Positions 1 through 64,000 of a DNA stretch of 64,000 nucleotides are shown in pieces. The first letter of the stretch is position 1; each line of letters begins with the position of its first letter. A program made the position numbers and the translations under genes. Source of the stretch: Alicyclobacillus herbarius DSM 13609 (GTDB lineage Bacteria; Bacillota; Bacilli; Alicyclobacillales; Alicyclobacillaceae). The stretch covers positions 62,001-126,000 of the forward strand of contig NZ_AUMH01000005.1 of NCBI RefSeq assembly GCF_000430585.1, read 5' to 3'. A model generated the notes under the pieces. The model saw nothing but the letters and a program-made list of their open reading frames with translations, did not search any database and was not told where the DNA came from.

Positions 1-389
1 CGTTTGCCTGCTGGCTGCTCTATTCGTACATGTCGGCGATCCCGGTTGATCTGGAAGAGGCAGGATTCGTCGACGGATGCACGCGCCTGCAGGCACTTCG
101 ACACGTAGTCTTTCCGCTATTGCTGCCCGGCATGGTCGTGACCTTCGTGTTCTCCTTTTTATTGGCGTGGGGTGACGTTTTGTTTGCCAGCGTGTTGACT
201 TCGGCCCAGACGCATACCGTGGCGGTCAGCCTGCAGGCTTATGTATCCTCTGGCGAATCCGGGGGTGATGTCTACTGGGGACAGCTCATGGCGGCCAGTT
301 TGGCGAGTGGACTGCCCGTTATGGTTATCTTCCTCATCTTCCAAAAATACATCATCGGTGGTCTGGCCAGTGGCGCGGTGAAGGGTTGA
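1..389 (+). CDS. Carbohydrate ABC transporter permease (MalG-type), 3' part only
   Basis: The frame is open from the first base, so the 5' part lies outside the window. The visible C-terminal ~128 residues carry the EAA loop that contacts the ATPase (EEAGFVDGC...FPLLLPG), then two hydrophobic segments and a short tail ending in KG, as usual for MalG-type sugar permeases. It is an inner component of a sugar importer in the cytoplasmic membrane. The genes that follow on the same strand are sugar-phosphate isomerase-like and oxidoreductase genes, suggesting import and processing of a polyol or sugar. The substrate cannot be told from this fragment. Confidence 0.85.
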   Translation, partial: FACWLLYSYMSAIPVDLEEAGFVDGCTRLQALRHVVFPLLLPGMVVTFVFSFLLAWGDVLFASVLTSAQTHTVAVSLQAYVSSGESGGDVYWGQLMAASLASGLPVMVIFLIFQKYIIGGLASGAVKG

Positions 390-453
390 ATATAGCGAGT
401 AGATGGAATCCATGCGACTTATCCTAGTTACGTCCCATCGGGAGGTAGATGCC

Positions 454-1120
454 GTGGTTACAATCTCGGCTTTTGCGGACGAGATCTCATCCGATTTAGA
501 GGAACAGGTGCGGGTCCTACGCGACGAGGGGATTGCTCATCTGGAGCTGCGCAGTGTTTGGAACAAGAACGTGTTGGATTTGAGTGACAATGAGGTGGAG
601 GAAATTCGGCGGACGTTGCGCGCGAACGGGATTCAGGTGTCAGCCATCGGATCGCCCATTGGCAAAGTCGAATTGACAGTCGACTTTGACGTCTATATGG
701 AGAAATTTCAGAGGACGATAGACTTGGCGGAATACTTCGGTGCACAATATATTCGGATATTCTCGTTTTTCATTCCCAAAGGTCGGTCGCCGGATGGCTT
801 TCGGGAACCGGTGATGGCTCGCATGAAGCGATTGGTTGAGGCGGCGGAGGCGCGGGATGTTACGCTACTGCACGAGAACGAGAAGGGCATCTATGGGGAT
901 ACCCCGGAGCGTTGCCTGGACATTCTTCAATCGTGCGCATCCAGTACGCTGCGTGCTGCCTTCGACCCGGCCAATTTTGTTCAATGTGGGGTTTTTATCG
1001 ATTGAACCGCACTTGGCCGCCGCCGGCCGCTATGGCGGATTCAGCGGCCCGGAGTTGTTTCACGTAGCTGCCGACGCCCTGAAAGCGCTGCTCAAAGAGC
1101 TGCATTGTCCTTGGAACTGA
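454..1120 (+). pseudogene. Sugar phosphate isomerase/epimerase (TIM-barrel), internal deletion
   Basis: The start is probably GTG at 454, after GGGAGG; an upstream in-frame ATG at 403 has no good site. The product begins VTISAFADEISSDLEEQV and is a normal AP-endonuclease-2-like TIM barrel up to AAFDPANFVQCGV, then hits a stop at 1003-1005. The next frame carries the usual end of such proteins (GFLSIEPHLAAAGRYGG...LKALLKEL) up to the stop at 1118-1120. About 80 residues expected between the two halves are missing, so an out-of-frame deletion near position 990 has joined them. The lost part normally holds metal-binding and active-site residues, so the product should be inactive. An intact relative follows directly. 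Confidence 0.8.
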
Positions 1121-1161
1121 CGGAGACTTGGGCGACCTTCAATGAATACGAGGTGTTCACG

Positions 1162-1998
1162 GTGAAAGTGGCGTACTCCAATCTGGCTTGTCCGGAATGG
1201 TCGGTGGAAGAGGTTTTTGAGAACGCACTCCGGTATGGGTATCAAGCGGTGGAGCTGCGGCTCCTGCATGGGGAGGTCATCCCGTCCGATGTCGATCCGG
1301 ATGAAGCCCGTCTCCTGATGCAGGCGGCGCGAACGCGGGGCATCGAGATTGTCGGCGTGGGCGCGTCTACCCGATTTGCCAGCGTGGACGAGCGAGATCG
1401 CCAAGCGAACGTGGAGGAACTGCTCCGCTACCTGGAACTGGCGGCCCGGCTTGGAGCCCCCATGGTGCGCACTTTCGGGGGAACGCTGCCCGCGTCTGCC
1501 GGAGCGATTGCGGAGTCTGAGGTGAATCATTGGGTGGCTGAGGCACTCCGTAAGGTGAGTGATCGGGCGCGCGAACTGGGGGTCTACGTGGTCCTCGAGA
1601 CGCACGACGATTTTTCCTCGTCGTTTCGGGTGGCAGAGGTACTGCGTGTTGTCGACAGTCCTTACGTGAAAGCGCTGTGGGACACCCATCACCCGTATCG
1701 AATGGGTGAGACGGTGGAGACCACCCTCGGCAACCTGCGAGAGTGGCTGCATCACGTCCATCTGAAAGACGCCCGCCGCCAAGGGGATGGGTGGGACCTG
1801 GTTCTGTTTGGCGAAGGGGAGGTCCCGGTAAAGGACATCGTACATCAGGTTTTGGACGCAGGTTATCAGGGCTGGTTTTGTGTGGAATGGGAGCGGAAGT
1901 GGCACCCGGAGATTGCCGACGCTCATACCGCCCTGCCGCAGCATCGGAAGGTGCTCGACGCGTACTTTCAGTCCTATCAAAAAACGCGAGCCCGCTAA
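1162..1998 (+). CDS. Sugar phosphate isomerase/epimerase family protein
   Basis: A 278-residue TIM-barrel protein of the xylose-isomerase-like/AP-endonuclease-2 superfamily. GTG at 1162 is the likely start, with GAGGTG six bases upstream; the longer frame from 1105 adds an unlikely N-terminus. Likely metal ligands are visible in the usual order: Glu in VVLETHDDF, Asp in ALWDTHHPY, His in HVHLKDAR and Glu in CVEWERKW. Such enzymes isomerise or epimerise keto-sugars or inosose-type intermediates. It lies between a broken relative and a Gfo/Idh/MocA oxidoreductase, a common pairing in inositol and rare-sugar pathways. The exact substrate is unknown. Confidence 0.85.
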   Translation: MKVAYSNLACPEWSVEEVFENALRYGYQAVELRLLHGEVIPSDVDPDEARLLMQAARTRGIEIVGVGASTRFASVDERDRQANVEELLRYLELAARLGAPMVRTFGGTLPASAGAIAESEVNHWVAEALRKVSDRARELGVYVVLETHDDFSSSFRVAEVLRVVDSPYVKALWDTHHPYRMGETVETTLGNLREWLHHVHLKDARRQGDGWDLVLFGEGEVPVKDIVHQVLDAGYQGWFCVEWERKWHPEIADAHTALPQHRKVLDAYFQSYQKTRAR

Positions 1999-2109
1999 AG
2001 AAGGCTGTTCGGAAGGGGGCCTCGGGCCCATCGCCCAGCCCTCGCCTGTGACCAAGCCCTCGGCGTATGACTTTCCACCACAAACGTGCGTGCAAAGGAG
2101 TGAAGCCCC

Positions 2110-3300
2110 ATGCAGGGAACGGATCGAGTGAAAATCGGGGTCATTGGTCTCGGCAACATCGGCACCACCCATGTGGAGTACTTACAGTCCATGCCGGGCG
2201 TGGAACTGACCGCCGTCTGCGACGTAAACGGAGACCGGGCCAAGGCGTACGCGGAGCGTTACCACGCGCAGACGTATTTCGATAATGCGCAAGACTTGAT
2301 GGACCACGGCGGCGTCAATGCCATTATTGTCGCCGTGCCTCATTACGACCACACCCCTATTACCATCGAAGCGTTGCGGCGCGGCATTCACACGTTGTGC
2401 GAAAAGCCTCTTGCGGTCCATATCAATGACGCGCAGAAAATGATTGCCGCGTATGAAACCGCAAAGCAGCAATATCCGCAACTGGTCTTCGGCATCATGT
2501 TCCAAGAGCGCACCTTGTCTATCTATCGCAAGCTGAAAGAGATGATTGACGGGGGCGATCTCGGTCGGTTGATGCGGGTGACCTGGATTAACACCGCCTG
2601 GTTTCGCTCCCAGGCTTACTACGACAGCGGCGGGTGGCGCGCGACGTGGGCCGGAGAAGGGGGTGGCATCTTGACCAACCAGTGCCCGCACAACCTGGAT
2701 ATGTATCAGTGGCTGTTCGGCCTCCCAGATCGTATTACCGGCCACGCCAACATCGGGAAGTACCACAACATCGAAGTGGAGGATGAAGTAACCGCATACT
2801 TTGAGCATGACAACGGCATGATTGGCCACTTCATCGTCAGCACCGCCGAATCACCGGGGACCAATCGGCTTGAGGTGGTTGGAGAGAACGGCAAAATCGT
2901 CTGCGAAAACGGCCTCATTACCCTGCAGAAGAATCGCATGTCCACACTGCAATTCTTGCGCGAGACCAAGGAGGCATTCGCCCACGTGGAGAGTGAGGAG
3001 AGCGAAGTGCCTCTGGACTTCGATCAGCCCGCCGGACACGCCGTCGTCACACGGCATTTCTTGGAGGCCATCCAGAGCGGCAACGATACGCATCTCGTGG
3101 CACATGGATTGGAGGGCATTCGTGGTTTAACCCTGGCTAACGGCATCATGCTCTCGTCGTGGAAGGGACAGACGGTCAGCGTCCCGTTTGACGGCGATGA
3201 GTACGAGGCCTTGCTTCGTGATCGCATCCGGACGTCGAAGTTTGTCAAGGCGACCACGGCGGATGTGGTGGTGGATATGAAATCGTCGTTTAGCAAGTGA
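2110..3300 (+). CDS. Gfo/Idh/MocA family NAD(P)-dependent oxidoreductase
   Basis: This 396-residue protein starts at ATG 2110 with AAAGGAG nine bases upstream. The N-terminal Rossmann fold has the nucleotide-binding motif GLGNIG (residues ~13-18), followed by CEKPLAVH, the Glu-Lys-Pro signature of the family. The C-terminal domain has NQCPHNLDMYQWLFG, where the His is the usual catalytic position. Family members oxidise or reduce a hydroxyl/keto group of sugars, inositols or their derivatives. Together with the upstream isomerases it probably forms a short pathway for the sugar imported by the ABC system at the window edge. The substrate cannot be assigned. Confidence 0.9.
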   Translation: MQGTDRVKIGVIGLGNIGTTHVEYLQSMPGVELTAVCDVNGDRAKAYAERYHAQTYFDNAQDLMDHGGVNAIIVAVPHYDHTPITIEALRRGIHTLCEKPLAVHINDAQKMIAAYETAKQQYPQLVFGIMFQERTLSIYRKLKEMIDGGDLGRLMRVTWINTAWFRSQAYYDSGGWRATWAGEGGGILTNQCPHNLDMYQWLFGLPDRITGHANIGKYHNIEVEDEVTAYFEHDNGMIGHFIVSTAESPGTNRLEVVGENGKIVCENGLITLQKNRMSTLQFLRETKEAFAHVESEESEVPLDFDQPAGHAVVTRHFLEAIQSGNDTHLVAHGLEGIRGLTLANGIMLSSWKGQTVSVPFDGDEYEALLRDRIRTSKFVKATTADVVVDMKSSFSK

Positions 3301-3411
3301 GTACCACTCTCGACAAGAATAGACATACATTTCAATCTGTTTCATCTACAATCAACACAGACAACTGGGATACGGTACTTGAACGAATCGTACGCAAGGA
3401 GGTCCAGAAAC

Positions 3412-4428
3412 ATGGCCATTCCTGTCGAAAAGCTGACCTGGATGTACGAAACCATGGTCAAAATCCGCTGTTATGAAGAGACGATGGTGGACGTGTACGC
3501 GGAAGGAAAGGTGCCCGTGTTTAACATTGGCGCGGGTACGGTTCCCGGGGAGATGCACCTGGCGGCTGGGCAGGAGCCGGTGGCGGTCGGCGTGTGCTCC
3601 CATTTGCGGGCAGAGGACACGGTGACGGCCCCCCACCGCCCGCACCACCACGCGATTGCCAAAGGGGTCGATTTACGGCGGATGACGGCTGAGATTTTCG
3701 GGAAGGTGACGGGACTTGGCAAGGGCAAAGGTGGGCACATGCACTTGTTCGATCCGGCCGTGAAATTCTCCTGTGGCGGGATTGTCGCGGCCGGGGTGCC
3801 ACACGCGGCGGGGGCGGCCCTGGCGGCGAAGATGCAGGGGAAAGACTGGGTGGCGGTGGCCTTCATCGGCGAGGGCGCGGCCAATGCAGGCGCGTTTCAC
3901 GAGTCGCTCAACCTCGCGGCCCTCTGGAAACTGCCGCTGATTGTGGTGATTGAGGACAACGCCTATGGGATTTCCGTTCCGAAGGCAGCCTCTACTGCCG
4001 TCGGTTCCAATGCGGAGCGAGGAAGCGCTTACGGAATGCCGGCGGTGCACGTGGCAGACAACGATACACTGGCCGTCTACGAGGCGGCTGGGGAGGCGGT
4101 GTCGCGCGCCCGGCGGGGTGAGGGGCCTACGCTGATTGAAGTGGAGACTTATCGTTACCTCGGTCACTTCCAAGGAGACCCAGAAGCCTATCGGGACAAG
4201 GGAGAGGTACCCGCACTGCGCGAACGCGATCCCATCGTGCGCCTGCGTGCCTATCTGCTGGATCGCGGGATGGCGACCGATGATGAGCTGGCCGAGCTGG
4301 AACGGCGGGCACGGAACGTGGTGAAGGACGCGTATCAGTTTGCCCGCGACAGCGCGTACCCGCAGCCGGATGCGGCATTGACGGACGTGTTTGCGCCAGC
4401 GTCTGCAGACGTGACGGTGACTCATTAA
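3412..4428 (+). CDS. TPP-dependent 2-oxoacid/acetoin dehydrogenase E1, alpha subunit
   Basis: The start is ATG 3412 after AAGGAGGT, giving 338 residues; a TTG at 3379 is less likely. The thiamine pyrophosphate motif is clear: GEGAANAGAFHES near residue 153, ending in IEDNAYGIS. GKGKGGHMHLFD is the substrate/TPP loop typical of acetoin and pyruvate dehydrogenase E1 alpha. It forms a heterotetramer with the next gene and works with the E2 at 5586. It is a paralogue of the protein at 36742, but the regulator and sigma-54 promoter found there are absent here. Whether it acts on pyruvate, acetoin, a branched-chain oxoacid or another oxoacid is open. Confidence 0.88.
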   Translation: MAIPVEKLTWMYETMVKIRCYEETMVDVYAEGKVPVFNIGAGTVPGEMHLAAGQEPVAVGVCSHLRAEDTVTAPHRPHHHAIAKGVDLRRMTAEIFGKVTGLGKGKGGHMHLFDPAVKFSCGGIVAAGVPHAAGAALAAKMQGKDWVAVAFIGEGAANAGAFHESLNLAALWKLPLIVVIEDNAYGISVPKAASTAVGSNAERGSAYGMPAVHVADNDTLAVYEAAGEAVSRARRGEGPTLIEVETYRYLGHFQGDPEAYRDKGEVPALRERDPIVRLRAYLLDRGMATDDELAELERRARNVVKDAYQFARDSAYPQPDAALTDVFAPASADVTVTH

Positions 4429-4454
4429 CACGCGGCGGGAAAGGGGAGTTAAGA

Positions 4455-5474
4455 GTGAGCATCGGAACGAAGCGCATGTTGACTGGGAACAAGGCTTTGG
4501 CGGAGGCGATTCGCCAGGAGATGGAGCGGGACGCACGTGTGTTTGTCATGGGCGAGGACGTGGGCGCATATGGGGGCATTTTTGGTGCGACGGAAGGGTT
4601 GTTCGCACAGTTTGGACCCGAGCGGGTGCGGGATACACCGATTTCCGAGACCGGATTCATCGGTGCGGCTATTGGAGCGGCAGCGGAAGGCATGCGGCCA
4701 ATCGTGGAACTGATGTTTGTCGACTTTTTCGGCGTGTGCATGGACCAAATCTACAATCACATGGCGAAAATCCACTACATGTCAGGAGGCGGTGTCAAGC
4801 TGCCCATGGTGCTCATGACGGCGGTGGGCGGCGGTTACAGTGATGCGGCGCAGCACTCGCAGACCCTCTACGCGACCTTCGCTCACCTGCCCGGGATGAA
4901 GGTGGTGGCCCCGTCCACCCCGTACGACCTCAAGGGGATGATGATTTCTGCCATTCGCGACGACAATCCGATCCTGTTCATGTTTCATAAGTCCCTGCAA
5001 GGACTCGGCTGGATGGATCCGCTTGATGCAGCCATTGGGCCGGTGCCAGAGGAACCTTATACGGTGTCGATTGGTCAGGCGAAGGTGGCGCGAGAAGGGC
5101 GTGACGTCACCATCGTCGGCATCCAAATGATGACGCATGCCGCACTGGCGGCGGCACAACGGTTGGCTGAGGAGGGTATCGAGGCGGAGGTGATAGATCT
5201 CCGTACACTCGCGCCGCTGGACAAGGCGACCATCCTTGAGTCCGTGCGCAAAACGCACCGGCTATTGGTGGTGGATGAGGATTACCTATCTTATGGAATG
5301 ACCGCGGAGGTGGCTGCGGTGGTGGCCGAGGAAGCGCTGTACGAGCTAGAGGCACCTATACGGCGGCTGGCCGTGCCGGACGTACCGATACCGTACAGTC
5401 GGCCGTTGGAGCAATTCGTGTTGCCCAATGCGGAGAAGGTGTACGAGGCGGCCAGGCAGCTGGTAGAACAGTAA
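4455..5474 (+). CDS. TPP-dependent 2-oxoacid/acetoin dehydrogenase E1, beta subunit
   Basis: The start is GTG 4455 with AAGGGGAG upstream; the product has 339 residues. It begins with the family pattern of a helix followed by VFVMGEDVGAYGG, then RVRDTPISETGFIGAAIGAA and AAQHSQTLYATFAHLPG, the E1 beta signatures, with the C-terminal transketolase domain (VEVIDLRTLAPLD-like segment) at the end. It lies 26 bases after E1 alpha and about 110 bases before E2, so the three genes form one unit. The subunit completes the E1 active site and binds the E2 core. No E3 gene follows, so the complex must use a lipoamide dehydrogenase encoded elsewhere. Confidence 0.9.
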   Translation: MSIGTKRMLTGNKALAEAIRQEMERDARVFVMGEDVGAYGGIFGATEGLFAQFGPERVRDTPISETGFIGAAIGAAAEGMRPIVELMFVDFFGVCMDQIYNHMAKIHYMSGGGVKLPMVLMTAVGGGYSDAAQHSQTLYATFAHLPGMKVVAPSTPYDLKGMMISAIRDDNPILFMFHKSLQGLGWMDPLDAAIGPVPEEPYTVSIGQAKVAREGRDVTIVGIQMMTHAALAAAQRLAEEGIEAEVIDLRTLAPLDKATILESVRKTHRLLVVDEDYLSYGMTAEVAAVVAEEALYELEAPIRRLAVPDVPIPYSRPLEQFVLPNAEKVYEAARQLVEQ

Positions 5475-5585
5475 GCCCGATTGGGTGGAGACGGCGCGGC
5501 GGTGTTCGGGGGTCGAGCGAATCGCACTCCCGAGGACTGCCGCGTATTTTGGCGATCACGACGGTATAAGTGGGAGGCATACAAC

Positions 5586-6809
5586 ATGCGGGAAGTGCAC
5601 ATGCCCCAGACGACCGAAGATGCGCAGGACAGCGTGGTTGTGTTCTGGTACAAGTCGGAAGGGGACCACGTAGAGGCGGGCGAGACACTCGTGGAGGTAC
5701 AGACGGAAAAGGCTACATATGACGTCGAAGCGCCAGCCAGTGGTATTCTGCGACAGATTCAGGTGCCTCGTGGGCAGGCAGCTCCGGTGGGCGCTGTGCT
5801 GGCGTATATCGAAGAGACGGTGGCGGAAACACCTCCTGGACCAGAACCTCAGCCAGGTGTTGACCCTGTGGCCATGGAACCGCGTGATACAACGGCCGGG
5901 ACTGCCACTTTCACCGGTGATACAGGGAGTTCCGATGCGTCGGCTATCCTTGGCGCTCCCCCCGGGCGCCGAAGTTTTGTGCCGGCGCCGCCGCGGGTGC
6001 GAAAATTGGCGGCCGACCTGGGCGTGGATCTGGCCGGGGTGCACGGTACCGGTCCGAATGGCCGCATTACGGAGGACGATGTCCGTGCTGCCGCCCAAGT
6101 GGCGAGTGGACAGGCGATAGCGTCGAATGTTCGGCAAAGCCAGCAGCGCAGTTTTATACAGCCCCTTCCCCCAGTGCGACGAACGATTGCCCGGCGGATG
6201 CTGGAAAGCCTGCGTGAGACCGCGCAGCTCACGTTGACCCGTTGGGTGGACGTGACCGCACTGGCCGAACAACGCCAACACCTGGCTCCTGGAATCAGCT
6301 GGAACACCTGGGTCCTTCGTGGCGTGGCACTGGCGCTGCGCCATCATCCGGAGTTGAACGCGACGTGGGAAGAGGCGGGGATTCACTACCACACGGAGAT
6401 TCACCTCGGTGTGGCGGTGGACGCGGAAGCCGGGTTGGTGGTAACGGTCATCCGTGATGTGGACACACTGTCCTTATCTACACTGCACGAGGTGGTCAGT
6501 CGGCGGGTAGAAGCCGCCCGCAGTGGGCGTTTGGCAGCGACGGATTTGACCGGCAGTACGTTTACCGTCAGCAATCTGGGGGGATTTGGAGTGTCGTTTT
6601 TTACGCCCATTCTTAATCCGCCCGAATCAGCGATTCTGGGTGTCGGACAAGTTGAGGAAACCCTTACCCTCGCCAACGGATTGGTCCAAGCCCGCAAACG
6701 ACTGCCGCTCAGCCTGACCATCGACCATCGGGTGTTGGATGGAGCGGACGGAGCTCGTTTTCTGCAGACGCTGGCCCGGTTACTGCAAGAACCGGCGGGG
6801 TTGGTATAG
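5586..6809 (+). CDS. Dihydrolipoamide acyltransferase E2 component
   Basis: The start at ATG 5586 follows GGGAGG; an open frame from 5481 is only upstream read-through. The product has 407 residues. In order: a lipoyl domain with the lipoylated Lys in EVQTEKATYDV (residues ~40-50), a Pro/Ala-rich linker, a peripheral subunit-binding domain (VRKLAADLGVDLAGV...GRITEDDV), a second linker and the acyltransferase domain ending with the active-site motif DHRVLDGADG. It transfers the acyl group from E1 to CoA. It is the last gene of the first dehydrogenase operon; an imperfect hairpin follows at 6849. Confidence 0.9.
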   Translation: MREVHMPQTTEDAQDSVVVFWYKSEGDHVEAGETLVEVQTEKATYDVEAPASGILRQIQVPRGQAAPVGAVLAYIEETVAETPPGPEPQPGVDPVAMEPRDTTAGTATFTGDTGSSDASAILGAPPGRRSFVPAPPRVRKLAADLGVDLAGVHGTGPNGRITEDDVRAAAQVASGQAIASNVRQSQQRSFIQPLPPVRRTIARRMLESLRETAQLTLTRWVDVTALAEQRQHLAPGISWNTWVLRGVALALRHHPELNATWEEAGIHYHTEIHLGVAVDAEAGLVVTVIRDVDTLSLSTLHEVVSRRVEAARSGRLAATDLTGSTFTVSNLGGFGVSFFTPILNPPESAILGVGQVEETLTLANGLVQARKRLPLSLTIDHRVLDGADGARFLQTLARLLQEPAGLV

Positions 6810-6848
6810 ATTTTCTTGTTCGGTGATCCTCGTCTTTTCTTTTTTCTG

Positions 6849-6923
6849 GAAACGAGCAGTGGAACCAGGACCAGAGCATCATGCGCCTTTGCATGCGAGT
6901 CTCTGGCTTGGTTCCGCTGTTTC
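6849..6923. other. Long imperfect hairpin between convergent genes
   Basis: Nested inverted repeats lie between the E2 gene (+) and the symporter gene (-): GAAAC/GTTTC at the base, CAGTGGAACCA (6857-6867) pairing with TGGTTCCGCTG (6909-6919), CCAGAG/CTCTGG, and CATGC/GCATG at the tip. There is no T-run on the 3' side for either strand, so it is not a canonical intrinsic terminator, although it sits where one would be expected. The rest of 6810-7089 holds no gene that I recognise. Confidence 0.5.
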
Positions 6924-7089
6924 TCGTCTCACGCGTTCCCCAGAAAACCCAAATTACCATCTATATTCCGCTTTATTTCCGAACAAGCGGATACATTGGC
7001 TTGATTGGCCGTGTGTATGTGTACAAATAACACGGTTCTTTATTATGGTTACTACTGGCTCTTCCCGAACCTTGAATCCGACGAGTGGG

Positions 7090-8589
7090 TCAGCCGACTT
7101 GTTGCTCCGCGTGCGTCCGACGACGCTTCGCGTCAAATAGAAATTCCAATACACCGTTGGTGCGCTCACGTGCCCTGCCGAAGAACAGTGGGGTGAGGAT
7201 GAGTATCACGGCTAGGTTGACCAGAAGACCCCAGAATCCTTCATACAGGCCGTGTGCGTTGTGGCTGGCATACATGTAAAACACGGTTGCTAGACCGGCC
7301 AATAAGCCTCCTGTCACAGCTTCTTTCGGTAGATTACGGAAGTATAAACTGAGCACCACCGCAGGGAACGTTTGCACGATTCCCGAGACCCCCATCAGCT
7401 GTAAGGAAACCAACGCCGTCGGGAAAGCCAAGCCGAAAATGAGGGCGAGACCAATGACGACGAAGACCATGGAACGTGTGACCAGGGTTAAGCGTTGCTG
7501 ACTTGCGTCCGGGCGAATGAAATCCCGGTAGATGTTGTTGGCAAACAGGTTGCTTGCCCCAATCGCCATGATGGAACATGGAACCAATGAGGCGAGAGCG
7601 ATGGTAGCGTATGCGACGCCCTGGCCAAAACCACCGTATGAATCATGAATGAGGGTAAGGAAGGCCAATCGCGGGTTTGTCCCCTGGGGGACCACCATGA
7701 ACGCGAGAATACCGAGGAAAGTCACCAACATCAACACGATATTGTACAACGGGAGCACAATCGCGTTTTTGCGCAGGATGTCCGCGCTCTTTGAACTGAA
7801 CGTACCGGTCGCGGTGTGCGGCCACATAAAGAGGGCCATTGCTGAAATCAATGCAGCCGTGGAAAACCAAAGAACGCCCTTGGGCCCTGAGGTCGGCAGA
7901 GTCAACATAGCGGGATGCTTCGTCGCCACGGTATGCACCATCTCACCCCAGCCACCAAAGTGGATGATAGGTAAAGAGATGACGAGGAACAGCATCACAA
8001 CCCAGACAAGGATGTCCTTGATGATAGCCGTGTATGTCGGCGCTTTCAAGCCGCTGAAAAACGTGTAGAGGGCGACAAGCAAAAAAGACACGATGACGAC
8101 TAGTTTGACGTTGACTAAGCCAGCCGCCGCGACCTGTAACGTGTCCAGGATGCCGCTTAACTGTAAATCGATATATGGAATCAGCATCAAGACCCCGGTG
8201 ATGGCAATGAGGAAGGAAAGGAACTTGCTGTCAAACCGTCCTCCGACATAGTCGGCCAAGGTCATATATCCATGTTCCTTCGCCACTCTCCATAGTCGTG
8301 GAAGGAAGAAATAGGCCATCGGATAAGCGAGCACCACATAGGGTGTAGCAAAGAACGCGGTGCTACCGCCACTGTATGCCGAGCTTGTCAAACCAAGGAA
8401 CGTATACGCAGTATATACATCCGCTCCGACCAGGAACCAAACGAACAGACTGCCCAGACGACGACCTCCGACAGACCACTCCTCGACGGAACTCCGGGCT
8501 TCTTTATTACGTCCGGCCAGGAAGCCAATAAGTACGACAGCCAGGACAATGATCGACGTCACAATGAATGCAAGGACGTTACCATGCAT
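7090..8589 (-). CDS. Sodium:solute symporter (SSS family), probable monocarboxylate permease
   Basis: A ~500-residue membrane protein with about 13 hydrophobic segments and the SSS pattern: an N-terminal helix, then EWSVGGRRLGS, TAYTFLGLTSSAYSGG and the GYMTLADYVGGRFDSK loop. It resembles MctP-like monocarboxylate permeases. The start is ATG at 8589, which overlaps the TGA of the upstream DUF3311 gene by one base (TGATG), with AAAGGAGGT nine bases upstream. The DUF3311-SSS pair is a recurrent arrangement. Its position next to an oxoacid dehydrogenase operon fits import of short organic acids, but that is inference. Confidence 0.85.
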   Translation of the reverse strand: MHGNVLAFIVTSIIVLAVVLIGFLAGRNKEARSSVEEWSVGGRRLGSLFVWFLVGADVYTAYTFLGLTSSAYSGGSTAFFATPYVVLAYPMAYFFLPRLWRVAKEHGYMTLADYVGGRFDSKFLSFLIAITGVLMLIPYIDLQLSGILDTLQVAAAGLVNVKLVVIVSFLLVALYTFFSGLKAPTYTAIIKDILVWVVMLFLVISLPIIHFGGWGEMVHTVATKHPAMLTLPTSGPKGVLWFSTAALISAMALFMWPHTATGTFSSKSADILRKNAIVLPLYNIVLMLVTFLGILAFMVVPQGTNPRLAFLTLIHDSYGGFGQGVAYATIALASLVPCSIMAIGASNLFANNIYRDFIRPDASQQRLTLVTRSMVFVVIGLALIFGLAFPTALVSLQLMGVSGIVQTFPAVVLSLYFRNLPKEAVTGGLLAGLATVFYMYASHNAHGLYEGFWGLLVNLAVILILTPLFFGRARERTNGVLEFLFDAKRRRTHAEQQVG

Positions 8590-8786
8590 CACTCATTGAC
8601 CTCCTTTCGTAGAAGTAGGTGCATACCTAGGGTAAAGAGTGGGGTTAAAAGCATCCAGATTAAAAGCCAAAAGTGCAACAGAGGAAAGCCAATAATAATC
8701 GGGTGAATTGTGTTGACCCAAGGTATGGCCACCAATTGGGCTAGAAACGGAACAATAAAGAGAATAAAGACGAGCGTCCGGCGCAT
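8589..8786 (-). CDS. DUF3311-type small membrane protein, symporter partner
   Basis: A 65-residue protein (start ATG 8786, spaced nine bases after AAAGGAGG; an earlier ATG at 8795 lies too close to that site). It has two hydrophobic helices separated by a short loop (FILFIVPFLAQL and HFWLLIWMLLTPLF) and a short basic tail. Size, topology and tight coupling to an SSS-family symporter match DUF3311 proteins, thought to be accessory subunits of such transporters. Translation is coupled through the TGATG overlap. A 12-bp perfect palindrome lies about 30 bp upstream and may be its operator. Confidence 0.75.
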   Translation of the reverse strand: MRRTLVFILFIVPFLAQLVAIPWVNTIHPIIIGFPLLHFWLLIWMLLTPLFTLGMHLLLRKEVNE

Positions 8787-8816
8787 GATTTTCATCCTCC
8801 TTTCGCAATATATAAT

Positions 8817-8828
8817 GTAAACGTTTAC
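8817..8828. promoter_or_regulatory. Palindromic LacI/CcpA-type operator
   Basis: GTAAACGTTTAC is a perfect 12-bp palindrome with the central CG and AAACGTTT core bound by LacI/GalR-family proteins, including CcpA. It lies about 30 bp upstream of the DUF3311-symporter start, in a position to control that operon. It shares its core with the operators at 14497 and 15661 but has different flanks, so a different LacI-family protein or CcpA could be the reader. Confidence 0.6.
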
Positions 8829-8951
8829 GAATGGCTATTCTACGAGAGTTGGATATTAAAGTCAAATCATTGAAAGTTAAAAAGTGAGGATAGATAATAA
8901 CATGGATAAATATTTATTGTGGGTAAGTCATAATGGGGACTTCCTTGAGGA

Positions 8952-8971
8952 GGGGAGAGTGCCCTCTCCCC
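8952..8971. terminator. GC-rich hairpin downstream of the minus-strand ABC operon
   Basis: GGGGAGAG (8952-8959) and CTCTCCCC (8964-8971) form a perfect 8-bp stem with a 4-base loop, about 55 bp past the stop of the MalG-type permease gene. No T-run follows on the minus strand, so termination is likely but weakly supported. Confidence 0.4.
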
Positions 8972-9026
8972 GGATGGAAAATATACCGATTTATACACCA
9001 GCGTGGATATACGGCTGAGGTAAATT

Positions 9027-9857
9027 TCATTTGATACCCGTTGTCGAGATCCCTTTAACGAATTGTTTCTGAAACACCAAAAACACAAGAATCATGGGCA
9101 AGGTTAGCAAAATGACGCCAGCCATGACACTGTTCCAATAGGCATTGTACTGTCCGTAAAATGAATTTAATCCTACCGGCAATGTGTACATGTCTTGACT
9201 CGTCGCGAGCAGTACCGGCCAGAGAAAAGAGTTCCAATTGCCCTGGAAAGTAAAAATGGTCTGGGCAGCTAAAAGCGGGCGAGAGAGCGGGAGGAAAATG
9301 CGCCAAAAGATGCCCCAGTGCCCTAAACCGTCGATGCGCGCGGCTTCTTCAAGTTCCTTTGGCAATCCGAGAAAGAACTGACGCGCAAGAAAAATCATAA
9401 ACGGGGACATAAGAAACGGAATGGTAAGTCCCTGATACGTATCAATCCATCCCCAATGAGCTAACAGCATATAAATCGGAACGAGCAAGACTTGTCCAGG
9501 AATCATCATGATGGCCAAAAATACATAAAAGAGAAATCCTCGCCCTGGAAAGCGCAGGCGAGCGAAGGCGTAGCCAGCGAGCGTGTTGACGCATAGGTTG
9601 CCAACGGTGACGATAGCCGCGACAACGATGCTGTTCAACAACCATCGCATAAACGGGAAATCGTGGACAAGCGCAGCATAACTTCCGAAGTTCAGATGGC
9701 TGATGGGTACGATAGTCGAAAATACCTCGGATGTGGGCTTCAGTGAGGTGTACACGGACCATATAAAGGGTAACAAGGATACAAAAGCGTATAGAATGGC
9801 AACGATATACATCCAGCGCTTGGGCCGGCGGTATGCGACTTCCGTGGTCAAAATCAA
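9027..9857 (-). CDS. Carbohydrate ABC transporter permease, MalG-type
   Basis: A 276-residue protein with six predicted membrane segments and the EAA loop LEEAARIDGLGHWGIFWRIFLPL near residue 190, followed by the C-terminal MalG-type ending GIK. The start is TTG at 9857 or TTG at 9851, both after GGAGGGG; no ATG fits. It is the last gene of the operon that encodes a glycosidase, a binding protein and a MalF-type permease. It pairs with the gene at 9902 to form the translocation pore of a sugar importer. No ATP-binding subunit is present, so a shared MsmX-like ATPase encoded elsewhere is likely. Confidence 0.9.
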   Translation of the reverse strand: MILTTEVAYRRPKRWMYIVAILYAFVSLLPFIWSVYTSLKPTSEVFSTIVPISHLNFGSYAALVHDFPFMRWLLNSIVVAAIVTVGNLCVNTLAGYAFARLRFPGRGFLFYVFLAIMMIPGQVLLVPIYMLLAHWGWIDTYQGLTIPFLMSPFMIFLARQFFLGLPKELEEAARIDGLGHWGIFWRIFLPLSRPLLAAQTIFTFQGNWNSFLWPVLLATSQDMYTLPVGLNSFYGQYNAYWNSVMAGVILLTLPMILVFLVFQKQFVKGISTTGIK

Positions 9858-9901
9858 TCCCCTCCTATCATCGACTCACTCCCCGTACGGAAAACGAGTG
9901 G

Positions 9902-10819
9902 CTAGTCTTCCCGTCCAAGGACAAATTGCTGAATCAGGGTTAGGATAAGAATGATGGCGAACAGGACAAATGCCATGGCAGATGCGTAGCCCATCTGCAT
10001 GTCTTTAAATCCTTTGTTAAACAGATCTAAGATCACGGTTAATGTGGAGTTTAATGGCCCACCCGATCCGTCCGAGACGACGTATGCTTGGTCAAACACC
10101 TGAAAGGTTCCAATGAGCGACATCACGATGACAAGAAAGGTTGTTCGCCGCAGCATGGGGATCGTGATGTACCGAGTGACTTTCCATCCACTGGCTCCAT
10201 CGATGGCTGCAGCTTCATAGAGTTCGTCTGGGATGTCCTGCAACCCAGCCAAATAGATAATCATAAATTGTCCGACCGTCGACCACACGGCCATCGCCAT
10301 GATGGCTGGCAAGGCAAACGTCGGGCTGTTGAAGTAATTCGGGCCTTGTATTCCAAACAAGGCAAGGAACTGGTTTAACAGTCCATGTGGCTGAAAGAGA
10401 AAGATGAACATGACGCTGACCGCGACCGTAGATGTGACCGTGGGCAGATAATACGCGACTCGAAAGAACGTTTTTCCTCGAACCTGATTTACGACAATGG
10501 CCAAGAGCAGAGCAATGGCGCTTTGAACCGGAACCACACCTAAGGAGTAGAGTGAGGTGTTCCCTAGAGCGCGAAGAAAGACCGGATCGTGAAACAATCG
10601 GATATAATTCCCAAGACCGATGAACTTGGCCGATTGCGGATCGAGAAACGAAAACTGCTGAAAACTGATATAGAAGGCGTAAAAAATCGGACCGATTAAG
10701 AACACGGATAAGGCAACGATGGCAGGGAAGATGAACAGGTACCCTGCCAACGCCTGGTCGACTGCACTTTTTCGCAACACACGATGACCCTGGGGTGCGA
10801 GCGTAAGTCGAATAGTCAT
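9902..10819 (-). CDS. Carbohydrate ABC transporter permease, MalF-type
   Basis: A 305-residue protein with a cytoplasmic N-terminus and six hydrophobic segments. The EAA loop is YEAAAIDGASGWKVTRYITIPML. Sequences such as AGYLFIFPAIVALSVFLIGP and SFQQFSFLDP are typical of MalF/UgpA-like permeases. It lies 81 bases after the binding-protein gene, separated from it by an 11-bp hairpin, and 44 bases before the MalG-type partner. Confidence 0.9.
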   Translation of the reverse strand: MTIRLTLAPQGHRVLRKSAVDQALAGYLFIFPAIVALSVFLIGPIFYAFYISFQQFSFLDPQSAKFIGLGNYIRLFHDPVFLRALGNTSLYSLGVVPVQSAIALLLAIVVNQVRGKTFFRVAYYLPTVTSTVAVSVMFIFLFQPHGLLNQFLALFGIQGPNYFNSPTFALPAIMAMAVWSTVGQFMIIYLAGLQDIPDELYEAAAIDGASGWKVTRYITIPMLRRTTFLVIVMSLIGTFQVFDQAYVVSDGSGGPLNSTLTVILDLFNKGFKDMQMGYASAMAFVLFAIILILTLIQQFVLGRED

Positions 10820-10851
10820 AGACTGGCCTCCTCTTTGACGGACTTGAAAAT

Positions 10852-10877
10852 GGAGCCACTGGTACGCCAGTGGCTCC
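10852..10877. terminator. Intercistronic hairpin between binding protein and permease genes
   Basis: GGAGCCACTGG (10852-10862) pairs perfectly with CCAGTGGCTCC (10867-10877) around a 4-base loop, between the binding-protein stop and the MalF-type start. Such stems commonly protect the upstream transcript or attenuate read-through, so that binding protein exceeds permease. There is no T-run, so it is probably not a full terminator. Confidence 0.6.
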
Positions 10878-10899
10878 CCACAGTGTCGGACAGATAGAC

Positions 10900-12171
10900 T
10901 TAAGATTGTTGCGATGCAAGGGTTTGCTTGGCTTGCGAGAGCACTTCGGCCGGGGATTCGTTTTGTAAAATGCCAGCTTCGGTGGCCTTGTTAATCGCAT
11001 CGACGAAATCTTGGCCAAGCGTACCAAACTGATACGGTACGGCGTTGTTTACGCCGTCGATGAAGGCTTTATAGGTCGGATATTTGTCCAAAAACTTCCC
11101 TTGCATACTTTTCCGCGAGGGGATGGCCAAGCCCGACTCGGCCGTCATTTTCAACGCGTCGGTACCAGTTAGGTAAAAGAGAAGCTTGGCCGCCTGTTCC
11201 GGATACTTGGTCGATTTTGCCATCGAGTAGCTGACGGTATAGGTCATGTTGAAATCCTTCCCGTTCGCTGAGGGAAAATCGGCTACTCCGTAATCCAGCT
11301 TTGGAGCCGTCTGTTTCATGAAGGGGACAAGCCAGGCCCCTTCAACAACCATGGCTACCTTGCCCTGGGCAAACGGGATGCCCGCCCAGTCTCCGCCAAG
11401 GTCCTTGGGCTGCGCAATGTTCTTGTTTTTAAAGTTGTCGATGAAGAATCTCAAGCCAGGGATGTTGGCCTCATCGGTAAAAGTCGCCTTGTTCTGATTC
11501 TCGTTGTAATAGCTGCCCCCAAAGTCTTTGACAAAGGGATAATAGCGAGCCACGTCAATCGGCATGCTGAGCGGAGTAATGCCTTTGGCTTTCAATTTCG
11601 CGGCATCCTTTTCGAACTCGTTCCATGTTTTGGGTGGTGACTGGATACCCGCCTTGGCGAACAGGGACTTGTTATACTCAAGGGCCAGGGTGTTCATGTC
11701 TTTCGGCAGACCGTAGGTAACGCCTTTCCATTGAAACGCCTTCAAGAGGGCGGGGCTGAAATCGCTTGTATCGACATGATCTTCCTTGATATATTTGTCA
11801 AGCGGCATCAAGACCCCCGATGCCTCCAGCGTTGGAGCATAGGAGGAATCTACATAAAACACATCGGGCGCGGTATGGGAAGCCAACATGGGTTGTAAGG
11901 CCTGCAGATAATCTCCGGTAATTACCTGCAAGGAGACCTTGATGTTTGGATTCTTCTTTTCGAACGCTTTTACTTGCCGTTCGACCAACTGTTTTTCCGC
12001 GGGACTAGAGGACCACATGCCCAGCTTCAAGGTTACAGTCTGAGCGTTGCTAGCCGTGTGGGCACTGTTGGTTGCTCCTGTGTTCCCGGTTGTTCCGCAC
12101 CCAGCAAGGGCCCCTGCACTGACAAGCAGAATACTTGTAGCTGCAAACCAGTTCCTCGACTTGATACGCAT
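10900..12171 (-). CDS. Sugar-binding lipoprotein of ABC transporter
   Basis: A 423-residue extracellular solute-binding protein. The lipoprotein signal peptide is clear: a basic start (MRIKSRN), a hydrophobic stretch and the lipobox LAGC, then a Ser/Thr/Asn-rich linker. The mature domain begins VTLKLGMWSSSPAEKQ, typical of family 1 sugar-binding proteins. ATG 12171 is preferred because it is spaced eight bases after AAGGGGG, whereas ATG 12180 directly abuts that site. The lipoprotein delivers a sugar to the permeases downstream. The neighbouring glycosidase suggests an oligosaccharide ligand such as a malto- or gluco-oligosaccharide, but this is not shown by the sequence. Confidence 0.9.
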   Translation of the reverse strand: MRIKSRNWFAATSILLVSAGALAGCGTTGNTGATNSAHTASNAQTVTLKLGMWSSSPAEKQLVERQVKAFEKKNPNIKVSLQVITGDYLQALQPMLASHTAPDVFYVDSSYAPTLEASGVLMPLDKYIKEDHVDTSDFSPALLKAFQWKGVTYGLPKDMNTLALEYNKSLFAKAGIQSPPKTWNEFEKDAAKLKAKGITPLSMPIDVARYYPFVKDFGGSYYNENQNKATFTDEANIPGLRFFIDNFKNKNIAQPKDLGGDWAGIPFAQGKVAMVVEGAWLVPFMKQTAPKLDYGVADFPSANGKDFNMTYTVSYSMAKSTKYPEQAAKLLFYLTGTDALKMTAESGLAIPSRKSMQGKFLDKYPTYKAFIDGVNNAVPYQFGTLGQDFVDAINKATEAGILQNESPAEVLSQAKQTLASQQS

Positions 12172-12229
12172 CAAATTCATCCCCCTTAATTAAATGGATG
12201 AGATAGCATTATCACGAGCTTTGGTGGTT

Positions 12230-14470
12230 TCAGCTTCCCTGGAACGACGAGTTTCCAACCGTAAACTCCTGGTCTAACACCTCCTCGTTCGCATCTGGGT
12301 GCACGGACAAGCCGGTGCTGTTGTCGAGAATTTGATACTGGGTATTGCCGTCCGCTGTCCGTTGCAACTCTAGGCTCAACGTGCCACTGCCTATCCTGAG
12401 GGACTCAATTTTGAGCCTCGGGATGGATGAGGGGAGTGACGGATTAAGGGATATATAGCCATCGGGTACGTTTGGATTGAACCCGAGAATGGCTGTCAGA
12501 ACGAGTATGGGTGTTGCGGCTGCCCACGCCTGAGGTGAACAGGATACCGGGTATGGGACGGGTTTGGAGGTCTTTCCCGCCGGAATGCCAGCAAAGAGTT
12601 CCGGGAGTCGATAGAGATCGAACCCTTGCGCGGCATTCAACAACCCTTCCACCAACTGTGCGACTGCATCACGGCGACCATACCCGGCCACCCCAGCGAT
12701 GATGATCGAATTGTCGTGCGGCCAAACAGAGCCGTTATGATAGCTGAGAGGGTTGTACGTGACCTCAAGAGTGGAGAGTGTCCGTATCCCAAACCCGCTG
12801 AACAGGTCTTCCTTCAGTAGCCGGTCAATGAGGCAATCCGCCAGTGCCTGCGGCAAGATGCCACTCCATAAGACCTGGCCCATATTGGACGTTAGCGTTC
12901 GCACTGGTTTTTTCTCCCCGTCAAGCGCGAGAGCAATCGCATCTTCGTCCTCCATCCAAAACGCCTGGATGAATTGGCGTTGCAACCGTTCGGCTCGTCT
13001 TTCGCATTCCATGGATGTGTCTGGAAGTCCAAGCCACCGATAGACTTGCGCCCAACGGGTGTATGCCCGGTAGACATAGCCTTGAACTTCGCAGAGAGCT
13101 ATCGGGCCCTTCGCAAGTGAACCGTCCTTATGGTGGATGGAGTCGCCAGAATCTTTCCAACCTTGATTGGCGATCCCGTTTGATGATTCGGAGAAATACT
13201 CAAGAAATCCGTCCCCGTCTCGGTCGCCGTACTGTTCAATCCATGCAAACGCCGCTTCAACGTGAGGAAGAAGTCTGCGCAGCCACTCTGCATCCCCACT
13301 CCAAAGCGCGTAATCAGCCGCTAAATTCAGAAACAGGGGTGTCGCGTCAATCGTGCCATAGTACGGCCCGAATGGAACCTGACCAGTTCGGGTTAGTTCA
13401 CCGGCACGCAGTTCGTGCATGATTTTCCCAGGTTGTTCGTCTCGCTCCGGGTTGACTTGCTGGCCTTGAAACGCGGCCATTGTGGCGAGCGTTCCGCGTA
13501 CAATGTCGAAATTGGCAGGGAGCATCTGTAGCGCCGTAATCAGGCTGTCTCTCCCGAAGGGCACAGCATACCAAGGGACTCCGGCCACGGGAAAGTGCCC
13601 GTAGCCAACATCCGTAAGCAGCATGCGGATATCCTGTAAGCCACGGCGATACCAGTTGGAAAACGTAGTACAGCCAGAGACACCTGGCGCTTTATGTAAC
13701 CAGTCTTCGTATTTCCTAGCAATCTGTTGTCGTACGGCAGCCACCTCTGCAAACGTAAAATCGCTGGTACTTGCATTTTGCAACGAAGTGTGTCCCTGTC
13801 CGGAGGAATCTTTCTTTGTGTGGCGTTCCACGGACGGTTGTACAGTGACGACCCATTGGCATTTTCCGCGGGCAGGGATTGTCAATTGTGCCTCGAACCG
13901 CGATCCGTCCCCTGCCGGTATCCATTCGCGTTCGTCCGCGATAAAACGTACGACGGTCGAATATTGGATTCCATCTTGTGCCGTATACCGGAAGGTTCGC
14001 GACGATGTCCCGGTTTCAACTTCAATGCGGCGCGCAAGCTTATCTCGTGGGTCCAACGTGACACCCGCACGTACTTCAAACATGTCGAGAAAGTCTGCGT
14101 CGAAACCATAGGTCACCCGTAGCGGAAGGGGCTGTGTCGAAAAGTTTTCAATCTCAACCTGTTCGTAAAAACAGTGTCCGTCCACGAATTGGGTACGCGT
14201 GATATACAGTGACTCGCGCGGAATGGTAACGTTTTCGGAAAGCCGATACTCCCTATTGGTGTAGTGATAAACCCCCTCGAAGTTTCGGGAAACATCAGAG
14301 TCTAACTTGACGAACGGGATTGGGCCAAAATCGCACGTCCATCGGCATAGGACGCGTGTGTCTTGCGTATAGAGTCCGTATCCGAAGGCATCGGTTTTTG
14401 GATCCGGGACGTTTCCGTGCGGATTCGAGACGTAGAACAGGTCATTTTCTTTGATAACGGAGAAGCTCAT
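12230..14470 (-). CDS. Amylo-alpha-1,6-glucosidase / glycogen debranching-type glycosidase
   Basis: A 746-residue protein with two parts. An N-terminal beta-rich domain (FYVSNPHGNVPDPKTDAFGYGLYTQDTRVL) matches the bacterial debranching N-domain. The C-terminal (alpha/alpha)6 barrel has GVPWYAVPFGRDSLITALQ, FLEYFSESSNGIANQGWKDSGDS and YNPLSYHNGSVWPHDNSII. The Asp in GRDS and WKDSGDS and the WPHDN segment are typical active-site features of this clan. No secretion signal is seen, so it should act in the cytoplasm. It is followed by a sugar ABC importer and preceded by a LacI regulator, and an AAAACGTTTT palindrome lies 27 bp upstream. The specific linkage cleaved is uncertain. Confidence 0.85.
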   Translation of the reverse strand: MSFSVIKENDLFYVSNPHGNVPDPKTDAFGYGLYTQDTRVLCRWTCDFGPIPFVKLDSDVSRNFEGVYHYTNREYRLSENVTIPRESLYITRTQFVDGHCFYEQVEIENFSTQPLPLRVTYGFDADFLDMFEVRAGVTLDPRDKLARRIEVETGTSSRTFRYTAQDGIQYSTVVRFIADEREWIPAGDGSRFEAQLTIPARGKCQWVVTVQPSVERHTKKDSSGQGHTSLQNASTSDFTFAEVAAVRQQIARKYEDWLHKAPGVSGCTTFSNWYRRGLQDIRMLLTDVGYGHFPVAGVPWYAVPFGRDSLITALQMLPANFDIVRGTLATMAAFQGQQVNPERDEQPGKIMHELRAGELTRTGQVPFGPYYGTIDATPLFLNLAADYALWSGDAEWLRRLLPHVEAAFAWIEQYGDRDGDGFLEYFSESSNGIANQGWKDSGDSIHHKDGSLAKGPIALCEVQGYVYRAYTRWAQVYRWLGLPDTSMECERRAERLQRQFIQAFWMEDEDAIALALDGEKKPVRTLTSNMGQVLWSGILPQALADCLIDRLLKEDLFSGFGIRTLSTLEVTYNPLSYHNGSVWPHDNSIIIAGVAGYGRRDAVAQLVEGLLNAAQGFDLYRLPELFAGIPAGKTSKPVPYPVSCSPQAWAAATPILVLTAILGFNPNVPDGYISLNPSLPSSIPRLKIESLRIGSGTLSLELQRTADGNTQYQILDNSTGLSVHPDANEEVLDQEFTVGNSSFQGS

Positions 14471-14494
14471 TTCGAAATATCCTCCCAGCAGAAA

Positions 14495-14520
14495 CCAAAA
14501 CGTTTTCGAGAAAGCGTTTA
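14495..14520. promoter_or_regulatory. LacI-family operator upstream of the glycosidase operon
   Basis: CCAAAACGTTTTCG at 14495-14508 contains a perfect 10-bp palindrome (AAAACGTTTT, 14497-14506) and matches 12 of 14 bases of the palindrome upstream of the lacI-type gene. A second related half-conserved site, AAAGCGTTTA, follows at 14511-14520 and resembles a catabolite response element. Both lie 25-50 bp before the glycosidase start on the minus strand. Confidence 0.65.
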
Positions 14521-14611
14521 ATACGCTGGTGCTCGTTGTACACGATGGGCCTTTTGCAAGTCAGCGGCGAACATATGTCGAGTGAAGACCCTCTTCTCCA
14601 CTTATCCGGTT

Positions 14612-15616
14612 TCAGGTGCTCTCTCGGATGATGAGCTCGGGTGCCAGCAAGCGACCTTCGGGCGGGTCACCATGTTCAAGCATGCCAATCAACATGTCTG
14701 CTGCGGTTGTGCCCATCTCGTACCTGCGTTGACCAATCGTCGTCAAAGTGGGGGACACAAGTTCGGTAACATCGATATTATCAAATCCGACGATGGCGAT
14801 ATCGTCTGGCACACGTAAATCGCTCGCCATGGCTGCCCGCATACCAGCAATCGCCATAAGGTCGCTGGCAAAGAAGACGGCGGTCAGGTCCGGATTGCGT
14901 TTCCGGAGTTCATGAAAACCTCTTGCACCTCCTTCCAGGGAGAAGTCGGCCTCATAGATGAGTTCCGCTCGAATCGGAAGACCAGCAGCTCGCAGACCTT
15001 CTTCATAACCGCGTAGCCGTTCGATACTAACGGCCGCTTGCGAATAACCGTTGACAAAACCAATCTGTCGATGACCTCGCTCCACCAGATGGCGCACCGC
15101 AAACTTTGCACCGTTGATGTTGTCCGTCATAACATATCCGCAATGTTCACTGAGTAGGGGCAGGTCAATGACCACACTCGGTAAAGGCGATTCCACAACC
15201 TCGTGAACGTACGGATCGTCCAGGCGGATGCCCATAACAATCACGCCTTCAAAGCGTCGTTGGGTACAAAAGTCAAGATAGGAAACCAAATGTTGTTGAG
15301 CGGTGCTCGTACTCACGAGACTAACATCGTAACCCAATTCCGCCAGTCGTTCATAGACTCCGCATAGCACATCAAACATGAAGTGGTGCCCAGTCCTGGA
15401 TTTACTAAAGTCAGATACCAGTAAACCAATCGTCTGTGTGCGATTTCGGACGAGACTCCGTGCCACATGATTCGGCCGGTAGTTCAACCGTTGGGCAATT
15501 TCTAGGATACGTTTTCGTGTTTCGGGACTAACATCGGTATATCCATTTAGCGCCCGAGAGACCGTTGTGATGGACACGCCTGCCGCCTCAGCCACGTCGC
15601 GAATGGTTACTGGCAC
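14612..15616 (-). CDS. LacI/GalR family transcriptional regulator
   Basis: About 334 residues. The N-terminal DNA-binding domain is unmistakable: VTIRDVAEAAGVSITTVSRALNGYTDVSPETRKRI, with the hinge helix LNYRPNHVARSLVRNRTQTIG, then a periplasmic-binding-protein-like effector domain. GTG at 15616 is chosen because GAGGG lies eight bases upstream and homologues begin close to TIRDVA; GTG at 15625 or 15631 is also possible. It heads the minus-strand glycosidase/ABC operon and has a perfect 14-bp palindromic operator about 45 bp upstream of its start. It is probably an autoregulated repressor released by a sugar. Confidence 0.92.
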   Translation of the reverse strand: MPVTIRDVAEAAGVSITTVSRALNGYTDVSPETRKRILEIAQRLNYRPNHVARSLVRNRTQTIGLLVSDFSKSRTGHHFMFDVLCGVYERLAELGYDVSLVSTSTAQQHLVSYLDFCTQRRFEGVIVMGIRLDDPYVHEVVESPLPSVVIDLPLLSEHCGYVMTDNINGAKFAVRHLVERGHRQIGFVNGYSQAAVSIERLRGYEEGLRAAGLPIRAELIYEADFSLEGGARGFHELRKRNPDLTAVFFASDLMAIAGMRAAMASDLRVPDDIAIVGFDNIDVTELVSPTLTTIGQRRYEMGTTAADMLIGMLEHGDPPEGRLLAPELIIREST

Positions 15617-15660
15617 CCTCGACACCCTCACATCAATTCATCTAGTGACGCTAGTGTAAA

Positions 15661-15674
15661 CCAAAACGTTTTGG
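15661..15674. promoter_or_regulatory. Perfect 14-bp palindromic operator of the LacI-type regulator
   Basis: CCAAAACGTTTTGG is a perfect palindrome with central CG, the classic form of LacI/GalR-family operators. It sits in the divergent region between the lacI-type gene (-) and the ROK gene (+), about 45 bp from the former's start and about 100 bp before the latter's -35 box. A close copy lies upstream of the glycosidase gene at 14495. Confidence 0.75.
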
Positions 15675-15773
15675 GAAACAAGCCCGGCTAGCAGACACGA
15701 GAGATTTAGAGAGAGAAGGCGTGATTTTCGAACGTATATAAACAAAACTATATCTGGACTTGATTAAAAACAC

Positions 15774-15802
15774 TTGACGACCCTCTCGTTCCTGGATATA
15801 CT
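15774..15802 (+). promoter_or_regulatory. Sigma-A promoter of the ROK regulator operon
   Basis: TTGACG (15774-15779) and TATACT (15797-15802) are separated by exactly 17 bases, close to the consensus for the housekeeping sigma factor. Transcription would begin around 15809, giving a leader of roughly 30 bases before the TTG start. Confidence 0.8.
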
Positions 15803-15837
15803 TTCGAACAGTTAGTTAGAAAGGGGATAATTCACGA

Positions 15838-17001
15838 TTGCGTGGCGATGCAGTTCTGTTGCGTCGATTGAACGAACGAAGAATCTTGAACGCGATTCGT
15901 GTAAAAGGCCCCATCTCTCGCAGTGACCTGCAGCGGGAACTCGGTTTGGCCCTGCCTACCGTTTCGCGGGGGGTAGATAGATTGTTGGCCCGCGGTTGGA
16001 TTCGGTCGGTCGGCAGTGGCGACTCTACCGGCGGACGACCGCCAGAACTGATAGAGGTCAACCCATCGGGTGGTTTCGCCTTAGGGGTGGATATTGGGAG
16101 AGACAGGGTGATGGCGGTCTTGACCGACTTGTTTGCCCGACCCGTTTTCCAGGCGACATGGCCGCTGGCTGAACTCGAAGGACCGGGTGATTTGGTCACT
16201 TCCCTGGTGCAATTCGTAGAACGGAGTGGCAATCCGCGTCACCTCTTAGTCGGCATTGGTGTGGCAGCCCCGGGGCCACTCGACTCACTGACTGGGCGAT
16301 TGTTAGACCCGGAAGACATGCCGGGGGTATGGCATGGAGCGGCTATCGTTCCTTTACTGGCGCAACAGTTTGCTGTTCCCGTTTATCTGGAGAACGATGC
16401 TAACGCGGCTGCACTCGGGGAGACGTGGTTTGGTGAACGTGGGGATGTGCGTCACGCACTGTTCGTACTGGCCGATACGGGTCTTGGGGCAGGGGTGGTC
16501 ATCGACGGTTCGATTTACGCTGGGACCAATAACCTAGCTGGGGAATTCAGTCACATGACCGTCAACTTCAATGGCGAGTTATGTTCGTGCGGTCGCCGTG
16601 GTTGTGTGAACAGTGTGGCATCGCGTCACGCGATTGTATCGGCCGTACGCCATTCTAGCGGGCGCAAGTCCCCGGAGACGTTTGCAGAAATTGTACAGCG
16701 TGCGAAGCGAGGGCAGGAGCCGGACGCTTCCGTTTTGCAGACCGCGGTGACCTATCTGAGCGTCGGGATTGCCAATATCGCCTATATGTTTGACCCAGAC
16801 CTTGTCATTTTGGGTGGTTCGACACTGTTGGCAGACCCGTTTGTCAGTGAAGCCGTCATGACCACCCTGAAGGCCCAGATGCGCAGTCGCTGCACGATTG
16901 TCGAGACCCGTTTCGGGCTGCAAGCGGTGGCGATTGGGGGGGCCACTCTGGCGCTGCAGGGAATCTATGACGTCAAGTCATTGGTGGCCATAGACCCATG
17001 A
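15838..17001 (+). CDS. ROK family transcriptional regulator (NagC/XylR-like)
   Basis: A 387-residue protein starting at TTG 15838, after AAGGGG. The N-terminus is a winged helix (RRLNERRILNAIRVKGPISRSDLQRELGLALPTVSRGVDRLL, residues ~9-50). The ROK sugar-kinase-like domain follows (GVDIGRDRV, YLENDANAAALGE, GAGVVIDGSIYAGTNNLAGE). The zinc-binding cluster CSCGRRGC is at residues ~249-256. Such proteins repress sugar operons and are released by a sugar or sugar phosphate. It lies immediately upstream of a GH130 enzyme and a sugar importer on the same strand and probably controls them. A strong sigma-A promoter precedes it. Confidence 0.9.
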   Translation: MRGDAVLLRRLNERRILNAIRVKGPISRSDLQRELGLALPTVSRGVDRLLARGWIRSVGSGDSTGGRPPELIEVNPSGGFALGVDIGRDRVMAVLTDLFARPVFQATWPLAELEGPGDLVTSLVQFVERSGNPRHLLVGIGVAAPGPLDSLTGRLLDPEDMPGVWHGAAIVPLLAQQFAVPVYLENDANAAALGETWFGERGDVRHALFVLADTGLGAGVVIDGSIYAGTNNLAGEFSHMTVNFNGELCSCGRRGCVNSVASRHAIVSAVRHSSGRKSPETFAEIVQRAKRGQEPDASVLQTAVTYLSVGIANIAYMFDPDLVILGGSTLLADPFVSEAVMTTLKAQMRSRCTIVETRFGLQAVAIGGATLALQGIYDVKSLVAIDP

Positions 17002-17077
17002 TGGCTCTGTTTTTCGAATGGCTCGTTTCTTGGCGCAGAGTGAGTCAGGGTTGCACGAGAATGAAAGGATGGAGCTC

Positions 17078-18136
17078 ATGACCCTATACCGTTACTCGGA
17101 AAATCCATTGTTGACACCGGCGCATGTTCCACCACACCGTGCCGATTTCGAGGTCATTGGTGTATTCAATGCCGGGGTCGCAAAGTACCGCGACGAGGTG
17201 ATTCTATTGTTGCGGGTGGCCGAGCGACCGCTGGCTCAAGACGAACAAACCGTGAAGACGGCCGTCTTTGATGTAAGCGCTAAACAAGTTCGTATCGAGA
17301 CCTTCCAGCGCGGCGATGACCGCTACGATTTTTCCGATCCACGCAGCATTGCGCCAGTGGGACACACGGGGAGCTTTGCATATCTTACGTCCATCTCCTA
17401 CTTGCGGATTGCCCGCAGCCGGGACGGGCGTCACTTTCAGGTGGACGAAGACCCGTTTTTGTTTCCTCAGACCGAACAGGAGACGTTCGGTGTCGAGGAC
17501 CCGCGGATTACGCAGATTGGCGATACATACTACATCACCTACAGTGCAGTGTCCGCGCACGGGGTTGGGGTGATGCTGGCGTCGACCCAAGACTTTCAAA
17601 GTGTCCGGCGCCACGGTATGATTCTGGCCCCCGAGAACAAAGACGTGGTCATTTTTCCAGAGCGCATTCAGGGCAAGTATTATTGCTTGCACCGTCCGGT
17701 CCCAAGCAGTACCGGATCGCCCGACATTTGGTTGGCTGAGTCGCCCGATCTTTCCCACTGGGGCAACCATCGGCACTTGATGGGTTGTCGTAAGGGCCAT
17801 TGGGACAGCCACAGACTTGGGGCCGGGGTACCGCCGCTGAAGACCGAGCGTGGCTGGCTCGAACTCTATCATGCGGCCGACCAGGATGCGCGTTACTGCA
17901 TGGGGGCGGTCCTGCTGGATATAAACGATCCCGCCCGGATTCTGGCGCGTTCCCGGCAGCCTATTTTGGTTCCTGAAGCCGACTACGAGACCAACGGCTT
18001 CTTTGGCAACGTAGTGTTTCCTTGTGGTGCGCTGCGCCAAGGCGATAGGTTGCAAGTCTACTACGGCGTGGCGGATACATCGATGGCATGCGTGGAGATT
18101 CCACTGCAGACCATATTTGACTCACTCGAATCATAA
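17078..18136 (+). CDS. GH130 family glycoside phosphorylase/hydrolase
   Basis: A 352-residue five-bladed beta-propeller protein; ATG 17078 lies eight bases after AAAGGA. Family-typical segments: NPLLTPAHVPP at the start, FNAGVAKYRDEVILLLRVAE, FGVEDPRITQIGDTYYITYSAVS (the EDPR motif of GH130), and the C-terminal GNVVFPCGALRQGDRLQVYYGVADT. GH130 enzymes mostly phosphorolyse beta-mannosides to mannose 1-phosphate, and some are hydrolases. No signal peptide is present, so it acts on imported oligosaccharide. A second GH130 gene closes the same cluster. Confidence 0.88.
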   Translation: MTLYRYSENPLLTPAHVPPHRADFEVIGVFNAGVAKYRDEVILLLRVAERPLAQDEQTVKTAVFDVSAKQVRIETFQRGDDRYDFSDPRSIAPVGHTGSFAYLTSISYLRIARSRDGRHFQVDEDPFLFPQTEQETFGVEDPRITQIGDTYYITYSAVSAHGVGVMLASTQDFQSVRRHGMILAPENKDVVIFPERIQGKYYCLHRPVPSSTGSPDIWLAESPDLSHWGNHRHLMGCRKGHWDSHRLGAGVPPLKTERGWLELYHAADQDARYCMGAVLLDINDPARILARSRQPILVPEADYETNGFFGNVVFPCGALRQGDRLQVYYGVADTSMACVEIPLQTIFDSLES

Positions 18137-18153
18137 AAGGGGGATGATGCACG

Positions 18154-19470
18154 ATGCGAAGCACTGTATCCAGGTGGACTGTAAGCGTCGTCATGGCGGG
18201 AGCGCTCCTCTTTTCAACCACAGCCTGCGGGAGTGGGGGGAATGCCAACGCGAGCTCAAGCAGTGGCAAAAGCGGATCGTCCGGTCCGGTGACGATTACT
18301 TTCGGCACCTGGGGCGGCGCCGAAGAGGACGCGCAGCTCCACAAGATTATCAACAAGATCAACCAAAAGTACAAAAACGAATTCCAGATTCGAGAAATCA
18401 ATACGCCGGCGAACTATGACCAGAAGTTAAAAACCGAGATTGCGGCCGGATCGGCCCCGGACATTTTCTATCTGCCGGATGGTGAGGCGAGCACCTATGC
18501 GCAAAGCGGGGCTATCCTGGACTTGCAGCCGTACTTGAACAAGTACAAAGATAAGTATGTCGTGGCCAACTTAGACAACTACTATCCGAATACGCTCAAG
18601 AACGATAAGTATAACGGAGACTACTATGCACTTCCTTGGATTGGCCAGCCGACCGTCATGTATTACAACCCCAAGCTGTTTAAACAGGCGGGGCTGCCGG
18701 AACCAAAGGATGGCTGGACATGGCAAGACTTTTTGCATGATTGTCAGGTCATTAAGCAGAAGACGGGCACGTATGGATTTCTTCTATCGAACGGGTGGCC
18801 GCCGGTATACGACTTTGTTTGGTCGTACGGGGGGCACTTTTGGAACCAGGATATGACGAAAAGCACATTCGACTCTCCACAAACGGTAAAAGCGCTGACG
18901 ATGTTGCACACGCTCGTCGCGCAGAAATTGGTTCCCAGCCAAGCTGAACTGGCCAACGTCGACATCGAGGACCTGTTCCGGCAGGGGAAAGTGGCGATGT
19001 TTGCCGGCGGTGCAGCGGACGGCAACTATGCCGCCAAAGGCTTTATGGCAAAGGTCGCCCCCTTGCCAAAGGGAGCAGTGCAGGTGACCGATTTGGGGAT
19101 TGATGACATGGCCATCAATGCGCATACGAAGGTGAACAAAGACACCGTGTTTAAGGCGTTTGTGGCCCTGTTGGACGGGATTGACCACTGGAAGGTGGTG
19201 CCGCCGATTAAACAGTACGCGGCCAACCTGGAAGCGATGGACGTTCCGGACGCTCCCGGAGGGCACACACCCAAAGACCGGATTCAGCCGATTTTGACCT
19301 CGATGGATCACGCTCGGATGTTGCGCATGCTGCCGAATCCGACCGCTCAGCAGAATTTCTGGAATGTGCTATCCAATGACGTCTATGAACCTTTGTTGCT
19401 CGGCAAAGAGTCACCACAGCAGATTGCGAAAAAGACCCAGGATGACCTGAACGCTCTGCTGAAGAAGTAG
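18154..19470 (+). CDS. Sugar-binding lipoprotein of ABC transporter
   Basis: A 438-residue solute-binding protein, ATG 18154 after AAAAGGGGG. The signal peptide has a basic start, a hydrophobic core and the lipobox STTAC, followed by a Gly/Ser-rich linker. The mature domain begins VTITFGTWGGAEED, and segments such as APDIFYLPDGEASTYAQSGAILDL are typical of family 1 sugar-binding proteins. It begins 17 bases after the first GH130 gene and is followed by two permeases, so it probably binds the oligosaccharide substrate of the GH130 enzymes on the cell surface. Confidence 0.92.
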   Translation: MRSTVSRWTVSVVMAGALLFSTTACGSGGNANASSSSGKSGSSGPVTITFGTWGGAEEDAQLHKIINKINQKYKNEFQIREINTPANYDQKLKTEIAAGSAPDIFYLPDGEASTYAQSGAILDLQPYLNKYKDKYVVANLDNYYPNTLKNDKYNGDYYALPWIGQPTVMYYNPKLFKQAGLPEPKDGWTWQDFLHDCQVIKQKTGTYGFLLSNGWPPVYDFVWSYGGHFWNQDMTKSTFDSPQTVKALTMLHTLVAQKLVPSQAELANVDIEDLFRQGKVAMFAGGAADGNYAAKGFMAKVAPLPKGAVQVTDLGIDDMAINAHTKVNKDTVFKAFVALLDGIDHWKVVPPIKQYAANLEAMDVPDAPGGHTPKDRIQPILTSMDHARMLRMLPNPTAQQNFWNVLSNDVYEPLLLGKESPQQIAKKTQDDLNALLKK

Positions 19471-19501
19471 GGTATTTGCGCCATCCCGGATTCTCGGCAC
19501 C

Positions 19502-19581
19502 TTGCCAAGCCTTGTCCAGGATACGTCCTCGGCAAGGTTTGGCAAAGAGCTGCGGCTCCTGGTTTGTGCTGGAGCCGCAGC
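19502..19581. terminator. Two stem-loops between binding protein and permease genes
   Basis: The first stem pairs 19502-19514 with 19533-19545 (12 of 13 positions). The second is a perfect 11-bp stem, GCTGCGGCTCC (19549-19559) with GGAGCCGCAGC (19571-19581). They fill the 138-base gap before the MalF-type gene. Without a T-run they are better read as transcript-stabilising or attenuating structures than as full terminators. The minus-strand sugar operon has a hairpin at the same place. Confidence 0.55.
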
Positions 19582-19608
19582 GCTCGCGGCAACAAGGGGG
19601 ACTAGGCT

Positions 19609-20511
19609 GTGAACAGGAAACAACGCGAGGCTATACTCGGCTATCTCTATATCAGTCCCTGGTTAATCGGGTTTGTCTGTCTAACACTGGGGCCACTCTT
19701 GGCGTCTCTGTACTTTGGCTTTACTCAGTACAATCTGCTCAATGCGCCCAAGTTCATCGGCCTGCAAAACTACGCTCACCTCTTGAACGATCCGGACTTT
19801 TGGCAGTCGCTGTATGTCACTTTTTACTATGCGATTTTCTCGGTTCCGCTTGACTTGCTGGTGGCGCTCGGAATGGCCATTCTCCTGAATCAGAAGGTCC
19901 ATTTCATGCGTTGGTTTCGCACCATCTTTTATTTGCCGGCGGTGCTGCCGCCGGTGGCCGTGGCTATCCTGTGGAACTGGATACTGAACCCGAAATACGG
20001 GATTTTGAACCGGTTTCTTGCCCTGTTCCATTTACCTCAGCCGCAGTGGCTGGTCACGCCGCAGTGGACGGTGCCGTCCTTCATCGTCATGAGTGTCTGG
20101 GGCGTCGGCACCTGGATGATTACCTTCTTGGCCGGACTGCAAGACGTGCCCGTGAGCTTGTATGAGGCGGCCATTATCGACGGCGCATCTGTCTGGAAGA
20201 AATTTTGGTATGTGACCTTGCCCATGATTTCGCCGGTCTTGTTTTTCAACCTCGTGATGGGGGTCATTGGTGCTTTCAGCTTCTTTACTCAGGCGTTTGT
20301 CATGGGGTCTGGCTATGGTGGCCAGGGTGCGGGGGTAAACAACGCAGGATTGTTCTATGCCCTTAACATTTATATCCAGGGCTTTTCCGATTTGAACATG
20401 GGTTACGCCTCCGCCCTAGCGTGGGTGTTGTTCTTGATAGTCCTTTTGCTGACCCTGATTATCTTTAAGAGTTCAGCATTGTGGGTGTACTACGGAGGTG
20501 AGAGAGAATGA
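19609..20511 (+). CDS. Carbohydrate ABC transporter permease, MalF-type
   Basis: A 300-residue membrane protein starting at GTG 19609 after AAGGGGG. Six hydrophobic segments are seen; the EAA loop is YEAAIIDGASVWKKFWYVTLPMI near residue 190. The N-terminal AILGYLYISPWLIGFVCLTLGP is typical of this family. Its stop overlaps the start of the MalG-type partner by four bases (ATGA), indicating translational coupling. Confidence 0.92.
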   Translation: MNRKQREAILGYLYISPWLIGFVCLTLGPLLASLYFGFTQYNLLNAPKFIGLQNYAHLLNDPDFWQSLYVTFYYAIFSVPLDLLVALGMAILLNQKVHFMRWFRTIFYLPAVLPPVAVAILWNWILNPKYGILNRFLALFHLPQPQWLVTPQWTVPSFIVMSVWGVGTWMITFLAGLQDVPVSLYEAAIIDGASVWKKFWYVTLPMISPVLFFNLVMGVIGAFSFFTQAFVMGSGYGGQGAGVNNAGLFYALNIYIQGFSDLNMGYASALAWVLFLIVLLLTLIIFKSSALWVYYGGERE

Positions 20512-21392
20512 GTGCACAGACGCCGATAGCCGTCTCACCGTCCGTTACTGCGGGCGTTTCTACGTCGGTCCGCCACCGTTTGTCCCGGTTGGTGACGTAC
20601 TTGCTCTTAATCGGGACCTCCGTCTGCTTTTTGATTCCGTTTGCATGGCTGATTGTCAGCGCGTTTAAGACGAGTGATGAGATTTTCGTCTATCCGCCCG
20701 TATGGTGGCCGGAACACTGGCGCTGGGAAAACTTCATTCAGGCATTAACGACCTTGCCGTTCGGGCGTTATGCCCTGAACTCGATTTTAATCGCAATGGT
20801 CAATGTCATCGGCAACGTGGCCTCGTGTGCTCTGGTGGCCTACGGTTTTGCCCGCTTTCGATTTCCCGGTCGTCGAATTTTATTCATGGTTCTCCTAGCG
20901 ACGATGATGGTTCCCAGCCAGGTGCTATTGGTTCCTCAGTTTGTTTTGTTCCATGAGCTTGGTTGGACGAACACGTTTCTGCCTTTGACCGTGCCAGCCT
21001 TCTTCGGATCCGCCTTCTATGTGTTCCTGCTGCGTCAGTTCTTTATGACGCTGCCCCCGGAATTGGAGGAGGCTGCGAAAATTGACGGTGCTGGCAGCTT
21101 TCGCACCTTCCTGACCATTGTCTTACCGCAGGTGAAACCGGCGTTGACGGCCGTCGCCATCTTTTCCTTTCAGGGCGCATGGAACGACTTTTTATCGCCA
21201 TTGATTTACCTGAACGATCCAAGCAAGTACACGCTGCAATTAGGTCTCGCCCAATTCCAGGGTACCTATCATACCGAATGGAACTTGATTATGGCAGCCA
21301 CTGTAGTGGTTATGCTCCCAATGCTCGTAATCTTTTTTGCAGCCCAGCGATACTTTATCGAAGGCATTACCATGACCGGGTTGAAAGGGTAG
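20508..21392 (+). CDS. Carbohydrate ABC transporter permease, MalG-type
   Basis: A 294-residue membrane protein starting at ATG 20508, inside the end of the previous gene. Six hydrophobic segments are seen, with the EAA loop LEEAAKIDGAGSFRTFLTIVLPQVKP and the family C-terminus GITMTGLKG. It forms the importer pore with the MalF-type protein. The ATPase subunit is not encoded here. Confidence 0.92.
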   Translation: MSAQTPIAVSPSVTAGVSTSVRHRLSRLVTYLLLIGTSVCFLIPFAWLIVSAFKTSDEIFVYPPVWWPEHWRWENFIQALTTLPFGRYALNSILIAMVNVIGNVASCALVAYGFARFRFPGRRILFMVLLATMMVPSQVLLVPQFVLFHELGWTNTFLPLTVPAFFGSAFYVFLLRQFFMTLPPELEEAAKIDGAGSFRTFLTIVLPQVKPALTAVAIFSFQGAWNDFLSPLIYLNDPSKYTLQLGLAQFQGTYHTEWNLIMAATVVVMLPMLVIFFAAQRYFIEGITMTGLKG

Positions 21393-21474
21393 TCTCGTTC
21401 ATGACACCCAGGTCACTCGGGAATGCCCAGAGTGCAGACAAGCCTACGTCTCATACCGTGAGGAGAGCTGTAGA

Positions 21475-22452
21475 TTGAGTCCTGTTGTACAAACCGTTAC
21501 GTTCCCGCTTGGTCCTTTTGTGAAGCACGGTGCCAATCCCATTCTCGGTCCCATTGGGGATACGTGGCAGGCGAAAGACTTGTTCAATCCCACCGCCGTC
21601 TGCAAAGACGGGAAGGTCTACTTGCTCTATCGGGCCGAAGACTATTCGGGAATCGGACATTGGAATGGCACTTCGCGCATCGGATTGGCCATCAGTGAGG
21701 ATGGCATCCACTTTGAGCGACACCCTGAGCCCGTACTGGTTCCGACCGAGCCCTATGAGTTGCCTGGCGGGTGTGAGGACCCGCGTGTCACCCAAGTTGG
21801 CGATACCTACTACCTCACCTATTCCGCATTCGATGGCCGCAGCGCTCGCCTGTGCTTAGCCACGTCGACCGATTTGTACCATTGGACTAAGCACGGCGTC
21901 CTGTTCCCCGAGTGGGTGGGCGGTACGTCCAACCGGGTGTGGTCCAAATCCGGTGCCATTCTGGCCGATCCGCTGGATGGCCGTTACGTGATGTATTTTG
22001 GTGACACCAACATCTGGGTAGCCTACTCGGAGGACCTGTTGAGTTGGATTCCAGAGAAGGAGCCGGTATTGCGGCCCTCTGTGCATCCGCACGCGTTTGA
22101 TAGCGCACTGGTCGAGCCTGGACCGCAGCCCATCTTGACTAAGGACGGGATTCTACTGATTTATAACGCGGCGCGGCGTTTAAATCCGGATCAACCCATA
22201 TCTCCAGACGATCCGGTTGGCTACGGTTCCCTCCGGTACGCCATCGGACAGGCGCTGTTTTCCCGCGAGAACCCCGCTCAAGTCTTGGTCCGTACCGAGG
22301 AACCGTTCATGACTCCGGGATCAGAACATGAACTCACCGGGCAGGTGGACAACGTGGTGTTTGCTGAAGGGCTTGTTCATCACAACGAGACCTGGTATCT
22401 CTACTATGGAATGGCGGATTCAAAAATCGGCGTAGCCGTGTTTGGCAGATAG
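21475..22452 (+). CDS. GH130 family glycoside phosphorylase/hydrolase (second copy)
   Basis: A 325-residue protein beginning at TTG 21475 with GAGGAG upstream. GH130 landmarks: NPILGPIGDTWQAKDLFNPTAVCKDGKVYLLYRAED, then CEDPRVTQVGDTYYLTYSAFDG, and near the end GQVDNVVFAEGLVHHNETWYLYYGMADSKIGVA. It diverges strongly from the first GH130 in the cluster and lacks its inserted loops, so the two probably act on different substrates or chain lengths. It ends the operon; a 14-bp stem follows. Confidence 0.88.
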   Translation: MSPVVQTVTFPLGPFVKHGANPILGPIGDTWQAKDLFNPTAVCKDGKVYLLYRAEDYSGIGHWNGTSRIGLAISEDGIHFERHPEPVLVPTEPYELPGGCEDPRVTQVGDTYYLTYSAFDGRSARLCLATSTDLYHWTKHGVLFPEWVGGTSNRVWSKSGAILADPLDGRYVMYFGDTNIWVAYSEDLLSWIPEKEPVLRPSVHPHAFDSALVEPGPQPILTKDGILLIYNAARRLNPDQPISPDDPVGYGSLRYAIGQALFSRENPAQVLVRTEEPFMTPGSEHELTGQVDNVVFAEGLVHHNETWYLYYGMADSKIGVAVFGR

Positions 22453-22506
22453 CCGTCCGGAGTGTCACAGCATGCGTTGGTCCTTGCGAGACCTACAAAC
22501 CTGAAA

Positions 22507-22551
22507 GTGGGCTGTTTCAAGGTGTACACATGGCGCTTTGAAACAGCCCAC
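22507..22551 (+). terminator. Perfect 14-bp stem after the GH130 operon
   Basis: GTGGGCTGTTTCAA (22507-22520) and TTGAAACAGCCCAC (22538-22551) are perfect complements around a 17-base loop, about 55 bp past the last operon gene. The following bases are only modestly T-rich, so it is a probable but not textbook terminator. Confidence 0.5.
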
Positions 22552-22681
22552 CGCTGTTTATCACGGCTTCATACGATGGTGGGCAGACGAGGTTTTCTTA
22601 TTTCTCTGGTCGACTAGCACCAGCGGCGTAGAATGTCTGTAGATGGTTTTCGCATGTTTTCGCATGGGAGATGTTTGCCAT

Positions 22682-23938
22682 ATGCGCGGGAAGCGGCTGA
22701 AGATGCACCCGAATGCGCACAAACTGATTTGGGTTCGCGGCCTGCGCAGTATCGATCAAGGGGCGATGGTCGTCGATCTGACCCTGTATTTACGAGATCT
22801 ACACTGGAGCGGGGCGTCCCATTGGCGGTGTCACATCGGCCGCCGGGCTGATTGGCGCCGCCTTGATTTTCCTCGTAGGGGTACTCAGTGACCGCATGGG
22901 CCGTAAGCCGTTTTTGTTGATTTATGAAAGTTTAACCGTCTTGGCGGCGCTCGCGGCCTGTCTGACGATGGACGCTGTGGTTTTGGTTTTGGCTATCGTG
23001 ATTGCAGGGTTTGGCCGGGGGCAAAGTGGCGCTGCGGGTCCCTTCAGCCCGGCGGAGCAAGCGTGGTTGGCAAGAGTGGTTGACCGAGACGACAGAGGCC
23101 CAGTATTCAGCCTCAATAATGCGGTAGGCTTTTTTGGTATGGCCGTGGGTTCCATGCTCGGAGGCCTACCCGGTCTGTTGCACGGATCGACTCCCTTAGC
23201 GAATTACCGTCCCGTTTTTGCATTGGTGATGGTGCTGTCGCTTATCTGTGTCGTCATCCTGATCACACTCCGAGAAGAGGCCGCGCGAGAAAAGCCTCAG
23301 TCCTTGGACACCTCTCGCCTTTCCGTTCCTCTGCGACTGAGGACGACGAACGACAAATTCGTCGTCAGGAAAACCGTTCTCTGCCCATCCTAGGGGCAGT
23401 CAATACCTTGAATGGGCTCGCCGTTGGCCTGACGGGACCGATGATGGCTTACTGGTTCAGCCTGCGGTATGGAGTCGGCACCGAAGCGGTTGGCGTCACG
23501 CTTGCGGTAGGATTCTTGGCCACAGGCCTGTTCTCAATTGTGAACGAGACGATGGCCCGGAAGGTGGGTATGGTCAAGTCTGTAACCTGGATGCGGGTAA
23601 TCGGTTCCATGATGATGTTTGCTTTACCGTGGATGCCCAACTTTGCCTTGGCCTCTGCCCTTCATGTCCTGCGAAACGCCGTAAACCGCGGGACGCAGGG
23701 GAATCGGAGTGCGCTCAGTGCCAGTTTGACCCGCGACCAACGAAGGGGATTTGCCACCAGCGTCAATGCACTGTCGATGCGTCTCTCCTCTTCCATCGGC
23801 CCTGCCATCACCGGGAACCTGTTTGACCTAAACGAGCTCGCCCTGCCCTTGCTGTTGACAGCCGGCTTGCAACTGCTCAACGCCGGGCTGTATCAATGGG
23901 TGTTCGGTCGGTATGATCGAAAGGAAGAACCCCGGTGA
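22682..23938 (+). pseudogene. MFS transporter, at least two frameshifts
   Basis: Three frames together spell one major-facilitator protein. From ATG 22682: HKLIWVRGLRSIDQGAMVVDLTLYLRDLHWSG, then the frame is lost in a short G-run near 22812 (GGGGCGTCCC). The second frame continues VTSAAGLIGAALIFLVGVLSDRMGRKP (the MFS loop motif) to about 23325. After another shift the third frame continues ENRSLPILGAVNTLNGLAVGLTGP to the stop at 23938. The gene is otherwise full length and well conserved, so it was inactivated recently, unless sequencing errors are responsible. Its former substrate is unknown. Confidence 0.8.
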
Positions 23939-24021
23939 CGTCTCTCATGATTTTTCCTGAAAAAGTTCTCCATCTATCCGAAAATCCCCATTCTTGAACC
24001 GGAACGCAACAGAAAATATTT

Positions 24022-24082
24022 TTGTTCTATATTGAGAACAACAAGTTTCGGTTGTATACTCTATAAAGAACATAGTGGTTCT
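24022..24082 (+). promoter_or_regulatory. Exopolysaccharide operon promoter with SinR-box-like dyads
   Basis: TTGAGA (24032-24037) and TATACT (24055-24060) are spaced 17 bases, a good sigma-A promoter. It is embedded in two dyads of the same element: TTGTTCT-N6-AGAACAA (24022-24041), which overlaps the -35 box, and AGAAC-N6-GTTCT (24067-24082), at the expected transcription start. Read on the minus strand, the third copy is GTTCTTT (24065-24071), an exact match to the GTTCTYT box known for Bacillus subtilis SinR. Another GTTCTCC lies upstream at 23965. A SinR orthologue is encoded at the far end of this cluster. Confidence 0.7.
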
Positions 24083-24216
24083 GCATAAAGCACTACCCGG
24101 TTCAGTTCACTTCACGTTGTCCCTGTCACGAATTTGCCGATACCACGTAAGGCACAACCGGCACAGTGCACGTGACCGGCTTCGAAACAAAGGAACTTGC
24201 CAGGAGGAAGGAATCA

Positions 24217-24936
24217 GTGTCGAGCCACGAGGAAGGCTTGGAAAAAATTGTACGTCTGCCTGTTGGCTATGTCCGTCGAGATAGATCGCCAGTGGTACCG
24301 TGGCCAGCTGTAGACGCGCAGGCCGTACGAGGATTCGGATGGCGGGTCGTGAAGCGCGCCACGGATGTGGGGATCAGCCTACTGCTTTTGCTGCTTTTAT
24401 CCCCAATCATGCTGCTGGTGGCCTTGGCCATCAAGTTGGACGACGGCGGGACGGTCATCTACCGACAGACGCGGTTGGGTTTGAATGGGCAGGCTTTTCA
24501 AATGCATAAGTTTCGCAGCATGCACAAAGACGCGGATAAACGGCGGGCGGACCTGCTCCACCGAAACGAGATGTCCGGACCGGTCTTCAAGATCCGGGAC
24601 GATCCGCGCGTCACCCGTATTGGCCGCTTCTTACGGCGCACGAGTTTGGATGAACTGCCACAGCTCTGGGATGTCCTGCTCGGGCACATGAGTCTCGTTG
24701 GGCCGCGTCCCCCATTGCCAGACGAGGTGGAGCAGTACACGGTTGAACAGCGTCGCCGGCTCAGCGTAAAGCCTGGGATTACGTGCACCTGGCAAGTCAG
24801 TGGTCGCAATCGAATTGATTTTGAGCGGTGGGTGCAGATGGACCTGGAATACATTGATACCTGGTCCTATCTGAAGGATTGGGCAATTCTGCTACGGACC
24901 ATTCCAGCCGTGGTGAAGCAAGACGGCGCCCACTGA
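24217..24936 (+). CDS. Undecaprenyl-phosphate sugar-1-phosphate transferase (EPS priming enzyme)
   Basis: A 239-residue bacterial sugar transferase. GTG 24217 is the start, with AGGAGGAAGG upstream; the frame is open further upstream without a better site. A single hydrophobic helix (GISLLLLLLLSPIMLLVALAIKL) is followed by the catalytic cytoplasmic domain: IYRQTRLGLNGQAFQMHKFRSM, TSLDELPQLWDVLLGHMSLVGPRPP and GITCTWQVSGRN. It attaches the first sugar phosphate to the lipid carrier. The N-terminal membrane segments of the long WbaP-type enzymes are absent. It is the first gene of the exopolysaccharide operon. Confidence 0.9.
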   Translation: MSSHEEGLEKIVRLPVGYVRRDRSPVVPWPAVDAQAVRGFGWRVVKRATDVGISLLLLLLLSPIMLLVALAIKLDDGGTVIYRQTRLGLNGQAFQMHKFRSMHKDADKRRADLLHRNEMSGPVFKIRDDPRVTRIGRFLRRTSLDELPQLWDVLLGHMSLVGPRPPLPDEVEQYTVEQRRRLSVKPGITCTWQVSGRNRIDFERWVQMDLEYIDTWSYLKDWAILLRTIPAVVKQDGAH

Positions 24937-24978
24937 TTTGGTGGAGTCCATGGATGTGGGTGGTGGGGAGGCGCTTGC

Positions 24979-27513
24979 ATGAACCAGGAAAACAGTCTCG
25001 AAAACCGTATCGAAACGGCGTGCGGATCGCTACGCATCGTCTTGGTTCATGACTACCTGAATCAGCGTGGAGGCGCAGAAAAGGTGGTGGGGGTACTCCA
25101 TGAACTTTTTCCGGAGGCTCCCATTTACACGTCGATTGTCGACCGGGCGCAACTGTGGCCCAGCTTGCTTGAAGCCGAGATTCGGACCAGTTTCGTCCAA
25201 AAGTGGACGTTTGTTTGCGCGCACTTCAAGTGGTTTTTCTGGCTCTATCCGCTTGTCTTCTGGACGTTGAAACTGCCCCGTTGTGACGTGGTCATTTCCT
25301 CCAGCAGCGCGTACGCAAAAGGGGTGCGCCTGCCGCGGCGGGATCGGCCGCTGCACATCTGCTACTGTCACACACCGATGCGGTTTGCCTGGAACTTTCC
25401 CGGTTACGTGGAGAAAGAGCGGGTCCCCACGCTGGTCAAACACTTGGCCCGTTGCTTCGTTCCTTTCCTCAAGGCCTGGGATAGGGCTACCGCGAAACGC
25501 GTCGACGTGTTCATCGTCAATTCGCGGGCGGTACAGAAGCGGGTGAAACAGTGCTATGAACGCGAGTCGGTCGTGTTGCATCCTCCGGTCGCGTTGGCGG
25601 CCCGTCTGGAACGCACGGTCGAGGACTTCTTCCTCGTCGTCTCGCGGCTCGTCGCATACAAACGGCTAGACCTGGCCGTCATCGCCTGCACTCGGGCCAA
25701 GCTGCCACTGGTCGTCATTGGTGATGGGCCGGATAAAGCGCGTCTGGAATCGCTGGCTGGTCGGACGGTGCGATTTCTGGGTTTTCAGGAGCAAGCCGTC
25801 GTAAACGACCACTTGGCCCGCTGTCAGGCGTTCATCTTTCCGGGCGAGGAGGACTTTGGCATTGCGCCCGTAGAGGCTCATGCACAGGGGCGGCCGGTGG
25901 TGGCCTACCGCGCCGGCGGCGCGTTGGATACGGTGGTAGAAGGGGTCAATGGTGTCTTCTTTGACCAGGCAACTCCCGAGTCCCTGCTCACCGCGCTCGA
26001 GCGGGTGGCTGCCCAGCCGTGGGACGGGGCGGTGATTCGCGCAACGGCGGAGCGATTCAGTCGGGAAAGGTTTGTGGAGGGTCTTCATCGGATCTTGAAC
26101 CGTGCGGTGGCGAAAACGGTCGGAGCGGTGGACACACCTCCAGTAGACGTGGAGGACGCACCACCCGCAACTGTACGGGTCAGAGCAAAGGGGGGGGTCG
26201 TCATGAACGTCCTCATTGTCGGGACAGGGTACGTTGGCTTGGTGACCGGTGTCTGTTTCGCTGGTCTGGGCCATCAAGTCCTCTGTGTCGATGTCGACAA
26301 AGACAAGGTCTCGCGATTGCGGCGCGGCGAGGTGCCGATACATGAACCGGGACTGGCGGATAGACTGACGGCTGCGTTGACCACCGGTCGCCTGACTTTT
26401 GCGGCGGAGATTCCAAAGACCAAGGCTACGGATGTGGCACTGATTACAGTCGGTACTCCCTCCCTGCCGGATGGGGACGTCGACCTGCGCGCGGTTTGGT
26501 CCGTGGTCGAGGAATTGGCCGTGAAGCTTCCTGAACGGGCGGTCCTGGGAACGAAGAGCACTGTCCCTGTGGGGACTGGGCAGGCTATCCGAAGACGATT
26601 GGACGCTTTGGGCCGCCACGACCTCTCGGTGGTTTCGGTGCCGGAGTTTCTGCGCGAAGGCAGCGCCATCATGGATACGCTGCACCCGTACCGGCTCGTG
26701 TTCGGCGTGACGGACGCCCATGGAGAGGCTGCGTTGCGTGCCTTGCATCAGGGGTTGAACGCCCCTGTCCTGGTGACCGATACTGCGACGGCCGAGATGA
26801 TGAAGTACGCGTCTAACGCGTTTCTCGCCACGAAGATATCCTTCATCAACGAGATTGCCAACATCTGTGCTCGCACCGGCGCTGACGTCAGCCAGGTCGC
26901 GCTGGGTATGGGGCTCGATCCGCGCATCGGTCCGGCCTTCCTGCGCGCCGGCTTGGGTTACGGGGGCTCTTGCTTTCCCAAGGACACCCGGGCGCTTGTC
27001 CACATCGCCGGTGCGGCTAACTATTCTTTTCAGCTGCTCAAGGCGGTCGTGGAGGTGAACCAGCGGCAACGGCTGCAGCCAATCAACCAGTTGCGCGCCT
27101 GGTTTGGTTCTCTCAAGGGCCTGACGGTGGTCCTGTTAGGGGTGGCGTTCAAGCCAGGAACCGACGACACGCGCGAGTCCCCGGCCAACGACCTGACCAT
27201 GCTGTTACAGGTGGAAGGGACCAACGTGCGCTTGGTCGATCCGGTCGTCCGTCAGGTCCCGTGTCTTGACGGGGGGATGGTGCCGGTGCTGGAGGACGCG
27301 TACAGCGCGCTGACGGGGGCAGATGCGGCGATTCTCGTTACAGAGTGGCCCGAGTTTCTCGAGTTGGACTGGAAGAAGGTGGCGGCGTTGATGAGGAGGC
27401 CGTTTGTGTTTGACGGCCGGAATGTGCTGCCTTCGGGCGAGTTGCAGGCGGCAGGGATCACACTCGCGAACGTCGGGGGTCGGGTCGAGGAGGCGACACG
27501 GTGGATGTCTTGA
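24979..27513 (+). CDS. GT4 glycosyltransferase fused in frame to UDP-glucose 6-dehydrogenase
   Basis: A single 844-codon frame holds two enzymes. Residues 1-~395 are a WbaZ-like GT4 glycosyltransferase (VHDYLNQRGGAEKVV; FPGEEDFGIAPVEAHAQGRPVVAY with the donor-binding Glu pair). Residues 409-844 are a complete UDP-glucose/GDP-mannose dehydrogenase: NVLIVGTGYVGLVTGVCFAGLG Rossmann start, STVPVGTG, and GLGYGGSCFPKDT with the catalytic Cys near residue 665. The joint is a run of eight G (26190-26197) just before an ATG at 26203. With seven G the first enzyme would stop at a TGA overlapping that ATG (ATGA), the usual arrangement for two coupled genes. The run also resembles a ribosome binding site. 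Confidence 0.85.
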   Translation: MNQENSLENRIETACGSLRIVLVHDYLNQRGGAEKVVGVLHELFPEAPIYTSIVDRAQLWPSLLEAEIRTSFVQKWTFVCAHFKWFFWLYPLVFWTLKLPRCDVVISSSSAYAKGVRLPRRDRPLHICYCHTPMRFAWNFPGYVEKERVPTLVKHLARCFVPFLKAWDRATAKRVDVFIVNSRAVQKRVKQCYERESVVLHPPVALAARLERTVEDFFLVVSRLVAYKRLDLAVIACTRAKLPLVVIGDGPDKARLESLAGRTVRFLGFQEQAVVNDHLARCQAFIFPGEEDFGIAPVEAHAQGRPVVAYRAGGALDTVVEGVNGVFFDQATPESLLTALERVAAQPWDGAVIRATAERFSRERFVEGLHRILNRAVAKTVGAVDTPPVDVEDAPPATVRVRAKGGVVMNVLIVGTGYVGLVTGVCFAGLGHQVLCVDVDKDKVSRLRRGEVPIHEPGLADRLTAALTTGRLTFAAEIPKTKATDVALITVGTPSLPDGDVDLRAVWSVVEELAVKLPERAVLGTKSTVPVGTGQAIRRRLDALGRHDLSVVSVPEFLREGSAIMDTLHPYRLVFGVTDAHGEAALRALHQGLNAPVLVTDTATAEMMKYASNAFLATKISFINEIANICARTGADVSQVALGMGLDPRIGPAFLRAGLGYGGSCFPKDTRALVHIAGAANYSFQLLKAVVEVNQRQRLQPINQLRAWFGSLKGLTVVLLGVAFKPGTDDTRESPANDLTMLLQVEGTNVRLVDPVVRQVPCLDGGMVPVLEDAYSALTGADAAILVTEWPEFLELDWKKVAALMRRPFVFDGRNVLPSGELQAAGITLANVGGRVEEATRWMS

Positions 27514-28661
27514 TGACGGGCCTGGAGTGGTTTGGCCAGCGGCCGGGCGGATTGCCGCGCTATTTAATGGACTTCTCTCGCGCCTGGTTGGAGCGGGGAC
27601 ACCGGGGGCGCGTCTTGGTCCGCGTTCCTCCCACAAGTGGGCGGAGTGCGCTGCCGACCTACGTGCGGGGGGTCGAAGTGGCGGGCGGCCCATGGGCGGT
27701 TCGACGCGCCTGGGCTGATGTCTACCGGGAAGAACTGGCGAGGCGGTCTTTTGACGTGTTCAACCCGCACTTTGCCTACTACGCTTGGGCGTGGGATAGA
27801 GGAGCGGTGGATATTCCCGTGGTCACCCACTTTCACGGCCCGTGGGCGTATGAGGCGCGGGCCGAGCGCCAGGGGCGGGCGCCGTGGGTGACCGACCTGA
27901 TTTTCCGGGCACAGCGATCCATTGAGCAACGTGTCTATCGGACATCGGATCAATTCATCGTGCTCAGTGAGGCTTTTGCTCACCAGCTCAGGGACTTGTA
28001 CGGCGTACCCGAAGACCGCATCCACGTCATTCCCGGTGCGGTCGATACGGAGCGTTTTACACCTGCCCAGGATAAGGTGGCGGTTCGCCGTCAGTTGGGG
28101 TTGCCACAAGACCGGCTTGTCCTCTTGACGGTGCGGCGTTTAGCCCGGCGGATGGGTATCGAGAATCTGTTGGAAGCGGTGGCCGATTTACACCGCGAAT
28201 TCCCAGAGGTGTACCTGGTCATTGTGGGCGGTGGGAGTCTGCGTCTGGAGCTGGAGCGGCGAGTCGCTGCACTGGGCCTGACCGACAAGGTTCATTTCGC
28301 AGGTCGAATCGCCGACGAATGGCTGCCCAAGTACTACCAGGCGGCCGACCTCATGGTGGTACCGTCACTGTCCTGGGAGGGGTTTGGCTTGGTCACGGTG
28401 GAGGCGATGGCCTGCGGGACGCCGGTCGCGGGTACACCAGTAGGCGGAACGAAGGAAATCTTGACGGGGTTTTCCCCTCACCTGCTGTTTCCGGGCGCCA
28501 CGGCTACCGATATTTGCAATGGATTGCGTCATATTTTGGCGGCCCCCCAGCGTTTGCCGCGCGCCGCGCAAACACGCCAGTATGTCCTGGCCCATTACAC
28601 CTGGGATGCGGTGGTGACGCAGGTGGAGCGTGTGTTTCAGTTGGCGGGTGGGCGTGGATAG
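27501..28661 (+). CDS. GT4 family glycosyltransferase
   Basis: A 386-residue GT-B fold enzyme starting at GTG 27501, which overlaps the end of the previous gene by 13 bases. The N-terminal GLEWFGQRPGGLPRYLMDF is a typical acceptor-domain start. The C-terminal nucleotide-sugar domain has LLTVRRLARRMGIENLLEA and VVPSLSWEGFGLVTVEAMACGTPVAGTPVGGTKEIL with the conserved E-x7-E. It adds a sugar to the lipid-linked exopolysaccharide repeat at the cytoplasmic face of the membrane. Donor and linkage are not predictable. Confidence 0.9.
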   Translation: MDVLMTGLEWFGQRPGGLPRYLMDFSRAWLERGHRGRVLVRVPPTSGRSALPTYVRGVEVAGGPWAVRRAWADVYREELARRSFDVFNPHFAYYAWAWDRGAVDIPVVTHFHGPWAYEARAERQGRAPWVTDLIFRAQRSIEQRVYRTSDQFIVLSEAFAHQLRDLYGVPEDRIHVIPGAVDTERFTPAQDKVAVRRQLGLPQDRLVLLTVRRLARRMGIENLLEAVADLHREFPEVYLVIVGGGSLRLELERRVAALGLTDKVHFAGRIADEWLPKYYQAADLMVVPSLSWEGFGLVTVEAMACGTPVAGTPVGGTKEILTGFSPHLLFPGATATDICNGLRHILAAPQRLPRAAQTRQYVLAHYTWDAVVTQVERVFQLAGGRG

Positions 28662-28685
28662 CGAGCGCCGGGGGGAGGGAGTCGG

Positions 28686-29864
28686 TTGCAATCACGGTTG
28701 CGGCTCTTGTACTACAACCATACAGCGGAAGTGAGTGGCGCTGAAATCAGTCTCTTGACCGCCTTGGTTCAGCTGCGCAGACAGGCGGAGGTGGCATTGG
28801 CGGCCCCGGAAGGCGAGCTATTGACCCGGGCGCGGGCGTTGGACATCCCGGTTTACATCCTGCCCGGGTACAGCGCGCGCATGACGACCCATCCGTTGCG
28901 ACTGCTGAGCGGCGTATGGGAGATGTATCGGTGTAGCCGCCACTTAAAAGCCCTGCTTCGGGCCATTCGGCCGGATATCCTACACGCGAACTCGATTCGT
29001 GCCGGCCTGATTGCTGCCGCGGCCGTACGGGCGCAGTCGGTGGGGGTGGTTTGGCATGTGCGCGACAACCTGGAGACTAATCTTGTGGGGCGTGTGATAA
29101 GGCGCATCGCGGAGGCGCGGGCGGACACGGTGGTTGCGATTTCCGAGGCGGTGGCCGCCCACTTCGCCACTCGACCGAGACTGCGCCACAAGACCCGGGT
29201 GGTCTACAACGGCGTCGATGTCGATCCACTTACTTGCGCGAGTTCGCTGCGGGCGGAACTGGGTCTGTCCAAAGATACATTTGTCGCAGCGGTGGTGGGG
29301 CAAATCACCCCCTGGAAACGTCAGCATGACGCCATCGCCGCGTTTCGGCGTATTGCCTTTGCGTGTCCGAACAGCGAGCTGTGGATTGTCGGGGCGGCGA
29401 AGTTTCGGGTGGAGAACCAGCAGTACGAGGAGTGGCTGCGGCGTCAGGCAGCCGCAGCGGGACTGGTTGAGCGGGTACGGTTCTTGGGCTTTCAAGCGGA
29501 TATCCAGCGTGTGATGGATGCGATTGACGTCCTCCTTGTTCCGAGTGACCACGAGCCTTTTGGCCGCGTCATCATTGAGGCGATGCTGGCAGGAAAACCG
29601 GTGATTGGGACCGCGGGCGGAGGGATTCCGGAAATCATCGTGGATGGCGAAACCGGATACTTGGTACCTGTGGGGAATGTGGACGGGTTCACGGAGCGAA
29701 TGTTGACCTTGCAGGGTGCTCCAGCCCTGCGCACTCGGCTTGGAGCGGCTGGACGGCAGCGCGTGCTTGAACGCTTCACCTCGGTTCAGTCGGCTCGTGG
29801 TTTAGTGCAAGTATACGAAGCCCTGAAACATCCGTTCGAGGTTCAGGCGGGGGTGTCAGGATGA
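28686..29864 (+). CDS. GT4 family glycosyltransferase
   Basis: A 392-residue GT-B enzyme starting at TTG 28686 after GGGAGGGAG. The N-domain includes LLYYNHTAEVSGAEISLLTAL and PDILHANSIRAGLIAAAAVR; the C-domain has VAAVVGQITPWKRQHDAIAAF and LLVPSDHEPFGRVIIEAMLAGKPVIGTAGGGIPEII. Its stop overlaps the start of the next gene by four bases. It belongs to the exopolysaccharide repeat-unit assembly set; the sugar added is unknown. Confidence 0.9.
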   Translation: MQSRLRLLYYNHTAEVSGAEISLLTALVQLRRQAEVALAAPEGELLTRARALDIPVYILPGYSARMTTHPLRLLSGVWEMYRCSRHLKALLRAIRPDILHANSIRAGLIAAAAVRAQSVGVVWHVRDNLETNLVGRVIRRIAEARADTVVAISEAVAAHFATRPRLRHKTRVVYNGVDVDPLTCASSLRAELGLSKDTFVAAVVGQITPWKRQHDAIAAFRRIAFACPNSELWIVGAAKFRVENQQYEEWLRRQAAAAGLVERVRFLGFQADIQRVMDAIDVLLVPSDHEPFGRVIIEAMLAGKPVIGTAGGGIPEIIVDGETGYLVPVGNVDGFTERMLTLQGAPALRTRLGAAGRQRVLERFTSVQSARGLVQVYEALKHPFEVQAGVSG

Positions 29865-31294
29865 GTCTGCGCCGGGGACTGTTATGGGGCATGAGCGCGA
29901 TAGGGGCCCTCTTGTTTGCAGCGATGCTTGGCCGGGTATCCGTCACTTCGCTCAGTTCCCCGAGTGACCTCGCGTTCGTCTTGTTGGTGGCACCCGCGCT
30001 GGCGCTGGTCAGGAGCCAGGCGCTCCCCATCTACATCCTGGCCGTATGGGTATGCGCCCCCGAGGTGCGCCGGTACGTGGACTTTGTGAGTGGACAATAT
30101 CATGCGCTATCCCCAATCAGCATTGCGCCGGTGGTCTGTACCCTCACTTTGCTCATCCCGCTGCTGACACAGCCGCCGCGCTTATCCCGTAGTCTGCGCC
30201 TTGCCCTGCAGGGGTTTGTCCTCGCTTTCCTCTACGCGTTCGCGCTTGGGTTTTGGCACAACCATTTTGCCGCCATCTGGGAGATGCTCAATTACGCCGT
30301 GCCGCTGCTGCTCGTTCTCTATGTACAAAGCCGACAACCAGACACTCAAATCCGCGATCGCTGGATTATGTCCCTGTCGGTTCTGGCGGTGCTGGTCGCA
30401 CTGTACGGTTGGGTGCAGTTTCTGACTGTACCGCCCTGGGACGCGTTTTGGATGGAAAACAGCGGGATGGCCTCCATTGGCCAACCCAAGCCGCTGTTGG
30501 TGCGTGTGTTTTCCACCCTCAACTCGCCCGGACCTGCGGCGAATTTCTTTGCTATCGCCCTGGCGCCGATGCTGTTTGAGCGGAAGTGGCGTCGTCCATT
30601 CGGCTTTGCAGGCGTATTCGTAGTCGCCTCCGCTTTGGCCCTCACCTTAGTCCGATCCGCTTGGCTGATGCTGATGGTGGCGGTTCTCATCTACGTCTTC
30701 CGTGCCCGCCGTGCAAACCGGGTGCGGGCTCTTGTCGGCATCGGCGCGGCGTTTATTGTCGTCTACCTTCTGATTCCGCACTTGCCAGGGGCGAGTGTGG
30801 TGATGGCTCGTGGCCAGACGTTTGCCGACTTGAGCCAAGACCACTCGGCGACGGTCCGGCTTCGGTTCACGCTGGGCTTCCTCCCGCAGTTGCTGCACCA
30901 CTTGACCGGGGTTGGGTTCGGATCGACTGGCGTGGCGACGAAGCTGACCAACGATGGACAGCTGGGTGTGTATGGAAACTTTGATAACGGGGTCTTGGAC
31001 CTGTTCTACACCTTCGGTCTGGTCTGCGGTCTGGTGTTTTTCATAGCCGAGTGGATGGTTGGCAAGGCGCTTGCGAGCATTTCGCCGCTCGCTCCACACA
31101 GCTCGCTGGCGCTGGCGCTGTTGCTGGCGATGAATCTTGAGCTTCTTTCCGTGAACGTCCTATCCGGGATGGGCGGCCTACTGCTTTGGTATGTAGTCGC
31201 TGTGGCGCTGCCACCCCCGCCGGTGACCGCTGTCGACGTCCCAAACTTGGAATGCCCGTCCCGCGCGACTGTGGGACGAGGAGCCTGGCGATGA
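29861..31294 (+). CDS. O-antigen ligase/polymerase-like membrane protein (Wzy candidate)
   Basis: A 477-residue protein with about 11-12 hydrophobic segments and one large extracytoplasmic loop near residues 300-360 (HLPGASVVMARGQTFADLSQDHSATVRLRFTLGFLP). This topology and the motif FASALALTLVRSAWLMLMVAVLIYV-like segment fit the O-antigen ligase/Wzy superfamily, in which the loop holds catalytic residues. In a cluster with a priming transferase and glycosyltransferases it most likely polymerises repeat units outside the membrane. No Wzx flippase or Wzz/BY-kinase pair is visible in the window. Confidence 0.75.
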   Translation: MSLRRGLLWGMSAIGALLFAAMLGRVSVTSLSSPSDLAFVLLVAPALALVRSQALPIYILAVWVCAPEVRRYVDFVSGQYHALSPISIAPVVCTLTLLIPLLTQPPRLSRSLRLALQGFVLAFLYAFALGFWHNHFAAIWEMLNYAVPLLLVLYVQSRQPDTQIRDRWIMSLSVLAVLVALYGWVQFLTVPPWDAFWMENSGMASIGQPKPLLVRVFSTLNSPGPAANFFAIALAPMLFERKWRRPFGFAGVFVVASALALTLVRSAWLMLMVAVLIYVFRARRANRVRALVGIGAAFIVVYLLIPHLPGASVVMARGQTFADLSQDHSATVRLRFTLGFLPQLLHHLTGVGFGSTGVATKLTNDGQLGVYGNFDNGVLDLFYTFGLVCGLVFFIAEWMVGKALASISPLAPHSSLALALLLAMNLELLSVNVLSGMGGLLLWYVVAVALPPPPVTAVDVPNLECPSRATVGRGAWR

Positions 31295-31316
31295 TTTTAC
31301 AGGGGGGATGGGCACC

Positions 31317-32177
31317 GTGAACATTCCGTTACAACCTACGACGCCGCTGGCGTCTGACATCGGACCGAACACTCCGCCGTCGCCCAGTGTATCCATAGTG
31401 GTCCCCAGCTACCGCCGTCCGCGGGACCTGATGCGTTGCCTGGTCGGTATCGGAGCGATGGATGAATGGCCGGAGGAAGTTGTGGTGGTGTTCCTGGACG
31501 ATGATGCGGAACCCTTGCCCGACTGGCTGCACCGGCTGCGGGCGTGGTTTGCGCGGGACTTGGCTATTGCCGGCGTCGGTGGGCGTGACATCCTGATGGG
31601 CCCGAGCCATGCGGCGGAACGGCAGCTGCCTCCGGTCAAACGCGTGGGTCGAGTCACCTGGTATGGCCGCTGTATCGGCAACCATCACCGAGGGACGTTA
31701 GGGCCCGTGGATGTGGATGTACTCAAGGGTTGCAACATGGCCTATCGGCGGGAGTTGGTTTGGTTTGACAGTCACCTCCGGGGCCATGGCGCTCAGGTGC
31801 ACAATGAATTCGTGCTTGGCTTGTGGCTGCGCGACCAAGGGTATCGCCTAGTTTACGATCCGCACCTCGTTGTCCGACACTATGTGGCGGAACGATTTGA
31901 CGAAGATGGCCGAGTAGTTCGTACACCAACGGCCATCGCCAACGAAGCGTTTAATCAGCTCTACGCGCTGGCCGTCCGGCCGTGCCGTGTACGCGCTTGG
32001 CTGGGCGTCGGCTATGCTTTGTCGGTGGGCAGTCGAGCGGCCCCCGGAATCCTGCGCGGCCTTGTCGCTGTTCTCCGGGGTGAGCGACAGACCATACGCG
32101 CCCTGTGGCCATCTCTGCGAGGGAAACTGGCAGCCGTACCCTGTCTGTGGGGCGGCGCATGGTACGTACGAAAGTGA
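31317..32177 (+). CDS. GT2 family glycosyltransferase
   Basis: A 286-residue GT-A enzyme. GTG 31317 is preferred, nine bases after AGGGGGG; ATG 31308 directly abuts that site. The motifs SVSIVVPSYRRPRDLMRCL and VVVFLDDDAEPLP (the DxD metal/nucleotide motif) are clear, followed by VDVLKGCNMAYRRELV and EFVLGLWLRDQGYRLVYDPHLVV. It is the last gene of the exopolysaccharide operon. The C-terminal part has a weakly hydrophobic segment that may contact the membrane. Confidence 0.88.
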   Translation: MNIPLQPTTPLASDIGPNTPPSPSVSIVVPSYRRPRDLMRCLVGIGAMDEWPEEVVVVFLDDDAEPLPDWLHRLRAWFARDLAIAGVGGRDILMGPSHAAERQLPPVKRVGRVTWYGRCIGNHHRGTLGPVDVDVLKGCNMAYRRELVWFDSHLRGHGAQVHNEFVLGLWLRDQGYRLVYDPHLVVRHYVAERFDEDGRVVRTPTAIANEAFNQLYALAVRPCRVRAWLGVGYALSVGSRAAPGILRGLVAVLRGERQTIRALWPSLRGKLAAVPCLWGGAWYVRK

Positions 32178-32359
32178 GTAGAACTGTACAGATTGGCTTC
32201 CTTGGTTCTAGACCTCCGATTTCCGCCCCAGGGCTCGGGGAGCGACGCGGTCAACGAAAGAAGAAAGCGACAGCCTATTGATGGACGGCCGCTCGGAGAT
32301 GGTTTCTGTTCTAAAATCAAACGAGACAAATGTCAGGAAACCGGCAGCCGAAGTACAGC

Positions 32360-32734
32360 TCAAACCTCACCATTTTGTTTGCGCCACTTCTGAAACTCGA
32401 GGAACTCGCGAAACTGCTGTTTGCTAACTCCGGATTCCATAGCCTCCCGAACCAGTCCCAGCCAGGCCGGATCTAGATCCTGAGGGTCGGTTTCCGGCTT
32501 CTCCTGCAATAGGTCCTGAACAGATACGTCCAGTACCTGAGCGAGCTTATCCAAGACTTGTACGGTTGGGTTCGCTTGCAGTCCTCGTTCGATGGAGCTT
32601 AGATAAGATTTAGCTATGCTAGCTTTCTCAGCCAGGTCGGACAGAGAAAGTCCCTTTTGGATTCGTAGGTTGTGAACGCGCTCTCCGAGACTGAGAGGGC
32701 GGTCATGTTCGTTGCTGTCCATGGCTTCATCCAT
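32360..32734 (-). CDS. sinR: SinR orthologue, XRE-family biofilm master regulator
   Basis: A 124-residue protein with both domains of Bacillus SinR. The N-terminal helix-turn-helix (residues ~17-75) reads LSDLAEKASIAKSYLSSIERGLQANPTVQVLDKLAQVLDVSVQDLL, close to SinR throughout. The C-terminal domain (residues ~88-121, DPAWLGLVREAMESGVSKQQFREFLEFQKWRK) matches the SinR region that forms dimers and binds SinI. In Bacillus subtilis SinR represses the eps and tapA operons by binding GTTCTYT boxes. Here the gene is convergent with an exopolysaccharide operon whose promoter carries such boxes. The start is ATG 32734, with an extended -10 promoter about 40 bp upstream. No SinI-like gene was seen. 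Confidence 0.92.
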   Translation of the reverse strand: MDEAMDSNEHDRPLSLGERVHNLRIQKGLSLSDLAEKASIAKSYLSSIERGLQANPTVQVLDKLAQVLDVSVQDLLQEKPETDPQDLDPAWLGLVREAMESGVSKQQFREFLEFQKWRKQNGEV

Positions 32735-32775
32735 CCCGTCTCCGCGTTTTAGGTGTGGCGGGAGAAATCGCTGTT

Positions 32776-32784
32776 ATTATACCA
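32776..32784 (-). promoter_or_regulatory. Extended -10 promoter of the sinR-like gene
   Basis: On the minus strand the sequence TGGTATAAT occupies 32784-32776, a perfect -10 box with a TGn extension. The -35 region is poor (GATTTT at 17-base spacing). The leader to ATG 32734 would be about 35 bases. Confidence 0.65.
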
Positions 32785-32878
32785 AAAAAATCGGGCGTAA
32801 AATCACGCGCGCCAGGCTTCACTCGAACACATTACGAATTTATTTTTATTCCCGTGGCTGTAAGCCGCATGCGACTAA

Positions 32879-33019
32879 GTGGCCCGGTCTCCGTTCGTTC
32901 TAGGATTATTGTTTGAAGATTCTATTGGTCCCACGATGCCCACGATGGTGGGTGATTGTTGCGGATGTATAAACGACTCACCGCAGTCGTACCGATTTAT
33001 ACACTGGAGTTTACACTGA
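32879..33019 (+). CDS. Small ORF with CCGC cluster upstream of the PqqD-like gene (candidate peptide)
   Basis: A 46-codon frame from GTG 32879 to TGA 33017-33019, ending 27 bases before the PqqD-like gene. The product contains GPTMPTMVGDCCGCINDSP; the 9-bp tandem repeat CCCACGATG gives the TMPTM part. A Cys-rich C-terminal region directly before a RiPP-recognition protein would suit a modified-peptide precursor. However, the frame has no convincing ribosome binding site and no match that I recognise, so it may be chance. It occupies most of the otherwise empty stretch between sinR and the PqqD-like gene. Confidence 0.25.
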   Translation: MARSPFVLGLLFEDSIGPTMPTMVGDCCGCINDSPQSYRFIHWSLH

Positions 33020-33046
33020 GTGACCGTTTTTGGGAGGTGATGGAGG

Positions 33047-33313
33047 GTGATTCTGTACTGTCGCAGTCGTGACGTGGAGGCGGTGGAGATGGACGGGGAA
33101 TGGTTGATTTTACACACGCGGCATTTTACCGTAACCCGCCTCAATGAGGCAGGCGGTTGGATTTGGGACCAGCTCCGTCAGCCTAGAAGCGCGCTCGATC
33201 TCGCTGCGGATCTCGCGGCGGTCTACGAGGTATCCACTACTCAGGCTTTGTCCGATGTGGGCGCGTTCCTGGCGCAGCTCCAGGCGGCTGAACTGATTGA
33301 AGCGGTGGGTTGA
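33047..33313 (+). CDS. PqqD-family RiPP recognition element protein
   Basis: An 88-residue protein starting at GTG 33047 after GGGAGG. It has the PqqD winged-helix pattern: an N-terminal beta hairpin, HTRHFTVTRLNEAGGWIWDQL (the conserved LNxxGxxIW motif), SALDLAADLAAVYEVSTTQALSDVGAFLAQL and a terminal helix. PqqD-like proteins bind leader peptides of ribosomally made, modified peptides and present them to enzymes. It overlaps or abuts a peptidase-like gene and precedes a truncated ABC exporter, so a peptide maturation/export locus once stood here. No maturase enzyme is present. Confidence 0.8.
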   Translation: MILYCRSRDVEAVEMDGEWLILHTRHFTVTRLNEAGGWIWDQLRQPRSALDLAADLAAVYEVSTTQALSDVGAFLAQLQAAELIEAVG

Positions 33314-33318
33314 AAGCC

Positions 33319-33933
33319 ATGGGTCAGCAGGAGGTTTCGCTGCCCGGGCTCGGGCCCGAATTCGAGATTCCACGACACATCCAGGCGCTGCGCAAGCGTC
33401 TGGTGGCTATGGGCCACATGGAGATTCTCACTGGACCGGAGCACGGAAAGAGTATGTGGCCGACCCTTCAGTCTGGGGACGTATGTAACCTGGTCCCGGC
33501 AGAGCAGATTCGACGCGGGGACATGGTGCGCTACTGGTCCCCGGCTGGATATTTCATCCTGCACCGCGTGCGGAGCGTGGTGTATGGTCGGTCGAATCCC
33601 ATCCCGTGGGTTGTCTGTCGTGGGGATGCCAACGTGAACGAGGACAATCCTGTCCCTGTTTCGTGGTTTGTCGGACGCGTGGTATCTCATACTCCGCATC
33701 CGCGGTCGGTTTCTCTGCGCGCCTTGTCGCTCGTATGGAGGGTGTCCTTGTTTGGACGCCGCTTGTTCTGGCAGATGCGCCGTGCGGCCGCGCGGCAAGG
33801 GCGGTCTCGATTATGGACTGCGGTTGCGGGCGTGCTGCGGGTGGGACGTGGGCCGTTCCATCGGAACACGTGGAGGTGGATGCCGGGGAAGCCCCCAACG
33901 CCCCCGTGGGCGAGTGGTAAGCAAGACAGCTGA
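33319..33933 (+). CDS. S24/S26-like serine peptidase
   Basis: About 204 residues from ATG 33319; a TTG at 33310 overlapping the previous stop is an alternative. The segment GPEHGKSMWPTLQSGDVCNLVP is the signal-peptidase-type active-site box, in which the Ser before Met is the nucleophile. RRGDMVRYWSPAGYFILHRVRS follows, with a His at the place used as general base in S26B-type enzymes, and then VCRGDANVNEDNPVP. No clear membrane anchor is seen, unlike true signal peptidases. Proteins of this kind often accompany PqqD-like proteins in peptide-modification clusters, possibly as leader peptidases. The C-terminal ~60 residues are Arg/Trp-rich and look non-conserved. Confidence 0.7.
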   Translation: MGQQEVSLPGLGPEFEIPRHIQALRKRLVAMGHMEILTGPEHGKSMWPTLQSGDVCNLVPAEQIRRGDMVRYWSPAGYFILHRVRSVVYGRSNPIPWVVCRGDANVNEDNPVPVSWFVGRVVSHTPHPRSVSLRALSLVWRVSLFGRRLFWQMRRAAARQGRSRLWTAVAGVLRVGRGPFHRNTWRWMPGKPPTPPWASGKQDS

Positions 33934-33947
33934 GGAGGCAGAACGGC

Positions 33948-34490
33948 ATGCTGGGGCCGATAGCTCGCTTGTTGCCCTACATTCGCCGCCACGCTTGGGT
34001 GTATTTCGGGCTGGCCGGCACGTTGGCCATCGACATCGTGCTCTCCTTGTTTTTCGCCTGGTATTTTCAACACCTGACCGAAGCCGCCACGTCCCGCCAA
34101 CTCGCCGACGTTGAGGGTCTGGTGGTTTTGGGGCTGGGCGCGGTGATCGTGGGCAGCCTACATGCCTACGCCCTCACAGTCCTACGCGCGGCGGCCATTG
34201 GGCGCGTTCAGGCGGACCTGCGCGAAACCCTGTATCGACACTTGCTGCATGTACCGTACTCTGATTTGGCGCGCCACACCGTGGGTGAACTGGCGGCGTG
34301 CCTACTCAATGACATCGACAAGGTCGAGGGGGCGATTGGCGACAACCAGCTCAATTTGATTCGTATGCCACTCACCGGGCTGTGCGCCTTTGTCTACCTG
34401 TTGACCATCAACGTACAGCTTGCACTCATTTCCGTTCTTTTGGCTCCCCCTGCATCCTCGTCGGGCTATTGTTCTAACAAAATAGAATGA
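33948..34490 (+). pseudogene. ABC exporter, truncated within the transmembrane domain
   Basis: From ATG 33948 the product follows the transmembrane domain of an ABC-type peptide/lipid exporter (LLPYIRRHAWVYFGLAGTLAIDIVLSLFFAWYFQHLTEAA; RETLYRHLLHVPYSDLARHTVGELAACLLNDIDKVE). After residue ~165 (VQLALISVLLAP) the match ends in an unrelated tail (PASSSGYCSNKIE) and a stop. The remaining transmembrane helices and the whole ATPase domain are missing, so the gene is broken by a deletion near 34450. It is the last piece of the PqqD-peptidase locus. Confidence 0.8.
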
Positions 34491-34541
34491 ATAGTTTGTT
34501 TGATGTGTGCTATCCTTCAGTGTGACGGATGGTCGAGCGAT

Positions 34542-34674
34542 GTGAGAAGTGGCACTTATCGAAACGCGTCTAGAGACGATGTGTAGAGGAAGGGGTCCTC
34601 GATGCCTGGTGAGAAGTGGCACTTGTCGAATCGCGTGTGGAAACGGTTTGTGGAGGAAGGCGTGCTGGATGCCT
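34542..34674 (+). repeat. Imperfect 66-bp tandem duplication at the start of the AcoR-type gene
   Basis: Copy 1 (34542-34607) and copy 2 (34609-34674) are aligned without gaps, offset 67 bases, with roughly 80% identity; both start GTGAGAAGTGGCACTT and end GATGCCT. Copy 2 encodes [21 protein letters not shown], the N-terminus of the activator. Copy 1 in the same phase reads EKWHLSKRV[15 protein letters not shown], so it is a decayed copy of the same coding stretch. The presumed ribosome binding site (GAGGAAGGGG) and start codon (34602) of the activator now lie inside copy 1. Confidence 0.8.
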
Positions 34675-36470
34675 ATCGGGTGAGCTATCAGATTGCCGAG
34701 TCTTGGTTGCGGTGTCGTCAGATTGGGGTCAACCCGTATGCGGGCCGGGGACGAGAGATTTTAACGGGGCCAGAGTTTTCGGCACGCAAGCGCCAGTCCG
34801 CGCGTCTGCAGGCCGTGGCGGAACCACACCTGCGGCGCCTTTACCAGAACCTCCGTGGGGCGGGCTTCATCGTGTTGCTGATTGATGCGGACGGATACGT
34901 CCTGTCCATGATGGGGGATGAGGACATCGTCCGGAGGGCGCGTGACATCCAGTTTGTAGAAGGCGTCCGGTGGACGGAGGCAGAAGTCGGAACGAACGCG
35001 ATAGGGACTTCACTCGTGGTCAATCAGCCCCTGATGCTCATCGGTTCTGAGCACTACGCGGTGGCGTCTCAGGACTGGAGCTGCGCGGCCGCCCCCATTC
35101 ACGATACGGACGGGGCGGTTGTGGGGGTGGTCGACGTCTCGGGCCTGCCGGATGCGGCCAAACTGGATACGCTCGCCGAGGTAACCTTGACGGCCTACGC
35201 GATTGAACAAGCCTGGCGCAGCGAGGAACAGGCGATTCTCACGGAGCTGCTACATGTGGCGCACCACGTTGTGGCTCAAAAACAGGTGCGGTGTACCATT
35301 CTTACAGACGGACAGCAGAGAATCGTGCACGTCAGCCGTGACCTCGAGCGCATCGGTCGACACGGCTTTCGCCGCCCCCTGCAGGAGTTTCTGAACGAAG
35401 GTTTTCGTGTGCAACACATCCAGCCCATCGCATCTCCTACGAGGTCCGATAGGGAAGTCCCCATCGGCTATCTTGTAAGCGTTTTAGCGATTCCGAAAGA
35501 CAAGAGCGTCTTGGCCCCGGGGCTCGGCGCTGCGTTTCGTTTTACAGGCGAGCCCGGGATGAGCGCCGCGTTCCAAAGCCTATTGTCCGAGGTCCGGCAG
35601 TTGGCCGGGACCGACACGTCTGTTCTCATCTGTGGCGAAAGTGGGACGGGGAAGGAACTGGTTGCGCGCGCGATTCACGAGAACAGCCCCAGGCGGCACG
35701 GACCGTTTGTTGCCCTGAATTGTGGTGCGGTGCCCGACAACCTGTTGGAGAGCGAGCTATTTGGCTATATCGAAGGGGCTTTCACCGGGGCACGCAAGGG
35801 TGGGCACAAGGGGAAGCTCGTTCAAGCGGATGGCGGAACCCTGTTTCTCGACGAGGTCGAGGCCATGTCGCGATCGCTGCAGGTGGCGTTGTTGCGGGTG
35901 CTGCAGGAGCGCGAGGTGGTTCCCGTGGGCAGCAGCCGCGTTCAACATGTTGACTTTCGGCTCATCAGCGCGAGCAACCAAGACCTCTGGGAGCTGGTGC
36001 AGCGGGGGGAGTTTCGCGCGGATTTGTACTATCGTCTTTGTGTCTATCCATTAACCGTGCCACCCCTGCGCGAGCGCAGAGAGGACATCCCTAGCTTGAT
36101 TCAATTTTACGCCCGACGCCACGGATGGCGGGCTGTCCTCGCGCAAGAGGTGCTCGAGCGCCTGACCGCATACGATTGGCCTGGAAACGTCCGTGAACTG
36201 TTCAACGTGCTGGAACAGCTGCGGGTGAAAGCCCCGGACGGGGTGGTTGGTCTTGCGCACCTGCCTGCTTTTCTTTCTCCGCCATCGCAAATGCAAGGTG
36301 AAGACATCGATTTGGATAACCAGGCTCGGCTTTCCTATCGGGAGCAAATTCAGAGGCAAGCCATGATGCGCGCGTTGACAATGACCGGCGGCAACGTCAC
36401 CCAGGCTGCGCAACGATTAAACGTGCCACGGAGTACGTTCTACCGTCGTATGCGCAAGTTTGGGCTTTAG
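34602..36470 (+). CDS. acoR: Sigma-54-dependent activator, AcoR-type
   Basis: A 622-residue enhancer-binding protein. The N-terminal part ([16 protein letters not shown]; then a GAF-like sensor around residues 75-200 with [13 protein letters not shown]-like and [11 protein letters not shown] segments) is typical of AcoR. The AAA+ domain has Walker A GESGTGKE (~344-351), the sigma-54 contact loop GAFTGA (~392-397) and [10 protein letters not shown] (Walker B). A Fis-type helix-turn-helix ends the protein ([27 protein letters not shown]). It is followed by a terminator, a -24/-12 promoter and acetoin dehydrogenase genes, which it should activate in response to acetoin. ATG 34602 is the likely start. 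Confidence 0.92.
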
Positions 36471-36503
36471 ATGTCCTCACCCTCAAGCCTTGCTAAGACA
36501 TCG

Positions 36504-36545
36504 CGAGACAGATTGGGACCTAGGTCTCATTCTGTCTCGTTTTTT
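36504..36545 (+). terminator. Intrinsic terminator of the AcoR-type gene
   Basis: A 36-bp nearly perfect palindrome (36504-36539; outer arms CGAGACAGA/TCTGTCTCG, centre GACCTAGGTC) is followed directly by six T (36540-36545). It separates the activator gene from the sigma-54 promoter of the dehydrogenase operon. Confidence 0.88.
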
Positions 36546-36626
36546 CGATCCGCCCGTATCTGCCACGGCATTCAGCCAGGTGCGGCAAACCGGAACGGAT
36601 CGAGAAAACGTGAGGTATCCACCAGT

Positions 36627-36642
36627 TGGCACGAACTTTGCA
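36627..36642 (+). promoter_or_regulatory. Sigma-54 (-24/-12) promoter of the acetoin dehydrogenase operon
   Basis: TGGCACG-AACT-TTGCA matches the sigma-54 consensus, with GG (36628-36629) and GC (36640-36641) exactly 12 bases apart. Transcription would start around 36653, about 90 bases before the E1 alpha ATG. An inverted pair TGCCAC (36561-36566) and GCGGCA (36582-36587) lies upstream and could be an activator site, but this is weakly supported. Confidence 0.88.
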
Positions 36643-36741
36643 TACTCTTCGGGACAGGAGGTGGTAAACGCTTACGTCAGCTTTGGGCAACGCCGGTAAT
36701 GGGATGAGAGACTTGACACTTCACCGAAGGGGGAAGCGTTC

Positions 36742-37734
36742 ATGACGATGGTTCAGACGGAACAACCGGCCTTCACCAAGGAGAAGGCTCTGTGGATGTT
36801 TCGCAAGATGGTGGAAATCCGCCGTTTTGAAGACGCAGTCCATGAATTGTTCGCCAAAGGCAAGCTGCCCGGTTTTGTCCACCTGTACGCCGGGGAAGAG
36901 GCGGTGGCGGTTGGCGTCTGCGCCCATCTGACAGACGCGGACAGCATTACCAGCACGCACCGCGGCCACGGCCACTGTATCGCCAAGGGGTGCGATCTCG
37001 ACGGCATGATGGCTGAGATCTACGGCAAGGCGACTGGGCTTTGCAAGGGGAAGGGCGGATCGATGCACATCGCCGACCTGACGAAAGGGATGCTCGGCGC
37101 CAACGGTATCGTCGGGGGCGGGTTTCCGCTCGCTTGTGGCGCGGCCCTGACGGCCAAGCGCAGGGGAACAGAGCAGGTGGCGGTGTGCTTTTTCGGCGAC
37201 GGGGCAAACAACCAGGGTACGTTCCACGAGGGCTTGAACCTGGCTGCGATTTGGCGGTTGCCGGTCATCTTTGTGGCGGAGAACAACGGCTACGCGGAAG
37301 CCACGCCGTTTTCCTATGCCTCTAGTTGCAAGCGAATTGCCGATAGGGCGGCAGGCTACAGCATGCCTGGGGTGGTAGTGGACGGCAAGGACGTTGTCGC
37401 GGTGTATCAGGCGGCCGCCGAGGCGGTGCAGCGGGCGCGCCAGGGCGATGGGCCGACCCTCATCGAGTGTATCACTTACCGGAACTACGGCCACTTTGAG
37501 GGGGACGCCCAGACCTACAAGGTCAAAGAAGAGCGTAAGCGTCATCTCGAAGATCTGGATGCCATCACCCGTTTTCGCAGCTATCTCGTCGATGGGGGAC
37601 TCGCTCAGGAGGCGGAATTGACCAGGATTGAAGCGGAGGTGCAGGCGGCCGTCGAACACGCGATTCAGTTTGCTGACGAGAGCCCGCTGCCGTCGGTCGA
37701 CGACCTGTACGAGGACGTCTACGTTTCTTACTAA
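36742..37734 (+). CDS. acoA: Acetoin dehydrogenase E1 alpha subunit (TPP-dependent)
   Basis: A 330-residue protein, ATG 36742 after GAAGGGGG. The TPP motif is GDGANNQGTFHEGLNLAAIWRLPVIFVAENNGYAEAT (start ~152), preceded by GKGGSMHIADL. SYASSCKRIADRAAGYSMPGVVVDGKDV is typical of AcoA. The enzyme cleaves acetoin into acetaldehyde and an acetyl unit that passes to the E2 lipoyl group. The assignment to acetoin rather than pyruvate rests on the AcoR-type activator and sigma-54 promoter upstream. It is a paralogue of the E1 alpha at 3412. Confidence 0.9.
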   Translation: MTMVQTEQPAFTKEKALWMFRKMVEIRRFEDAVHELFAKGKLPGFVHLYAGEEAVAVGVCAHLTDADSITSTHRGHGHCIAKGCDLDGMMAEIYGKATGLCKGKGGSMHIADLTKGMLGANGIVGGGFPLACGAALTAKRRGTEQVAVCFFGDGANNQGTFHEGLNLAAIWRLPVIFVAENNGYAEATPFSYASSCKRIADRAAGYSMPGVVVDGKDVVAVYQAAAEAVQRARQGDGPTLIECITYRNYGHFEGDAQTYKVKEERKRHLEDLDAITRFRSYLVDGGLAQEAELTRIEAEVQAAVEHAIQFADESPLPSVDDLYEDVYVSY

Positions 37735-37752
37735 TCGGGGACGGAGGGATGG

Positions 37753-38796
37753 ATGATGCCGAGAAACCTTTCGTTTTCTCAAGCGATTCATGAAGCGTTG
37801 ACGATAGCCATGACGAGCGATGAGAACGTGGTGCTGATGGGCGAGGACGTGGCGGGCGGGGCTCAGGTGGACCATCTGCAGGATGAAGACGCTTGGGGCG
37901 GTGTGCTCGGGGTGACGAAAGGGCTGGTACAGCGGTTTGGGCGTGAGCGGGTACTCGACACCCCCATCACGGAGGCCGGGTTCATCGGTGCTGCCGTCGG
38001 CGCTGCGGCCACAGGCCTGCGCCCGGTTGCCGAGCTGATGTTCAACGACTTTATCGGCAGCTGTCTGGACCAGCTGATGAACCAGGCGGCCAAGCTTCGC
38101 TACATGTTTGGCGGCAAGGCGGAGGTGCCGCTGACTATTCGCACCATGCACGGGGCCGGGTTCCGCGCGGCAGCCCAGCACTCGCAGAGCCTCTACGCCT
38201 TGTTTACCCACATCCCAGGCCTGAAGGTAGTCGTTCCCGCCACTCCCGCCGATGCGAAAGGTCTGTTACTGACGTCCATTTACGATAACGATCCGGTCAT
38301 TTTCTTCGAGGATAAGACGCTCTACAACATCCAGGGCGAGGTCCCGGAAGGGGACTACCGGGTGCCGCTCGGCAAGGCGGACATCAAGCGCGTAGGCGGC
38401 GACCTGACCATCGTGGCCATCGGCAAGCAGGTGCATACCGCCCTGGCAGCTGCCGACGCTCTATCCGCACAAGGCATCGACGCGGAGGTGGTCGACGTCC
38501 GCAGCCTCTCGCCGCTCGATGAAACGACTATCCTTACCTCGGTAGAAAAGACGAATCGGCTCATCATCGTCGACGAAGCCACGGCGCGCTGCGGCGCCTC
38601 GGCGGACATTGCTGCCTTGGTTGCGGAGAAAGGGTTTGACAGCCTGGATGCGCCGATTAAGCGGGTGACCGGTCCCCACACTCCGGTGCCCTTCTCGCCC
38701 ACCCTTGAGGATGCTTACCTACCAACGCCCAGCAAAATCATTCAGGCCGTAGCCGAACTCCTTGGCGACAGTTCGATTGCCGCGGCTGTCCGGTAA
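37753..38796 (+). CDS. acoB: Acetoin dehydrogenase E1 beta subunit
   Basis: A 347-residue protein, start ATG 37753 (or 37756) with GGAGGG upstream. E1 beta signatures: NLSFSQAIHEALTIAMTSDENVVLMGEDVAGG, RVLDTPITEAGFIGAAVGAAATGLRPVAELMF, AAQHSQSLYALFTHIPGLKVV, and the C-terminal transketolase domain with EVVDVRSLSPLDETTI. It follows E1 alpha by 18 bases and precedes E2 by 22 bases, so all three genes are on one transcript. Confidence 0.92.
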   Translation: MMPRNLSFSQAIHEALTIAMTSDENVVLMGEDVAGGAQVDHLQDEDAWGGVLGVTKGLVQRFGRERVLDTPITEAGFIGAAVGAAATGLRPVAELMFNDFIGSCLDQLMNQAAKLRYMFGGKAEVPLTIRTMHGAGFRAAAQHSQSLYALFTHIPGLKVVVPATPADAKGLLLTSIYDNDPVIFFEDKTLYNIQGEVPEGDYRVPLGKADIKRVGGDLTIVAIGKQVHTALAAADALSAQGIDAEVVDVRSLSPLDETTILTSVEKTNRLIIVDEATARCGASADIAALVAEKGFDSLDAPIKRVTGPHTPVPFSPTLEDAYLPTPSKIIQAVAELLGDSSIAAAVR

Positions 38797-38818
38797 ACGC
38801 GAGGAGGAGGAATTGAAC

Positions 38819-40117
38819 GTGCCCACGGAAGTCATCATGCCCAAGTTGGGGATGGGGATGGAGCAAGGAACCGTCGTGGCCTGGCAAAAGCGAGTGGGCG
38901 ATACGGTGCGCAAAGGGGAATGTGTCGTCGAAATCCGTTCCGAAAAGATTGAGTTCGAGGTCGAATCCCCAGTAGACGGGGTGTTGTTGGATATTTTGGT
39001 CCCGGACGATGGGGTTGTGTCGTGTGGGACCGTCATCGGATATGTGGGAGAGCTGCAGGAGGCTCGGCCCGCGGCTGGGGACACTGAGGTCTCTTCGGCC
39101 TCTTCACCCGGAAGTGGGCTGGCGCCAACCCGGTCTGAGGGCGTCCCGAAAATCTCCCCGGCAGCCCGAAAATTGGCTCGCGAGCTCGGGGTGGATGTAC
39201 GTAGCGTGACCGGAACTGGCCCTGGAGGGCGCATCACCAAGGAAGACGTGGAACGGGCGGCCGAAGTCCTCAGACAGGCGGGAGGAGACATCACACGTAC
39301 GGCCGTATCCGCACCAGCCGTGTCTGCTGCTCCTGGGGGGGGCGGTACATCCAGCGCGGCTCCACGAACGGCCGTCGAGCCTGCCGCAGCAAGTCCCATA
39401 GCAAGCAACCTGATACCCGACAAAGGCGCGCGCGAGGTGGTTCCTCTGACGCCGATGCGTCAAGCCATTGCCGCACGCATGATGCAGAGCCTGCACCAAT
39501 CCGCACAACTCACCATCACCATGCGGGCCGACGTGACTGCAGCCGTAGAGTTGCTTCATTCCCACGCGGATTGGCTCAAACAACGTTACGGGGTGAAGTT
39601 CACATTAACCGATTGGGTCGCACGCGCCACCGTGCTGGCTTTGCAGGACCATCCGGAGGTCAACGGATGGATGATGGAGGGCGGGATCCAACTTGCCCCT
39701 GCGGTTCACCTGGGCATCGCCGTAGCTTTGGACAATGGCCTCGTGGTGCCGGTGGTGCGCGATGCCGACAGGCTGTCATTTGGCGAATTAGGCCAGGCAA
39801 TCAAGTCCGTGAGCCAGCGGGCTCGCGCCGGAAAACTTGAGCCGGGGGAGACGGGCGGATCGACCTTTACCATGACCAACCTTGGGGGATACGGGATTGA
39901 ATTCTTTACCCCCATTCTCAATCCGCCTGAGATTGGAATTCTAGGGGTGGGCGCAGCACAGGAGACCGCGGCTTTTATTGCGGGGGGGTGGCAGGCATGT
40001 ACTCAACTGCCACTCAGCCTGACGTTCGATCACCGGGCATTGGACGGAGCTCCCGCAGCGGCCTTTCTATCGAGTGTGAAGCGGTACTTGGAGGAACCGG
40101 TGCGGATGGTCTTGTGA
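38819..40117 (+). CDS. acoC: Acetoin dehydrogenase E2, dihydrolipoamide acetyltransferase
   Basis: A 432-residue protein. GTG 38819, nine bases after GAGGAGGAGG, is preferred; TTG 38813 is possible. Domain order: lipoyl domain with the lipoylated Lys in EIRSEKIEFEV (~residue 44), linker, E3-binding domain ISPAARKLARELGVDV...GRITKEDVE (~residues 105-145), Ala/Pro-rich linker, and the acetyltransferase domain with the active site FDHRALDGAPAAAF near the C-terminus. It transfers the acetyl unit to CoA. No E3 gene follows; a strong terminator does. It is clearly related to, but distinct from, the E2 at 5586. Confidence 0.9.
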   Translation: MPTEVIMPKLGMGMEQGTVVAWQKRVGDTVRKGECVVEIRSEKIEFEVESPVDGVLLDILVPDDGVVSCGTVIGYVGELQEARPAAGDTEVSSASSPGSGLAPTRSEGVPKISPAARKLARELGVDVRSVTGTGPGGRITKEDVERAAEVLRQAGGDITRTAVSAPAVSAAPGGGGTSSAAPRTAVEPAAASPIASNLIPDKGAREVVPLTPMRQAIAARMMQSLHQSAQLTITMRADVTAAVELLHSHADWLKQRYGVKFTLTDWVARATVLALQDHPEVNGWMMEGGIQLAPAVHLGIAVALDNGLVVPVVRDADRLSFGELGQAIKSVSQRARAGKLEPGETGGSTFTMTNLGGYGIEFFTPILNPPEIGILGVGAAQETAAFIAGGWQACTQLPLSLTFDHRALDGAPAAAFLSSVKRYLEEPVRMVL

Positions 40118-40184
40118 CTGGATGCTGAAATGTGGGCCGTGGTCGGATTCGAGATCTTCACTAAACGAGAGAAATCGTTTTAAG

Positions 40185-40215
40185 AGGAACAGAGTAGCGC
40201 ACTCTGTTCCTTTTT
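40185..40215 (+). terminator. Intrinsic terminator of the acetoin dehydrogenase operon
   Basis: AGGAACAGAGT (40185-40195) and ACTCTGTTCCT (40201-40211) form a perfect 11-bp stem with a 5-base loop, followed by a T-run to 40215. Confidence 0.9.
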
Positions 40216-40382
40216 GGTGTACGGGAGGATGTGTGGGGGTGAAGAATCGGTTTGCACGTATGCCATAAGTAAATTTCCACCATGTGTCGCGTCATTCGAC
40301 GAGATCCGCTAAACTAATGAGATACAAGAATAGGACGTTCTTATGTTTGCGGAATATCCATGCAGTCTTAAGGCGGTTCGTC

Positions 40383-41909
40383 ATGCGCGATTTATTCGAA
40401 GTGATTCCCGACAACCTATTTTCCGTTCTGGCAGCGCCGAATCGGCGCGTCTATTTTCGCGCCCTGATGGTGCTGCGCGATTGCTACCAGCGCGAGGTGC
40501 AATTCCGGCGCAGTGACTTAGTCACCTACCTCATCAGCCAGATGGAAGACGATTTGGCGATGACGTCCTTTGCGGATGACGAGGTTACCGTTGGCGCCCT
40601 GGCCGACGGGGCAGGCGCCTTGCCGCCGTCTACGTCTGTCAACGCCGCGGATGGGAATGGCGAAGCTGGGGTGGACGGGGATGATCTCGATGACACGGCG
40701 ACTGTGTCCGGGCGGGCGCACGCATTGGTAAGGAAGTTGATAGATACCGGTTGGGTGGCTTCCATCACCGAGGCCAACACGTTCGAGGAAACGCTCATTG
40801 TGCCTGAGTACGCCAGCATTCTCCTCGACGCGTTGCACGCGATTGTCGATCCGCCCGAACAGCGCTACAACGCGTTTGTCTATTCCATCTACTCGACCCT
40901 GCGCACGGCCCATGAGGACCGAGACGAGTTTATGTTCCAGGCGCTGCAGAGCGCTTATGACAACACGGTCGCCCTGCGTGAGAGCCTACGTAGCCTCTTG
41001 CACAATATTCACCTTTTTTATCAAAAACTTCAAGACCGCAAAGAGATTCGCGAACTTCTCCAGGAACACTTTGACGAGTATCAGCTCGGGGTGGCGCTCA
41101 AGGTCTATCACCCGTTGAAGACCGTGGACAGCGTGTATCGCTTCCGGCCGCGCATCCTGCAGGTCCTGCGCGCCTGGCTGCAAGACCCGGATGTCCTTGC
41201 CGATATGGCAAAACGCCTACGCCTACAGCGTCCGGAGTGGGACGAATCGGAAGGCCGATACGAAGTGGTCCGCATGATTCAATTCATCATCGATACTTTC
41301 GAATCGATCGATGATACGCTGCGCGAGATTGATCGGCGTAACACGGCATACAGCCGAGCTTCGGCAGAGCGGTTGCAGTACCTGCTCAACACCGATAGAG
41401 ATGTGAAGGGAAAGCTGATTGAACTGCTCAAGGCCTTACCTCCCATCGACGCTGCGGAGGATTCTCCGCTGCTTGAAGAAATGCGGCAGCTGCCCCTGTA
41501 TCAGGTTCAGTGGGTGGATGCGGACGCCTTGTACACAGAACCCACACGCAGGCAACGAAGTAGACCACGCCCGCTCCAAGTTTCCCAGCAGGTGGCTGAG
41601 GCAGCGTTTGCGGCTGAGGCCGAGGAAATGCTCGAGCGCATGGATTCCATCTTTTCGGAGGCACGAATTGTCGAGTTTATCCTTCGACAGATGGATGAAA
41701 AAGGCGTGTTGCACACGCGGGCGCTGCGGTTGAAGGAGATGGAAGACTTCTTACGGACAATGATGGCCCTGATTAAGGCGGATGAGCCAGAAGTTCCGTT
41801 TGATGTGGAGTGGGACGAGGAGAACCAGGCGGTGGTCATCGGGGAATACCGGATTCCGGCCTTCGCGTTTGTTCGCACCGTGAATTCACAGCTGCCGAGG
41901 AGGGAATAG
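40383..41909 (+). CDS. jetA: Wadjet anti-plasmid system protein JetA (DUF5716-like)
   Basis: A 508-residue protein. ATG 40383 (MRDLFEVIPDNLFSVLAAPNRRVYF) is chosen because homologues begin at this motif and AAGGCGG lies upstream; the open frame from 40284 is not supported. The N-terminal half resembles a winged-helix subunit of a MukF/kleisin type, and the middle is helical. Its neighbours fix its identity: JetB, JetC and JetD follow in the known order. JetA is the kleisin-like subunit that bridges the SMC heads of JetC. The DUF5716-like N-terminus points to type II rather than type I (DUF3375). An Ala/Gly/Asp-rich insertion at ~75-105 looks like a flexible loop. Confidence 0.85.
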   Translation: MRDLFEVIPDNLFSVLAAPNRRVYFRALMVLRDCYQREVQFRRSDLVTYLISQMEDDLAMTSFADDEVTVGALADGAGALPPSTSVNAADGNGEAGVDGDDLDDTATVSGRAHALVRKLIDTGWVASITEANTFEETLIVPEYASILLDALHAIVDPPEQRYNAFVYSIYSTLRTAHEDRDEFMFQALQSAYDNTVALRESLRSLLHNIHLFYQKLQDRKEIRELLQEHFDEYQLGVALKVYHPLKTVDSVYRFRPRILQVLRAWLQDPDVLADMAKRLRLQRPEWDESEGRYEVVRMIQFIIDTFESIDDTLREIDRRNTAYSRASAERLQYLLNTDRDVKGKLIELLKALPPIDAAEDSPLLEEMRQLPLYQVQWVDADALYTEPTRRQRSRPRPLQVSQQVAEAAFAAEAEEMLERMDSIFSEARIVEFILRQMDEKGVLHTRALRLKEMEDFLRTMMALIKADEPEVPFDVEWDEENQAVVIGEYRIPAFAFVRTVNSQLPRRE

Positions 41910-41912
41910 CCT

Positions 41913-42596
41913 ATGGATTGGCAGCGGGAGTATATGGCACTGACCGAGAGGGACCGGGAAGAGTTGGCTCGAATTGTCAGCCTGCTGTTTGAACAGACGT
42001 TTCTGCTGCGGGATGTGTGGGATGCCAAGGAACGCCGGACGGTTACGAATCGCGATTACCGGTTTGTGGAACGGGTGCTGCCGGTGTTGCAGGCCTATCT
42101 GGCGGTGAGTGGGTTCCAACTCCAGGTGGATGGTCGGCGGGGCGTGATGGCGCTCTACAATCGCTTTGGCCGCAATCGGGCACGCGTGGACAAGCTGACT
42201 ACCTACGTGCTTTATACCCTGCGGCTCATCTATGACGAGCAGATGGAACAAGCTTCGATGCGGCACGAAGTGGTCATCCCCCTACAGGAGTTGATTGCGA
42301 AACTGCACACCTTGGGCCTGGTGGATAGGAGACTGGCTGCCACGCAGTTGGAACAGACCCTCAACCGGTTGCGCCGACGCGGCATTCTGGCGCGGGTGGC
42401 CGGGAACGCGCGGGATTTGGACAGCCGCTGGCTCATTTACCCGAGTATCACCATTTTGGTTTCGGACGAGCGTATCAACCTCCTCTACGACCGGCTGCAG
42501 GGAAGCCAGAGTGGGACGTTGACAGAGAGCGACGACTTGGGTGTGGAGAACGATCCGGATGAGGAGGCGGACAACGATGTGGAGGTGAATTTATGA
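41913..42596 (+). CDS. jetB: Wadjet anti-plasmid system protein JetB (DUF4194, MukE-like)
   Basis: A 227-residue protein starting three bases after JetA (ATG 41913). It has the MukE-like winged-helix pattern: REELARIVSLLFEQTFLLRDVWDAKERRTVTNRDYRFVERVLPVLQAYLAVSGFQL, then LRRRGILARVAGNARDLDSRWLIYPSITILVSDERINLLYDRL, and an acidic tail. JetB dimers bind the kleisin JetA within the SMC complex. The stop overlaps the JetC start by four bases (ATGA), so the two are translationally coupled. Confidence 0.88.
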   Translation: MDWQREYMALTERDREELARIVSLLFEQTFLLRDVWDAKERRTVTNRDYRFVERVLPVLQAYLAVSGFQLQVDGRRGVMALYNRFGRNRARVDKLTTYVLYTLRLIYDEQMEQASMRHEVVIPLQELIAKLHTLGLVDRRLAATQLEQTLNRLRRRGILARVAGNARDLDSRWLIYPSITILVSDERINLLYDRLQGSQSGTLTESDDLGVENDPDEEADNDVEVNL

Positions 42597-45500
42597 TTCA
42601 GCTGCGACGAATGCTGCTCGTCAATTGGCACTACATCGTCCATCAGGTGTTCGATTTTGAGCAGGTGACGTTCTTGACCGGGAAGAATGGCGCCGGCAAG
42701 TCGACCATTCTGGACGCCTTGCAGTTGGTTGTATTGGGGGACACCAGTGGTCACTACTTCAACAAGGCGGCCAATGACAACTCGAAGCGGACGTTACGCG
42801 GGTATTTGCGCGGCGAGGTGGCGGAAGAGGAGGATCACGGGGTGATATACCTACGTGACGGTCAGTTTTCCTCCTACATTGCCGTCGAGTTTGAGGATAC
42901 ACGCAAGCGGCGGCGTTTTTGTTTTGGTGTGGTCTTCGACAGTTATCCGGACGCAAGTTATGACCACCGGTTTTTCTCTTTCGACGACGCACTCCCTGAC
43001 TTTCACTTTATTCGTGACAACGTGCCCTTGGACATCCAGGCCCTGCGTCAGTGGGGACAACGGCAGCGAAAACGGTTTGAGATGTATGAGAGCAACAAGC
43101 GGTATCAGGAAGTCTTCTTGGCCAAGATGGGTCGTCTCAACGAAAAGTTCCTACGCTTGTTCCGCAAGGCGGTGCCGTTCACGCCGATTATGGACGTGGC
43201 CGGCTTTATCTCGGAGTTTGTCTGCGATGTCAAACACCAAGTGGACATTGAAGACATGCGCGAGAATATTCGTCACTACCGGCGCATGGAACAGGAATTG
43301 GAGCACGTCAAAAAGCGGATTGAGGCGCTTTTGCAGATCCAGGAGACGTACAAGAACCTGGAGACGGTGCGCGGACGGCTGCGCGTGTATCACTATCTGC
43401 TCGATCGCGCCGAGGTCCAGCGCGTGGAGGACGAGGTGACGGCGGCGCAAAACCGCCTGTCGCACTGCCAGACGGCGTTGGACCAGGTGTTGACCGAATT
43501 GACGGCGGCGGATGCAGAACACCACCAATGGCAAGACAAGCGCGACCGATTGGTCGAGGAGCGGGCGCAATCCGATGTGTACGTGAAGCAGCAGACCTTG
43601 CGAGCTGAGCGCCAGCTGCTGGAGACTCAGTACGCCGACATCAGCCGCGCGGGAGCTCGGCAGTCACGACTGTTGACCGAACATCGGGCGCGCTGGCAGG
43701 CGGTGGAGAAGGGCTTGGCCGAGGCGGTGCGCTGGTTCCAGGCACCCGCTCTGCGCGGGGACGGAGTGCCAGGTGGGGCTGGCGCGGGGGCGCAGAATGC
43801 GGCCCTAGCCGCTACAGGCGGCCACGGTGTCGACCTGGAGGCTGAGGCCGACACACTGGGCGCGGTGGCTTCCGAGTATGAACAAGCTCTCCGCCACTTA
43901 CGGATGGCCCTGGCCGCGCTGCCGACCGGCTACGTGTGGCAGGGACGCACGCTCGTGGACGTGGATGTGGAGGCTTGTCGCATTGACCTGGGGGCCCTCG
44001 CCGAAGCGGTGGAGCACTTTGAAACGGTGCACGAGGCACTGGTGGACGCCCATCGCCGGATTCGCGACGGGTTGGGCGCTTGGGAACAGGAGATGAGGGA
44101 TTTACAGCAATCCATCGCCGAATTGCGCCGTGGCATCAAGCAGTACGATGCGCCCATTGTGCGTTTGCGCCAGGTGCTGCGCGAGGGATTGAAACGTCAG
44201 ACCGGGCAGGATGTGCCAGTGGAGATTTTCGCCGACTTGCTGGAGGTGAAAAATCCAGAATGGCAGCCGGCCATCGAAGGGTATCTGCATACGCAACGCT
44301 TCTATCTCATCGTCCCGCCGGAACACTTTATCGCCGCCCTGCGCATTTATGACGAGGTCAAGCGGATCGATAAAGTGTTCGACGTAGGTCTGGTGGATAT
44401 CGGGAAGATTCTTGAGGAGCACCCGCAGCGGATGCCGGGTTGTTTGGCCGAAGAGGTGGAGACGGACAACCCGTATGCACGGGCCTACGCTGATTTCCTG
44501 TTGGGCCGCGTCATCAAGTGCGACCGGGTGGAAGATTTACGTCAACACCGTACCAGCATTACGCGTGACGGGATGCTCTACCAAAGCTTTGTGGCGCGCC
44601 AGTTGAACCCACGCCGCTGGCAGACGATGTATATCGGGAAACGGGCGATTGCTCAGCAGCTCGAGCAGAAGACATCACGCCTGGCCTTTGTGGAGCAAGC
44701 CTGCGAGCGCTGGCGGCCGCGTCTGCAGCAGGCACAGGGGTGGAGTCGGCAAGCCGTTCTCACTGGGGCGGATGTTGAAGCAGCCCGCGAGACGGACGCA
44801 CGCCTGGCGGAACTGGCCGCTTTGCAAGAAAAACTGCGCGAGGTGTTGGACAGGCTCGGGTCGCTCGACCTCACGTACTTGGCGTCGCTCGAAGCGCAGA
44901 TTGCGGAGTGCGACCAGGAACTCGCCCACATCCGCGCGCGCATGGATGACTTGCAGCGTCGCCGGGGGAACCTTGTCGGCGAGCGGGATCGCCTAGAAGG
45001 AGAGGTGCTGCCCGAGTTGAACCAACGGCTGCAAGACGCCAAATTACGCCTCGCCTCCCAGCACGATCCGCTGTTCGCTGCGGACATTGGTGAGCCTCGC
45101 TACCAACAGGAAATGGAGCGGTTAGGGTCGGTCGACACGCTTGTAGCCAACTTCGCCCGCCAGCGCTCAACCGACGCGAATCGTGAACAGGAGTACCAAC
45201 GGGAACTGATTGACCAGCGAGCGGCGTATAACAGGCAGTTTTTGGCCGGGTTTGACATTCAGCGCAGAGACAACGATGCGTACGAGGAAGAACTCCGTTG
45301 GCTCACCGAATCCCAGGCGACCGAGTACGAGGAGAAGATTCGCGAAGCCAAGGAGCGCGCTCAAATCCAGTTCCAGGAGGACTTCATCAGTAAGCTGCGC
45401 AGTAACATCGAGACGGTGGAGCAGCAGATTCGCGATCTGAACCACGCGATTCAGAGTGTGCCGTTTGGTCGTGATCGCTACCACTTTGCTGTGCGGCCGA

Positions 45501-46102
45501 ATCCGCAGTATGAGCGCTTCTACCGCATGATTACGGATGATATGCTGCTCGAGGGCTACGGGTTGTTCTCGCAGTCGTTCCAAGAGCGGCACGGAGATAC
45601 GATTGAAGAACTGTTCCGGAACATCGTCGATGTGGACGAGCAAGACCCGATGGTGCAGACAGAACTGGAGAACAATCTGAAGCGGTTTACCGATTATCGG
45701 ACGTACCTTGATTTTGACCTGGTGGTCAAAGACGAGGAAGGGCGCCAATCCCGACTCTCCCGGGTGATTGCGAAAAAGTCTGGGGGTGAGACGCAAACTC
45801 CGTTTTACATTTCCGTGCTCGCTTCGTTCGCCCAGATGTACCGCGTGCGCCAGATGGGTTTGGATAATACGCTGCGCCTGATTGTGTTCGACGAGGCGTA
45901 CAGCAAGATGGACCATCAGCGCATTCGCGAGAGCATCCGCCTCACACGTGAACTCGGGCTGCAGTTGGTTCTTTCCGCGCCGACTGAGAAAATTGCGGAT
46001 ATTGTCCCGCACGTGGACAGAACCCTGGTCGTGACACGCATCCGCAGCGAGACGCGCGTGTCCGCGTTTGACGCCAAACGGCAGGGGGTCAAGTTAGGGT
46101 GA
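42593..46102 (+). CDS. jetC: Wadjet anti-plasmid system SMC-like ATPase JetC
   Basis: An 1169-residue SMC/MukB-like ATPase. Walker A is GKNGAGKSTILDAL (residues 30-43). Two long coiled coils surround a hinge-like globular region near residues 520-690 (VEIFADLLEVKNPEWQPAIEGYLHTQRFYLIVPPEHF). At the C-terminus the ABC signature KKSGGETQTPFYISV (~1062) and Walker B LRLIVFDEAYSKMD (~1098-1111) complete the head. JetC dimers extrude DNA loops and recognise small circular DNA, handing it to JetD for cleavage. The length is normal and no key motif is missing. Confidence 0.92.
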   Translation: MIQLRRMLLVNWHYIVHQVFDFEQVTFLTGKNGAGKSTILDALQLVVLGDTSGHYFNKAANDNSKRTLRGYLRGEVAEEEDHGVIYLRDGQFSSYIAVEFEDTRKRRRFCFGVVFDSYPDASYDHRFFSFDDALPDFHFIRDNVPLDIQALRQWGQRQRKRFEMYESNKRYQEVFLAKMGRLNEKFLRLFRKAVPFTPIMDVAGFISEFVCDVKHQVDIEDMRENIRHYRRMEQELEHVKKRIEALLQIQETYKNLETVRGRLRVYHYLLDRAEVQRVEDEVTAAQNRLSHCQTALDQVLTELTAADAEHHQWQDKRDRLVEERAQSDVYVKQQTLRAERQLLETQYADISRAGARQSRLLTEHRARWQAVEKGLAEAVRWFQAPALRGDGVPGGAGAGAQNAALAATGGHGVDLEAEADTLGAVASEYEQALRHLRMALAALPTGYVWQGRTLVDVDVEACRIDLGALAEAVEHFETVHEALVDAHRRIRDGLGAWEQEMRDLQQSIAELRRGIKQYDAPIVRLRQVLREGLKRQTGQDVPVEIFADLLEVKNPEWQPAIEGYLHTQRFYLIVPPEHFIAALRIYDEVKRIDKVFDVGLVDIGKILEEHPQRMPGCLAEEVETDNPYARAYADFLLGRVIKCDRVEDLRQHRTSITRDGMLYQSFVARQLNPRRWQTMYIGKRAIAQQLEQKTSRLAFVEQACERWRPRLQQAQGWSRQAVLTGADVEAARETDARLAELAALQEKLREVLDRLGSLDLTYLASLEAQIAECDQELAHIRARMDDLQRRRGNLVGERDRLEGEVLPELNQRLQDAKLRLASQHDPLFAADIGEPRYQQEMERLGSVDTLVANFARQRSTDANREQEYQRELIDQRAAYNRQFLAGFDIQRRDNDAYEEELRWLTESQATEYEEKIREAKERAQIQFQEDFISKLRSNIETVEQQIRDLNHAIQSVPFGRDRYHFAVRPNPQYERFYRMITDDMLLEGYGLFSQSFQERHGDTIEELFRNIVDVDEQDPMVQTELENNLKRFTDYRTYLDFDLVVKDEEGRQSRLSRVIAKKSGGETQTPFYISVLASFAQMYRVRQMGLDNTLRLIVFDEAYSKMDHQRIRESIRLTRELGLQLVLSAPTEKIADIVPHVDRTLVVTRIRSETRVSAFDAKRQGVKLG

Positions 46103-47370
46103 CGAGATCGCCGTGGGCAGAACGAGTGGTCGCCGAGCTTCTGCATCGCTACGAGTCCAGCAAGGCGTTTGCGCTGGGTCAGCCGACTGCACGCAGGGTT
46201 CAACTGCGCATTGAGGAGCGCTTCGTGCCTGGCTATCTATCCGGCTTGGCCGATCCGGACCTAATTCATGCGTTTCACGCGGACCTGGTGGGCCTTGAAC
46301 GGACCGGCGTGCTGGAACTGAAGTGGGTGAAGCATGAGGAGGGCAATCTGCTCGAGCGGGTGTATCTACAGTGGTCGGGTATTGAGCGTGCCTACGCGTG
46401 GTTGGGGCGGCGGCCATTGCGGGACGAATTGGCCGACATCGCGACGGAGTTGGAGGCATGGCGCCCGCGCTTGCGTACATCGTGGCTGCAGCAGTGGCTG
46501 GACGATGTGCTCGTTCACCTCCGCGAGCAGGGGCGTTTTCCAACCAGTCTGTTGCCTGTGGAAGCGGATCGGCGTCAGTTGCTTTTGGCCGCTTTGGCCG
46601 GATGGGTGGATAAGGGTGACGAAGAGATGACCCTGCGCTTGTTCTCAAAGCGCTATTTGCGTGACAGTAAGGCGTTTGAACGCCAGGTGCAAGAGCGCTT
46701 TTTGGCCGTTGTACGCCGTTACTGGCCACCCGCACAGCGTCTGCTTGAGGTGGGAGTGGGCGACGCGGAGTTGCTGGCGGAGTTAGGCATCTCGACAAGT
46801 CACGACGATGTCGCGTTTGCCGGACCGCTCGGGCTTCGTCTCGACGGCCACGAGGTGGATGTCTCTTCGTTTCCTTATGGACTTGCGCTGGGGACGGAAT
46901 CACTGCGCAAGTTTCATGTCGTGTCAGCGCCCATCCAGCGCGTCATCACGATTGAAAATAAAGCCAACTACCGGTACTATGTGCGACAAGACAGGGCGCG
47001 TGACGAACTCGTGGTTTATCTGGCCGGATTCGCGAGTCCGGCGGTGCGCAGGTTGTTGCAGGCGGTCCGCGAGTGCTTTCTGACCCGGAGACAGCCCTTG
47101 CCGCGCCTTCAGCATTGGGGCGATTTGGACTACGGGGGCATCCTCATTCTGCAACACCTGCGCGAGTCGGTCTGGCCCGAAGCCATCTCCTGGCGGATGG
47201 AGCCGGTGTGGCTGGACAAGCTGCGGGAGTACGTGGCACCGTTTGATGCCCGTTATCGGGACAAGTTGGCGAGGTTGCTGGAAGACGAGCGGTATGTAGC
47301 CGAATGGCCACTCGTGCGAAAACTGCTCGAGGTCGGCGGGACTCTGGAGCAGGAAGCGTTTTTGGTGTAG
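46099..47370 (+). CDS. jetD: Wadjet anti-plasmid system nuclease JetD (Toprim)
   Basis: A 423-residue protein starting at GTG 46099, overlapping the JetC stop by four bases. The N-terminal ~170 residues are a helical/winged-helix region (ERVVAELLHRYESSKAFALGQPTARRVQLRIEERF). The C-terminal half is a Toprim fold like topoisomerase VI A: the metal-binding Glu in TIENKANYRYYV (~residue 285) and the acidic pair in HWGDLDYGGILILQHLRE (~338-345). JetD cuts plasmid DNA after capture by the SMC complex. All catalytic residues expected for activity are visible. Confidence 0.9.
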   Translation: MTRSPWAERVVAELLHRYESSKAFALGQPTARRVQLRIEERFVPGYLSGLADPDLIHAFHADLVGLERTGVLELKWVKHEEGNLLERVYLQWSGIERAYAWLGRRPLRDELADIATELEAWRPRLRTSWLQQWLDDVLVHLREQGRFPTSLLPVEADRRQLLLAALAGWVDKGDEEMTLRLFSKRYLRDSKAFERQVQERFLAVVRRYWPPAQRLLEVGVGDAELLAELGISTSHDDVAFAGPLGLRLDGHEVDVSSFPYGLALGTESLRKFHVVSAPIQRVITIENKANYRYYVRQDRARDELVVYLAGFASPAVRRLLQAVRECFLTRRQPLPRLQHWGDLDYGGILILQHLRESVWPEAISWRMEPVWLDKLREYVAPFDARYRDKLARLLEDERYVAEWPLVRKLLEVGGTLEQEAFLV

Positions 47371-47697
47371 GGTGCACGCCGGCACCGTAGGATGCTTTCG
47401 GTGGACTCATTGTTCGTTTTCAGCCGTTTTTTATCTGCCTCTGCCCGTCTGCGGAACAGAGAATGGCGCCGATTTCAGGGTGCAGGCAGAGAATACGTTG
47501 GTGGCCAAAACAAGATGAAAAGCCGCACTGATGTAGAACAACTCTCCCATCGGTTATGGACGCTCTCGTTTTCCTGCGGTATCCTGTTCGTGAGGTCAAG
47601 CTTGAACATCCTGGAGACCGTGGGAGTGCGTTATGGAGCCTCGTCCGCCGGGCAAGTGGTCCTCGCCCAGCAGCGGCCCGATTGCAAGTTGATACTT
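47371..47697 (+). other. Gene-free stretch after the Wadjet operon
   Basis: I see no recognisable gene on either strand. A short inverted repeat GGTGC/GCACC follows the JetD stop directly, but without a T-run. Short open frames here have no ribosome binding sites and no family resemblance that I can identify. Confidence 0.5.
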
Positions 47698-48033
47698 CTA
47701 ATGCACAATCCGGTTGCGTAGTTCCTGGAGGCGATTCCACTGTTTCCGTAAGAGGTCCAGGCGCTGATCAAACGGAATGGTATCCCAGTGCTCGTACAGG
47801 TGTCGATTGGCCTCCTCAAAGCGTTCAATGGTATTAAAGAATGCTTCCGACCGTTTGTCGTAATACTTTTCGTCCGCGTAAGACCGCTCTGCGATTTGCT
47901 CAAGTCGGTGCTGCTGTTTCTCCAGGATGGCGTCAATCTCCGCTTCGTCTAACCGGTTCCAAGCGTTCATCAAGGCCTGATTCGCCAGTTCGTAACTCTG
48001 CAGCGTCTGAGCAATAACTTCCTCGTTTTTCAC
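47698..48033 (-). CDS. Hypothetical small helical protein
   Basis: A 111-residue protein starting at GTG 48033, seven bases after AAAGGAG, so translation is likely. It appears wholly alpha-helical and highly charged (RLDEAEIDAILEKQQHRLEQIAERSYADEKYYDKRSEAFFNTIERFEEANRHLYEHW), with aromatic-rich segments and no membrane helix or Cys. I do not recognise a family. The composition resembles small structural or coiled-coil adaptor proteins. It is transcribed away from the repeat protein at 48261, with which it may share a divergent promoter region. Confidence 0.6.
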   Translation of the reverse strand: MKNEEVIAQTLQSYELANQALMNAWNRLDEAEIDAILEKQQHRLEQIAERSYADEKYYDKRSEAFFNTIERFEEANRHLYEHWDTIPFDQRLDLLRKQWNRLQELRNRIVH

Positions 48034-48260
48034 ATTTTGGCTCCTTTCCTCATCTGGACTTTGTTGCTAGGATGTCACGCGCTGCCGAAAAACATGTGAC
48101 CAAGACGGCATTGGTTGAGCGCGAGCAGCCATAACCAGCCATCTGGACACCCCCTCTCGTCGCCGTGGATGTGGTAGATGGGGCAAATACAGGGAGCCAC
48201 AAAAAAACAGCAAACCTGGCCACATTGCGTCGGGCCAGGTAGAAAACAGGGGGCGACCAA

Positions 48261-48812
48261 ATGGACCCAGAATTAAAGGCTTTTCTGGAAGGGATGGAAG
48301 GCCGTCTTATCGACCGACTGGACCAAAAGGTGGACGAGGGGTTACAACGTGTCAGGTTGCAGCTCGTCGAGACGATGGACGAAAAGCTGCAGGCTATGGA
48401 ACAGCGTCTGGATGTGAAGATGGACGAAAAGCTGCAGGATATGGAACAGCGTCTGGATGTGAAGATGGACGAAAAGCTGCAGGATATGGAACAGCGTCTG
48501 GATGCGAAGATGGACGAAAAGCTGCAGGATATGGAACAGCGCCTGGATGCGAAGATGGACGCGAAGCTGCAGGATATGGAACAGCGGTTCCATGGAACCC
48601 TGCAGGAATTTGCGTCACAGATTTTGGATCAGGTTAACGTTAAGACAAATCAATTACTTAAAGAAGTCAATCAGGTCAGCCGAGACTTGCGAGATGTAAA
48701 GGAAAGGCTTGAGCACATTGAAGGTATGGTCCTTCGTCACGAAAAAATTCTGGACATCCATACCCATAAGATCGCGGTGATTGAGCAGGAAATGGAGATC
48801 GCGCGGCGGTAA
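48261..48812 (+). CDS. Coiled-coil protein with 15-residue tandem repeats
   Basis: A 183-residue protein, ATG 48261 after AGGGGG. The N-terminal ~38 residues are helical. Then five tandem units of 15 residues follow (consensus MDEKLQDMEQRLDVK, residues 39-113), the last partly diverged, and a C-terminal helical region (QVSRDLRDVKERLEHIEGMVLRHEKILDIHTHKIAVIEQE). The heptad-like spacing predicts a continuous coiled coil throughout. There is no signal peptide or membrane helix. The 45-bp DNA repeats are nearly identical, so copy number could vary between strains. Function is unknown. Confidence 0.7.
   Translation: MDPELKAFLEGMEGRLIDRLDQKVDEGLQRVRLQLVETMDEKLQAMEQRLDVKMDEKLQDMEQRLDVKMDEKLQDMEQRLDAKMDEKLQDMEQRLDAKMDAKLQDMEQRFHGTLQEFASQILDQVNVKTNQLLKEVNQVSRDLRDVKERLEHIEGMVLRHEKILDIHTHKIAVIEQEMEIARR
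48375..48599 (+). repeat. In-frame 45-bp tandem repeats within the coiled-coil gene
   Basis: Five units begin at 48375, 48420, 48465, 48510 and 48555. The middle units differ by only a few bases (for example GTG/GCG in the Val/Ala codon), and the fifth diverges in its second half. The period is 15 codons, so gain or loss of a unit keeps the frame. Confidence 0.92.
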
Positions 48813-48989
48813 GCCCGTGGATGGGGAAAATCGCTGCGTTTGTTCGAGCGCTGTAACCTTCCGTTTCATAGCGTGGTTTTCGGGCAGCGTTTCGATGGCA
48901 CCCTTCCAGGGACACCGCCTTTATGCAGGCGGCGTCACTGGTGTATTCAAGGTTACAGTGTTGGCACGTGACCGCCCGATTTTCGGTGT

Positions 48990-50429
48990 CTATCTCCCAT
49001 AATAAACCGCGCAGGTCTTCACCTGGCTGTAAAAGTCCAGCGCTGCCTGGCCCTGTTCGCGGGTGTGGGAGCTGGACCACTTCATGCCGCCAAACGGAGC
49101 CTGGTACTCGACCCCAGCCGTTTCCAGGTTGATGCGGACCATGCCTGCCTCGACCTCGTCGAGAAAGCGCAGGCCGTACGCAAGATTTTGCGTAAAGATG
49201 GAGGCGGAGAGCCCGTACATGGTCTGGTTGCAAAGGGCAATCGCCTCTTCGACATCGGCTACAGGTAGGAGCGTGGCCAACGGTCCGAAGATCTCTTCCT
49301 GCACCAACGGGTGATTGGCTTCCACCCCGGTCGCCAACAGGGGCCGGACGTAGTAGCCGTTTGCCACGTCGACGGTGGTGGGACCAACGGCCAACGTCTG
49401 GGCATCCGCCTCCACCTGTTTCACGTACGATTGCACCTTATCGTATTGGGCCTTCGACGCTACCGGTCCCAAGTAGGACTTGGCGTCGAGCGCGTGGCCC
49501 AAAGGCGCCTGTTCCAGTCCTTTGGCCAACGCCTGTACCAAGGTATCGAACACGGTCATTTCTACAAAGATGCGGCTGGTCGCCGTGCATTTTTGCCCGG
49601 CGGATCGGAAGGCACCACTGAGGATGGCCGGAACCGCCACGTCGAGGTTTGCGTCGGCGAGCACGATGGCGGCGTTTTTTCCGCCCATCTCCGTCTGATA
49701 TTTGATGTTGCGGCTGGCGCATGCGGCGGCCACTTGACGGCCGGTTTGGGTCGATCCGGTGAAGCTGACGGCATCGACATCCGCTTCTTCCACCAGTGCC
49801 CGGCCCACGTCCTGACCGCGGCCGATGACCAGATTTAACACCCCGGCCGGCAAACCGGCTGCGGCAAACAGCTCCGTCACGCGGGTGGCGGTCAGTGAAG
49901 CGGTCTCGGCCGGTTTCCAGACGACCGTGTTCCCGCAGATGAGGGCGGGGGCAATCTTCCAGATAGGGATGGCCACTGGGAAGTTCCACGGGGTGATGAT
50001 TCCCACCACCCCGAGCGGTACGCGCCGGGTGTATTGGAGCACCTGGCCAGCCGTGGAGGGGATGACGTCGCCGACGGCGCGGACGCCCTCCGCCGCATAG
50101 TAGCGCAGGAGGTGGATGCCGCGGGTTACCTCTCCGCGCATTTCAGAAATGGGTTTGCCCATCTCCGTGCTGGCCAACTGGGCCACTTCGTCCGCGTGCT
50201 GTTCCAGGGCCTGGGCCAATTTATACAGTACCTCGCCGCGCGCTGCGCCGGTCAGCCCGGCCCATCGTGGCAGGGCTTGCCGAGCGGCTTCTGCCGCCTG
50301 CTGCACGTCCGCAGGGGCGGAAAACACCACGGTCCCCACGTGCTCCTGAGTGTTGGATGGGTTCACCACCGTCAACTCGTCAGCCTTAGGCACAATCCAC
50401 TCGCCGCCAATCCAGTTCTTTGAGTTCAT
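48990..50429 (-). CDS. NAD(P)-dependent aldehyde dehydrogenase (possible 2-oxoglutarate semialdehyde type)
   Basis: A 479-residue enzyme; ATG 50429 follows GGAGGTGG, and upstream codons to 50486 are not needed. Catalytic Cys281 lies in GAFRSAGQKCTATSRIFVE and the general base Glu247 in TEMGGKNAAIV. The cofactor region is TPWNFPVAIPIWKIAPAL with GSTQTG. The variant GQKCTATSR is frequent in 2-oxoglutarate (alpha-ketoglutaric) semialdehyde dehydrogenases of sugar-acid pathways. The setting beside two sugar-acid dehydratases supports such a role, but the aldehyde is not certain. Confidence 0.85.
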   Translation of the reverse strand: MNSKNWIGGEWIVPKADELTVVNPSNTQEHVGTVVFSAPADVQQAAEAARQALPRWAGLTGAARGEVLYKLAQALEQHADEVAQLASTEMGKPISEMRGEVTRGIHLLRYYAAEGVRAVGDVIPSTAGQVLQYTRRVPLGVVGIITPWNFPVAIPIWKIAPALICGNTVVWKPAETASLTATRVTELFAAAGLPAGVLNLVIGRGQDVGRALVEEADVDAVSFTGSTQTGRQVAAACASRNIKYQTEMGGKNAAIVLADANLDVAVPAILSGAFRSAGQKCTATSRIFVEMTVFDTLVQALAKGLEQAPLGHALDAKSYLGPVASKAQYDKVQSYVKQVEADAQTLAVGPTTVDVANGYYVRPLLATGVEANHPLVQEEIFGPLATLLPVADVEEAIALCNQTMYGLSASIFTQNLAYGLRFLDEVEAGMVRINLETAGVEYQAPFGGMKWSSSHTREQGQAALDFYSQVKTCAVYYGR

Positions 50430-50574
50430 TTGGCCACCTCCAGAAACGTCAATTCGCTGCATCCGGAACGAGTGCCTGTATTCCATACGAACATTGGCAG
50501 AAAAACCATTACGACCGATACCAATGCCGAGCAGGTGCTGAACCCGCGACTAGGCTTTTGGGGCCTATCATTTC

Positions 50575-51534
50575 TTAGCGCTTCGCAATCGCCGGGACGC
50601 CGAGGCCTTCCGCGCCCAGTTCCGAATCGACGGCGTCCGGCGCGTAGCGCTTGAGCAGTTCTAGGCCAATCGCCGCTCGGCGTACCCGCTCGCGGGTCAG
50701 GGTAATCGCTGTGTCTTCTAAGTGCGTACCCGATGGGTAGATGTTCGGCGCGTTTCTCAGGCCAAATTTGATATAGACGGGAGACAACACGCGCACAATC
50801 TCCGGCAGTTCGTAGTGGCGGACAAAGCCACCGAAGTCGTCCGGCGCCTCGACGTACATGTCGATAGGGATGTCCACCACTTGCCGAACCGCGGCCAAAC
50901 GCGGCAGGGTCTGGTCGGAAGCGATGTTAAACGTACCGGCGCCAAGGTCCTGCAGGATGCGGATGGAGACCGGGTTGCTGGCACCCTGCAGCACCGACAC
51001 CTTGACGACCAGGTCGGCGGGGAGCTTACCAAGCTTCTTGAACTCGTTGACCAGCCAAATCAGACCTTCGTCCGCCACCAACACGCTGCGGATGCCGAGG
51101 GAACAGGCGCGATGAATGTCCTCTAAGGCGTAAACGAGCTGGTCCATTCCCGCGTGCCGCCAGCCGATGTTCTTGCCCGCCTGGGTCAAGGGCTGCGACG
51201 CCACGTCAAACGGCGCCCGGGGTCCCACAAACAACGAGACCTCCATGCGGTTTTCATAGCCCAGTTCCGCCATTTCGCGAATCTCGTCATCGGTGAGCAG
51301 CATGATACCCGAGCCCTGCGAGATGCGGTGGACCCGAATCCCGTACCGCTTGATTTCCTCCAGGGCGGCCCGCATGGCCCTGGGGCCCTCCACGCTAGGA
51401 ATTTCCACTCGGTATTGTGATCCGTCCGGAAACCGTTTTTGTGACGTCGGCAGGTCGTACGCGTCTCCGGTGGGGAGATTGAGCGCTTTCAATCCTGCTT
51501 TGGCCCACTCCATCCTTGCATCACTCACTTTCAC
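50575..51534 (-). CDS. U32-peptidase-like / TIM-barrel protein
   Basis: A 319-residue protein, likely start GTG 51534. Sequence such as GYENRMEVSLFVGPRAPFD, ALEDIHRACSLGIRSVLVADEGLIWLVNEFKKLGKLPADLVVKVSVLQGASNPVSIRILQDLGAGTFNIASDQTLPRLAAVRQVVDIPIDMYVEAPDD suggests repeated beta-alpha units of a TIM barrel, like U32-family proteins and other metabolic barrels. No single diagnostic active-site motif is convincing. It lies between the aldehyde dehydrogenase and the GntR regulator on the same strand, so it may take part in the same sugar-acid pathway. The function is not established. Confidence 0.5.
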   Translation of the reverse strand: MKVSDARMEWAKAGLKALNLPTGDAYDLPTSQKRFPDGSQYRVEIPSVEGPRAMRAALEEIKRYGIRVHRISQGSGIMLLTDDEIREMAELGYENRMEVSLFVGPRAPFDVASQPLTQAGKNIGWRHAGMDQLVYALEDIHRACSLGIRSVLVADEGLIWLVNEFKKLGKLPADLVVKVSVLQGASNPVSIRILQDLGAGTFNIASDQTLPRLAAVRQVVDIPIDMYVEAPDDFGGFVRHYELPEIVRVLSPVYIKFGLRNAPNIYPSGTHLEDTAITLTRERVRRAAIGLELLKRYAPDAVDSELGAEGLGVPAIAKR

Positions 51535-51550
51535 TTAATTTTAGAGGTTA

Positions 51551-51572
51551 TCCGGAAGGGGGTCCTTTCGGA
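51551..51572. other. Small hairpin related to the flanking palindromic repeats
   Basis: TCCGGAAGG (51551-51559) and CCTTTCGGA (51564-51572) pair at 8 of 9 positions around a 4-base loop, between the GntR gene and the U32-like gene. The arms resemble the ends of the repeat elements at 52536 and 58939 (TCCGGAAAGG), so it may be a reduced copy. Confidence 0.4.
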
Positions 51573-51579
51573 CAAGCAT

Positions 51580-52269
51580 TTACATACCGTCGGATTGATG
51601 GGTCAAATCACTGAGTATGTAGGCCATCATGTCGTCCACGTGGGATTTCATCAGCGACTTGGCCTGCTCAGCGTTCCGTTCCTTCAGGGCACTGGCAATC
51701 ATCCGGTGATAGTGGGCGGCTTTCTCAATCATGCCAGGAATCATGTTGGTGTAGCTGCGCCCATGACGGAACTGCCCTTCAATGGATTGAAACATGCCAA
51801 ACAAGACTTCATTGTGTGCCGCCCGAGCAATCAGATGATGAAACTTTACGTCAGAATCGAGAAAGTCTTGGCGTCGTTCCACTAACTCCGACATTTCCGC
51901 GGCTGCCTGGTGAATGGCTTCGATTTCTTGCATAAATCCGCGTTGTGCCGCGAGAAAGGCGAGTTCAGGCTCGAGCAGGCTGCGTGCCTCAAACAGGTCT
52001 TTCAGAGAAGCGGCGGACAAATCAGGACCGAGCGCGTGCGTTGCGGTCAGGTCGGTGCGCACGAACATGCCGCGGCCTTGTTCAATCGTGATGATCTTGC
52101 GGTGTTCCAGGATACGCAGCACTTCGCGCAACGTGGAGACAGCCACGTTCAGGTCCTCGGACAGTTGCTGAATCGTCGGCAGCCGGTCTCCCGGGCGCCA
52201 GATGCCGCTGCGAATGTACTCTTCAATCGTGGCCAGGGTGGCCTCAAACACGCCCTGCTTGCTGGTCAG
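51580..52269 (-). CDS. GntR family regulator, FadR/FCD subfamily, probable CTG start
   Basis: A winged-helix GntR domain (residues ~10-75: LATIEEYIRSGIWRPGDRLPTIQQLSEDLNVAVSTLREVLRILEHRKIITIEQGRGMFV) is followed by an all-helical FCD effector domain (DLFEARSLLEPELAFLAA; DVKFHHLIARAAHNEVL; HYHRMIASALKERNAEQAKSLMKSHVDDM) with the metal-binding Asp and His. GTG 52251 lies about 26 bases from the strong GGAGGAGGT at 52278-52286. CTG at 52269, giving an N-terminus TSKQGVFEATL, lies exactly eight bases from it and is the better start. It is the likely regulator of the sugar-acid genes on both sides. Confidence 0.88.
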   Translation of the reverse strand: MTSKQGVFEATLATIEEYIRSGIWRPGDRLPTIQQLSEDLNVAVSTLREVLRILEHRKIITIEQGRGMFVRTDLTATHALGPDLSAASLKDLFEARSLLEPELAFLAAQRGFMQEIEAIHQAAAEMSELVERRQDFLDSDVKFHHLIARAAHNEVLFGMFQSIEGQFRHGRSYTNMIPGMIEKAAHYHRMIASALKERNAEQAKSLMKSHVDDMMAYILSDLTHQSDGM

Positions 52270-52535
52270 GTCTGTTCACCTCCTCCGGGACGCAGACATA
52301 CACGACTAAACAAATCATATGATGAATATAGCGGATCGTCAAATGGATTTTGGAAACAATGTGAGGATCGGCGCGGATATGTCCGATTTTAACCAATGAC
52401 AACGATTACATTGATCATATCAATTAACTCTTGTAAAATGGCGACTGTATAAAATCATCGGATGTGAGGAGCAGGGGGGAAGGCGAATGTAGCGCATAGG
52501 GTTCAACTGATTTTTTGAAACCGCTTTATCGCGGT

Positions 52536-52681
52536 TGCCTGGAAAGGGGTTAGAACTCCCCGGCGCATTGCTTCGTCAGCGCCCAAAATGCTCCCTCACG
52601 TACTAAAAGACGTACGCTCGGTACGCATTTTGAGCTAGCTTCCTCGCACTGCTTGGGTCTTACCTAACACCTTTCCGGACA
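52536..52681. repeat. Palindromic intergenic repeat element, about 146 bp
   Basis: The ends are near-complements: 52536-52553 pairs with 52664-52681 at 15 of 18 positions (TGCCTGGAAAGG.. and ..CCTTTCCGGACA). Inside are nested arms AAAATGC (52585-52591)/GCATTTT (52625-52631) and CGTAC/GTACG at the tip. The element codes for nothing, folds as one long hairpin, and shares its ends with a shortened copy at 58939. It occupies most of the 440-base gap between the GntR gene and the MFS gene; a small hairpin AACCGC/GCGGTT lies just before it. Confidence 0.7.
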
Positions 52682-52707
52682 CGCACTCATACTTGCTAGG
52701 AGGGTGG

Positions 52708-54048
52708 ATGCCCGTGAAAGAAATCAGTTCTCCGGCGGTCGGCGTTACCGCAGTCAATCGCAGCAGAACGCGAACGCGTCGGCGCTATGTCATCTTAACC
52801 ATCTTGTTCATCAGCACGGCACTGAACTACCTAGATCGAACCAACATCTCGGTGGCCGGGCCGTTCATCAAATCGGACCTGCACCTGAACTCGGTCACTT
52901 TGGGTCTCATCTTTTCCGCCTTTGGCTGGACGTACGCCCTGATGCAGATTCCCGGCGGGTGGGTGTTGGATAGGCTGGGGCCGCGCTTGACGTACGGTTT
53001 GGCGATGTTGTTCTGGTCTTTGTTCACCCTGCTGCAAGCGTTTGCTCGCAGCTTTGCCGGGCTGTTCGGCCTGCGCCTGGGGCTTGGCATGTCGGAGGCG
53101 CCTGCCTTCCCGACCAACAACCGCCTGGTGGCCACTTGGTTTCCGAAACATGAACGAGCCTTCGCAACTGCGGTCTACACCGCCGGCGAATACATCGGGC
53201 TGGCGTTTTTGTCGCCACTGCTGGCGTGGATTGTGGCGACCTACGGCTGGAGCGCCATCTTTATCGTAACTGGCGTGATTGGTCTCATCTGGGTGCCGTT
53301 TTGGTTCCGCTTTATCCGCATGCCGGAAGAAACCCGCGGTGTCAGCCAGGAAGAACTGGATTACATCCGCGCAAAGGAGAACTTGAGTGAGGGACAGAGC
53401 CGACAGAAACTGGGATGGGCCGACCTGGCGGAGCTGTTTCGGCACCGTTCGCTCTGGGGGATTTACATCGGCCAGTTTGCGGTCACTACAACGCTCTGGT
53501 TTTTTCTCACCTGGTTCCCGACCTATTTGGTCAACGGCAAGCACATGACGATTCTGCACGTCGGCTTCTACTCGATGATTCCCTACATCGCCGCACTGCT
53601 CGGTGTGCTGTGCGGGGGCGCCGTGTCCGACTGGCTGCTGCGGCGCGGCGTATCGGTGGGCACGGCACGAAAATCCCCGATTGTCGTAGGGTTGCTGCTG
53701 GCTTCTGTGATTGTCGCGGCCAATTACACGACGTCCGTGCCGCTAGTCCTTGCCATCCTGTCGATCGCGTTTTTTGCCCAGGGTTTGTCTGCGATTTCCT
53801 GGACCATGGTCGGTGAACTGGCACCCGCGCGGCTGATGGGCCTGTGCGGCGGCGTGTTCAATTTCGCCGGCAACCTCTCCGGCATCGTCACCCCCATCAT
53901 CATCGGGGTCATCGTCGGATCAACCAACAACTTTAACGGAGCGCTCCTGTTTGTCGGGGCGGTGGTGATCATCGGCGCGCTGTCCTATCTGTTCCTGGTA
54001 GGCAAGGTGGAGCGCGTGGTCATTCGGGACTCAATTCGGGAGGGATAA
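52708..54048 (+). CDS. MFS transporter, anion:cation symporter (sugar-acid) type
   Basis: About 446 residues with 12 membrane segments. ATG 52708 or GTG 52714 follows AGGAGG. ACS-family signatures for hexuronate/galactonate transporters are present: TALNYLDRTNISVAGPFIKSDLHLNSVTLGLIFSAFGWTYALMQIPGGWVLDRLGPR, then GLGMSEAPAFPTNNRLVATWFPKHERAFATA. It leads the operon with two dehydratases and an aldolase and most likely imports an aldonate or uronate such as galactonate. Confidence 0.9.
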   Translation: MPVKEISSPAVGVTAVNRSRTRTRRRYVILTILFISTALNYLDRTNISVAGPFIKSDLHLNSVTLGLIFSAFGWTYALMQIPGGWVLDRLGPRLTYGLAMLFWSLFTLLQAFARSFAGLFGLRLGLGMSEAPAFPTNNRLVATWFPKHERAFATAVYTAGEYIGLAFLSPLLAWIVATYGWSAIFIVTGVIGLIWVPFWFRFIRMPEETRGVSQEELDYIRAKENLSEGQSRQKLGWADLAELFRHRSLWGIYIGQFAVTTTLWFFLTWFPTYLVNGKHMTILHVGFYSMIPYIAALLGVLCGGAVSDWLLRRGVSVGTARKSPIVVGLLLASVIVAANYTTSVPLVLAILSIAFFAQGLSAISWTMVGELAPARLMGLCGGVFNFAGNLSGIVTPIIIGVIVGSTNNFNGALLFVGAVVIIGALSYLFLVGKVERVVIRDSIREG

Positions 54049-54050
54049 GC

Positions 54051-56282
54051 ATGGAACGTTTGCGCATCAACAACCCAATCAACCCGTATCAATGGAACGT
54101 GCAGGGCAAGGCCAACGAACCGATTACGGTGGCGGGTCTCTTGGACAAGGCGAGGCTCATCTTGGGGCCGGAAGCGGCCGATACCCCAGTCACCTGGACG
54201 CTCGATGAGATCTACACGCGCCTCGAAGAGAATGCGCCGCGCATCGCCATCATCGGCGGGTCCTGGGATCACCCGGCCCACGTGATGGACCTCTGGACTG
54301 TTGCCCGATCCGCTCTCTCTTTGTGGGCTCACGGCGCGGTGCCGTTCTATGCGGCCATTCCGGTATTGTGCGATGGCACCGCTCAGAACACGATGGGGAT
54401 GAGTTATTCCCTGCAGAGCCGGCAGGCGATTGCGAGTATGGTGATTAACCACCTGGAGGCGCAGTCGTACCACGGGGCGTTCGTGATTCAGAGCTGTGAC
54501 AAACAGCCGTTTGGCGTGTTGTGCGGCCTGGCGCAGTTGGACGTAGTTCGCCGTCGGCGTGGTGAGGCGCCGGTCATGGCGACGTTTGCGCCGGTGCACG
54601 TGCTCAAGGGTGGCACCATCCCCGAGAAACTGCGCGCGGAATTGGAGGGCGTGGCGGCCCGCGCCGAGGCAATGGGGCTGCCGGACGTTGCTTACGATCT
54701 GCGCGACGCGATGGCGTACATCCTCCAGTGTTCCTCCAACACCGCGTTCCAAGGGGTGTTGACGCGCGCCGTCAAGGAAGGGGTTATCACCCACGCACAG
54801 CACAAGCTGTACGAACAGGTGCTGGCGGTGAACACCTGCGACAGTGCGGGCGGCATCTGCGCCTTCCACGGCACGGGCAACAGCTCCCGGGATGCGATGG
54901 CTGGTCTGGGTCTCGTCCACCCGACGGTGGAGCTGCTGACGGTGCCCCCCACGCGGGCGCAGATTGACGAGTGTGTCGGGGCGCTACTCGCGGTCATCAA
55001 CCGGCCTGAGTTCAGCGTGTCCGAACTGGTGCGCGCCAACATCCGCAACGCCATACGCGTTCACAGTGCGGCGGGCGGATCAACCAATTTGATGATGCAC
55101 ATCGTCGCTGCCATGATTTACGCGGGCCAGCCCTACAGCCTGTATGACGTGGAGCGGGTCTGTCAGGAGTACCCCATCCCCGACTTGTTCGACTACAGCC
55201 TGACGGAAGGGCGGGATATCTACGCCCTCGCCTTGCAGTGTGGCGCCGGCTATTCACGGGGGATGGAGACGCTGATTTACGAACTGGTGCAAAATGGCGT
55301 GCCGATGGACCTCGACGCGCTCACCATCACCGGTACTACCTGGCGCCAGCGGTTGGAGGATAAAAAGGGCTTGGCCGCAGACAACGTCAAAGACAATCCC
55401 ATCATCCTTTCCTCGCCGCGGCGCCCGTTCAGCGGGGTGGACATTCTGCGCAGCAACTTCTTTGAAAGCGCGGTGGTCAAAATCAGTGGCATGGCGACGG
55501 AACAGTTGGACGAGTTTGACGACAAGCTGGCGGTGGTGGTCTACTTCCAGGACGAGGATGAGGCCAACCAACACCTGCTCAATCCGGAATTGACCGAGCA
55601 CTGGCGAAAGGAACGGGTGGTCGACGAGGACGTGTTGCGAGCCTTGTACCGGCTGAACGGCGGGCAGGGTGAGGCGCCAACGGACTATGACGATCTCTTC
55701 CGAAAAATGGTGGAGGAGCGCCTGCTCAAGGTGGCGGTGGTCATCGCCGGGCAGGGGCCGGAGGCGTACGGAATGCCAGAGATGTTTACACCGATGCAGC
55801 ACATCAACGCCAATCGGGCGCTGCAGAAGTTATCGGTACTGCTGAGCGATGGCCGTTATTCGGGCGTGACGTACGGTGCGGCGATTGGGCACGTGACTCC
55901 GGAGGCGATTCGCGGCGGCGGGATTCTCTACCTGCGCACGGGCGACGTGGTGCAGTTGGGCTTTCGCCGGCGGCGGATTGACCTCCTGGACAGCCAGGCC
56001 CTGCGCGAAGGCCGCGTGCAGGTGGCAGCTGGCGATTGGCAAGCGGATCGCCAAACGCTGGTGGAGGAGCGCAAGGCGCGCATGCTCACTCGGCGTCGGC
56101 GAGTTTCGGCGGCCAACCGTTTGACCCACTGCACCGATGCGGCGCACGGGGTGGTGCCGCTGGAGGTGTGGGAAGAGGCGGTGGCGAATTCTTCCCAAGA
56201 CGGGGGTGACGCAGATGAAAATCGCGCGCATCGAACTGTTTCCGGTGCCGCCCAGGTGGCTGTTTCTCAAGGTGACCAGTGA
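54051..56282 (+). CDS. IlvD/Edd family sugar-acid dehydratase
   Basis: A 743-residue Fe-S dehydratase, ATG 54051, two bases after the transporter stop. The three cluster cysteines are present: Cys107 (PVLCDGTAQNTMG), Cys149 (IQSCDKQPFG) and Cys270 (AGGICAFHGTGNSS). VHSAAGGSTNLMMHIVAAM and SVLLSDGRYSGVTYGAAIGHVTPEAI are further family marks. It is longer than IlvD (~560) and Edd (~600) and closest in layout to YjhG/YagF-type xylonate dehydratases. The C-terminal ~65 residues look non-conserved, and the gene overlaps dgoD by 68 bases. It should convert an aldonate to a 2-keto-3-deoxy acid. Confidence 0.88.
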   Translation: MERLRINNPINPYQWNVQGKANEPITVAGLLDKARLILGPEAADTPVTWTLDEIYTRLEENAPRIAIIGGSWDHPAHVMDLWTVARSALSLWAHGAVPFYAAIPVLCDGTAQNTMGMSYSLQSRQAIASMVINHLEAQSYHGAFVIQSCDKQPFGVLCGLAQLDVVRRRRGEAPVMATFAPVHVLKGGTIPEKLRAELEGVAARAEAMGLPDVAYDLRDAMAYILQCSSNTAFQGVLTRAVKEGVITHAQHKLYEQVLAVNTCDSAGGICAFHGTGNSSRDAMAGLGLVHPTVELLTVPPTRAQIDECVGALLAVINRPEFSVSELVRANIRNAIRVHSAAGGSTNLMMHIVAAMIYAGQPYSLYDVERVCQEYPIPDLFDYSLTEGRDIYALALQCGAGYSRGMETLIYELVQNGVPMDLDALTITGTTWRQRLEDKKGLAADNVKDNPIILSSPRRPFSGVDILRSNFFESAVVKISGMATEQLDEFDDKLAVVVYFQDEDEANQHLLNPELTEHWRKERVVDEDVLRALYRLNGGQGEAPTDYDDLFRKMVEERLLKVAVVIAGQGPEAYGMPEMFTPMQHINANRALQKLSVLLSDGRYSGVTYGAAIGHVTPEAIRGGGILYLRTGDVVQLGFRRRRIDLLDSQALREGRVQVAAGDWQADRQTLVEERKARMLTRRRRVSAANRLTHCTDAAHGVVPLEVWEEAVANSSQDGGDADENRAHRTVSGAAQVAVSQGDQ

Positions 56283-57363
56283 GGACGGCTTCGTTGGCTG
56301 GGGGGAGCCGATTGTCGAGGGGCGCGCGGAGACGGTGGCCGCGGCGGTGCGGGAGCTGGCCGACTACGTGATTGGCCAGGACGCCGACCGGATTGAAGAC
56401 ACCTGGCAGGTGCTGTATCGGGGCGGCTTTTACCGCGGGGGTCCCATTCTGATGAGTGCCATCGCCGGAATTGACCAGGCGTTGTGGGACCTAAAAGGCA
56501 AGCGGTACCAACTCCCGGTTTACGAGTTTTTGGGCGGTCGCGTCCGCGATAAGGTCCGCGTGTACGCCTGGATTGGCGGCGACAGACCGAGCGACGTGGG
56601 CGAACAGGCCTGGATGAAACGGGAGCAGGGCTTCACGGCCATCAAGATGAACGCCACGGAGGAACTGCACTACATCGATTCGCATGTCAAGGTAGACGCG
56701 GTGCTGGAGCGTGTACAGGCGGTGCGGGATGCGGTGGGGCGCGATTTTGGCATCGCGGTCGACTTTCACGGCCGCGTGCATAAGGCGATGGCCAAGGTTT
56801 TGGCCCGCGAGCTGTCCGCCTTTGACCTGATGTTCATTGAAGAACCGGTGTTGCCGGAGCATAACGAGGCACTGCGCGAAATCGCCCGACACACGACGAC
56901 GCCGATAGCCACTGGCGAGCGGATGTTTTCCCGCTGGGACTTTAAGCGCCTTTTGCAAGACGGGTACGTCGACGTGATTCAGCCCGACCTGTCCCACGCG
57001 GGTGGCATCTCCGAGGTGCGAAAGATTGCCGCCATGGCGGAGGCGTATGATGTGGCCGTGGCGCCGCACTGTCCGCTCGGCCCGATTGCCCTCGCAGCCA
57101 GCCTGCAGGTGGACGCCGCGACGCCGAACGTGTTCATCCAAGAGCAGAGCCTGGGTATCCACTACAACCAGGGAAACGATTTGCTGGATTACCTGAGCGA
57201 CGCGACGGTGTTCCGGTATGAAGACGGGTTTGTTTCATTGCCGAAAGGGCCCGGGTTAGGCATCGAAATTGACGAAGAGCGGGTGCGTCAGGCGGCGGCC
57301 GAGGGGCACCGGTGGAAGAACCCGGTGTGGCGAAACGAAGACGGCACCGTGGCTGAGTGGTGA
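56215..57363 (+). CDS. dgoD: D-galactonate dehydratase (enolase superfamily)
   Basis: A 382-residue protein, the same length as Escherichia coli DgoD and alike along its whole length (MKIARIELFPVPPRWLFLKV; ILMSAIAGIDQALWDLKGK; GERMFSRWDFKRLL; QPDLSHAGGI). The active-site residues known for DgoD fall at identical positions: metal ligands Asp183, Glu209 and Glu235, and catalytic His185 and His285. It dehydrates D-galactonate to 2-keto-3-deoxygalactonate. ATG 56215 is the start; an open frame from 56137 is not needed. It overlaps the end of the previous dehydratase gene. Confidence 0.93.
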   Translation: MKIARIELFPVPPRWLFLKVTSEDGFVGWGEPIVEGRAETVAAAVRELADYVIGQDADRIEDTWQVLYRGGFYRGGPILMSAIAGIDQALWDLKGKRYQLPVYEFLGGRVRDKVRVYAWIGGDRPSDVGEQAWMKREQGFTAIKMNATEELHYIDSHVKVDAVLERVQAVRDAVGRDFGIAVDFHGRVHKAMAKVLARELSAFDLMFIEEPVLPEHNEALREIARHTTTPIATGERMFSRWDFKRLLQDGYVDVIQPDLSHAGGISEVRKIAAMAEAYDVAVAPHCPLGPIALAASLQVDAATPNVFIQEQSLGIHYNQGNDLLDYLSDATVFRYEDGFVSLPKGPGLGIEIDEERVRQAAAEGHRWKNPVWRNEDGTVAEW

Positions 57364-57376
57364 TGGGAAGGAAGGG

Positions 57377-58249
57377 ATGAATGTGGCGTACGTATATAGG
57401 TTCGGATCGGCCCTGGCCTCGGACATCCGGGAGACGCGCGTTCCAGAGGGTGCGGTCGCCATCTGGAGCCTGGGCCAGGCGGGCGTCGTTCTCAAGGTGG
57501 CCGGTGAGACCGACGGGATGGGGGATGCCATCGTCGTCGATCCGTACCTGTCCCGGTCGATTGAGCAGAATTCACCGGACACCGAGTTTGTCCGCGAGTT
57601 TCCACCGCCCCTCCACCCAGAAGACCTAGCTGGGGTGGCGGCTGTGTTGGTCACGCATGAGCACGACGATCACCTGGATCTAGCTACCCTGCGGCCCCTG
57701 GCCGAGGCGTCACCGGAGACGAAAATCGGGGTTCCAGTGCCGCATGTAGGGCTTCTGACCACAGGTGGGATTGACTCAAACGCCGTGGTGCCGATGCGGG
57801 TTGAAACAGACGTCCAGCTGGGCTCGTTTCACGTGCGGCCGGTGGCGGCGGCGCACACGGAATATCGGACGGATGCAGAGGGCAACCACCACTACCTGGG
57901 CTACCTGGTGGAGGCGGGCGGTTTACGAGTCTTTCACAGCGGGGATACGCTAGTGACGGAGGCGCTGGTGGAGACCGTCCGGGCAGAGCGGCCGCACATT
58001 GTGCTGTTGCCCATCAATGGGCGCGATTACGAGCGGACGCGGCGCGGCATTGTCGGGAACATGAACGCCCGCGAGGCGCTCGACTTCGCGGACGCCGTCG
58101 GAGCGGATCTCATAATCCCGATTCACTTTGATATGTTTCCCAACAACCGTGACAACCCGGCGTACTTTGTCGACTACTGGTTCCAGCACCGCCGGCACGT
58201 GAAGTTTCACATGCTCGCGGTCGGCGAACGGTTTTTGTACTGGCCGTAA
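57377..58249 (+). CDS. MBL-fold metallohydrolase, UlaG-like (possible sugar-acid lactonase)
   Basis: A 290-residue metallo-beta-lactamase fold protein, ATG 57377 close after GGAAGGAAGGG. The zinc motif is THEHDDHLDLATL, with further ligand candidates in FHSGDTLV and IPIHFDMF. The layout resembles UlaG, an ascorbate-6-phosphate lactonase. Between a galactonate dehydratase and an aldolase, a lactonase opening an aldonolactone would make sense, but that is inference from context. Confidence 0.8.
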   Translation: MNVAYVYRFGSALASDIRETRVPEGAVAIWSLGQAGVVLKVAGETDGMGDAIVVDPYLSRSIEQNSPDTEFVREFPPPLHPEDLAGVAAVLVTHEHDDHLDLATLRPLAEASPETKIGVPVPHVGLLTTGGIDSNAVVPMRVETDVQLGSFHVRPVAAAHTEYRTDAEGNHHYLGYLVEAGGLRVFHSGDTLVTEALVETVRAERPHIVLLPINGRDYERTRRGIVGNMNAREALDFADAVGADLIIPIHFDMFPNNRDNPAYFVDYWFQHRRHVKFHMLAVGERFLYWP

Positions 58250-58293
58250 ATGCGTGTCCGGACCACCTCTGTAAGCGAAGGAGGAGCGCAGAG

Positions 58294-58932
58294 ATGGATG
58301 CACATATGCAGGACTGGCTCCAGGAGACGGGCGTCATCGCCATCGCCCGCGGCGTCGCCGAGGGAGATATTCTTCCCTTGGCCGACGCCCTGTACCAGGG
58401 CGGCGTGCGGCTGATGGAGGTCACCCTGAACACGCCGGGGGCGCTTGAAATGATACGCACGCTAAAGGGGGTGTATGGTGAAGAAATGGGCATCGGTGCG
58501 GGTACGGTGATGTCGGTAGAGGAGGCTCGCGCCGCAAAGCTCGCGGGCGCGCGGTACCTGGTTACACCACATGTCGACGTGGACCTGATTCGCTACGGCG
58601 TTGACCAGGGCCTGCCCGTGTTCGCCGGCGCCTTGACTCCGACCGAGATTGCCACCGCCCATCAGGCGGGCGCCAGCCTGATAAAGGTGTTTCCCAGTGC
58701 GTCCGTGGGTTCCGGATACTTCCGCGACTTGCGCGGACCGTTTCCCGACATCCCGCTGTTGGCCGTGGGCGGGGTGAACCTCGACAATGCCGCTGAGTTT
58801 CTCGCAGCGGGCGCGGTGGGCTGGGGGCTCGGCAGTTCCCTGGTCGACAAGCGTCGGTTGGCGACGCGGGATTTTGCGGCGATTCAGGCCATCGCGCGCA
58901 GGTTTGTGGAGGTGTATCAGGCATATGCTTAG
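58294..58932 (+). CDS. KHG/KDPG-type aldolase (2-keto-3-deoxy-6-phospho sugar acid)
   Basis: A 212-residue class I aldolase, ATG 58294 nine bases after AAGGAGG. Key segments: GVIAIARGV, GVRLMEVTLNTPGAL (Glu base), GIGAGTVMSVEEARAA, ARYLVTPHVD, and SLIKVFPSASVGSGYFRDLRGPFPDIPLLAVGGV, in which the Lys of IKVFP forms the Schiff base. It splits 2-keto-3-deoxy-6-phosphogalactonate or -gluconate to pyruvate and glyceraldehyde 3-phosphate. No sugar-acid kinase is encoded in the operon, so either a distant kinase serves or the enzyme accepts the unphosphorylated acid. Confidence 0.9.
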   Translation: MDAHMQDWLQETGVIAIARGVAEGDILPLADALYQGGVRLMEVTLNTPGALEMIRTLKGVYGEEMGIGAGTVMSVEEARAAKLAGARYLVTPHVDVDLIRYGVDQGLPVFAGALTPTEIATAHQAGASLIKVFPSASVGSGYFRDLRGPFPDIPLLAVGGVNLDNAAEFLAAGAVGWGLGSSLVDKRRLATRDFAAIQAIARRFVEVYQAYA

Positions 58933-58938
58933 CGACGT

Positions 58939-58978
58939 TGTCCGAAAAGGGGTCAGAACTTCCGCCCCTTTCCGGACA
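58939..58978. repeat. Shortened copy of the palindromic repeat
   Basis: TGTCCGAAAAGGGG (58939-58952) pairs with CCCCTTTCCGGACA (58965-58978) at 13 of 14 positions around a 12-base loop. The arms and the following CGCAT match the ends of the 146-bp element at 52536, but the central part is missing. It lies right after the aldolase gene and may also end transcription, although no T-run follows. Confidence 0.65.
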
Positions 58979-59132
58979 CGCATTTGGAAAGAGAGGTGGT
59001 GATTTGATGTAATCGCATTCATCTTTCCCAGGTGGCGGAACGCAGATACGAGCCATGGGACGCCGCACCCCGCTGAGAGGAGGAAGCCTCACGTCAGATG
59101 TCCGGCTTGAAAGCGCTTTATAGAATCATCGG

Positions 59133-59279
59133 CATGCTTCGGTGGCTGGATTCTTCATTCAGCACTTTGGCTGGACATGGGGCTACATTATGCTTGCTTT
59201 CACGTGCGCCTTGACCTTCGTCCCGATGTTCTTTCTTAAGGAAACGGCCGGGAGACAAGTCGCGCAGCAGACTTCGTGA
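59133..59279 (+). pseudogene. C-terminal remnant of an MFS transporter
   Basis: The frame ending at TGA 59277-59279 reads ASVAGFFIQHFGWTWGYIMLAFTCALTFVPMFFLKETAG, the last membrane helix and tail of a major-facilitator protein. An in-frame stop lies just upstream and the rest of the gene is absent, so it is a relic. It fills most of the gap between the aldolase gene and the broken cyclase gene. Confidence 0.65.
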
Positions 59280-59300
59280 GTTGGAGGGGAGGGACGCGTA

Positions 59301-59812
59301 GTGGACCCGATAAACACGTTGTTGGGCTGCTTGAAGCATCAGTTTCAGATTGTGGACCTGACACACACGCTCCAAGAGGGCATTCCATGTTGGCCCACGC
59401 AAGCTCGTTTTGGGCGCACACTGTACGAGTCGTATGCGTGGGGGGATGTAGTATTCTCTTACTTCACTTTCGCTGGGACAAATGGTGGGATACGCAGCCG
59501 AGAGGTGCAGGGTTTACTCGGGAATGGCCAGGGTTGTCTCAGGACGCTGCCGCGTATGTCGTGGAAAAAGGCGTGAAGCTGGTAGGCTGCGACACGATGG
59601 CGATTGACGTCTATGGAAGTGAAGACAACCCTGCACACCACACACTGCTTGGGCATGGCGTTTTGATTGTGGAAAACCTGCATAACCTAGCTGTCCTCCC
59701 TCCGTTTTCGATTTTTTTGGCACTACCATTGCCTTTTAAAGACGGGTCTGGGTCGCCAGTCCGCGCCATCGCCTTGATGCCCGTACCCCCGGATGGGCTA
59801 GTTCGTTCCTAA
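59301..59812 (+). pseudogene. Cyclase/kynurenine-formamidase-like hydrolase, internal deletion and frameshift
   Basis: From GTG 59301 (after GGAGGGGAGGG) the frame reads IVDLTHTLQEGIPCWPTQARF...FSYFTFAGTNGG, the N-terminus of a cyclase-family (PF04199-type) hydrolase, and soon ends at 59576. The neighbouring frame carries the matching C-terminus, REWPGLSQDAAAYVVEKGVKLVGCDTMAIDVYGSEDNPAHHTLLGHGVLIVENLHNLAVLPP, to 59812. The middle section, with the HxGTHxD metal motif needed for catalysis, is missing. The gene is therefore inactive. Its neighbours, an MFS transporter and an AllD-like dehydrogenase, are intact. Confidence 0.75.
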
Positions 59813-59896
59813 GCCGCATAGCTTCGGGCTGCCAAGCCTTTACACCGTGAAGCATACGGTGCAACCGCCTTGCAAGTCAAACTGGGGAGGTCACAT

Positions 59897-61222
59897 ATGG
59901 GTTCGGTTCCTGTACGGAGTTCGGGGAAGACGAATGCACGTTGGGTGATTGCGTTTTTGATGTGGGCAGCGATTGCCATCAACTACATCGACCGAAGCAA
60001 TCTATCGGCTGCGGCACCGGTCTTATCCCAGCAGTTGCATATCAATTCGGTCGATATGGGCATTGTGATGTCATCATTCTTTTGGACCTACGCCTTTTTT
60101 CAGATACCGTCCGGATGGTTTGCGGATAAGATTGGCCATCGCATCAGTTTGGCATTCGCCGTTGGCTGGTGGTCGGTCATGACCGCCCTGACCGCGGCAG
60201 CCAGGAGTTTCGGCGCTTTAGTCGGGATTCGGCTCCTTCTCGGTTTGGGGGAGGCGGGGGCCTATCCGAGCAACGCGGGCGTGACCGCGAAATGGTTTCC
60301 AGACAAGGAGCGAGCTCGTGTTTCGGGCATTTTTGATAGCGGATCCAAGGTGGGTACGGCAGTTGCGATGCCGCTCATCGTGCTCTTGATGTCTCACTTT
60401 GGTTGGCAGGTTCCATTCATCGTATCTGGACTATTGGGACTGGTGTGGGTAGCCGTCTGGGTCTGGTATTATCGCGATCCGGAAAAACACCGTTACGCGA
60501 ATGCGGAAGAGATTCGATACATCCGTGAGGGCCAGGTCAAAAAGGAAGGGCTCTCGGCCCAGGTCCCGATGAAGTGGTATGAGTTGTTCCGGTATCGAAA
60601 CATTTGGGCGATGTGCGTTGGCTTCTTTACACTCAATTATGCCATCTACTTTTTCATCACGTGGTTCCCGGACTACCTGGTTAATGAACGTGGAATGAAG
60701 ATGATGACGATGGGGTTTGTCGCGATGATTCCTCCGTTGGCCGGGTTGGTCGCGGAGCTCGTCGCCGGCTGGACGATGGACTTTCTCTACACGAAGGGCT
60801 TATCGCTGACGGTCGTGCGAAAGGTTCACCTGGTCGGCGGCATGATTATTGCAACATCCATCGCGCTGGCTGGTCTCGTGAACTCTGCGGTGTGGGCGGT
60901 TGCTCTTTTGGCCATTTCGTACGCCGGATTGGAGTTTGCCGCTTGTGCGATTTGGTCGCTTCCAGGCGACGTCGCGCCGGCGAATATGACATCCACGGTC
61001 GGCGGCATCCAAAACTGTGCGTCCAACATTGCGGGCATTCTCGGACCGATTGTCACGGGGGCGATTGTGGCGGCGGCGCACTCCTTTGTCCCGGCCCTGT
61101 TGGTCTCGGGCGCGATGACCTTGATTGGTGCTCTTACATACCTGTTTGGCCTGGGCAAAGTTGAACCGATTCAACCTGTGATTTCGAATCCTACGCAGCC
61201 GTATGGTGTATCCGCTGACTAA
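59897..61222 (+). CDS. MFS transporter, anion:cation symporter family
   Basis: A 441-residue protein with 12 membrane segments, ATG 59897 after GGGGAGG. AINYIDRSNLSAAAPVLSQQLHINSVDMGIVMSSFFWTYAFFQIPSGWFADKIGHR and LLLGLGEAGAYPSNAGVTAKWFPDKERARVSG are ACS-family hallmarks. It is clearly related to the transporter at 52708, but at a distance that implies a different substrate. It should import an organic acid used by the dehydrogenase that follows. Confidence 0.9.
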   Translation: MGSVPVRSSGKTNARWVIAFLMWAAIAINYIDRSNLSAAAPVLSQQLHINSVDMGIVMSSFFWTYAFFQIPSGWFADKIGHRISLAFAVGWWSVMTALTAAARSFGALVGIRLLLGLGEAGAYPSNAGVTAKWFPDKERARVSGIFDSGSKVGTAVAMPLIVLLMSHFGWQVPFIVSGLLGLVWVAVWVWYYRDPEKHRYANAEEIRYIREGQVKKEGLSAQVPMKWYELFRYRNIWAMCVGFFTLNYAIYFFITWFPDYLVNERGMKMMTMGFVAMIPPLAGLVAELVAGWTMDFLYTKGLSLTVVRKVHLVGGMIIATSIALAGLVNSAVWAVALLAISYAGLEFAACAIWSLPGDVAPANMTSTVGGIQNCASNIAGILGPIVTGAIVAAAHSFVPALLVSGAMTLIGALTYLFGLGKVEPIQPVISNPTQPYGVSAD

Positions 61223-61252
61223 GGTGAGTAGCGAGAGGGGATGGTGCTGGCC

Positions 61253-62263
61253 ATGGTAGACGTCATCGTTCAGGAACCAGATTTGAAGGATATGGTGGTG
61301 CGCAAACTCACCTCTGCTGGATTGCCGCGGGAACACGCACTCGTTGTGGCGGATGTTCTGGTTCACGCGGATTTAAGAGGGGTTCATTCCCATGGTGTAT
61401 TGCGTACAGAACACTACGTCAAGCGCATTCGGCAAGGCGGCGTCAATCCTGAGCCTGATTTTACGTTCCGTCCGACCGGGACTGTGGCGGGCGTTTTTGA
61501 CGGCGATGATGGGATGGGGCACGTGGTCATGAAAGAGGCGATGAACTCCGCCATCGCGTTGGCGAAAGAATATGGCATCGGTGTGGTCGGTGTCGTGAAC
61601 AGCAGCCACAGTGGGGCATTGTCGTACTTTGTCCAGCAGGCGGTAGGTGCGAACATGATTGGCCTGGCGATGACGCAAACCGACAAGGCGGTCGTACCGT
61701 TTGGCGGTGCCACCCCGTATTTCGGAACCAATCCAATCGCCTACGGGTTTCCAGCCGCGCGACACAGACCCGTTATTCTCGACATGGCGACAAGCAGTGT
61801 GGCGTTTGGCAAGGTCCTCCACGCGCGGGAAGTGGGGGCAGCCATCCCTCCAGATTGGGGAGTCGACGAGCTGGGCCGCCCGTGTACAGACCCGCACCGG
61901 GTTGTCGCTCTACTCCCCTTTGCAGGCCCAAAGGGTTACGGCTTAGCCATGGTCGTCGATATTCTGTGTGGGATTCTTACTGGTTCCGCGTTTGGTCCTC
62001 ATATCCAGCCCATGTACCAGGACTACGACAAGATGCGCAAACTCGGTCACTTCGTCTGTGCGATGGACCCAGGACTATTTATGGAGCGATCCGATTTTCT
62101 CATGCGGATCGACCAAATGATTGACGAGCTGCACGAGGTCGCACCGGCTGCCGGGTTCGACCGCGTTCTCGTACCTGGGGAACCGGAGCAAATTCTCCAT
62201 GATGAACGGATCAAACAGGGGATTCCTGTGCCGGAGTCTTTGTACCGGTATCTGTCGACTTGA
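61253..62263 (+). CDS. Malate/lactate/ureidoglycolate dehydrogenase family protein (AllD-like)
   Basis: A ~336-residue NAD(P)-dependent dehydrogenase of the Ldh2/MDG fold. The sequence parallels ureidoglycolate dehydrogenase AllD for most of its length: ADLRGVHSHGVLRTEHYVKRI, VVNSSHSGALSYFVQQAVGANMIGLAMTQTDKAVVPFGGATPYFGTNPIAYGFPA, LDMATSSVAFGKVLHAREVG and LLPFAGPKGYGLAMVVDILCGIL. The active-site His is in RGVHSHG. The start is ambiguous between ATG 61241, GTG 61244 and ATG 61253; the last fits homologue length. The natural substrate could be ureidoglycolate or another 2-hydroxy acid; no allantoin genes are nearby. Confidence 0.85.
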   Translation: MVDVIVQEPDLKDMVVRKLTSAGLPREHALVVADVLVHADLRGVHSHGVLRTEHYVKRIRQGGVNPEPDFTFRPTGTVAGVFDGDDGMGHVVMKEAMNSAIALAKEYGIGVVGVVNSSHSGALSYFVQQAVGANMIGLAMTQTDKAVVPFGGATPYFGTNPIAYGFPAARHRPVILDMATSSVAFGKVLHAREVGAAIPPDWGVDELGRPCTDPHRVVALLPFAGPKGYGLAMVVDILCGILTGSAFGPHIQPMYQDYDKMRKLGHFVCAMDPGLFMERSDFLMRIDQMIDELHEVAPAAGFDRVLVPGEPEQILHDERIKQGIPVPESLYRYLST

Positions 62264-62514
62264 ATGGGACTCTCGATTCACCCATGGTCTATATAATATT
62301 GAAAATTATTTCATAAACAGATTTGATCACATTGAATAATAAGAGCTGTATCATACAATTGAAGGATTAGTCGTAATGTTGCTAAAGAAGGGGGGTATCT
62401 GGACATGGTGCACCATTCAGCCGCTCATTTTTCTTGAGAAATTTGAAACCGCTTATATTCAAGTTTTTGAGTGAATGGCACCCAACATACCAGAATTATA
62501 AGCGGGGCGATGAA

Positions 62515-63903
62515 ATGAAAAATATCCAGAAGAGAGCCATGGCATCCGTCGGCACAATCGGCGTGCTTGCAAGCACAGTAACAGGATGTGGAAATGCTTC
62601 TTCCGCGAGCAAGATTACCACCATCACCTGGCTGGTCCGCAGTACTCCTGCTGAGCAACAATGGGAACACAAAGTGATCGCCTATTTCGAAAAACGCCAT
62701 CCAAACATTCGCGTTCAATTGACCGTCATCCCTCAATCCGAGATCGATCAAAAAATGCAAACGATGTTCGCGGCTGGAGACCCTCCGGATGTCTTTGCCC
62801 CGAATTGGGCGAACGCCGGGTTTCGTACGTATCAGAGAGACCTATTGGACCTGACACCGTATATCAAGAAAACTCCTGGCATGTTGCAAGGTTGGAACCC
62901 GAAGTCGTTACAGCCATATACCGTAAATGGTCATATATATGCCATCTCATTGAATATTCTTGGTTCTTTCTTGTTCTATAACAAGGATCTCTTTAAACAG
63001 GCCGGAATCCCCAATCTCCCAACCAATTGGAATGATAAATCGTGGACCTGGGCGAAGATGGTCCAAGACGCCAAGAAGTTAACCAGGGGGAGTGCGGGGA
63101 ACAAGCAGTATGGATTGATTGACTCGTTCGATGTGAATGGGGACGCCTGGCTGTGGGGAGGAGACCTGTTCACGAAAGAGTCCTATCAATCCGGTATCCC
63201 CCAGCCGACCCTAACGGATCCGGCGATAAAGAAGTCGATGCAGGCACACTATAACTTGGTCTTCAAGGACAAGGTCTCACCGACAGCCAGCCAATCGAGC
63301 GCGATGTCCGCCCTCTGACGGTTCTCCCTTGCGCGGCTGGAAAATGACGTCTCACCGACAGCCAGCCAATCGAGCGCGATGTCCGCTCTGGGTGATCCGT
63401 TCCTGACCGGGAAAGTGGCCATGATTATGAACGGCGGTTGGGGGCTTTGGACCTATCTACCAGCCCAATTCCACTGGAGTGCCGCGGCGCTGCCGTATAC
63501 GGTGTCCGACCGTCGTGACGTGCTATACGTAGACTGCATGGGGATAGCCAAAGACAGTAAACACAAACAAGCCGCCTGGGAGCTGCTGAAGACGATCGTC
63601 GATCCAAAGACCGGCCTGAAGTGGTACATGGAGACGTCCAATGCGACTCCGCCGCAGCAACAATTATTACAGCAATGGTATCAACAGATGTCCAAAAGGA
63701 CAGGCATCCCTGTAGCACAGTTGAAGCAGTTGCAAGAGGGAGCCGTCGCGCACGGAAGCGAGTCGGCGAATCACATGATTGTTCATTACAACGCCATCAC
63801 CAACCTCCTCGCCCAGGCCGGGAATGCGGTGTATTCCGGTCAGTTGAGCATTCCGCAAGCCATCAAGCAGATTGGCAACGGTTTAAAGCCGTTTGAACAG
63901 TAA
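62515..63903 (+). pseudogene. Sugar-binding lipoprotein of ABC transporter, disrupted by a 75-bp insertion
   Basis: From ATG 62515 the product has a lipoprotein signal (lipobox TVTGC) and a family 1 solute-binding domain (ITTITWLVRSTPAEQQWEHKVIAYFEKRHPNIRVQLTVIP). It stops at TGA 63316-63318. After a 75-base segment the same frame resumes (SALGDPFLTGKVAMIMNGGWGLWTYLPAQFHW) and runs to the normal end at 63903. The inserted segment begins with a 38-base repeat of the coding sequence and adds the stop. Without it the gene would be complete at about 437 residues. Permease genes presumably lie beyond the window. The last ~95 bases of the window hold nothing that I recognise. Confidence 0.85.
63274..63386 (+). 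repeat. Direct repeat (38 bp, offset 75 bp) inside the binding-protein gene
   Basis: The 38-base segment 63274-63311 recurs exactly at 63349-63386. The 37 bases between the copies are unrelated to the flanking gene and include the stop codon. The offset is a multiple of three, so reading frame is kept after the second copy. Confidence 0.92.
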
Positions 63904-64000
63904 GCGGTTTCACATCAAGGATCGTAGCACTGTACGGTCATTTCTGTAATAGCAAATACAGCGTTCAGCCGGGAATACAAACAGCGAAGCGCCACTAAAT

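What the first reader, a model, noticed from the sequence alone, without database searches (positions are those of the whole stretch)
40383..47370. Complete Wadjet (JetABCD) anti-plasmid system of apparent type II
All four genes are intact, tightly packed (overlaps or gaps of a few bases) and carry their key motifs: SMC Walker A, signature and Walker B in JetC, and Toprim acidic residues in JetD. The JetA N-terminus looks like DUF5716 rather than the DUF3375 of type I. It sits between terminators and unrelated metabolic genes, as expected for a defence module.
Basis: partly seen in the sequence, partly recalled or inferred. Interest (0 to 1): 0.6.

Follow-up and report, generated by a model that had tools for sequence, protein, structure and literature searches.

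The report
Ordinary type I Wadjet anti-plasmid operon
A bacterium of the Alicyclobacillus group carries a complete four-gene machine of a well-known kind that is expected to detect and cut small circular plasmids; it is of the common type I, not type II as first thought, and is an ordinary member of its family.

Summary
The four genes are real and intact: jetA 40383-41909, jetB 41913-42596, jetC 42593-46102, jetD 46099-47370, all + strand, 3 nt apart or overlapping by 4 nt. All four match Wadjet type I profiles far better than type II or III. ATPase motifs and Toprim residues are conserved in relatives. The modelled JetD resembles Topo VI-A, Spo11 and MksG. The host shares a genus with A. shizuokensis and A. 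kakegawensis, where the operon has other immediate flanks and, in A. kakegawensis, is decaying. Most likely mechanism: JetABC extrudes circular DNA and JetD cuts it, carried over from characterised type I systems, not shown here. Side observation: a relative with four intact jet frames also holds what looks like a roughly 10.3-kb circular plasmid. New member of a known kind; low interest.

The parts
40182..40214 (+). terminator-like hairpin running into a U-rich tract, after the upstream E1/E2 dehydrogenase genes and before jetA
   Evidence: z = -4.97, 0 of 200 shuffles fold as well; not listed by the consensus scan
40370..40376 (+). Shine-Dalgarno-like AAGGCGG before the jetA ATG; left end of the DNA block shared with A. 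shizuokensis
40383..41909 (+). jetA, MukF-like kleisin, DUF5716/PF18982 kind
   Evidence: JetA1 2.3e-162; PF18982 4.5e-121; fold match to MukF from a weak model
41913..42596 (+). jetB, MukE-like KITE protein, DUF4194, with an acidic C-terminal tail
   Evidence: JetB1 4.9e-64; DUF4194 3.8e-23; tail composition
42593..46102 (+). jetC, MukB-like SMC ATPase with Walker A, signature and Walker B motifs
   Evidence: JetC1 E 0, 1255 bits; SbcC_Walker_B 9.5e-26; motifs
46099..47370 (+). jetD, Toprim nuclease; E286, D342, D344 and the LEQE motif (E417, E419) present
   Evidence: JetD1 2.2e-107; JetD_C 4.1e-21

Best explanation
A complete type I Wadjet (JetABCD) operon with the DUF5716 form of JetA. JetC, JetA and JetB form a dimeric MukBEF-like SMC motor that extrudes loops of DNA; when a small circular molecule has been fully extruded, the stalled motor activates the dimeric Toprim nuclease JetD, which cuts the plasmid. 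Large circles and linear DNA escape. Shown here: gene content, type, motifs, a JetD fold by model, conservation in relatives. Inferred from characterised type I systems: extrusion, size sensing, cleavage, and that the operon is expressed.
For: All four subunits match type I profiles. Of 19 relatives with a jetC, four open jet frames lie on one contig in 15; in 3 the operon is cut by contig ends or split over contigs, and in 1 it is broken. JetC signature KKSGGETQT in 19 of 19 rows and FDEAY-KMD in 19 of 19; JetD E286, D342 and D344 in 20 of 20 rows, E417/E419 in 19 of 20, the exception being the decayed A. kakegawensis copy. The JetD model (pLDDT 91.8) matches Topo VI-A 1d3y (Foldseek 4.4e-10), C. 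glutamicum MksG 8b7f (5.5e-10) and Spo11 8urq (2.5e-8); VIA Z 20.0 to Topo VI-A 9o0g (rmsd 4.9, 271 aligned), 14.8 to MksG (rmsd 6.1, 331 aligned) and 13.0 to P. aeruginosa JetD 7til (rmsd 15.4, 344 aligned). The nearest solved JetC by sequence is 8dk2, 2e-11 (that this entry is the P. aeruginosa PA14 type I JetC is recalled). The 20 plasmid records with a JetC relative are all 174 kb or larger.
Against: No function was tested. The JetA model is poor (pLDDT 60). JetA, JetB and JetD find no credible solved relative by sequence, so the mechanism is carried over from distant relatives; the 19-row JetC profile found nothing at E <= 1e-10. No chain named as E. coli JetC is listed at E <= 1 either, so that search says little about type. 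A genome of the same family with four intact jet frames holds what looks like a roughly 10.3-kb circular plasmid, and of 3 family genomes with a Rep_trans initiator over cut-off (of 41), 2 carry a jet operon.
Confidence: 0.9

Rival explanations
1. Type II Wadjet, with a long-armed SMC and a channel-less hinge.
For: The JetA fold search lists the N. vireti Wadjet-II JetA (9qe0, 7.0e-5), but MukF ranks above it at 2.7e-5, so this is the general kleisin fold seen from a weak model.
Against: All four proteins prefer type I profiles by wide margins; DUF5716 JetA is filed under type I; JetC is 1169 aa, against 1355-1365 positions in the full-length type II profiles listed.
Confidence: 0.03
2. JetABC works mainly as a chromosome-organising MukBEF/MksBEF-like condensin kept by vertical descent, with JetD a secondary or regulated part.
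For: JetC and RpoB identities correlate (Mantel r 0.73, 0 of 5000 permutations as high), and the five genera with two or more sampled copies are each monophyletic in both trees. Presence is nearly all-or-none by genus.
Against: jetD is present in all 19 relatives with jetC and its catalytic residues are kept; presence in the family is patchy (16 of 41 genomes); deeper JetC branches disagree with RpoB, for instance G015 (family f1) pairs with G052 (family f2) at 0.999; the operon is decaying in A. kakegawensis.
Confidence: 0.06
3. A silent or inactive operon.
For: None of the 4 promoter-like sites found lies upstream of jetA; the A. kakegawensis copy is broken.
Against: Four intact frames, catalytic motifs intact, clear Shine-Dalgarno. 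The promoter scan covers only sigma-70 consensus sites.
Confidence: 0.05

Closest known systems
Wadjet type I, PADLOC profiles PDLC00449 / PDLC00502 / PDLC00519 / PDLC00533
   Different: JetC is somewhat longer (1169 aa against 1097 profile positions); the match to JetB ends at residue 204 of 227, before most of its acidic tail.
P. aeruginosa PA14 and E. coli GF4-3 JetABCD (type I, structures known; PMC10586767, passages)
   Same: Same four subunits; the nearest solved JetC sequence is 8dk2 (2e-11; its PA14 origin is recalled); P. aeruginosa JetD 7til is aligned by VIA at Z 13.0, rmsd 15.4.
   Different: No credible sequence match in the PDB for JetA, JetB or JetD and no chain named as E. coli JetC for JetC. 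That the JetAs of these two systems are of the DUF3375 kind is recalled and was not tested.
C. glutamicum MksBEFG
   Same: Same four-subunit logic; the MksG fold matches the JetD model. Its metal ligands E236/D279 and conserved E349/E351 (PMC10123090, passages) seem to correspond to E286, one of D342/D344, and E417/E419; this is read from motif order and spacing, not from a residue-level superposition.
   Different: The C. glutamicum control genome rings for DUF3375 and not for PF18982.
Wadjet type II, Neobacillus vireti (PDB 9qe0)
   Same: General kleisin fold of JetA.
   Different: No N. vireti chain is listed for JetC at E <= 1; type II profiles score far lower.

Membership tests
Wadjet (any type) | kleisin, KITE, SMC and Toprim nuclease genes together in one operon | tested here: met
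Wadjet (any type) | SMC Walker A, signature and Walker B motifs in JetC | tested here: met
   signature identical in 19 of 19 rows
Wadjet (any type) | Toprim acidic residues in JetD | tested here: met
   E286, D342, D344 in 20 of 20 rows
Wadjet (any type) | Toprim domain fold of JetD, like MksG/Topo VI-A | tested here: met
   (a model, no experiment)
Wadjet (any type) | N-terminal CAP-like domain of JetD | tested here: inconclusive
   MksG aligns over model residues 5-423 (rmsd 6.1), but most rows cover only 154-423 and the N-terminal part was not folded or searched alone
Wadjet (any type) | restriction of small circular plasmids | not testable with these tools
   needs an experiment; comparative hints are mixed
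Wadjet type I | type I profiles best for all four subunits | tested here: met
Wadjet type I | JetA of a kind that PADLOC assigns to type I (DUF3375 or DUF5716) | tested here: met
Wadjet type I | donut-shaped JetC hinge with a positively charged channel | not tested
Wadjet type I | IFDR motif at the JetB N-terminus contacting JetD | tested here: inconclusive
   the string is absent from the 15 JetB rows aligned; a conserved T-F/Y-L/I-x-RD-x-W stretch lies near the N-terminus. The motif is reported in a review (PMC10586767, passage) and is not shown to define the type
Wadjet type II | type II profiles best | tested here: not met
   JetC2 at most 51.8 bits against 1255; no JetA2 or JetB2 hit at E <= 1
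MksBEF condensin without nuclease | absence of a Toprim nuclease gene | tested here: not met
   jetD present here and in all 19 relatives with jetC

The most novel reading that the evidence does not exclude
The DUF5716 branch of type I, the commoner form in the phylum sample, has no solved relative of JetA, JetB or JetD that sequence search finds, and may differ from the characterised systems in control: its JetB proteins end in acidic tails (15 of 15 examined) that could gate DNA or JetD access, and what looks like a roughly 10.3-kb rolling-circle plasmid persists beside an intact-looking operon in one relative, which would mean conditional activity or a plasmid-borne escape mechanism.
Probability: 0.1. 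Interest if true: 0.45.

Novelty: new member of a known kind. Interest (0 to 1): 0.15.

Why it matters
It is a routine member of a known plasmid-defence family. Its practical worth is that jetABCD would be an obvious gene removal to try if this host is hard to transform: deletion raised plasmid transfer about five orders of magnitude in Clostridium cellulovorans (PMC12287153, abstract and passages). It also corrects a typing error: DUF5716 JetA does not signal type II. A family member with both intact jet frames and a roughly 10-kb plasmid-like circle gives a concrete place to look for plasmid escape from Wadjet.

Tried and rejected
Type II assignment: rejected on profiles. Condensin-only role: judged unlikely (see rivals). 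A second JetC in the same genome: only the window's own copy was found. A fifth conserved operon gene: the DNA block shared with the two congeners stops at the jetD stop codon, and the small 47698-48033 gene keeps no fixed place. Recent carriage by a phage or plasmid: the matches in those collections are all under 60% identity (20 plasmid records, of which 4 have a place covering 80% of the query; 2 short unannotated records deposited as phages). Sequence searches of solved structures with JetA, JetB and JetD gave nothing credible. The JetA model is too weak for detailed claims. The acidic JetB tails were counted without a control set from other Wadjet families.

Rows dropped: one JetC match (G043, E 2.6e-4, 53 residues) was set aside as coiled-coil noise. 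A1 (JetD) used all 20 sequences found. A2 (JetA, 17 rows) left out L031 (truncated), L042 (cut by the contig end), and L034 and L045 (no JetA on the contig). A3 (JetB) used 15 of 20 available sequences, leaving out L031, L033, L034, L039 and L043. A4 (JetC, 19 rows) left out G012, split over two contigs. The JetC/RpoB comparison used 19 of 20 genomes for the same reason, and G042's RpoB was partial (960 aa). The A1 row for G004 JetD begins too far downstream through my choice of start; one search shows the frame continuing upstream. In one search only some candidates per genome were scored (7 in most), so my notebook line that the plasmid is 'not integrated' in 41 genomes is too strong.

Full report
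What is there. The window at 40383-47370 holds four head-to-tail genes on the + strand with gaps or overlaps of 3-4 nt. The jetA start at 40383 has a Shine-Dalgarno AAGGCGG. PADLOC profiles identify JetA (2.3e-162), JetB (4.9e-64), JetC (E 0, 1255 bits) and JetD (2.2e-107), each best matched by a type I model. Pfam agrees: PF18982 'Wadjet protein JetA', DUF4194, SbcC_Walker_B, JetD_C.

Type. As a control I took two DUF3375 proteins from other genomes of the phylum and two further DUF5716 JetAs from relatives; PADLOC calls all four JetA1. Type II and III models score at most 51.8 bits for JetC and 16.6 for JetD, and none is reported for JetA or JetB at E <= 1. So this is type I. The solved-structure search adds little: the closest JetC is 8dk2 (2e-11; PA14 origin recalled), and neither an N. 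vireti type II chain nor one named as E. coli JetC, also type I, is listed at E <= 1. In a sample of 101 genomes of the phylum, the window's own included, PF18982 JetA is over cut-off in 20 (one of these a short fragment) and DUF3375 in 2; in the host's family PF18982 is found in 16 of 41 genomes, the decayed A. kakegawensis copy included.

Working parts. Across relatives, the JetC signature and the FDEAY-KMD Walker B motif are kept in 19 of 19 rows; JetD E286, D342 and D344 in 20 of 20; and E417/E419 of the LEQE motif in 19 of 20. In C. glutamicum MksG, E236 and D279 bind the metal, and two further conserved glutamates, E349 and E351, correspond to residues proposed as nucleophiles in JetD (PMC10123090, passages). 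LEQE looks like that second pair, an assignment from motif order and spacing. The JetD model (pLDDT 91.8) matches Topo VI-A, MksG and Spo11; VIA gives Z 20.0 to Topo VI-A 9o0g (rmsd 4.9), 14.8 to MksG (rmsd 6.1) and 13.0 to P. aeruginosa JetD (rmsd 15.4), most rows covering only residues 154-423. The JetA model is weak (pLDDT 60), but its five matches at E <= 0.001 are four MukBEF chains and the N. vireti Wadjet-II entry.

Mechanism. In characterised systems a dimeric JetABC motor extrudes circular DNA and JetD cuts once extrusion is complete; linear DNA and circles above about 50-100 kb escape (PMC10586767, PMC12287153, PMC12647877; passages). I infer the same here. In keeping with that, the 20 plasmid records with a JetC relative are all 174 kb or longer, although large plasmids simply hold more genes and only 4 of the 20 have a place covering 80% of the query.

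Setting and history. Upstream lie a sigma-54 activator and genes for E1-alpha, E1-beta and E2 of a 2-oxoacid dehydrogenase, followed by a strong hairpin; downstream, beyond small ORFs, an aldehyde dehydrogenase. No terminator was found right after jetD. DNA similarity to the window runs, in several pieces, from 40370 to 47369 in A. shizuokensis and from inside jetA to 47369 in A. kakegawensis, with different immediate flanks. In A. kakegawensis jetA has lost roughly its first 390 codons, and the jetD frame ends early without the LEQE motif; both are read from one draft record. JetC and RpoB identities correlate (Mantel r 0.73, 0 of 5000 permutations as high) and the five genera with two or more sampled copies stay together in both trees, but deeper branches disagree. 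The picture is stable inheritance within genera with some exchange between them.

Against a tidy story. One relative (G011) with four intact jet frames has a second contig of 18,166 bases made of about 1.77 tandem copies of a unit of roughly 10,278 bases. It codes for a Rep_trans initiator and a DnaB-like helicase, has no match in the plasmid collection at megablast level, and among the candidates scored in 41 family genomes is matched at full length only on that contig. It looks like a small circular plasmid beside an intact-looking Wadjet; an assembly artefact or an excised element is not excluded. A survey of Bacillota reports near-complete mutual exclusion of jetABCD and plasmids under 40 kb, and itself lists two small-plasmid exceptions from metagenomic samples (PMC12287153, abstract and passages). 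In the four two-contig genomes with a jet operon the second contigs are 18.2, 47.9, 56.9 and 90.0 kb; in three jet-free genomes that I looked at the extra contigs are 137.0 kb, 124.7 kb, and 91.7, 87.3 and 7.9 kb. These numbers are too few to test exclusion.

Literature. A full-text search for Alicyclobacillus with Wadjet gave one paper, seen in the listing only, on Weizmannia coagulans. I make no claim of first report.

Verdict. A known system of type I: a new member of a known kind.

Noticed in passing
L096 (G011 contig 2, 1-18166); operon at L039 6011-13282: About 1.77 tandem copies of a roughly 10.3-kb unit with a rolling-circle Rep_trans initiator and a DnaB-like helicase, in a genome that also has four intact jet frames: an apparent small plasmid coexisting with Wadjet.
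   Followed up: partly
L031:6489-7328 and 11462-12691 (A. kakegawensis): The jet operon is decaying: JetA keeps only about its last 107 conserved residues, near a fragment matching the window's dehydrogenase E1-beta gene, and the JetD frame ends early without the conserved LEQE motif.
   Followed up: partly
window 41913-42596 (JetB C-terminus) and 14 relatives: JetB ends in an acidic tail of 26-106 residues, 26-51% Asp/Glu, in 15 of 15 sequences examined; no control set was run.
   Followed up: partly
window 47698-48033 (-); L027:4703-4864; L031:6510-6604: A small gene lies downstream of jetD in the window, but only partial matches to it lie upstream of jetA in both congeners, with E1-beta and aldehyde dehydrogenase fragments in L031: the neighbourhood has been rearranged around the operon.
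   Followed up: partly
L039:6011-7489 (JetD of G011): JetD carries a long Ser/Gly/Pro repeat insertion ahead of the Toprim motifs, much longer than in its two congeners L037 and L040.
   Followed up: no
window 48261-48812: A 183-residue protein with near-identical tandem repeats; a different repeat-bearing protein follows jetD in both congeners (L027:12859-13383, L031:12860-13285).
   Followed up: no
window 33948-34490: A 180-residue ORF matching only part of an ABC transporter membrane domain, possibly a gene remnant.
   Followed up: no
phage records MT836704.1 and MT835591.1: Two short unannotated records deposited as phages from human faecal samples encode distant JetC relatives at 25-29% identity.
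   Followed up: no
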